Virus record (IMG/VR): IMGVR_UViG_3300048014_000389
Coordinates: 1 to 25,559 of that record
From: a virus
DNA length: 25,559 nucleotides
Direction: 5' to 3' (one strand)
Shown: positions 1-25,559 of the stretch, piece by piece
Layout of the letters: the number at the start of each line of letters is the position of its first letter
How positions within the stretch are numbered: position 1 is the stretch's first letter
Translations under genes and position numbers: made by a program
Notes under the pieces: model-generated
Databases searched by the model: none
Seen by the model: only the letters and a program-made list of their open reading frames with translations
Told to the model about the DNA's origin: nothing

Positions 1-342
1 CTACACGTCGGCGATCAATTCGGGCGGGATTTCCACGCCGTGATTTCGCAAAAGGCTAACCAGGCTTGAATGTTTCTGCGCCAGCTGGCGGGCCTGGCGT
101 TCGCAGCGCAGGTTTTCCTCGCGCACCGATTTGACCTGGTGCTCAAGCTCCTCGATGCGGGCCGCGTAGCCGTTCATGAGGGCTTCGACACGGCCCGTGA
201 CGGCCGCCATGATCGCGGCCTCGCCGCCGGGCCTGCCGTTCTTGAGGGTGAACACGCCGGTCACCATGGCGCCGGCCACGGCCGACAGGACGAAGCCGGC
301 GGCGGTGGTCAAGTCCTTCCACACGCCGGCGCCGTCGGCCAT
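1..342 (-). CDS. Small membrane protein with coiled coil (i-spanin-like candidate)
   Basis: The 113-residue product has one hydrophobic segment at about residues 11-32, followed by a charged helical region at about residues 50-98 (RIEELEHQVKSVREEN and onward) that looks like a coiled coil. This N-terminal anchor plus periplasmic coiled coil is the architecture of inner-membrane spanins (Rz), and a spanin-like lipoprotein is encoded two genes upstream. The start at 342 lies 2 nt after the upstream stop. A longer in-frame extension to 549 is arginine/glycine-rich and overlaps the previous gene, so I reject it. The stop TAG is at positions 1-3. Membrane topology is visible in the sequence. The spanin role is inferred; it could equally be an unrelated membrane protein of the lysis region. 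Confidence 0.6.
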   Translation of the reverse strand: MADGAGVWKDLTTAAGFVLSAVAGAMVTGVFTLKNGRPGGEAAIMAAVTGRVEALMNGYAARIEELEHQVKSVREENLRCERQARQLAQKHSSLVSLLRNHGVEIPPELIADV

Positions 343-344
343 GG

Positions 345-722
345 TCAGGCGCTCGCCGGCGGCGCGGCGGCGGCCACGGCCGCCTGCAGGGCGGCGATCT
401 CGTCGGCATGGTCCTGTTTCAACTGGGCCGTGATCGCGTCCACGGCGGCCTTGACGGCCGCCGCCTGGTCGATCGCGGCCTGGGTCTTGGCGGCCGTGAC
501 GGCCGCGTACACCGCCTTCGCGGTCTCGCGGGCGACGTGGGCCTGCCACTGGGCGGTGAGCTGGCCCACCTGCTCGGTGACGGCGCTGACGTCTTGACTG
601 ACGGGCATGGGGGACTCCTGGCCCTGGGGATCGCCGGGCGGATCGGGCGGGGCCGCGGGCGGGGAAGGCATGGGGGCCTGTCGTTCCAGCCGCGAGCGCA
701 GGACGATCGACGGCCGGGTCAT
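345..722 (-). CDS. Alanine-rich helical phage protein of unknown function
   Basis: The 125-residue product has a proline-rich N-terminus (about residues 17-39) and an alanine-rich, probably helical C-terminal part (about residues 45-120). No transmembrane segment or enzyme motif is visible. The start at 722 overlaps the upstream stop as ATGA, and the codons between 722 and 608 keep G/C-rich third positions, so the longer form looks coding. An internal ATG at 608 has a better ribosome binding site (AGGAG about 8 nt upstream) and would give an 87-residue protein, so either or both starts may be used. It sits between the spanin-like lipoprotein and the terminal membrane protein. I do not recognise the family; a lysis-region accessory or minor virion protein are both possible. 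Confidence 0.6.
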   Translation of the reverse strand: MTRPSIVLRSRLERQAPMPSPPAAPPDPPGDPQGQESPMPVSQDVSAVTEQVGQLTAQWQAHVARETAKAVYAAVTAAKTQAAIDQAAAVKAAVDAITAQLKQDHADEIAALQAAVAAAAPPASA

Positions 723-1024
723 TTCGTCGCCCCCTGGCAGCCGCGAATGGCCGCGCGCGCGGCGGCGTAGTCCGTCATGGCCCCCAGAATGGGCGAGCCC
801 TCGGGCAGCGTCCCCAGGGCCTGCGCCAGGGCCTGCTGCTCCTGCAGGGTATAGGTCTTCAGCGGCGGGCACAGGGGCGTGGGCTGGGGCGCGGAGGCGC
901 AGCCCGTCAGGGTCAGGCACAGGGCCACGGCGCCGAGGCCCAGGGCCTGGAGCTTGGGCCGCCTGGGGCCGCGTTGCATCAACACGGGGATGCAAACGGA
1001 CAGCGTCGCGGCCACAACCATCAT
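719..1024 (-). CDS. Rz1-like outer-membrane spanin lipoprotein
   Basis: The 101-residue product carries a hydrophobic stretch ending in a lipobox (LTLTGCAS; cysteine at about residue 42). A mature part follows with the pattern CPPLKTY, a run of leucines and glutamines, a DYA motif and a C-terminal cysteine. This layout is typical of Rz1-like o-spanins, which are lipidated, sit in the outer membrane and help fuse the two membranes at the end of lysis. The start at 1024 has AGGAG about 9 nt upstream. An in-frame ATG at 979 would give a more usual 27-residue lipoprotein signal but lacks an obvious ribosome binding site. The gene begins 1 nt after the previous stop. The family call rests on the lipobox, size and neighbourhood of small membrane proteins. 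Confidence 0.7.
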   Translation of the reverse strand: MMVVAATLSVCIPVLMQRGPRRPKLQALGLGAVALCLTLTGCASAPQPTPLCPPLKTYTLQEQQALAQALGTLPEGSPILGAMTDYAAARAAIRGCQGATK

Positions 1025-1025
1025 G

Positions 1026-1253
1026 TCAGAAGGCTCCTGCGTTGAGGCGGTCGATCAGGGCGATCTTGGTCGTGGGCGCGTCGACGATCGCCTGGGCCTC
1101 GGGCGCGCTGACCTTGGCCGCCAGGGCGTCGGTCTTGCCGGCCTGGACCTGCGCGCCCACGCCCTGGGCCTGGAGCTGCGCCCACCACTGACCGGCTAGG
1201 GTCAGGCCGCCGAAGATGACAACGGCCGCGACCAGGGCCAGGTCGATGGTCAT
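1026..1253 (-). CDS. Small single-pass membrane protein (lysis region)
   Basis: The 75-residue product has a hydrophobic helix at about residues 4-22, then a short hydrophilic alanine/glutamine-rich tail. The start at 1253 overlaps the stop of the holin-like gene as ATGA. The longer in-frame extension to 1310 lies inside that gene and has out-of-frame composition, so I reject it. It lies directly upstream of the Rz1-like lipoprotein, the usual place for an inner-membrane spanin, but the soluble part is short and only weakly helical for that role. A second holin or an antiholin is an alternative. Only the membrane topology is certain. Confidence 0.6.
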   Translation of the reverse strand: MTIDLALVAAVVIFGGLTLAGQWWAQLQAQGVGAQVQAGKTDALAAKVSAPEAQAIVDAPTTKIALIDRLNAGAF

Positions 1254-1597
1254 TGGGGCAGCCGCGCGACGATCAACTGCGACAGGGCCTCGGGCGTCAC
1301 CTTCAGCCACGCCAGGGCGCCCGGGATCTTGGGCAGCACATAGGCGGCGACCTCGGCGGCCAGGGCGTTGGCCGGGATGGTTTCCTTCGGGCCGAGCTTG
1401 GTCTGGGCATAGGCGATGCCGTTGCTGATCGCGCCCTCCACCAGCTGGCGCTGGGTGGCGCTGATCTGCACATGGAAGTGTGCGCCGATCACGCCGGCGG
1501 CCCAGCCCATGACGGACAGGGCGCCGGCGGTGATCAGGGGCACGAGCACCTGGCTGATGATCGGGGCGAGATCGATGACGACGGCGGGGGTGGACAT
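1250..1597 (-). CDS. Holin-like membrane protein
   Basis: The 115-residue product has a long hydrophobic N-terminal segment (about residues 8-40, enough for one long or two tight membrane helices). A soluble helical part of about 70 residues follows (AISATQRQ-like region through to the C-terminus). An N-terminal membrane anchor with a helical tail is seen in several phage holin families, and the genes downstream include a spanin-like lipoprotein. The ribosome binding site GGGAG lies about 7 nt before the ATG at 1597. The downstream gene overlaps by ATGA. The holin function is inferred from topology and position; no family-defining motif is visible. Confidence 0.55.
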   Translation of the reverse strand: MSTPAVVIDLAPIISQVLVPLITAGALSVMGWAAGVIGAHFHVQISATQRQLVEGAISNGIAYAQTKLGPKETIPANALAAEVAAYVLPKIPGALAWLKVTPEALSQLIVARLPQ

Positions 1598-1629
1598 GGG
1601 GGCTCCCTGGGTTGCGGGGTGGTGATCGG

Positions 1630-1914
1630 CTAAAGCTCCAGCGCCTTACGCTGGGCCGGGGTGAGGAACGCCAGCAGCCGTTGGTTCAGCGCCAGCAGCT
1701 GGGCGTGGCCTGCGGCGACATGGCCGGCGATCGCCGCGGGGTCCAGGGCGACGGTGGCGTAGGAGCCGCCCACGATGTTGCCCGCGGCGTCCTTGATTTC
1801 CGTGATCGTGCGCTGGTGCGCCGCCGGGGTTCCATCGGCGGCGAAGCGGATCAGGATCTCGTCGAGCCGGGTGGTGGTTGTAAGGGCGCCAGGCGCCGGG
1901 GCGACATCGGTCAT
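1630..1914 (-). CDS. Conserved-looking small phage protein, unknown function
   Basis: The product is 94 residues. Residues about 15-60 look like short beta strands (LDEILIRFA, TITEIKDAAGNIVGG), and the C-terminal part is helical with an LTPAQRKALEL ending. There is no signal peptide, membrane helix or enzyme motif. The gene directly follows the tailspike gene: GAGGAAA overlaps the tailspike stop codon and provides a good ribosome binding site for the ATG at 1914. Its position suggests a tail-associated accessory or chaperone-like role, but nothing in the sequence proves it. About 32 nt separate it from the next gene. Confidence 0.6.
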   Translation of the reverse strand: MTDVAPAPGALTTTTRLDEILIRFAADGTPAAHQRTITEIKDAAGNIVGGSYATVALDPAAIAGHVAAGHAQLLALNQRLLAFLTPAQRKALEL

Positions 1915-1924
1915 GGGCGTTTCC

Positions 1925-4231
1925 TCAGAGCACCGTTCCGGCCGGAAGCCGCCAATTGGAGCCGTCGCTGGTGCAGGGCAGGCCGTAGGCGCCAGCCGGG
2001 CCGGCGTCGGTCACGAAGATCTGCGTGCCCGCGCCCAGCGCCGATGCGCTCGGAACCGTCGCCGTGGTGAAGCTGGGCAGCCGGAAGGGCAGATTGCTGA
2101 CGGCCTGGCTGGCGCTCACCGTCATCTTGTCGCTGTAGGCGCCGCCGCTGACGTAGCTGATGCGCCATTGATGCTGGAAGATGGCCAGCACGTCGCCCGG
2201 TTGGACGCTCGTGGGGCCGCCCATGATCAAGCCGACCGGGTCGCCGTCCGCGCTCGGCAGGAAGAAGCCCACCCGGTCGGCGCTGTCGGGGATCGGGACA
2301 CTGGTCAGGCGCGCGTTGTTGATCGTGACGTCGTTGAAGTCGATCACGCCATCGACCCATGCGGGATCGAAGCCCTGCAGGTTAGCCGGAGCGTCCACGG
2401 CGCTGTAGAAGCCCATGGCGGCGATCTCGACGACGTTGGCCTTGGGTAGGCGCGAATAGGCGTCGGCCGTCGTCTTCAACATATAGGTCATGGGCGACGT
2501 GCTGGTGCCGAACCCCGCGGCCACGATTTCGAAATGGCTTGCGAGCACCGCGCCGTTGAGGGTCAGGAGGCTGCTGTTGGCGGCGACGTCGGCCTCCACC
2601 GCGAAGGCATAGCCGCAGGTCAAAGTCACATGGCTGCTGGCGCCCCCCCAGAACACAACGAAGTCGCCGCTGGGATCCTGCACCTGGCCCGTGATGACGT
2701 TGCCGCCGCCATAGCTGACGAGGCCGGCCCTGTGGCCCGCGATGTTGCGCCAGCCCGCGCCCCATGCCTTGATGGCCTCGATCGTGTCGGAGGCGGCTTC
2801 GTACCAGAGCAGCAGGCTTTCCAGCCCGCAATAACCCGGCACCAGGTTGCTGAACTTGATGTCATAGGCGTTGATCACGGCGCCCCGGCCGCCGCAGCCG
2901 ACGCTCTCGATATCGCGGACGTGGCTGCCGCCCGCGCCCTCGATGTAGAAGGCGTCGCCGCCGAAGCCGGCGATCAAGAGATCCGCCAGCATGTCGCGCG
3001 GATCGTTGGACAGCACTGGGCTGGACTTGACCAGGGCCGCGTCGTTCGCCCCGCCGTCGTTGAACAGGGTGATCCACTGGATGGCGGTCTGGCCGAAGTT
3101 TGCCGTGCTGTCCGGGGTCTGATTGGGGCCCGGCGCCTCGCCGTACTGGAACAGATAGGGATCGGCTTCCTTGGCCTGGTCCGCGCCTGCGCCGCTATAG
3201 CCCGGACGGCCGTAGCTCCAGCCCCCGAACAGGGTGAAGCCCGTAAACATGCACGCCGCGTTGGCGGACGATGACTTCTGGACGAAGATTTCCGGATCCG
3301 GCTCGCCTTCCAGCGGCGCGCGCTGGATCAGCAGGACCGTGCCGGGATCGCAATAATAGCCGCAGCGGTTTCGCGGACGGAACTTGCGCGCGATGCCGAC
3401 GCCCGCCGGCCATTTCACATAGAGGCCAGGAACGCGCTGGGCCGCCTGTCCCCCCGCAAACTGGGCGCGGGCCACCGACTGGCCGTTGGCGATCGCCGTG
3501 TCGTAGGCGACGGTATAGGCCGCGTTCATCGCCGCCACGGCCACGTCCATGGCCGCCTCGGCCGCGTCGATCGCCGGCTGGTCATTGCCCTGGCCCAGCA
3601 CGATCCCGGCCTGGGCGGCGAAGGTGGCCATGGTGATTTCGGTCTGGGCGAAGCCCAGGGCCGCCAGCATCTCCGGGATCGTTTCGGCCATCAACACCTG
3701 GGCGCCCAGGGCCGACACAGGCAGACTGGTCTGGCCGGTCGCCAGCATCACCTGGCCCGTGGCGTCGAAGCTCAACACCTTGCTGGCCCGCTGGGCGGCG
3801 TCGGGAAACACCAGCAGCGGCTCGCCGATCGGCGTCATCAGGGCGCGGGCGATCCGCGCGGCCAGGTCCTGGTTCTGGCGTGCGATGTGATCGAGCGCGG
3901 CCTCGCAGACCTGGGGCGAGAAGCCGGCCGCCTCGCCGAAGGTCGAGGGCTGGCCGCTGGCCGTGGCGCGCTGCAGGGTCAAGGTCGATCCGTCCGGCCA
4001 TGCGCCGCCGGCCGGGCCGGCGGTCAGGGTCACATTGCCGCCCGACGCCAGGCTGTTCGCGGCGACCAGGCTGTAGTCGCCCGGGAGCGCCAGGAGCGCC
4101 GCGCCGGCGCCGGTGTCCAGATAGACCACAACGTCGCTGGCGGCCTCATAGGGGAACACCGTGGCGAACGGCCCGGTGGCCGCGCCGGCCAGGGCGTAGA
4201 CGGTGGAAGGCAGGATGGCGGCGAGCGACAT
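1925..4231 (-). CDS. Tailspike / tail fibre with gp17-type N-terminal anchor
   Basis: The 768-residue product would bind the host surface. Residues 1-130 look like the T7 gp17-type virion-binding domain: an FPYEAASDVVVYLDTG strand region, a VTLTAG strand and a QRAT strand, then a helix ending near NQDLAARIARAL. Residues about 250-700 are rich in asparagine, glycine and short hydrophobic strands (for example GGRGAVINAYDIKFSN, GGGNVITGQV), consistent with a right-handed beta helix as in depolymerase tailspikes. The last 50 residues form a separate small domain. No catalytic pair can be assigned by eye. G+C looks somewhat lower than in the neighbouring core genes, as is common for host-range genes that are exchanged. 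The gene follows the ejection proteins and is preceded by the repeated 13-base motif. Confidence 0.82.
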   Translation of the reverse strand: MSLAAILPSTVYALAGAATGPFATVFPYEAASDVVVYLDTGAGAALLALPGDYSLVAANSLASGGNVTLTAGPAGGAWPDGSTLTLQRATASGQPSTFGEAAGFSPQVCEAALDHIARQNQDLAARIARALMTPIGEPLLVFPDAAQRASKVLSFDATGQVMLATGQTSLPVSALGAQVLMAETIPEMLAALGFAQTEITMATFAAQAGIVLGQGNDQPAIDAAEAAMDVAVAAMNAAYTVAYDTAIANGQSVARAQFAGGQAAQRVPGLYVKWPAGVGIARKFRPRNRCGYYCDPGTVLLIQRAPLEGEPDPEIFVQKSSSANAACMFTGFTLFGGWSYGRPGYSGAGADQAKEADPYLFQYGEAPGPNQTPDSTANFGQTAIQWITLFNDGGANDAALVKSSPVLSNDPRDMLADLLIAGFGGDAFYIEGAGGSHVRDIESVGCGGRGAVINAYDIKFSNLVPGYCGLESLLLWYEAASDTIEAIKAWGAGWRNIAGHRAGLVSYGGGNVITGQVQDPSGDFVVFWGGASSHVTLTCGYAFAVEADVAANSSLLTLNGAVLASHFEIVAAGFGTSTSPMTYMLKTTADAYSRLPKANVVEIAAMGFYSAVDAPANLQGFDPAWVDGVIDFNDVTINNARLTSVPIPDSADRVGFFLPSADGDPVGLIMGGPTSVQPGDVLAIFQHQWRISYVSGGAYSDKMTVSASQAVSNLPFRLPSFTTATVPSASALGAGTQIFVTDAGPAGAYGLPCTSDGSNWRLPAGTVL

Positions 4232-4256
4232 GCCAGCAGGATCGCCCGCCCGCGCG

Positions 4257-4269
4257 GGCGTCGGATGAA
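4257..4269 (-). promoter_or_regulatory. Repeated intergenic motif, copy ahead of tailspike gene
   Basis: Minus-strand sequence TTCATCCGACGCC lies in the 42-nt gap between the ejection protein stop and the tailspike ATG, ending 25 nt before the ATG. The identical 13-mer lies the same distance before the nozzle gene and again before the small-protein/portal block. Both this copy and the nozzle copy also share GCGAT nine bases before the ATG. A phage-specific promoter, processing site or translation element is inferred. Confidence 0.45.
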
Positions 4270-4273
4270 GGCG

Positions 4274-7000
4274 CTAGCCGCCGGCCATGCTGGGTTCCAC
4301 CAGGAAACCGCCGCCGTCCTCGCGCGTGCGCGTCTCATAGCGGCTGAGGAAGCCGGGGCTGACCGCCTCCTCCATGCGCCAGAGCACCAGGTAATCCAGC
4401 GCCAGGCGCGTGTACCAGAGATTGACCAGGGGGATGTTCGACGCGCCCAGGCGCACGATCTCGCCGGGGATCTGGGAGCGCCCCGTGGTCGGGCTGATCG
4501 CGCCGCCGTGCGCGGCCTGGCGCACGATCTGGGCCACCTGCTCCAGGTCGCCGATCGCCGGGCCGGCAATGGACGACAGGGTGAATTCCAGGCCGTTGCG
4601 GTTCTGCTCGCCGAACAGATAGTCGCCATAGATGCCCAGCCCCCCGCCCTGGGCCAGGGCCGCCGCCCAGATCTTGGCGGTCTCCACCGGATCGGCGCCG
4701 ATCACGCTGCGCGGCGCCTGGCCCTTGACGATCAGCTTGGCGTTCATCGACAGATAGCCGGCGATCGCGCCCGCCACGATGAAGTGCGCCATCAGGGCCA
4801 CGGGGGCATAGCCGGCATAGCCCTGCAGCGCGGGGGCCAGGTGGCGGCCCAGGATGGTTTGCAGGAAGCCGCGGAACTGGCTGAACCCGCGCATGGCCTC
4901 GCCCATGGGCGTGCCCGCGCGCGTGCCCCACGCCAGGCCGATCTGCTCGCGCATGCGCGGCTCGCTGGTGGTGTTGTCCAGAAAGTCGTGGATCAGGGTG
5001 CGGAAGCGCAGGCCCAGCTCCGCCCGCGCCGCCTCGGCCGCTTGGGGCGTGCGGCCCTTTTTCGGCGTTCCGGCCCAGGCGTGCATGTCGGCCGGCTCGA
5101 TCTTGTCGAGGTTGTCCAGCGTGAAATATTTGCGCCCGTCGGCCGCCGGCTCGATCCCGGCCCGCGCCAGGTCCCAGGCCTTGGGGTCGATGCCGAAGCG
5201 CTCGAAGGTCTCGCGCGTGCCCTGCTCCAGCCCGTCCCAGGCGTGGTCGCTCTCGATCCCCAGATGCCGGGCCAGCATCTCGGCCGCGCCCTTGCGCACG
5301 CCCTCGTTGGCGAAATCGAACAGATTGATCCGGTACATCAGCCGCGTGGCCCAGGCGCCCCAGCCCAGGGTTCCGTCCGTGGCGTTGTACTGGCCGCCGA
5401 TATGGCCGGCGAAGGACCGCGCGCCCACGTCCAGCAGCTCGGCCGCGTGGGCGGCGTCGGCCCCCTGCAGGCGCGCGATGCCCCGCAGCGCCCCGTCATA
5501 GCCGCCCAGCAGCGTGCCGCCCACGCGCGCGAAGGCGTGGGCCGTCATGGGCAGGTCCGTGGCCTTGCTGAGCACGATGGAACCCAGCTTGGTCAGGCCC
5601 TCCCAACTGCGGATCCCGCGCGCCACCATGGCCAGGCGCAGGTTCTCCGGCACGTTCAGCCGCCCGTTCAGGGCCTCGAAATCGGCCTGTTGCCGGCCGC
5701 TATAGAGCTTGGTCGCCACGCCCGGGTCGCCCTGGGCGCGGGCCTCCCCGGCCAGCCGGGCGATCTCGGTCGCCCGCGCCGCGTCCGGCGCCGGCCCCCA
5801 GCGCTGCATCAGGGCGGTGTTGCGCGCCCCGCGCTCCAGCTGGCCCATCACGGTCGAGAACAGCGAGCCGCGCCCGTACTTTGTGGCGTAATCGACCCAG
5901 GCGTCGGGATCCTTGAAGTGCAGCACGCGCGATTTCGACACGGCCCGCGCCGTCGACGCCGGCGGCCGAAACTCGCCCAGGTCGCTGGCGCCGGAAATCT
6001 GTTCGTTGCGCCCGGTCACGATGTCGAACCACACATGGTAGAGCATCCGCTCGCGCAGGTCGGCCGCGTTGTCGATAACGCCGCGCATGGCCAGTTCGGC
6101 CGCATTCTCCCGCTGGCCCATCTCCCGGTCGCCGACTGCCTGGTTTTCGGGAAAATCCTGCTCCTCCAAGCCGTCGAACGTCTTGGGATCGAGCCTTGGC
6201 AGGATGTAGTCGCGCCATTGGCGGAACGCGCGCTTGGCCGAGGCCTGGCGCGCGGCGTTCCAGTCGAAGGCGGCGCGCTTGTTCGCCGGCAGCCGGCGGC
6301 CGACTTCCGCCAGTTCGCGCCAGAAGCCGCCGGCCACCTTCAGCCGGTCGTGGCTCTGGCGGGCGATATAGCCCTCCAGCTTGCCGATCCATGCCCCCTG
6401 GGTGTTCTGCGCCAGGCGGTTGTCGTCGAGCGCCTGGGCGAACACCCGGGCGGCATGCAGCGCCCCTTCGTCGCCGGTGGGCTCCACGGATCCGTCGCCG
6501 TTGATGCGCGCCAGCTCCTTGGCGATCTTGCGATCCAGCCCCTTCTCGGCCACGCCCCAGAAGTTGGAGATCCGGCTGCCCAGCCCGGGCATCTTGTCCA
6601 GCCCCAGCTGCACCTGGCCCCACAGGCTCATCATCCGCGCGCGGCCCTCGGCGTCGACGGAGGATCCCGTGAACCGCCCCAGCCGTTCGTCGCCCACGTC
6701 ATAGGCGCGCAGGCGCTGGCTGGCGTCGCCGGGCAGCTGGTCCAGCCGATCCCGCCGGGCCTTGCGCGCCACCTCGGCCGCGACCCGCAATCGCTTTTCG
6801 GTCAGGGCGGCGAAGATCTCCTCCCGCGTCATGGCCCCGGCCGCCTTGGCCAGGGCCGCCCGCGCATCGGCCGTGGGATCGGCCGCCTTGGCCCGGCGGG
6901 CGCGGTCGGCCATGCGGTTGAGCAGATCGTCGATCTCGGCGTCGGAAAAGACGCCGCCGGTCGCCATGCGCACGGCCGTGTGGCAGGCGCGGGTGCTCAT
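4274..7000 (-). CDS. Large internal virion (DNA ejection) protein, T7 gp16 C-terminal-like
   Basis: The 908-residue product follows two other core genes and is probably ejected into the host ahead of the DNA. It is mostly alpha-helical with many charged residues. The region around residues 530-760 has features I associate with podovirus ejection proteins: FANEGVRKGAAEML, an RFGID helix, then RTLIHDFLDNTTSEPRMREQ and a hydrophobic segment near PVALMAHFIVAGAIAGYLSM. No transglycosylase motif is present, unlike T7 gp16, whose N-terminal enzyme domain seems to have its counterpart in the 994-residue gene here. The start at 7000 overlaps the upstream stop as ATGA and has a GGAGAGGGCGAG ribosome binding site. 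The in-frame extension to 7024 is unnecessary. The ejection role is inferred from position, size and composition. Confidence 0.75.
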   Translation of the reverse strand: MSTRACHTAVRMATGGVFSDAEIDDLLNRMADRARRAKAADPTADARAALAKAAGAMTREEIFAALTEKRLRVAAEVARKARRDRLDQLPGDASQRLRAYDVGDERLGRFTGSSVDAEGRARMMSLWGQVQLGLDKMPGLGSRISNFWGVAEKGLDRKIAKELARINGDGSVEPTGDEGALHAARVFAQALDDNRLAQNTQGAWIGKLEGYIARQSHDRLKVAGGFWRELAEVGRRLPANKRAAFDWNAARQASAKRAFRQWRDYILPRLDPKTFDGLEEQDFPENQAVGDREMGQRENAAELAMRGVIDNAADLRERMLYHVWFDIVTGRNEQISGASDLGEFRPPASTARAVSKSRVLHFKDPDAWVDYATKYGRGSLFSTVMGQLERGARNTALMQRWGPAPDAARATEIARLAGEARAQGDPGVATKLYSGRQQADFEALNGRLNVPENLRLAMVARGIRSWEGLTKLGSIVLSKATDLPMTAHAFARVGGTLLGGYDGALRGIARLQGADAAHAAELLDVGARSFAGHIGGQYNATDGTLGWGAWATRLMYRINLFDFANEGVRKGAAEMLARHLGIESDHAWDGLEQGTRETFERFGIDPKAWDLARAGIEPAADGRKYFTLDNLDKIEPADMHAWAGTPKKGRTPQAAEAARAELGLRFRTLIHDFLDNTTSEPRMREQIGLAWGTRAGTPMGEAMRGFSQFRGFLQTILGRHLAPALQGYAGYAPVALMAHFIVAGAIAGYLSMNAKLIVKGQAPRSVIGADPVETAKIWAAALAQGGGLGIYGDYLFGEQNRNGLEFTLSSIAGPAIGDLEQVAQIVRQAAHGGAISPTTGRSQIPGEIVRLGASNIPLVNLWYTRLALDYLVLWRMEEAVSPGFLSRYETRTREDGGGFLVEPSMAGG

Positions 7001-9519
7001 ATCTCGCCCTCTCCAAGCATGCACACCGCCGCCGCCCGCACCGCCTCGGCGATGGTGTTGGGATTGTCTCGATCCTCGGCCGGCTCATCGACCCCGTGCG
7101 CCGCCGCGAAGGCGGCCGTATCCTCGGACAGGGCCTTCAGTTCCGGGTCGGCGGCGATGATGCTGTCGCCGGTTTGGCGCCCGGGCTCCCCTCCACCTCC
7201 GCCGCCCGCGCCTTCAGCGCCGCCGCCATTTTGCGGTGATAGGCCGCGTCCGCCCCCGTCTCGCTCGCCGCCAGGTTCGCGAAGGTCGATGACAGGATCC
7301 CGAGCGGCCCGGGGCTCGGCGGCGCGGCCGGGCGGGCGGACGTCGAGGGGGCCGGCGTCGCCCCGGGCGAAGCGGGCGGCGACGCCGGCGAGGATCTGGC
7401 GAGAGGTGTTTTCATCGGCGACGGCTCCAAACAGGTCCGGCCCCGGCTTCACCCCCAGGGCCTGGCGGGCGTAGTCCTTGAGGGCCGAGGCCAGCTTAGC
7501 CGCCGCCAGCGGTTTCTTGAAGGCCTCGTCGCGGTACATCAGCCGCAGCAGGGCCTCGGTGGTCGGGCCGATCGCCTCCCCGCCGAACAGCTCGCGCTGG
7601 CCCAGGCGCTCGGCCAGCAGCTGGTCAAGCCCGATCCCCTCGGCCTTGGCGTGGCGCACCAGGTCCATGGCCGAGCGCAGGGCGTCGGTGATGTCGAGCG
7701 CGGCGGGGATGTCGCCCCGCGCCGCCGCCGCGCGCATCCGCGCCCAGCCCGGCGCGGCCTCGGCCAGGGCCTCGGCGTGCTGGCGCACGGGGGCGGCCTC
7801 GTCCTCGAACGCCTGGGCGACCAGGCGCGGGTCGCCATAGGCGCGGGCCAGCACCGCCGCCTTGATCCGCCGCGCGCCCTCGGGGCTGAGCGTCCCGTCG
7901 GCCGCCGCCAGGGTGTTCTGGTCGCCGGGGGCCACGCGGTCGATGAAGGCGCGCGCGAAGTCGCGGCTGGTGGTCGGCCCCTGGTTGTCGCGCACATGGT
8001 CGAACAGGGCGTCGGGCATGCGCGCCGCGTCGCTCATGGCCTGTTCGGTGGCGCTCATGCGCTCGGTGACGTCGGCGTTCATCTCCCGGGCCAGGGCCGC
8101 GCGCTGCGCCCCCTGCATGGCCTCGGTGCGCATGCGCACCAGCACCGGCTGTTTCAGGCCCGCGGTGTCGAAGCCCTGGCGCGCCAGCTCGGCCTTGTAG
8201 CGCTCATAGGCTGCGCCGCCCCGGTTGGCCGACCGGCGCAGGGCGATGGTGCGCCCGTTGCCGCTTTCGACCACGCCGTCGGGCGCCACGATCGGCGCGC
8301 CGGCTCCGGCGCCCACGTCGTTCATCAGCAGCTTGGGATTGAGCTCCGCCTCCAGCTGATGGTTGCGCGCCTGGGCGCCCGCGCGGGCGCGGTCGCGCGG
8401 TTGCAGCTCGGGCGGGAAGTTGGGGTTCGGCTGCAGATCGTCGTCGTGGCTGGTGACCAGGTCGCCCAGCTCCGCCAGGCCATAGCGCACGGGGATATCC
8501 GTTCCCCGCGGCGTCACGGCCGTATCGTCGGCCAGGGGGCGAAAGCTGGCCATGGCCGGATCGGCCGTGGTCTCGTCCAGCCGGCCGACGCCCGGGGGAT
8601 TGGCCTCGCGGTCCACATACTGGCCCACGTCCACCGACCGATCGTCGATCGCGCTGTCGAGCGCCAGGGTAAAGGCCCCTTGCCGCGCCTCCGGCGGCAG
8701 GTCGCGCACGGGGTCCGGCACGCCGGCGGGCGGGACGTAGGCGTCCGAGGGCGGCGGCGTCAGCGGTTGCGGCTTGCGCTCGGCCATGCGGCTCAGGCTT
8801 TCCACGCCCTGGCCCAGGAAGTGCATGCCGGTGTGCAATATGGCTCCGGCCGCTATGTCGCGCAGCCCGTCGCCGAAGCTGTAATCGTCGCCGGCGTATT
8901 GGCTGAGCGCCGCGCTGAACCCCACATAGGGCGCGTTGTCCAGAGCGCCGATCGTCAAGGCGCGCACGCCCTGGCCGGCGATATTGCCCAGACGCCCCAG
9001 CTTGGCCACGGCCGCGCCCACCGATCCCGCCACGCGCGCGCCGTCATAGGCGCCCAGGGCGAGGTCGCCCAAACCGCCCGTGCCGACCATCACGCCCAGT
9101 CCCACGGGATCGAGCAGGGAGCCGGTTATGCCGGCCCCGAAATCGGCCAGGGGATTGGGCTTGGTCAGGGCCAGCACATTGTCGCGGAACAGTTTCTCAT
9201 GCGCCTGGGCGCTGCGGAACGCCGCGTCGTCCTGCGTCGTCGCCTCATTGAAGCGCAGATAGCCGGGCACGCCATATTGTTCGTTGGCCTGGTCGGAGGT
9301 CAGCGGCGTGGCCATGCCGAACATGTCCGAAGCGTCGAACCCCAGCTGCTGGCCGGCCTCGATCACCGGCTGCTTGACGGCCTGAAGCGCGCGCGTGGTC
9401 ATGTCGCCGACCCCGGCCTCGACGCCATAGCGCAGGCCCTGGGGCACGGGCAGATAGGCCGCGTTCTGCTCCAGGCTGTCGAGGTCCACCTGCGGGGTCT
9501 GCGCCAGGCCCACGGGCAT
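6997..9519 (-). CDS. Ejection core protein with DdrB-type ParB-like domain
   Basis: The 840-residue product starts at 9519, overlapping the previous stop as ATGA; a longer frame to 9672 runs inside the neighbour and is rejected. Residues 1-245 are helical and glycine/alanine-rich, like a virion core protein. Residues about 345-570 resemble the DdrB-like ParB domain of phage polyvalent proteins: QPRDRARAGAQARNHQLEAE, VAPDGVVESGNGRTIALRR (about 411-429), a VLVRMR strand, then LAREMNADVTERMSATEQA. A helical region with RELFGG (about 642-647) follows. P1 DdrB belongs to the antirestriction proteins delivered with DNA, so protection of entering DNA is a reasonable inference. Between about 7350 and 7180 the coding signal moves to another frame, and the residues given by this frame there (about 724-785) may be wrong. 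Confidence 0.75.
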   Translation of the reverse strand: MPVGLAQTPQVDLDSLEQNAAYLPVPQGLRYGVEAGVGDMTTRALQAVKQPVIEAGQQLGFDASDMFGMATPLTSDQANEQYGVPGYLRFNEATTQDDAAFRSAQAHEKLFRDNVLALTKPNPLADFGAGITGSLLDPVGLGVMVGTGGLGDLALGAYDGARVAGSVGAAVAKLGRLGNIAGQGVRALTIGALDNAPYVGFSAALSQYAGDDYSFGDGLRDIAAGAILHTGMHFLGQGVESLSRMAERKPQPLTPPPSDAYVPPAGVPDPVRDLPPEARQGAFTLALDSAIDDRSVDVGQYVDREANPPGVGRLDETTADPAMASFRPLADDTAVTPRGTDIPVRYGLAELGDLVTSHDDDLQPNPNFPPELQPRDRARAGAQARNHQLEAELNPKLLMNDVGAGAGAPIVAPDGVVESGNGRTIALRRSANRGGAAYERYKAELARQGFDTAGLKQPVLVRMRTEAMQGAQRAALAREMNADVTERMSATEQAMSDAARMPDALFDHVRDNQGPTTSRDFARAFIDRVAPGDQNTLAAADGTLSPEGARRIKAAVLARAYGDPRLVAQAFEDEAAPVRQHAEALAEAAPGWARMRAAAARGDIPAALDITDALRSAMDLVRHAKAEGIGLDQLLAERLGQRELFGGEAIGPTTEALLRLMYRDEAFKKPLAAAKLASALKDYARQALGVKPGPDLFGAVADENTSRQILAGVAARFARGDAGPLDVRPPGRAAEPRAARDPVIDLREPGGERDGGGRGLSPQNGGGAEGAGGGGGGEPGRQTGDSIIAADPELKALSEDTAAFAAAHGVDEPAEDRDNPNTIAEAVRAAAVCMLGEGEI

Positions 9520-12503
9520 CAGTGCGGCCCTTGCAAACGCTTCAGGGCCGCCGGCAGCACCGCCTGCACATAGGCGCGGGTTTCCTGGTTCGGGATCCGG
9601 CTGACGAAATCGGTCAGGCTGATCTTGCCCGTGCGCGGGTCGCCGATGGTCTGCAGCCAGCCGGGGCGCCACTGGCCGGTCTTGGGGTCGCGATAGCCCT
9701 CCAGGCGGCCGGGGCCGGCGTTATAGGCCGCCAACGCCAGGCCGATGCCAGGACCGGCTCCATAGCGGTTGACCGCGTCGGCCAGCACGGCCGTGCCGAT
9801 CTGGCGGTTATAGGCGTCGTCGTGCTGCAACCGGTTCACGTCCAGGGGCTGGCCGAACAGGCGCAGGGCATAGGGCGCGGCCGTTTCGGGCTTGACCTGC
9901 ATCTGGCCCAGAGCCCCGGCCGGGCTCGCCAGGCCGCCGCGGAACCCGCTTTCCCGGCCGTTCACGGCCCAGGCCAGGGCGCCCATGGCCGCGACCTTGG
10001 AGAAGGCGGCCATGGGCTGGCCGTCCGGCCCGACGACGGCGCCCGGCGGCGGCTGGGCGAAGGGATTGGCGGGGGCATTCAGGTCTCCGCCATCGAACCG
10101 GGCCTGCAATTGCGGCCAGGTGGCGCGCACCGGCCGCCCATAGCGGTCCGACACCTGATCCCAGCTTCCGTCCGTCTTGGGGACCATCAGGGTTACACCG
10201 CTGTCGTCCGGCAGCGTCACCCAGCGCCCGCTCGCGTCGATCTTCTGCGCATAGAGCCGGCGTTGATCGTCAGGCGTGCCGGGCAAGCCGGGCGGCGCGA
10301 ACACATTGCGGCCGTCCTGGGTGATCAGCTGCGACAACAAATAGGACGCGCCCTTGCGCGCCTGGGTCGTCCCGATGCCGGCCGACGTGGGAATGGCCAT
10401 GGTGTCGATCATGCGATAGCCCCCCGTCAGGTCGGCCGCCGCCGCCTTGGCCGCCGCGCTGGCCGACAGCCCCTGGCTGTTCATCAGCGACCGGGCGATC
10501 AGCAGGGTGCGGTCGATGCGCGCCTGTTCCAGGTTCTGGGCGCCCGGCAGCGGGCGGATGGCCGCCAGATAGGGGCCAAGGTCGCTTTGCACGGCGGTTT
10601 GCAGTTGCAGCTTCTGGCCTGGGACCATCGGCTGTTTCAGGGTCGGATCGTTCAGCGCCGCCGTGAACCGCCCAAGCTTGGCCGCGTCGGTTTCATAGTC
10701 GGCGATGGCCGACAGCTCCATGGGCGTCAGGTGGGCCGCTTGCAGCTGGCGGCTCAGGATCGCCTGGGGCGAGACGGTCGACCCGTCGGGCAGTTGCAAC
10801 GATTGCGGCAGGTTGCGCACCAGGGCCGCCACGCTCTGCAACGCGGCCAGCCTTTGCTCGGGCGCGGCGTTGATCACGCTGGCCGCCAGGGTCGAGGCGC
10901 TTTCCTGGGGGATCAGCTGATAGGCCCCCGGCGCTATGCCCAGATGCGCCTGGGCGCCCAGGGACTGGCTGGCCAGGGCTTGGCCGCCCTGGGCCGTGGG
11001 CGCGCTCGAATAGGCCTGCCACGCCTGATTGAGCATGGCCCCCCGGTCCTGGCCCGCGCCCGCCCCGGCCGCGCCCTTGCCCTTGGCGGTGTTGATGCTG
11101 AACACCAGCGCCCCGGGGTTCTGGCGCGCCTTCAGCTCGGCCGCCGCCGCCTGCTGCTGGGTCTGCCAGTCGGTGAACTTGGTCGCATAATCCGGATCGG
11201 CGGGCTGGGGCGGCGGCGTGGCCAGGGCGGCATGCACCTGGCTGGTCGGCTGGTCGCGGATCGGGCCGACCAGGGCGAAATTGCGGTCTGCCTGGGTCGC
11301 GGCGGTCTGATAGGTCGCGAATTCCTCCGGCGTGATCGCCCCATGCGACAGGCCCCACGCCACGGCGTCCAGATCCACGCCCGAGCTCTGGCCCGTGGTG
11401 GCGCGGGCGTTGATATCGGCCGCCAGCCTTTGGCGCAGCTGTATGCCTTGCAGCGCCAGGCTCACGCCCTCCGGTCCATGGGCGCGGTTCTCGGCCTGCA
11501 CCCGGGCCATCAGGGTGTCCTTGACCTCGGGTTTCAGCACCGCGTCATAGCGGCCGTCCCGAAGCTCGGTCTGGGCCTGCCCAAAGTTGCCGGCGGTCAC
11601 CAGGCCGTTGATGCGCGCCTGGGCCGCCAGGCCCTGAAACTCCGTCAGAGCGTCCTTGCGCAGGCCTGGGGGGACCGTCGCCACGATGGCGGGCAGCCCG
11701 TTGGCCACCACGCTGTCATAGGCGGCCGGGTTGCTGCTGATGGTGTTGATCAGGGCATAGGCCTGGTCCGTGCCGTTCTTCAGCACATAGGCGTCGGCCC
11801 CATGCTGCTCCACTGCGCCCAGGGTCGCCGCCTCTTCGACGCGCATGGCCGCCAGCTTGGCCTGCATCCGCGATTGCAGGGGCGCGGGCACGCTTTGCAG
11901 GGTTGTCTGGGCGGCCTGGTCGAAGGCCTGAAGGCCAGCGGTCACCAGGCCTTTCTGCGAGCCGTCATAGCCATCGAGCAGGGCCTGTTTGGCGGGCGCG
12001 AAGGCCTGATAGAAGCCCGTCATCGCCCCGTTGGCCTGCACCTCCTGTTGGTCGACCGCGTTCTGGCCCAGCACCGCCGCCTCGTGCTGGATCGCGCGCT
12101 GGCCGAGGGCGGCCAAGGTCTGGTCGGCGGCCTGGCTGAACTCCGCGCGCTGGCCGGGCGTATAGCCGGCCTTGTCGGCGAGGGTCTTGGCCGCCAGGGC
12201 GCGGGCCTTGGCGATCTGGTCGGCAGCGAAGCCGGGCGTCGTGCCGTTCCAGTTGGGCGCTTCGGTGGTCAGTTGGTCGGCCAGGGCGCCGGTCAGGGCT
12301 TGCACGTCCGGCGCCACGGCCTTGCGGTCGGCCTCGGCCTGCACGCGGATCTGCAGCATCTGGGTGCGCTTCTGCATGGCGCCGACCGCCTCGGCCTCCT
12401 GCGCCGCCGCGCCCAGGCCGAAGTCCGTGGGCGCGACCGCGGCCGTGGACGGCTGGGGCCCTTCCACGGCGTCCAGAGGCAGTTGATCGGGGATCCGCGC
12501 CAT
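9519..12503 (-). CDS. Ejection core protein with C-terminal lytic transglycosylase domain
   Basis: The 994-residue product has a long, glutamine- and alanine-rich helical body (about residues 1-800) of the kind found in podovirus internal core proteins. A C-terminal SLT-type lytic transglycosylase domain spans about residues 835-990. The domain shows the catalytic glutamate in the ESGF motif (about residue 851), GQMQVKPETA, AAYNAGPGR (about 925-933) and PNQETRAYV (about 971-979). These are the standard motifs of the family. The enzyme would open peptidoglycan locally during DNA entry. In T7 the equivalent domain sits at the N-terminus of gp16, so the domain position differs here. The start at 12503 overlaps the gp14-like stop as ATGA. 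The next gene overlaps its stop in the same way. Confidence 0.88.
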   Translation of the reverse strand: MARIPDQLPLDAVEGPQPSTAAVAPTDFGLGAAAQEAEAVGAMQKRTQMLQIRVQAEADRKAVAPDVQALTGALADQLTTEAPNWNGTTPGFAADQIAKARALAAKTLADKAGYTPGQRAEFSQAADQTLAALGQRAIQHEAAVLGQNAVDQQEVQANGAMTGFYQAFAPAKQALLDGYDGSQKGLVTAGLQAFDQAAQTTLQSVPAPLQSRMQAKLAAMRVEEAATLGAVEQHGADAYVLKNGTDQAYALINTISSNPAAYDSVVANGLPAIVATVPPGLRKDALTEFQGLAAQARINGLVTAGNFGQAQTELRDGRYDAVLKPEVKDTLMARVQAENRAHGPEGVSLALQGIQLRQRLAADINARATTGQSSGVDLDAVAWGLSHGAITPEEFATYQTAATQADRNFALVGPIRDQPTSQVHAALATPPPQPADPDYATKFTDWQTQQQAAAAELKARQNPGALVFSINTAKGKGAAGAGAGQDRGAMLNQAWQAYSSAPTAQGGQALASQSLGAQAHLGIAPGAYQLIPQESASTLAASVINAAPEQRLAALQSVAALVRNLPQSLQLPDGSTVSPQAILSRQLQAAHLTPMELSAIADYETDAAKLGRFTAALNDPTLKQPMVPGQKLQLQTAVQSDLGPYLAAIRPLPGAQNLEQARIDRTLLIARSLMNSQGLSASAAAKAAAADLTGGYRMIDTMAIPTSAGIGTTQARKGASYLLSQLITQDGRNVFAPPGLPGTPDDQRRLYAQKIDASGRWVTLPDDSGVTLMVPKTDGSWDQVSDRYGRPVRATWPQLQARFDGGDLNAPANPFAQPPPGAVVGPDGQPMAAFSKVAAMGALAWAVNGRESGFRGGLASPAGALGQMQVKPETAAPYALRLFGQPLDVNRLQHDDAYNRQIGTAVLADAVNRYGAGPGIGLALAAYNAGPGRLEGYRDPKTGQWRPGWLQTIGDPRTGKISLTDFVSRIPNQETRAYVQAVLPAALKRLQGPH

Positions 12504-13021
12504 CAGCTGTTTCCGTCGCCATCGACGCCGGAGTCGGCCCAGCCTGCGCCGCCGCTATAGCCGCGCAGGGCCTGGCTGGCCTTCAGCTGCGCCGCCGCGT
12601 TGGCGCTCTGGGCGAAGCCGCCCACCAGCGAGGACGCCCCGCCCACGACCCCGCCGATCAGGCTCTGCACGCCCTGGGCCTGGGCCACGCCGGCCTGGTA
12701 CATGTCGTTCTGCGCCTGCACCCGGCCGCGATAGGCGGCGGCGCGGGCGTTGAACATGGCCCGGTTGGCCAGGTCCTGCACCACGCCCAGGGTCGAGCCG
12801 ACGAAACCGCCGCCATTGGCCGCGCCCTGCACCGCCGCGCTGGCCGCCGCCGCATTGCCGCTCTGTACCGCCTGGCTGGCGGCCTCGCCGCCCTCGGCCT
12901 CGGCCTGGCTGGCGGCGTTGCGCTCGGCCTTGGCCTCGGTATTGCCGGCGAACAGGCCGGTGACGCCCTTCAACAGGCTGCCGATGGCTCCCAGGCCCGC
13001 CGCGATCGTGAACGGGTCCAT
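12503..13021 (-). CDS. Internal virion protein, T7 gp14-like
   Basis: The 172-residue product has a hydrophobic glycine-rich N-terminus (DPFTIAAGLGAIGSLLKGV), then a helical alanine/glutamine-rich stretch. A second glycine-rich hydrophobic segment lies near residues 120-137 (SLIGGVVGGASSLVGGF). This is the usual composition of T7 gp14-like core proteins, which form a channel in the host outer membrane during ejection. Placement between the gp13-like gene and the transglycosylase core gene matches the T7 order 13-14-15-16. It starts 2 nt after the preceding stop. The call rests on composition, size and order rather than on a diagnostic motif. Confidence 0.72.
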   Translation of the reverse strand: MDPFTIAAGLGAIGSLLKGVTGLFAGNTEAKAERNAASQAEAEGGEAASQAVQSGNAAAASAAVQGAANGGGFVGSTLGVVQDLANRAMFNARAAAYRGRVQAQNDMYQAGVAQAQGVQSLIGGVVGGASSLVGGFAQSANAAAQLKASQALRGYSGGAGWADSGVDGDGNS

Positions 13022-13023
13022 TT

Positions 13024-13467
13024 TCAGCGCCGCCGCAGATAGTGGTTATAGACTAGGCCGCCGCGCAGCCGCACCTGCTCGCCCGTGGCTGTGAAGCCCA
13101 GCCGGCCCAGCACCCGCGCCGCCCCGTCGCTGTCGGCCCGCGCCGTGGCCTCGATCGTGCGCGCGCCCAGCTCGGCGGTCATCAGCTCCAGCACACGGGC
13201 CGCCAGGTGCACGACGCGCGGCCAGTCGCGGCGCGGCAGGTCCGACAGATAGGCCCACGCCTCCCACCGCCCTTGGCCATGGTCGAAGCCGCCGCCGAGG
13301 CCGACCACGGCCGCGCCGCGCAGCAGCGCCCAGGTGCGCCCGGGCGGCGGTCCGGCGTCCCAGTCCCAGGCCATGGCCCGGCGGTCCTGCTCGAAATCTC
13401 CGCGCAGGGTGAAGGCGTCGGCGTCGCCGGGCTTGTAGGGACGCAGTTTCAGCCCGGGCTTAGCCAC
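13024..13467 (-). CDS. GNAT-fold protein, T7 gp13-like
   Basis: The 147-residue product has an acetyltransferase-like layout: an N-terminal LRPYKPGDAD strand and helix, a central VVGLGGG strand and turn, a long helix with ARVLELMTAELGARTIEATA, and the closing RVLGRLGFTATGE motif typical of the GNAT fold. T7 gp13 and the related phage family DUF2833 share this fold and are needed for correct internal core assembly. Gene order here (12-13-14-like) agrees. The start is GTG at 13467, overlapping the nozzle gene stop by 8 nt, with no clear ribosome binding site, so reinitiation is likely. Whether it acetylates anything is unknown. A stand-alone GNAT enzyme is the alternative. Confidence 0.75.
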   Translation of the reverse strand: MAKPGLKLRPYKPGDADAFTLRGDFEQDRRAMAWDWDAGPPPGRTWALLRGAAVVGLGGGFDHGQGRWEAWAYLSDLPRRDWPRVVHLAARVLELMTAELGARTIEATARADSDGAARVLGRLGFTATGEQVRLRGGLVYNHYLRRR

Positions 13468-15706
13468 CGACGGCCACCGTGGGTTTCAGGCTATAGATGA
13501 CGTGGTCGTAGGCGGTGTCTTCTTCGATCGCGATGCGCGGATCGCGCGAGGTTCCCACCGCGACCGTGGCCTGGACGATGGCCGAGCGCGACACGGCCGC
13601 CGGCACATCCTGAGCCGTGCGCGTCGATACCCGCTCCAAGAGGCCGCCGGCGACGCCCACGCGGGCGACGGAGGTCTTCAGCCGGGCGACGATCTGGGTC
13701 GGCCGCTGGCGCAGGTTCAGCGCCGCCGCCATCTGGCCCAGATCCAGCGTCAGCGACCGGAAACAGGTCTTGAAGCCCAGGCCCACCTGCACGATCGACG
13801 CGGCCGTGGGCAGCGTCACCGATCCGCCGACGCAGGCCAGGTCATACTGCGCCCCGTCCGCCACCACGCGCACGGTCTCGCCGGTGTAGTGCGCCAGGCC
13901 GCCAACCGCCGCGGTGGGCGCGCCGTCATAGTATTCGGCGCCGTCGATGAACAGGCCGTCGCTGGCCTGGGACTGCATCCACAGCATCCGCTGGGTCACG
14001 CCGCCCTGCACCCGGCTCACGATCATCCACAAGGTCTCAAGCCGCCCTGGGCCGGGCAGGGTGACGATGTCCTCGACGATGAAGCCGCCGGGGATTTGCT
14101 GGCGCGTCCAGCCGCGCACCTGCTGCTCTTCGTGGAAGGTCATGGCCGCCAGGCCGCCGTCGCCCAGCCGCGTCCACAGGACCTCGTCGGGATAGGGGAC
14201 CCAGGCCAGCTGGGCGAAGCGGCGCACCGCGATATGGCTGGCCAGGAAGGTGTAGTCGTCGCGCTCCAGGTTCTGTTGCACGTCGACCTGGCACTTGCGG
14301 ATGCACTGGCCGCCGCGGGTGACGAACATCAGGCCCTGGTGCGCCTTGACCGGATAGACGTCCTCGGAGCCGTAGCTGGACAGGTCGCGCACCACCACCG
14401 TCGCCGGGGTCACCGGCTCGCCGAACAGGCCGCCCGACACGATGTATTCCCCGCTGGCGGTGCCCAGCAGCAGGAACGTCGCCTGCATGCTCCACAGGAT
14501 TTGCGCCCCGTCCGCCCCCACGCGCCGGCGGATCGCGTCGGTATCGACCACGGCCCCGGTGCCCAGGCCGGGCGTGAAGGTCTGCGAAACCGGGTCGAAG
14601 CCGGCGGTTTCGGTCATGTCGAACATGTCGAGGTTGTTGCGCGTGGCCCCGTCCACCAGGCGCTCCTCCACCACCGAGGGCCACATGCGCGGCCAGCCGC
14701 GATAGGCCGAATAGGCGCATTCGGAGAAGCAGGGGGTGCTCTGGCCATCGACCAGGGGCACGCCGGCCAGCACCACGCCAGTCGCCTCCGTGGCGCTGGT
14801 CACCGCCGTGATCTGCACCACGCCGGCCCCATCGTGGCGATAGGTCCACAGGTTCGACCCGTCGCTCTGGTCGCCCGAGGTCTGCACCGGGGGCGTCGTC
14901 ACATATTCGTCCACCCCGCTGGTCAGGGCGCCGGTCCCGGGCGTCGTGCAGCGATAGACCAGGCCGGCCGAGGCGCAGTATTCGCCCGCCGGCGGCCGAT
15001 ACCCCGTCGACCAGGTCTTGACGCTGGCCGCGCCCGTGCCCTGGCGGATGCGGAAGGTCGCGCCCACCATGGCGGGATCGAAGGCCGCCAAGGCCGTGGT
15101 CAGGGTCACCGCCGTGCCCGGCAGCATCGTGCCGGAAGCCCCCGTCAGGTGCGGATTGGCGTCCTCCTCGCTATCCCCGGCCACGGTGATGGTCTGGGCG
15201 GCGTTGGCGTTTTCCGCCAGCCACGGGCCGTTGGGGAAGGTCTCGACATTGAACGCCCAGCTGGTGTCGCTGTCGCGCTGCAGGGCCTGGGGCGGCAGGC
15301 CGGTGTTGTGGCGGAAATAGATCACATCGGCCACCTGCTTGTAGCGCAGGCCGGCCAGCTGGGCCTGGGTGTAAGGCGTCGCGAACTGGGCTTGCAGGCC
15401 GGTGCCCGGATCGATCAGGGGCGACCCGTCGGCCGACCAGACGCGGGCGATCGTGTCGCCGAACTCCAGCATCAGGGCGTCGTCGATCGAGCGCCGAAAG
15501 GGGATCAGCCGCGCCAGCTTGGTCTGGTCCGCCACATTGCCCAGCCGCCAGAACCCGCGCCGCTTGCCCAGGGGGCCGGCGATGCGGATGATCAGATTGG
15601 CGGCTTCCTCGCAGCCCTTGGTGATCGGCTGGATATCATTGCGATCCCACGCATCCTCGGCGATCTCGCCCGAGGTGAAGCTGTTGATGAAACCGGTCTG
15701 GACCAT
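13460..15706 (-). CDS. Tail nozzle protein, T7 gp12-like (tail tubular protein B)
   Basis: The 748-residue product opens with the characteristic start of podovirus nozzle proteins (NSFTSGEIAEDAWDRNDI, then a cluster of conserved residues ending in GPLGKRRGFWRLG). It continues as a beta-rich protein of the usual length. Other typical segments are RLIPFRRSIDDALMLEFGD (about residues 66-84), QADVIYFRHN-like text and a STVGSEDVYPVKAHQGLMFVTRG-like region in the second half. It forms the tip of the short tail, receives the tailspikes and closes the DNA channel. It follows the gp11-like adaptor gene, as in T7. The gap upstream contains one copy of the repeated 13-base motif. Confidence 0.88.
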   Translation of the reverse strand: MVQTGFINSFTSGEIAEDAWDRNDIQPITKGCEEAANLIIRIAGPLGKRRGFWRLGNVADQTKLARLIPFRRSIDDALMLEFGDTIARVWSADGSPLIDPGTGLQAQFATPYTQAQLAGLRYKQVADVIYFRHNTGLPPQALQRDSDTSWAFNVETFPNGPWLAENANAAQTITVAGDSEEDANPHLTGASGTMLPGTAVTLTTALAAFDPAMVGATFRIRQGTGAASVKTWSTGYRPPAGEYCASAGLVYRCTTPGTGALTSGVDEYVTTPPVQTSGDQSDGSNLWTYRHDGAGVVQITAVTSATEATGVVLAGVPLVDGQSTPCFSECAYSAYRGWPRMWPSVVEERLVDGATRNNLDMFDMTETAGFDPVSQTFTPGLGTGAVVDTDAIRRRVGADGAQILWSMQATFLLLGTASGEYIVSGGLFGEPVTPATVVVRDLSSYGSEDVYPVKAHQGLMFVTRGGQCIRKCQVDVQQNLERDDYTFLASHIAVRRFAQLAWVPYPDEVLWTRLGDGGLAAMTFHEEQQVRGWTRQQIPGGFIVEDIVTLPGPGRLETLWMIVSRVQGGVTQRMLWMQSQASDGLFIDGAEYYDGAPTAAVGGLAHYTGETVRVVADGAQYDLACVGGSVTLPTAASIVQVGLGFKTCFRSLTLDLGQMAAALNLRQRPTQIVARLKTSVARVGVAGGLLERVSTRTAQDVPAAVSRSAIVQATVAVGTSRDPRIAIEEDTAYDHVIYSLKPTVAVGG

Positions 15707-15731
15707 GGCCCGACTATCGCGGGGCCATGGC

Positions 15732-15744
15732 GGCGTCGGATGAA
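15732..15744 (-). promoter_or_regulatory. Repeated intergenic motif, copy ahead of nozzle gene
   Basis: TTCATCCGACGCC on the minus strand begins 2 nt after the adaptor gene stop and ends 25 nt before the nozzle ATG, the same spacing as the copy ahead of the tailspike. The two copies also share GCGAT nine bases before the ATG. The role is inferred only from repetition and position. Confidence 0.45.
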
Positions 15745-15746
15745 CC

Positions 15747-16412
15747 CTAGCGGCTGAGGTCCCGCAGGCGCTGAGGGATCGAGGGCGCCAGGGGCGGCTG
15801 GCCGCCCTCCTGCGTGCCGTCCGCGCCGATCGCCTCCATCCGCGCCGCCATGGCCTTCTTTTCGAGGGTCGCCACGCGGGCGTTGTCGCCCGTCACGCTA
15901 TAACAGGCGCGATAGGCCGCCTCGGCCGCGACCGCGTCGGCCACATGGGTGTCCAGCGCGCTCCAACTGGCGCGGCGCACATAGGCGACCTCCAGCGCCG
16001 ACACGCAGCCGTCGGCCCATAGATGATCCCTGGCGGCGCGGATGATCTTGCGGGCTCCGCCCACCGTCTCCACCGTTCCCGCCTGCCAGCGCGGCCCCCA
16101 GCCGCCCAGGCGCCGGTCATAGCGGCAACCCTCAACTTCCCACACATGCAGGGCGTCGCCCGGCTGGTAGAACACCGTCGGGTAGCGGAAATTGACATAG
16201 CCGTCGATCTCGGCCGGATTGAGCGTCACATAGGTCAGGGCGCAGACCCAGCCATGGGCGGCCAGCACCACGTCGCGGGCGTCGTCCAGGCCGCGCAGGA
16301 TCTTGCGCGCCGCGTTGGACCCTTCCAGGCTGGCCTCCGACAGATCGGCGACCGGCTCCTGGCCCAGCATGAACAGGGCGGTATTGACGGTCTTGACCTG
16401 GGCGGCGTCCAT
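15747..16412 (-). CDS. Tail adaptor protein, T7 gp11-like (tail tubular protein A)
   Basis: The 221-residue product forms the ring that joins portal to nozzle. Helices at residues 1-60 (VNTALFMLGQEPVADLSE, then a cluster with ARKILRGLDDARDVVL and AAHGW) are typical of the family. The C-terminal half has the helix-rich segment WSALDTHVADAVAAEAAYRA, also typical. Length and position directly before the gp12-like nozzle gene agree. The ATG at 16412 has an AGGAG ribosome binding site about 7 nt upstream, placed right after the T run of a terminator-like hairpin, so translation and any termination signal are closely packed. The last 40 residues are proline-rich and probably flexible. Confidence 0.85.
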   Translation of the reverse strand: MDAAQVKTVNTALFMLGQEPVADLSEASLEGSNAARKILRGLDDARDVVLAAHGWVCALTYVTLNPAEIDGYVNFRYPTVFYQPGDALHVWEVEGCRYDRRLGGWGPRWQAGTVETVGGARKIIRAARDHLWADGCVSALEVAYVRRASWSALDTHVADAVAAEAAYRACYSVTGDNARVATLEKKAMAARMEAIGADGTQEGGQPPLAPSIPQRLRDLSR

Positions 16413-16422
16413 GGCGGGCTCC

Positions 16423-16460
16423 TAAAAGGCCTGCGGCGCGCCAGTCGCCCGGCGCGCCGC
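16423..16460 (-). terminator. Terminator-like hairpin after the capsid/cement genes
   Basis: A perfect 10-bp inverted repeat (GCGGCGCGCC / GGCGCGCCGC, arms 16451-16460 and 16433-16442, 8-nt loop) is followed on the minus strand by AGGCC and then TTTT. The U run is short and offset by five bases, so it may be a partial terminator. Its place after the head genes recalls the T7 terminator after gene 10, which lets capsid transcripts exceed downstream ones. Confidence 0.55.
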
Positions 16461-16463
16461 ATC

Positions 16464-16502
16464 TTCGCCCCCGCATCGGTTGCGACGCGGGGCGGGGGCG
16501 AA
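16464..16502 (-). repeat. Second hairpin in the cement-adaptor gap
   Basis: A perfect 11-bp inverted repeat (TTCGCCCCCGC / GCGGGGGCGAA, arms 16492-16502 and 16464-16474, 17-nt loop) lies directly after the cement gene stop. There is no T run, so it may be an RNA-stabilising 3' structure or part of a tandem termination signal with the next hairpin. Confidence 0.55.
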
Positions 16503-16508
16503 AGGGGA

Positions 16509-16994
16509 TCAGATGCGCTTCTGGCCCTTGAACTGCCAGACGACATTGCCCGTGGCCGCGCCGCCGGCGATGGTGGCCAGCAGCTCGCACTGGGTTTCGA
16601 CCAGCCGCGCCGCCGCCAGGCTGGCGTAGCCCAGCTGCTGCCACAGGGGCTGAAACCAGTTGCCGATGGTAATGGTCTTGAGCGCCTTCACGCTGCCGGC
16701 GGCGGTGTGGGTGTCGGTCGCGGCGGCCAGGGCGGCGGGATAGTTGACGTCGCCGATCGACAGGGTCGAGTTGGCGCCCAGGGCGTCGAAATAGACGTCG
16801 CAGGCCACCGGATCGAGCACGGTTTCCCAGCCGAAGATCCCCAGGGAAATCGTGTCGGCGATCGGGGCCGCGGCCAGCAGGATCTGGTCGCGCACCAGGA
16901 TGTGGTCGCTGGTGTCCTTGAACGCCATGTCCACCGGAACGGCGGGGACTTGCTGGGTCACCGCGCCCACCAGGGCGCCATAACGCTTGGTCAT
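16509..16994 (-). CDS. Capsid cement/decoration protein, Bbp16-like
   Basis: The 161-residue product is beta-rich with segments I associate with the BPP-1 Bbp16 capsid cement family: HILVRDQILLAAAPIADTIS, LGIFGWETVLDPVACDVYFDAL written in parts as LGIFGWETV and DPVACDVYF, a TITIGNW strand, and PLWQQLGYASLAAARL near the end. In BPP-1 the cement protein clamps neighbouring capsid subunits. It follows the capsid gene with a 26-nt spacer containing AAGGA about 9 nt before the ATG. It is the last gene before the terminator-like hairpins. The call is from remembered family appearance plus position; a generic decoration protein is the fallback. Confidence 0.7.
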   Translation of the reverse strand: MTKRYGALVGAVTQQVPAVPVDMAFKDTSDHILVRDQILLAAAPIADTISLGIFGWETVLDPVACDVYFDALGANSTLSIGDVNYPAALAAATDTHTAAGSVKALKTITIGNWFQPLWQQLGYASLAAARLVETQCELLATIAGGAATGNVVWQFKGQKRI

Positions 16995-17020
16995 GATCTT
17001 GGTCCTTCAAAGGGCGGGGG

Positions 17021-17986
17021 TTAGTAGGCGGCGCCTTCGTAACAATCGACTTCCACCACGGCGCTGTCATAGCGGCGCACGCCCCCATGCTCGGTCTTGT
17101 AGAAGGCCTGGGGCGTGTCGGACTTGTCGTGGCGGATGGCGATGCGCGCGTCGGTGATCGGCCGGCCGCGATAGCAGATGGCGTCCTGGATATAGGCGAT
17201 GTTCTGCCGGATCGCCGACGCGCCGTCGTGGCCGAGGCCGGCGGAGGGCACGCGGGTGGACTTCAGCCAGTGGAAGCGGAAGCCCATGAACTCGTCGATC
17301 TTGCCGCCGACCAGGGCCTGGACGTCGGTGTAGTAGCGGCTGGTCACCGGCGTGCGGCGCAGCAGGTCCATCTTCTGTTGCGAGGTGCCGACCCAGTGAC
17401 GCTGGCCCTCCAGCTCGCTTTCGTCGAGCAGGAAGCCCGCCTTCAGGATCTTGCCCACCGACAGGCCGTATTGCGAGCCGTCCGCCGGCACCACCTCGCC
17501 GTCGTGCGCCGCCGACACGTCGGTCGAGGCGATCACCTGGCCGGCCGGCAGGGCGGTCGCCGTCGGAGCGCTGGCGGCGTCCAGGCGCGAATAGGCCAGG
17601 CCCAGGGCGGCGGCGATGATCGCCTTGTCCACATAGCGCCAGCGGCCCGCCATCAGCGACATCATGATCTTGTTGGTGGGGTCCACCAGCTCGCGGGCCT
17701 TGTCCACATTGTCCAGCCACGCGCTGTCCTGGAACGGCGCGAAGAAGCCGATGCGGCGGGTCATGGCGATGAACTTGTCGGGGGTGTCCGGCACGCGCCC
17801 CACGGCCGCCTCCGGATCGGAGGTCTGCACGTCGTCGGCGTTGAACATCTGGCCGGGCGTGTCATAGGCCAGGTCGCTGTCGACGGTCCCCAGCAGGCGG
17901 GTATCGGTCTGTTGCGGGGCTAGGTCCAGGTTGGCCTTGAAGCCCGGCACATACTGGGAAAGGATCGTATCTTCGGCGGTCGACAT
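17021..17986 (-). CDS. Major capsid protein (HK97-type, BPP-1-like family)
   Basis: The 321-residue product has the look of the Phage_capsid_2 / BPP-1 coat family: an N-terminal arm with QQTDTRLLGTVDSD, a stretch on receptor-like spacing RIGFFAPFQDSAWLDNVDKA, ARELVDPTNKI, a helix MSLMAGRWRYVDKAIIAAAL, then a segment with GKILKAGFLLDE and TSRYYTDVQALVGGKIDEFMGFRFHW. The C-terminus is beta-rich (RIAIRHDKSDTPQAFYK). It assembles around the scaffold encoded upstream. The ATG at 17986 has GGAG 7 nt upstream and is preceded by a 203-nt leader rich in inverted repeats, unusual in this tightly packed region and consistent with extra regulation of the most abundant protein. Confidence 0.85.
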   Translation of the reverse strand: MSTAEDTILSQYVPGFKANLDLAPQQTDTRLLGTVDSDLAYDTPGQMFNADDVQTSDPEAAVGRVPDTPDKFIAMTRRIGFFAPFQDSAWLDNVDKARELVDPTNKIMMSLMAGRWRYVDKAIIAAALGLAYSRLDAASAPTATALPAGQVIASTDVSAAHDGEVVPADGSQYGLSVGKILKAGFLLDESELEGQRHWVGTSQQKMDLLRRTPVTSRYYTDVQALVGGKIDEFMGFRFHWLKSTRVPSAGLGHDGASAIRQNIAYIQDAICYRGRPITDARIAIRHDKSDTPQAFYKTEHGGVRRYDSAVVEVDCYEGAAY

Positions 17987-18028
17987 GCGACGGCTCCGGT
18001 GCTCCGGCCGGCGCTGTCGCGCGCGGCT

Positions 18029-18056
18029 CCGATCAAATCTGAGTGGGTTTGATCGG
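18029..18056 (-). repeat. Inverted repeat in the capsid gene leader
   Basis: A perfect 9-bp inverted repeat (CCGATCAAA / TTTGATCGG with a 10-nt spacer) lies about 42 nt before the capsid ATG. It is much richer in A/T than its surroundings. It could be an operator, an RNA hairpin controlling capsid translation, or a processing site. The symmetry is seen directly; the role is not known. Confidence 0.5.
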
Positions 18057-18107
18057 CAGCACTCCCCGGATAACCGGACGCGAGCCTGGCTTAACGCCCC
18101 TGGGCGC

Positions 18108-18155
18108 GTGCTCCGCTTCGGACCCGCCGTGGCGGACTACCCGACTGCGGAGCAC
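18108..18155 (-). repeat. Nested hairpin between scaffold and capsid genes
   Basis: Outer arms GTGCTCCGC / GCGGAGCAC (9 bp, positions 18108-18116 and 18147-18155) enclose an inner CCGCC / GGCGG hairpin at 18124-18135. There is no T run, so it is not a standard terminator. It may stabilise or process the capsid message. With the repeat at 18029 it fills most of the 203-nt gap, in which I see no gene. Confidence 0.5.
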
Positions 18156-18189
18156 CGAACGCGATGACTTGCCTGATTTGCGGCGCCCG

Positions 18190-19071
18190 TCAAGCCGCCG
18201 GTTGCGTCATCGCCAACAGGGCCATGCGCTCCGCCACCACGGCCTTGTGCTGGGGATGGTTGCGGTCGCGCAGGGCCGCGCCCTTGATCGGGTCGCCCTC
18301 CAGCGCCCGCGCCGCGGCCGTGGCCTGGGCCGGCGTCAAAGGCCGGCCATTGCCGCGATCCGCGTCCCCGCCTTCGCCGCCGGCAGAGCCAGGCTCGGCC
18401 ATCCGGTCCAGGATCTTTCCCAGGAACCGCGCCAGGTTGGGATAGTTGCCCAGCTTCTCGCCGTTCAGCTCATCGACCAGGGCCTTGTCGCCATAGGTGG
18501 CCAGGAGGTTGCCGATTTCCTTGACCCGCGGCTCATAGGCCGCGCCCCAATCCTTTTGCAGGGCGGCCTTGCCCTCGGCCGCCTGGGCCTTGAAGGCCTC
18601 TTGCTGGGCCGCCGTGGCTTCAGCGACCTGGGCCGTCCAGAATTCCATGGCCGCCTTGGCCATGGGCGCGGGCATGCCGGCCTTGTGCGCGTGATCGACG
18701 AACTTGGCCAGCATGGCCTTGTCGCCGTCGCTGGCCTTGTCGTCGAGCTTGAACCCATAACCCTCGGGCTTCTCCGGCAGGCCCAGGCGTGCATAGACGG
18801 CGCGCATGCCCTCTGCGTCATTGGGATCGGCGGGCAGGTCGATGCGGCGCTTGGGATCGATGCCGAACCGCTTTTCCAGGTTCACATAGCCGCTGGCCAG
18901 ATCCTCGACGGTCTTGAAGTTGTGGACGGAGGGATGGGTGCGCAGATCCGCATTGGCGAAGGTCTCGTAATAGGCCTTTTCCCCGCCGCCGCCGCCGGCG
19001 CCCCCGGCCGCGCCGCCATCGCCGCCGCCGGCGCCCGCGGCCGCGCCGCCGCCGGCGTCAGAAATCGTCAT
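18190..19071 (-). CDS. Capsid scaffold protein
   Basis: The 293-residue product is highly acidic and helical, as expected for a scaffold that fills the procapsid and is then released. Residues about 5-30 are a glycine/alanine-rich linker. Next comes a family-like segment with NFKTVEDLASGYVNLEKRFG, ADPNDAEGMRAVYARLGLPE and KPEGYGFKLDD. A long helical region with many A, E, Q and K residues follows, and the C-terminus is basic (HPQHKAVVAERMALL), fitting a coat-binding tail. I chose the ATG at 19071, which overlaps the previous gene by 14 nt; the longer frame to 19212 has out-of-frame composition. A start at MRWH, 24 nt upstream, is also possible. It lies directly before the capsid gene. Confidence 0.82.
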   Translation of the reverse strand: MTISDAGGGAAAGAGGGDGGAAGGAGGGGGEKAYYETFANADLRTHPSVHNFKTVEDLASGYVNLEKRFGIDPKRRIDLPADPNDAEGMRAVYARLGLPEKPEGYGFKLDDKASDGDKAMLAKFVDHAHKAGMPAPMAKAAMEFWTAQVAEATAAQQEAFKAQAAEGKAALQKDWGAAYEPRVKEIGNLLATYGDKALVDELNGEKLGNYPNLARFLGKILDRMAEPGSAGGEGGDADRGNGRPLTPAQATAAARALEGDPIKGAALRDRNHPQHKAVVAERMALLAMTQPAA

Positions 19072-19432
19072 CAGGCGGGATGTATGCCATCTCATCAGGC
19101 GGGTGGTTCGCGTGCGCATCGTCGGTTGCTCCTTGCAGGCTTTCAGACAGGATTTCGCCCACGATCGAGGACTGGTCGAACAGGGCGCGGCTGGCCAGGT
19201 CGATGGCCGCATCGTGGCGGCCCACCTGGTAGCGCAGCTCGGCGTCGCTCAGGTGCGGGCCGAAGGCGTTGCCAACGCCGCACGCCGACAGATGGTGGGC
19301 CAAAACCAGCCGCCCCAGGTCGCTGGCGAAGGTGGCGCGATAGGCGCGCTCGATGGCCTCCGGGTCTCCCTTGCGCAGGTCGGCGATCAGGCGCGCGGCG
19401 TCGAAGGCTTGGGCGTGAGGGGGCGTCTCCAT
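19058..19432 (-). CDS. Small head-region protein, Bbp19-like
   Basis: The 124-residue product is helical. Residues about 20-75 (AIERAYRATFASDLGRLVLA, HHLSACGVGNAFGPHL) resemble the Bbp19-type small protein found beside portal genes of BPP-1-like and related podoviruses. The C-terminal 25 residues are acidic and proline-rich. The start at 19432 abuts the portal stop without a gap and the scaffold start overlaps its end, so all three are probably translated together. The function of this family is not established; a minor virion or assembly role is inferred from position. The family match is from memory and tentative. Confidence 0.6.
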   Translation of the reverse strand: METPPHAQAFDAARLIADLRKGDPEAIERAYRATFASDLGRLVLAHHLSACGVGNAFGPHLSDAELRYQVGRHDAAIDLASRALFDQSSIVGEILSESLQGATDDAHANHPPDEMAYIPPDDDF

Positions 19433-21157
19433 CTAGGCCGCCACGGGCTGGGCGAACGGGGCTGCGGGCGCGAAGGGCGCGGCCGGTCCGCCGGGGCCTT
19501 GGGGCGGCATGGCGCCGGCCACCGAGGCGATGCCGGCCCCCGCGTCGCGGCCGGCGGCGGCCACCTGGGCCAGCTTGTCGGCGTTCTGCTGCTGCGCCTG
19601 CTGATGGGCCAGGGCCTCGCGTGCGGCGGCCACCTTCTGGCGGCTGTTCATGGTGGCCGTGGGGGTGGCCAGGGCCTCCTGGATCACGCGCAGGCATTCC
19701 TCCAGGTCCACGGCCTGGGCGGCGGCCGGATCGTCCTTGGCCACCAGGGCGCGGGCGTTGATCAGCTGCAGCACAGACTGGATATTGCCGCGCAGCTGGG
19801 CGATCTGCAGCGGGCCGGCGTATTCCCAATCGACCGCGGCGCCGGCGATCGAGGCGGGCGCGGGGGCCAGCAGGTTTTCGGCGGCCATGATCTCCAGCGT
19901 CCGGTCGCCCATGGAACAGGTGGGCGCCTCCAGGTTGGCGACGATCGAGCTCATGCCGCGCAGGCGCATATCGCGCCGTTCGGTGACCTCCTCGGCGGTC
20001 ATGTCCCCGCTCTCGCGCAGGCGCAGCCAGTCGACAAAATAGCCCAGCTCGATGTCGTCGATCAGCGACTTCTTCAGGGCCACGGCCTCGCTGATGTCGC
20101 CTGTGAAATCCAGCTTCAGGATCGCCTGATCCGCCCGCTGCAGGCCCAGGCCCGCGGCGTTATAGGCGTTCAGCGCCCCGGCCCGGCGGTCCAGGGTCTT
20201 GCCGAACATGCGCGCCGGCACGGCCAGGGCGGGTTCGGCCTTCTGGCTCGCGCCGTTTTCGATGGCCTGTTGCAGATGGTTCAGCACCATCACATCAGGC
20301 AGCACCTGGCAGCCCGGCCCCTCGGCATAGGCCTCGCCCGGCATCGGGTCGTAGCGGTACACCGCATAGGGGAAGCTGTCGTAGCCCGAGGTTTCCAGGA
20401 TCGCGCCCTTTTCCTCGGCGATGGCCACGAAGGCGAAGGGCTTGTTCTCCACCACCGCGCCCGGTCGGCCCCCCTGGCGCGGGCGGCAGGCCAGGACGAT
20501 GGAGGTAAAGGCGTTTTCGTCCGGCCCCTTGTCGGCCTGGTTGGGCCATAGTTGCGGGGCGGTCTTGGGCCAGCGCGCGAACACCCGATAGAGCGGGAGC
20601 AGCATCTTGAAGTAGAGGGTGTCGATCACCCCCTCTTCGTTCTCGCTCCACCAGCAGGCCTGGACGGGCCGGGTGTTGAAATAGGGTCCGAACCCGCGCC
20701 GACGGCCAGTCCAGATCACCCCGCAGCCAAAGGCGCAGAATTCCTTCAGCATCGAGCCCATGCGCAGGGCCAGTTGGGCGCGCGGGCGCAGCATATGGTC
20801 GAACACCGACCATTCCATGTCGCCCAGATAGTCCAGGCCCGCGTCGTCGATGTCGGTGCGCCGGCCAGCCGCCACCAGGCCGCGCTTGACGTTGGGCAGC
20901 AGGAAGGGCCGCGTCGGATCGATCCAATAGGCCAGCACCAGGGCCGCCATGCGGCTGTTGGCGTTGGTGGCCACCGAACTGGTCACCCGGTGCGGGCGCA
21001 GCTGGCCCGGGCGGCGCGTCACGCTGAAATCGCGCCGGGGCAGGATGTAATCGGACACCAGCTGCCATTTGCGATCGTAGTCGACGCGAGCCGTGCGCAG
21101 CCCCTGGAACTGGCGCAAGTAATCGTCCACCTCGCGCCGCTGGACGATGGCCGCCAT
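19433..21157 (-). CDS. Portal protein (T7-like head-tail connector)
   Basis: The 574-residue product builds the dodecameric portal at one capsid vertex, through which DNA is packaged and ejected. Family landmarks are DYILPRRDFS near residue 40, the NSRMAALVLAYWIDPTRPF region (67-85), LKEFCAFGCGVIWTG (137-151), SFPYAVYRYDPMPGEAYAEG continuing to a LPDVMVLN motif (261-293), and a glutamine/alanine-rich C-terminal tail. Length is normal for the T7-like connector family (gp8-like). The ATG at 21157 overlaps the preceding small gene as ATGA. The portal-scaffold-capsid order is standard, while the presence of terminase upstream in the same direction differs from T7, where terminase lies at the far end. 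Confidence 0.92.
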   Translation of the reverse strand: MAAIVQRREVDDYLRQFQGLRTARVDYDRKWQLVSDYILPRRDFSVTRRPGQLRPHRVTSSVATNANSRMAALVLAYWIDPTRPFLLPNVKRGLVAAGRRTDIDDAGLDYLGDMEWSVFDHMLRPRAQLALRMGSMLKEFCAFGCGVIWTGRRRGFGPYFNTRPVQACWWSENEEGVIDTLYFKMLLPLYRVFARWPKTAPQLWPNQADKGPDENAFTSIVLACRPRQGGRPGAVVENKPFAFVAIAEEKGAILETSGYDSFPYAVYRYDPMPGEAYAEGPGCQVLPDVMVLNHLQQAIENGASQKAEPALAVPARMFGKTLDRRAGALNAYNAAGLGLQRADQAILKLDFTGDISEAVALKKSLIDDIELGYFVDWLRLRESGDMTAEEVTERRDMRLRGMSSIVANLEAPTCSMGDRTLEIMAAENLLAPAPASIAGAAVDWEYAGPLQIAQLRGNIQSVLQLINARALVAKDDPAAAQAVDLEECLRVIQEALATPTATMNSRQKVAAAREALAHQQAQQQNADKLAQVAAAGRDAGAGIASVAGAMPPQGPGGPAAPFAPAAPFAQPVAA

Positions 21158-21345
21158 CAGTTCAGGCCCGTCAGGGTCGGCAGGCGCGCGCCGCCCACGG
21201 CGGCCGTGGCGTTGCTGGTCTGGTCGGCGTTGGTGCCGCCCGATTGCAGCCGGTTGGCCAGGGCGGTGTTGACCCGATTGGCCGCGTTCGCCGTGTTGAT
21301 CGTCGGAACGGGCGCGGGCGGCTTGGGGCCGAACAGTCCGGACAT
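21157..21345 (-). CDS. Small portal-linked protein, unknown function
   Basis: The 62-residue product begins MSGLFGPKPPAPVP and ends in a glycine/threonine-rich tail (ARLPTLTGLN). Short proteins with a GLFG-proline start and a loop-rich tail are commonly found next to portal genes in podoviruses, but I know no proven function. The ATG at 21345 has GGGGAAG about 6 nt upstream and the portal gene overlaps its stop as ATGA, so coupling to portal synthesis is likely. It may be a minor head or connector component. Confidence 0.6.
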   Translation of the reverse strand: MSGLFGPKPPAPVPTINTANAANRVNTALANRLQSGGTNADQTSNATAAVGGARLPTLTGLN

Positions 21346-21394
21346 GGGCGCTTCCCCGATGGCTGAGGAGGGCTAGGCTAGGGGCGCGGAGCGG

Positions 21395-21407
21395 GGCGTC
21401 GGATGAA
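21395..21407 (-). promoter_or_regulatory. Repeated intergenic motif, copy ahead of the portal block
   Basis: TTCATCCGACGCC lies on the minus strand in the gap before the small portal-linked gene, ending 49 nt before its ATG. It is identical over 13 bases to the copies at 4257 and 15732. It would stand at the head of the portal-scaffold-capsid block, a fitting place for a late promoter. The role is inferred. Confidence 0.45.
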
Positions 21408-21435
21408 GGTCAGGCCACCAGCTGGAGCCGTCTTT

Positions 21436-21579
21436 TCATTGTTGAGCCACGGCGCCGAGGCCGGCGAGGCGCCAGGCGCAGCTATCGACGGTGACCACGC
21501 CCGCGGTCGCAGCGCTCGACGTAAGCGGTTGCACCTGCAAAGTCAGCGTGGTCGCGGTGACAGCGCCTGCTTGATAACC
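21436..21579 (-). other. In-frame 47-codon extension after the SGNH hydrolase stop
   Basis: Directly after the hydrolase TGA (21580-21582) the same frame stays open for 47 codons to a TGA at 21436. It has strongly G/C-biased third positions and a plausible beta-strand sequence (TLTLQVQPLT, AGVVTVDSCAWRLAG). No ATG starts this frame, and the ATG-led frame here (from 21583) has poor composition. It could be the relic 3' end of an ancestral longer hydrolase or of a deleted neighbour, a stop codon read-through tail, or a base error. The stretch 21346-21435 holds the motif at 21395 and no gene. Confidence 0.5.
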
Positions 21580-23448
21580 TCATTGTGTGGCCCCCAGCAC
21601 CTGGCGCACGCTCGCGCCATACAGATTGGCGTTGAAGCTGCAGGTCGAGGCGCCGCACACGAAGTCCAGATACATCAGCACGCCGTAGGCGTAGCTGTTC
21701 AGCGTCAGTTCGCGGGTCTGCAGGAAGAGCGTATTGCCGGTGTAGGCCGGGAAGCCTGAGGTATCCAGAAAGTCGCCCCAGGCCGCCGCCTGCTGCGCCG
21801 TGGAGCCGTTGGGAACCGTCGCGCCCAGGCTGATTGCGCTCCCTTGTTCCGCCTGCAGCTTGAGGCGGATGCCTTCCAGCCCGACCGTGGCGCTTTGGCC
21901 GCTGACCGGACCCATGGTCAGTTCATCAATCGCCGCACGGATCGTCCAGCCGGACTGAAGCGTGTTGGAGCCGCCGACCCCGAACGTGGATTGCGAGGTG
22001 CTGGCGCTGCTGTTCATGAAATACAGGCGATAGGCGCAGCCGGCCGTCTCGCCCGTCATGCTGACGGCGAGGTTCAGCGCCGTCCCGTTGCGTCCCGAGG
22101 CGTGGGCGACCTCGGACGCGACGGCGGTTCCGGTGCCGGTGCAATTGCTGGTCCGCGTCAGGTAGACCTTGGCGTCGCGGGTGCCCGACCAGGGCGTCTC
22201 GCCGGAGGTGACGGCCGTCGTCCCGGTCTTGTTGAGCGCCGTGGGCAGCAAGTTTCCGGTCGGCTCCAGCGTCTGGTAATAGTCGGCCGATGGCGAACTG
22301 TCCGTCAGGTACGGACCGGGGAAATAGCTGGCGAGCTGATTCCAGATCACCTGAGCAATGCCGAAACAACCCAGGCTGTTGCAATGCAGGCCGTCCGACG
22401 TCCAGGCGACAGGCAAACCTGTCGCGCCGTTGCTGGCGCCGTCCAGGTTGGGATCATTCACGTAGGGCGTGGGGTTGACCACGATCACGCCGGGCACGAG
22501 CGCGGGCAACTGGGTCACATACCAACGGCGCAGCTCGTTGGCGTTCTGGCGCGCGGACGAACCGTTGCTGTCGGCGCGGTCCAGGGGCGCGATGACGATG
22601 GGCCTGATGCCGGCCGCGACGAAGGCGTTGATGCTCTTGAGCACGCTCGCCTGGGTCTGGGCTAGGGTGTAACCCGTGCCCGAGGCGTTGCCCGCCCCGT
22701 TACTGGGGTTGGACAGATTGTTCGTCCCGCACATCCACAGGACGTTCTTGGCGCCCGAGGCGATGATCCCCGGGATGAAGGCTTCGGCCTGGACGGTATC
22801 CAGGCCGCCCACGGCGTATTCGCCCGATCCGGTGATGATCGAGGTCAGAACTGCGCCGGAGCCAGAGCCTGACGTGTCCGTGATCGTCGCCTGGGGGCCG
22901 ACGGTGCTGTAGTAGCCGGCAGAGGTGATCGTGACCCCGGTGATCACGCCGTTGGTGATGACCGGCGTGGCCGTGGGCGAGGCGCCCCCGCCCGATGAAG
23001 CGAAGCTGATGCTCGTGGTCGCAGGGTTGTAGCCAGAGCCGCCCCGCGCGACCAAGACCTGTACCGTCTGGCCGAAGTTGCCGCCGGCCACGGGCCATCC
23101 GCCGGACGCCGCGCCGGAGCCGGTCGGGTTGATCCGCACGGGCCGCAGCCGGCCGCCGGACAGTGCGACCAGCTGCGTGAAAACCGCCTTCGGATACCAC
23201 GTATCGACCCCGCTCGACGAGCTATTGAAGTTCACTGCATTGGCTGTGAGGCTGTCGCAGGCGCCGACAATCGAACCGCCGAACTGTGTGCGCGGGATTG
23301 TTAGAGCAGCGCTCGCATTCGCCCCCGCAGCCCCCGCCATACCCCGGGCCACGGGGTCGATCTGGGCTGGGGCGGGCGTGGGTGTGAGGCAGAGCGCCAG
23401 AAGGGCGGCGATCCAGCCGTGACGGACGCGCGTCGGCCGGCGCATCAT
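21580..23448 (-). CDS. Exported SGNH/GDSL-type hydrolase with inserted beta module
   Basis: The 622-residue product is predicted to be secreted. A signal peptide covers residues 1-28 (basic MMRRPTRVRHG, hydrophobic core, APA cleavage site before Q29). SGNH landmarks follow: block I GACDSLT (nucleophile S66), block III WMCGTNNL (G241, N243/N244) and block V DGLHCN (D352, H355), as in esterases that remove acyl groups from glycans or lipids. Between blocks I and III, residues about 130-205 carry the GGSGYNP ... ITNGVITGVTITSAGYYSTV pattern of phage tail beta modules. Residues about 380-622 look like a carbohydrate-binding beta sandwich. It overlaps the upstream gene by ATGA. G+C looks lower than in portal or core genes, suggesting later acquisition. 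A virion esterase and a secreted host-surface modifier are both possible. Confidence 0.75.
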   Translation of the reverse strand: MMRRPTRVRHGWIAALLALCLTPTPAPAQIDPVARGMAGAAGANASAALTIPRTQFGGSIVGACDSLTANAVNFNSSSSGVDTWYPKAVFTQLVALSGGRLRPVRINPTGSGAASGGWPVAGGNFGQTVQVLVARGGSGYNPATTSISFASSGGGASPTATPVITNGVITGVTITSAGYYSTVGPQATITDTSGSGSGAVLTSIITGSGEYAVGGLDTVQAEAFIPGIIASGAKNVLWMCGTNNLSNPSNGAGNASGTGYTLAQTQASVLKSINAFVAAGIRPIVIAPLDRADSNGSSARQNANELRRWYVTQLPALVPGVIVVNPTPYVNDPNLDGASNGATGLPVAWTSDGLHCNSLGCFGIAQVIWNQLASYFPGPYLTDSSPSADYYQTLEPTGNLLPTALNKTGTTAVTSGETPWSGTRDAKVYLTRTSNCTGTGTAVASEVAHASGRNGTALNLAVSMTGETAGCAYRLYFMNSSASTSQSTFGVGGSNTLQSGWTIRAAIDELTMGPVSGQSATVGLEGIRLKLQAEQGSAISLGATVPNGSTAQQAAAWGDFLDTSGFPAYTGNTLFLQTRELTLNSYAYGVLMYLDFVCGASTCSFNANLYGASVRQVLGATQ

Positions 23449-24005
23449 TGGCTGATCCTCACGGCCAGGGCTCCCGAGGTGAACGATCCCAGCTGGGCGC
23501 CGCAGTCCACGCGGTAGGGCACGCCGTACTGCGCCTCCACCACGTCCTCAGACAGCGCCGACCCGACGTAGCTCCAGTTGTAGAGGATGGTGGTGATCCC
23601 GCTGGCGGTGACAGTCAGCGGGACCCAGGTCGCGCCGTCCAGCTGGCGCTCCAGATAGCAGGCGGCCGAGGCGGTTCCCGACAGCTGAACGTGGAATGCC
23701 CGGCCGCCCTGGGGGGTGAAGGACCCGGAGGCGGAGGCGCTGGAGATCGTCGCGGTGACCGCGCTGACGCCGCTGGCCGGCAGGCTGCTGGGCGGCGGCG
23801 CCCCGCAAGTCACGCCGTTATAGACTTGGCCGACCAGGCCGCCGTTATTGCCATTACAGGCCTGGCTGAACTGGGCCACGGGGGCCAGCGGCTTGATCGC
23901 GCCGCCGGGCGTCAGGACTTGACCCGTCATTGTCGGTGTCTGGGCGTGGGCGGCCGCCGCCAGCGCCAGCGCGCCCCCCATCAGAGCGAGGCGAAGAGAT
24001 TTCAT
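23445..24005 (-). CDS. Small exported protein of unknown function
   Basis: The 186-residue product has a clear Sec signal peptide: basic start MKSLR, an alanine/leucine core, and AHA before Q22. The mature part has four cysteines (in QACNG, VTCGA, AACYLE, VDCGA), a proline-rich linker near residues 68-76 and a beta-rich C-terminal half (about 80-186) resembling a small sandwich domain. Even cysteine count and a signal peptide fit a periplasmic or secreted protein with disulfides. The ribosome binding site AGGAG overlaps the terminase stop codon, and the hydrolase gene overlaps its own stop as ATGA, so the two exported proteins are probably made together. I do not recognise the family; a partner or substrate-binding protein for the hydrolase is a guess. 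Confidence 0.68.
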   Translation of the reverse strand: MKSLRLALMGGALALAAAAHAQTPTMTGQVLTPGGAIKPLAPVAQFSQACNGNNGGLVGQVYNGVTCGAPPPSSLPASGVSAVTATISSASASGSFTPQGGRAFHVQLSGTASAACYLERQLDGATWVPLTVTASGITTILYNWSYVGSALSEDVVEAQYGVPYRVDCGAQLGSFTSGALAVRISQ

Positions 24006-24017
24006 CGGCGAGCGCTC

Positions 24018-25559
24018 CTAGGGATCGTAGATCGGGCGAGGAGCATCATGGCCGCCCTCCCCGTCCTGTCGGATGAACCGGCCCTCCACGGGACCGATAC
24101 CCTCCACCGTCAGCGCGGCGTATTCGTCGGCCTCCACCACATGGCTGAACCGGTTCTTTTCCGGGCTCAGCCCGACCACCTGGCCGCGCCGTTTGTAGTG
24201 GAAGCCGCCGGCGTAGCCCTGGATCAGGCCGATGCAATCCGGATCGATGATCTTGGCCGGCTCGCCGGGCCCCACGCTCTTGCGAAACAGCCGGTCAATG
24301 GCCGCCCGCCGATCCTTGGGCACATTGGTGGGGGCCAGCTGGGCTTCGATCCCCGTATAGTGCTGCAGGGCCTGGGCCGTGGTGAATTCGCTGGCCGCGT
24401 TGGCCCCGCCGGCGGCGGGATCCAGGCACAGCATGGCGCCGGGCGCATGCTGGAAGCGGGTTTCGATGATGCGCCGGATCTCGCCGCCCAGCTCCTCCGT
24501 GGTCATCTGGCCGTCGGGCAGGTAGATCTCCGCCAGGGTGCGCCATTGGCCCGAATAGGCGCGTTGGCTGAAGGTCGCGGCCGGGATCATGGCGTTGGAC
24601 CCGGCGTCGATGCCCACATAGACCGGCGAGAAGCGATCGACCTCCAGGGAGCGGATCGCCACATGGCGGTCCTGGTCGAAATTGGGATGCACGGGTTGGC
24701 CGTGGCGGCCATAGCCCGGCCGATTGTTGATCATCCGGCCGATGTCATAGGCGTCCAGCTGGGTCGCCATGTGGGCGTAGTAGTCCGGCCTGATGCGGCG
24801 CAGATTGGCCATGTTCTCGGCATTGGCGGAGAAGCCCCCGGGCTGGCGAAACAGCCGGTCGGTGACCGGCGCCCGGCCGCCGTCGGGCATGCGCTTCAGA
24901 TGGAACCGGGTGTGGTAGGCGGTGCCGATCATGGGGGCGTTGGCGTCGCCGAAGATCCCCGAATAGCCCGGTTCGCCGCCGTCCGGACGATCCTCGGGCT
25001 CGGGGTAGCGGCCGACGCGGTTGGATCCCAGCGACAGGATTTGCGGCAGGTCCGCGTTGGTGTCAGCTTCTGGCAGGTGGATCGCGGTGAACTCGAACCC
25101 CCGGAAGAAGTCCTCGATATCCAGGTCGTTGACGGCGCGGAACAGGGTCTCGACATGCAGGCGCGAGGGCTGGCCCCGGATATTGACCACCATGTCGAAG
25201 GTGTGGTCCGCCGGGTCGCCGCGCGACCCGCGAAACTCGCCCATGGTCTGGGGATAGACCTTGAAGTAGCTGGGCATGATCGTGTCCCAGGCCCGCCGAT
25301 AGGTTGGGCAGATGCACACGATCCGGGCTCGACGCACGCTGTCGCGGGGACTAGGCTGTTGCCAGGTTGCGACGCGGACGTACCGGCGGCTTGAGGCCGT
25401 GGTCTTCCCACCCCCCGTAGGCCCCTCGATCATCGCGATGGGGGCCCGGCTGACCTCGTAGGCCTCGGCGACGGGGCCGGCGAATGTCCAGCGCCGCAAA
25501 TCCACCTGATCGCGCAGCTGCAAGCCTTTTTCCCCGACCCCGACCCGTTTTACGATCAC
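24018..25559 (-). CDS. Terminase large subunit (possibly 5'-truncated by window edge)
   Basis: The visible 513 codons encode the packaging motor. The ATPase domain shows a Walker A motif GPTGGGKT (residues 46-53) and a Walker B-like strand ending in the catalytic acid (FEFTAIHLPEAD, E164). The family-typical SNRVGRYPEP segment follows at 179-188. The nuclease domain shows acidic metal-binding residues in VYVGIDAGSNA (D318) and MLCLDPAAGG (D380). It would cut and pump DNA through the portal encoded downstream. The first codon, GTG at 25557-25559, coincides with the window end, so the true start could be this GTG or lie outside. Only about 45 residues before Walker A is a plausible length. A small terminase subunit is not visible and may lie upstream. 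Confidence 0.88.
   Translation of the reverse strand: MIVKRVGVGEKGLQLRDQVDLRRWTFAGPVAEAYEVSRAPIAMIEGPTGGGKTTASSRRYVRVATWQQPSPRDSVRRARIVCICPTYRRAWDTIMPSYFKVYPQTMGEFRGSRGDPADHTFDMVVNIRGQPSRLHVETLFRAVNDLDIEDFFRGFEFTAIHLPEADTNADLPQILSLGSNRVGRYPEPEDRPDGGEPGYSGIFGDANAPMIGTAYHTRFHLKRMPDGGRAPVTDRLFRQPGGFSANAENMANLRRIRPDYYAHMATQLDAYDIGRMINNRPGYGRHGQPVHPNFDQDRHVAIRSLEVDRFSPVYVGIDAGSNAMIPAATFSQRAYSGQWRTLAEIYLPDGQMTTEELGGEIRRIIETRFQHAPGAMLCLDPAAGGANAASEFTTAQALQHYTGIEAQLAPTNVPKDRRAAIDRLFRKSVGPGEPAKIIDPDCIGLIQGYAGGFHYKRRGQVVGLSPEKNRFSHVVEADEYAALTVEGIGPVEGRFIRQDGEGGHDAPRPIYDP
24068..24077 (-). promoter_or_regulatory. Core of the repeated motif inside the terminase 3' end
   Basis: The ten-base core TTCATCCGAC on the minus strand lies 62 nt before the ATG of the exported-protein gene, within the terminase codons for F-I-R-Q. 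The remaining three bases of the intergenic 13-mer do not match. Because it is coding sequence the match may be chance, so it is a weaker copy. Confidence 0.25.

What the first reader, a model, noticed from the sequence alone, without database searches (positions are those of the whole stretch)
6997..9519. DdrB-type ParB-like domain built into a T7-like ejection core protein
Residues about 345-570 of this core protein carry the pattern of the ParB-like domain seen in P1 DdrB and other polyvalent proteins (including VAPDGVVESGNGRTIALRR). The gene sits between a transglycosylase core protein and a gp16-like ejection protein. Such domains belong to proteins delivered with DNA to protect it. Fusion to the ejection core would place an anti-defence or DNA-handling activity in the cell at the moment of entry.
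Basis: partly seen in the sequence, partly recalled or inferred. Interest (0 to 1): 0.7.

Follow-up and report, generated by a model that had tools for sequence, protein, structure and literature searches.

The report
ParB effector carried by phage ejection protein
A short-tailed phage has attached a DdrB-type ParB enzyme domain to a protein that is probably injected with its DNA, and close relatives carry different enzymes (ADP-ribosyltransferases, or nothing) at the same position, so the spot looks like an interchangeable cargo bay for delivering effectors into bacteria.

Summary
The gene runs on the minus strand (9519 to 6997, 840 aa). Residues 338-464 match Pfam ddrB-ParB (E 4.8e-26). The conserved unit is larger, about 325-720, and its 67-sequence AlphaFold2 model (pLDDT 94.9) matches other phage DdrB-like proteins.

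The label needs correcting. The cassette is epsilon15-like: lytic transglycosylase (gp15 position), this protein (gp16 position), then a homologue of epsilon15 gp17, not T7 gp16. In the relative YA3 the proteins of all three positions were found in virions by published mass spectrometry.

The main result is comparative. In 237 distinct proteins from this gene position, an N-terminal module specific to the position is often followed by variable cargo: DdrB-ParB, ADP-ribosyltransferase, or a second ParB-like domain often with a zeta-toxin kinase. Many have no recognised cargo. The window's closest relative by gp17 (L030, 66%) keeps the N-terminal module and C-terminal tail but carries ART instead of ParB. 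A tree excluding that swap is rejected (AU p 0.00015).

I conclude it is an injected ParB-type effector on a modular ejection protein. Antirestriction is unproven. DdrB-ParB and polyvalent proteins are known; the cargo-bay architecture appears undescribed.

The parts
6997..9519 (-). 840-aa gene-16-position ejection protein carrying the DdrB-ParB module
   Evidence: ORF and translation; PF18763; start and stop overlaps with neighbours
8734..9519 (-). N-terminal module, residues 1-262, shared by slot proteins with different cargo
   Evidence: 47% identity over residues 1-305 with L030, which lacks ParB; profile matches 209 of 4501 ORFs, all of them slot-type proteins or an N-terminal fragment beside a slot gene, 0 of the shuffled set
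8128..8508 (-). Pfam ddrB-ParB domain, residues 338-464
   Evidence: E 4.8e-26, 91.7 bits; G420, N421, R423 and Y441 invariant in 67 sequences
7360..8547 (-). whole conserved ParB module, residues 325-720 (ParB domain plus helical follow-on region 467-700)
   Evidence: 67-sequence alignment A6; AlphaFold2 pLDDT 94.9; Foldseek match to DdrB-like viral proteins, TM 0.88, E 2.2e-28
7162..7359 (-). Gly/Pro/Arg-rich low-complexity linker, residues 721-786
   Evidence: sequence; pLDDT mostly below 50
7000..7161 (-). conserved C-terminal tail, residues 787-840 (IAADPELKAL...NTIAEAVRAAAVC)
   Evidence: conserved in ParB relatives and, split in two, around the ART cargo of L030
9519..12503 (-). lytic transglycosylase ejection protein (epsilon15 gp15 position)
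   Evidence: PF01464 E 4e-11; phrog_1044
4274..7000 (-). epsilon15 gp17-like core/pilot protein; start corrected from 7024 to ATG at 7000
   Evidence: phrog_684 E 3.1e-120; epsilon15 gp17 is in the same family; start by overlap and by relatives
12503..13021 (-). small internal virion protein (gp14 position)
   Evidence: phrog_418 E 2.4e-6
13024..13467 (-). GNAT-family protein at the position of epsilon15 gp13
   Evidence: PF13302 E 1e-5; epsilon15 record

Best explanation
The protein is an epsilon15-type gene-16-position ejection protein that carries a DdrB-ParB enzyme as cargo. Its N-terminal module (and perhaps the conserved C-terminal tail) places it among the internal core proteins in the capsid. 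It leaves the virion with the transglycosylase and the gp17-like core protein at the start of infection, and this puts the ParB module into the cell with the first DNA. There the module acts on DNA or nucleotides through the ParB/sulfiredoxin pocket around Arg423, most likely as an NTP-regulated nicking or DNA-binding activity that blunts host defence or host DNA function. Shown here: the domain, its retained conserved residues, its fold, its fusion to the slot-specific N-module, and replacement of the cargo in relatives. Shown by others in a relative: presence of the slot protein in virions. Inferred: injection, arrival in the cytoplasm, enzymatic activity and target.
For: Domain and invariant pocket residues. 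Confident model that matches DdrB-like proteins strongly and ParB/Srx proteins more weakly. The ParB region is the most conserved part of the protein: 64-81% identity against 28-47% for the N-module in five relatives, so it is maintained. N-module specific to this slot. The same slot carries ART, NUDIX plus ART, zeta-toxin kinase, a second ParB-like domain, or no recognised cargo. L030 carries an HExxH motif (the hallmark of the zincin MPTase domain, read by eye) and an ART-PolyVal-like domain between the same N-module and a split copy of the same tail; it is nested among ParB phages, and the alternative is rejected with p 0.000145. DdrB-ParB is also joined to a different, epsilon15-type N-module in Piluca and TPWB-05. 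YA3 gp15-gp17, the same three positions, were detected in purified virions by mass spectrometry (PMC7326022). P1 DdrB is a virion head protein and the Dar proteins are co-ejected (PMC9024508, PMC12810830).
Against: No experiment on this phage. The YA3 slot protein seen in virions has the epsilon15-type N-module, not the window's type. Direct profile comparison of my N-module with epsilon15 gp16 was not significant. Solved-structure searches found no ParB match for the whole module, and a profile comparison with a few chromosomal ParB proteins was not significant. P1 DdrB may be an assembly factor rather than an effector. No catalytic activity has been measured for any DdrB-ParB domain in the papers I read.
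Confidence: 0.7

Rival explanations
1. The ParB module is a structural or DNA-handling part of the ejection machine: a DNA clamp or end-binding domain that organises, leads or shields phage DNA during packaging and ejection, not an effector with a host target.
For: ParB-family proteins bind DNA; the module sits in a core-protein cassette; phage 80alpha gp44 is a precedent for an ejected genome-end binder (title of PMC7290940). A second, different ParB-like family (DGHQR type) fills the same slot in a distant clade, which would fit repeated selection for one DNA-linked role.
Against: Close relatives replace it by ART (L030) or have no recognised cargo at all (about 580-aa slot proteins), so ejection does not need it.
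Confidence: 0.15
2. The ParB module is an injected antirestriction device in the strict sense (a special case of the best explanation): it protects the entering DNA from restriction enzymes.
For: Ulx, DarB and DdrB of P1 are linked to EcoB/EcoK sensitivity (PMC12810830).
Against: No direct antirestriction activity is known for the domain; Iyer et al. favour nuclease/NTPase roles (PMC5512222).
Confidence: 0.2
3. As reported for P1 DdrB, the domain is an adaptor that loads another protein into the capsid, with no action of its own in the host.
For: P1 DdrB is listed as aiding DarB addition to the capsid and is nonessential (PMC9024508, PMC10695390).
Against: The 25.6-kb window shows no DarB-like partner in the cassette; cargo is replaced by unrelated enzymes; pocket residues are invariant in 67 sequences.
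Confidence: 0.08
4. The fusion is an accident of one genome (chimeric contig or recent recombination) without function.
For: The record is a 25.6-kb metagenomic fragment.
Against: The same architecture recurs in independent contigs and in Brevundimonas and Caulobacteraceae genomes, with the ParB region as the most conserved part.
Confidence: 0.01

Closest known systems
DdrB-like ParB domain, Pfam PF18763 (phage P1 DdrB)
   Same: Family match far over cut-off, conserved arginine and tyrosine, late-gene position, about 30% identity to P1 DdrB over 334-657
   Different: P1 DdrB has a C-terminal zincin metallopeptidase according to Iyer et al.; this protein has no HExxH motif and instead has the ejection-slot N-module and tail
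Polyvalent proteins (Iyer et al. 2017, PMC5512222)
   Same: Effector-type domains joined to virion-associated sequence in late phage genes; ART, MPTase and ParB are all known polyvalent domains; a ParB-lysozyme fusion in Acinetobacter prophages was already noted
   Different: Here one gene position with a conserved delivery module carries exchangeable cargo; swapping within one ejection-protein family between close relatives is not described there in the parts I read
Epsilon15 gp15-gp16-gp17 ejection cassette
   Same: Same gene order, downstream gp17 homologue (phrog_684), GNAT and small internal virion protein upstream
   Different: Epsilon15 gp16 (634 aa) has no recognised cargo; the window's N-module is of the Ab31 type
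T7 internal core proteins gp14-gp15-gp16
   Same: Analogous role of a three-protein ejected core including a transglycosylase
   Different: No profile match of the N-module or gp17 family to T7 gp16; different arrangement of the transglycosylase
Phage P1 DarB and other injected virion enzymes
   Same: Virion-carried protein thought to act at entry; an N-terminal stretch of DarB suffices to load a foreign protein into the capsid (PMC9024508)
   Different: Here the carrier is a podovirus ejection-cassette protein with a much larger N-module

Membership tests
ddrB-ParB (PF18763) | Profile score over the curated cut-off | tested here: met
   91.7 bits against 27.6
ddrB-ParB (PF18763) | Highly conserved arginine of the active-site pocket | tested here: met
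   R423 in 67 of 67 sequences; taken to be the arginine of Iyer et al. by its position in GNGR
ddrB-ParB (PF18763) | Asp/Asn at the end of strand 2 | tested here: inconclusive
   N421 is invariant and follows strand 92-95 of the model, but the published alignment figure is not held, so the strand assignment could not be checked
ddrB-ParB (PF18763) | Extra helix with a conserved tyrosine | tested here: met
   Y441 in 67 of 67, in model helix 112-123, i.e. residues 436-447
ParB/sulfiredoxin superfamily | Fold match to ParB/Srx structures | tested here: inconclusive
   Viral library: DdrB-like proteins E 2.2e-28; ParB/Srx-named proteins only at E about 0.009-0.4 with probability up to 0.99. PDB: no match for the whole 396-residue model; the ParB part alone could not be submitted
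P1 DdrB orthologue | C-terminal zincin metallopeptidase | tested here: not met
   No HExxH in the protein; no such Pfam match
Epsilon15-type ejection cassette | gp17 (phrog_684) homologue directly downstream | tested here: met
   E 3.1e-120; epsilon15 gp17 in the same family
Epsilon15-type ejection cassette | Slot protein homologous to epsilon15 gp16 | tested here: inconclusive
   Direct profile comparison not significant; linked by position, and phrog_11561 matches epsilon15 gp16 with its N-terminal part and the window protein with its ParB part
Epsilon15-type ejection cassette | Slot protein present in virions | not testable with these tools
   Published mass spectrometry shows it for the relative YA3 (PMC7326022)
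T7-like internal core | Homology to T7 gp15 or gp16 | tested here: not met
   No match of the N-module or gp17 profiles to T7 gp16; T7 gp15 was not tested. Weak phrog_342 links in relatives only
Polyvalent protein | Two or more functionally disparate domains in one phage late-gene protein | tested here: met
   Slot-specific N-module plus ParB module

The most novel reading that the evidence does not exclude
The gene-16 position of epsilon15-like podophages is a general cargo bay. A conserved N-terminal module (and perhaps the C-terminal tail) is sufficient for loading and injection, and phages exchange the enzyme attached to it (DdrB-ParB, ART, zeta-type kinase, a second ParB-like enzyme) in response to host defences.
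Probability: 0.5. Interest if true: 0.8.

Novelty: new variant of a known kind. Interest (0 to 1): 0.62.

Why it matters
If right, it turns a scattered set of 'hypothetical' internal virion proteins into a defined delivery position: one can read off which enzyme a podophage probably injects by looking at one gene. It offers naturally matched pairs (window-type and L030-type) that differ in cargo, which makes the question of what injected ParB and ART domains do directly testable.

Tried and rejected
Full-length structure with 6 relatives: ParB part unreliable, replaced by a 67-sequence model of residues 325-720. PDB fold search with the whole module: only meaningless matches; PDB sequence search: nothing. 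Profile comparison with chromosomal ParB proteins: not significant; one search used a poor motif filter and only two sequences. Profile comparison of the N-module with epsilon15 gp16: not significant. A gp17 alignment spanning all clades was too diverse to search with. NCBIfam: nothing for this protein. Membrane segments in the N-module: only borderline hydrophobic stretches, not consistent among relatives. Considered and rejected: chimeric contig (recurs widely), T7 gp16 homology of the downstream gene (it is phrog_684). Papers: no paper in the held library combines 'polyvalent protein' and 'ejection protein'; subscription journals are largely missing, so novelty is provisional.

Full report
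What is there. The window is a late-gene fragment of a podovirus, transcribed on the minus strand. The 840-aa ORF at 9519-6997 is coupled by overlapping stop and start codons to a transglycosylase gene before it and to a gp17-like gene after it. The latter most likely starts at 7000, not 7024. Residues 338-464 match Pfam ddrB-ParB with 91.7 bits, E 4.8e-26, and residues 334-657 align with P1 DdrB at about 30% identity.

The domain. Relatives show that the conserved unit is about 325-720: the Pfam ParB domain plus a helical follow-on region that accompanies it in all the relatives compared, including giant polyvalent proteins. A 67-sequence alignment gave an AlphaFold2 model with mean pLDDT 94.9. 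Foldseek matches it to viral DdrB-like proteins (TM 0.88, E 2.2e-28) and, more weakly, to viral proteins named ParB or ParB/sulfiredoxin; the PDB search of the whole module gave nothing. G420, N421, R423 and Y441 are invariant in all 67 sequences, in line with the conserved arginine and tyrosine described by Iyer et al. (PMC5512222). No metallopeptidase motif is present, unlike P1 DdrB as described there.

The setting. The gene behind is phrog_684 (E 3.1e-120), the family of epsilon15 gp17, reported as the core protein of epsilon15 (PMC5850374). The gene before has an SLT domain, and epsilon15 gp15 is annotated as lytic transglycosylase-like. The order in epsilon15 itself is GNAT, small internal virion protein, gp15, gp16, gp17, as in the window. 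So this protein occupies the epsilon15 gp16 position, and 'T7-like' and 'gp16-like' in the finding should be replaced. Direct sequence homology of the window's N-module to epsilon15 gp16 was not significant. Piluca's ParB-carrying slot protein links the two: it belongs to phrog_11561, whose N-terminal part also matches epsilon15 gp16 and YA3 gp16 and whose C-terminal part matches the window's ParB.

The comparative result. I collected loci with the gp17-like gene from viral contigs and genomes and with the ParB module, and read the gene directly upstream of gp17. Among 237 distinct slot proteins, 161 carry the window's type of N-module, with cargo DdrB-ParB in 27, ART in 29, a DGHQR-type ParB-like sequence in 4, and none recognised by these profiles in 101; one more protein matches both N-module profiles. 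Four carry DdrB-ParB on an epsilon15-type N-module. Others match neither N-module profile but still carry DdrB-ParB (13) or the DGHQR type (41). These counts depend on the seeds used and on the 80-locus limits, and are not natural frequencies. The window-type N-module profile was built partly from these proteins; of 148 slot proteins from loci fetched afterwards, 78 match it. Across 4501 ORFs its 209 matches are slot proteins, slot-type ParB proteins whose gp17 is cut off or unassigned, or, in one phage, a 152-aa N-terminal fragment next to a slot gene; no unrelated ORF and none of the shuffled sequences matched.

The swap. L030 is the closest relative by gp17 (66% identity). Its slot protein shares residues 1-305 with the window protein at 47% identity and both halves of the C-terminal tail, but instead of ParB it has a region with an HExxH motif and a weak ART-PolyVal match (E 0.0012, below Pfam's cut-off). 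No ddrB-ParB is found anywhere in that 41-kb record. In gp17 trees it lies inside the ParB clade as sister of the window (98 SH-aLRT in the large tree; 93/95 in the careful tree), and a tree holding the nine ParB rows together without it is rejected, p-AU 0.000145. The group was named after seeing the first tree, so that p-value is somewhat optimistic. ParB is the most conserved part of the protein in its relatives (64-81% identity against 28-47% for the N-module), so where it is kept it is under strong constraint.

Virion evidence. In Pseudomonas phage YA3, the 13 proteins found in purified virions include orf15-orf17, the same three positions; those three genes differ from Ab31 (under 30% identity) while the other ten structural genes are over 97% identical (PMC7326022). 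YA3 gp17 matches the gp17 profile and YA3 gp16 matches the epsilon15 gp16 family. This supports both virion presence of slot proteins and exchange of this cassette, though YA3 gp16 has no ParB.

Mechanism. The best-supported account is an ejection protein with an exchangeable enzymatic cargo; the ParB module would act on DNA or nucleotides right after entry. Loading, injection and activity are inferred. An antirestriction role is possible but unproven: P1 DdrB is a head protein said to aid DarB loading (PMC9024508), and the predicted activity of the family is an NTP-regulated nuclease (PMC5512222). Replacement by unrelated enzymes, or by nothing recognised, in relatives argues against a purely structural role.

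Novelty. The domain and the idea of polyvalent proteins are known, including a ParB-lysozyme fusion in Acinetobacter prophages. What I did not find described, within an incomplete library, is one ejection-gene position with a conserved module and swapped cargo. I therefore call it a new variant of a known kind.

Noticed in passing
L118:4925-8410, L121:5025-8153, L289-L361 slot genes: A second ParB-like sequence not recognised by Pfam (FQFK.GGD..GVT..L.GV..WD....DG..FIADGHQRLGLAKR) occupies the same slot in a distant clade, sometimes with a zeta-toxin kinase domain (PF06414 in 14 of 37 long slot proteins scanned).
   Followed up: partly
L104:1109-9211, L108:1232-9490: The ParB-carrying slot protein and the gp17-like protein are fused into one ORF of about 2,700 aa.
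   Followed up: partly
L066:3378-6992: Slot protein with both a NUDIX and an ART domain.
   Followed up: no
L012:10405-13275, L013:7438-10287, L033:3692-6745: Slot proteins that combine a transglycosylase-like SLT match with the ParB module, so the SLT domain also moves between cassette genes (as in BcepC6B, L008).
   Followed up: partly
window 21580-23448: Protein with a lipase-family match (phrog_6102, E 1.4e-15) between the portal and terminase genes; function in this position unclear.
   Followed up: no
window 1925-4231: Tail-fibre gene in which, in relatives, only about the first 170-180 residues are conserved.
   Followed up: no
L099:3754-4212 and 4230-7004: In this phage the N-module appears to be split into a separate 152-aa ORF just before the ART-carrying slot gene.
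   Followed up: no
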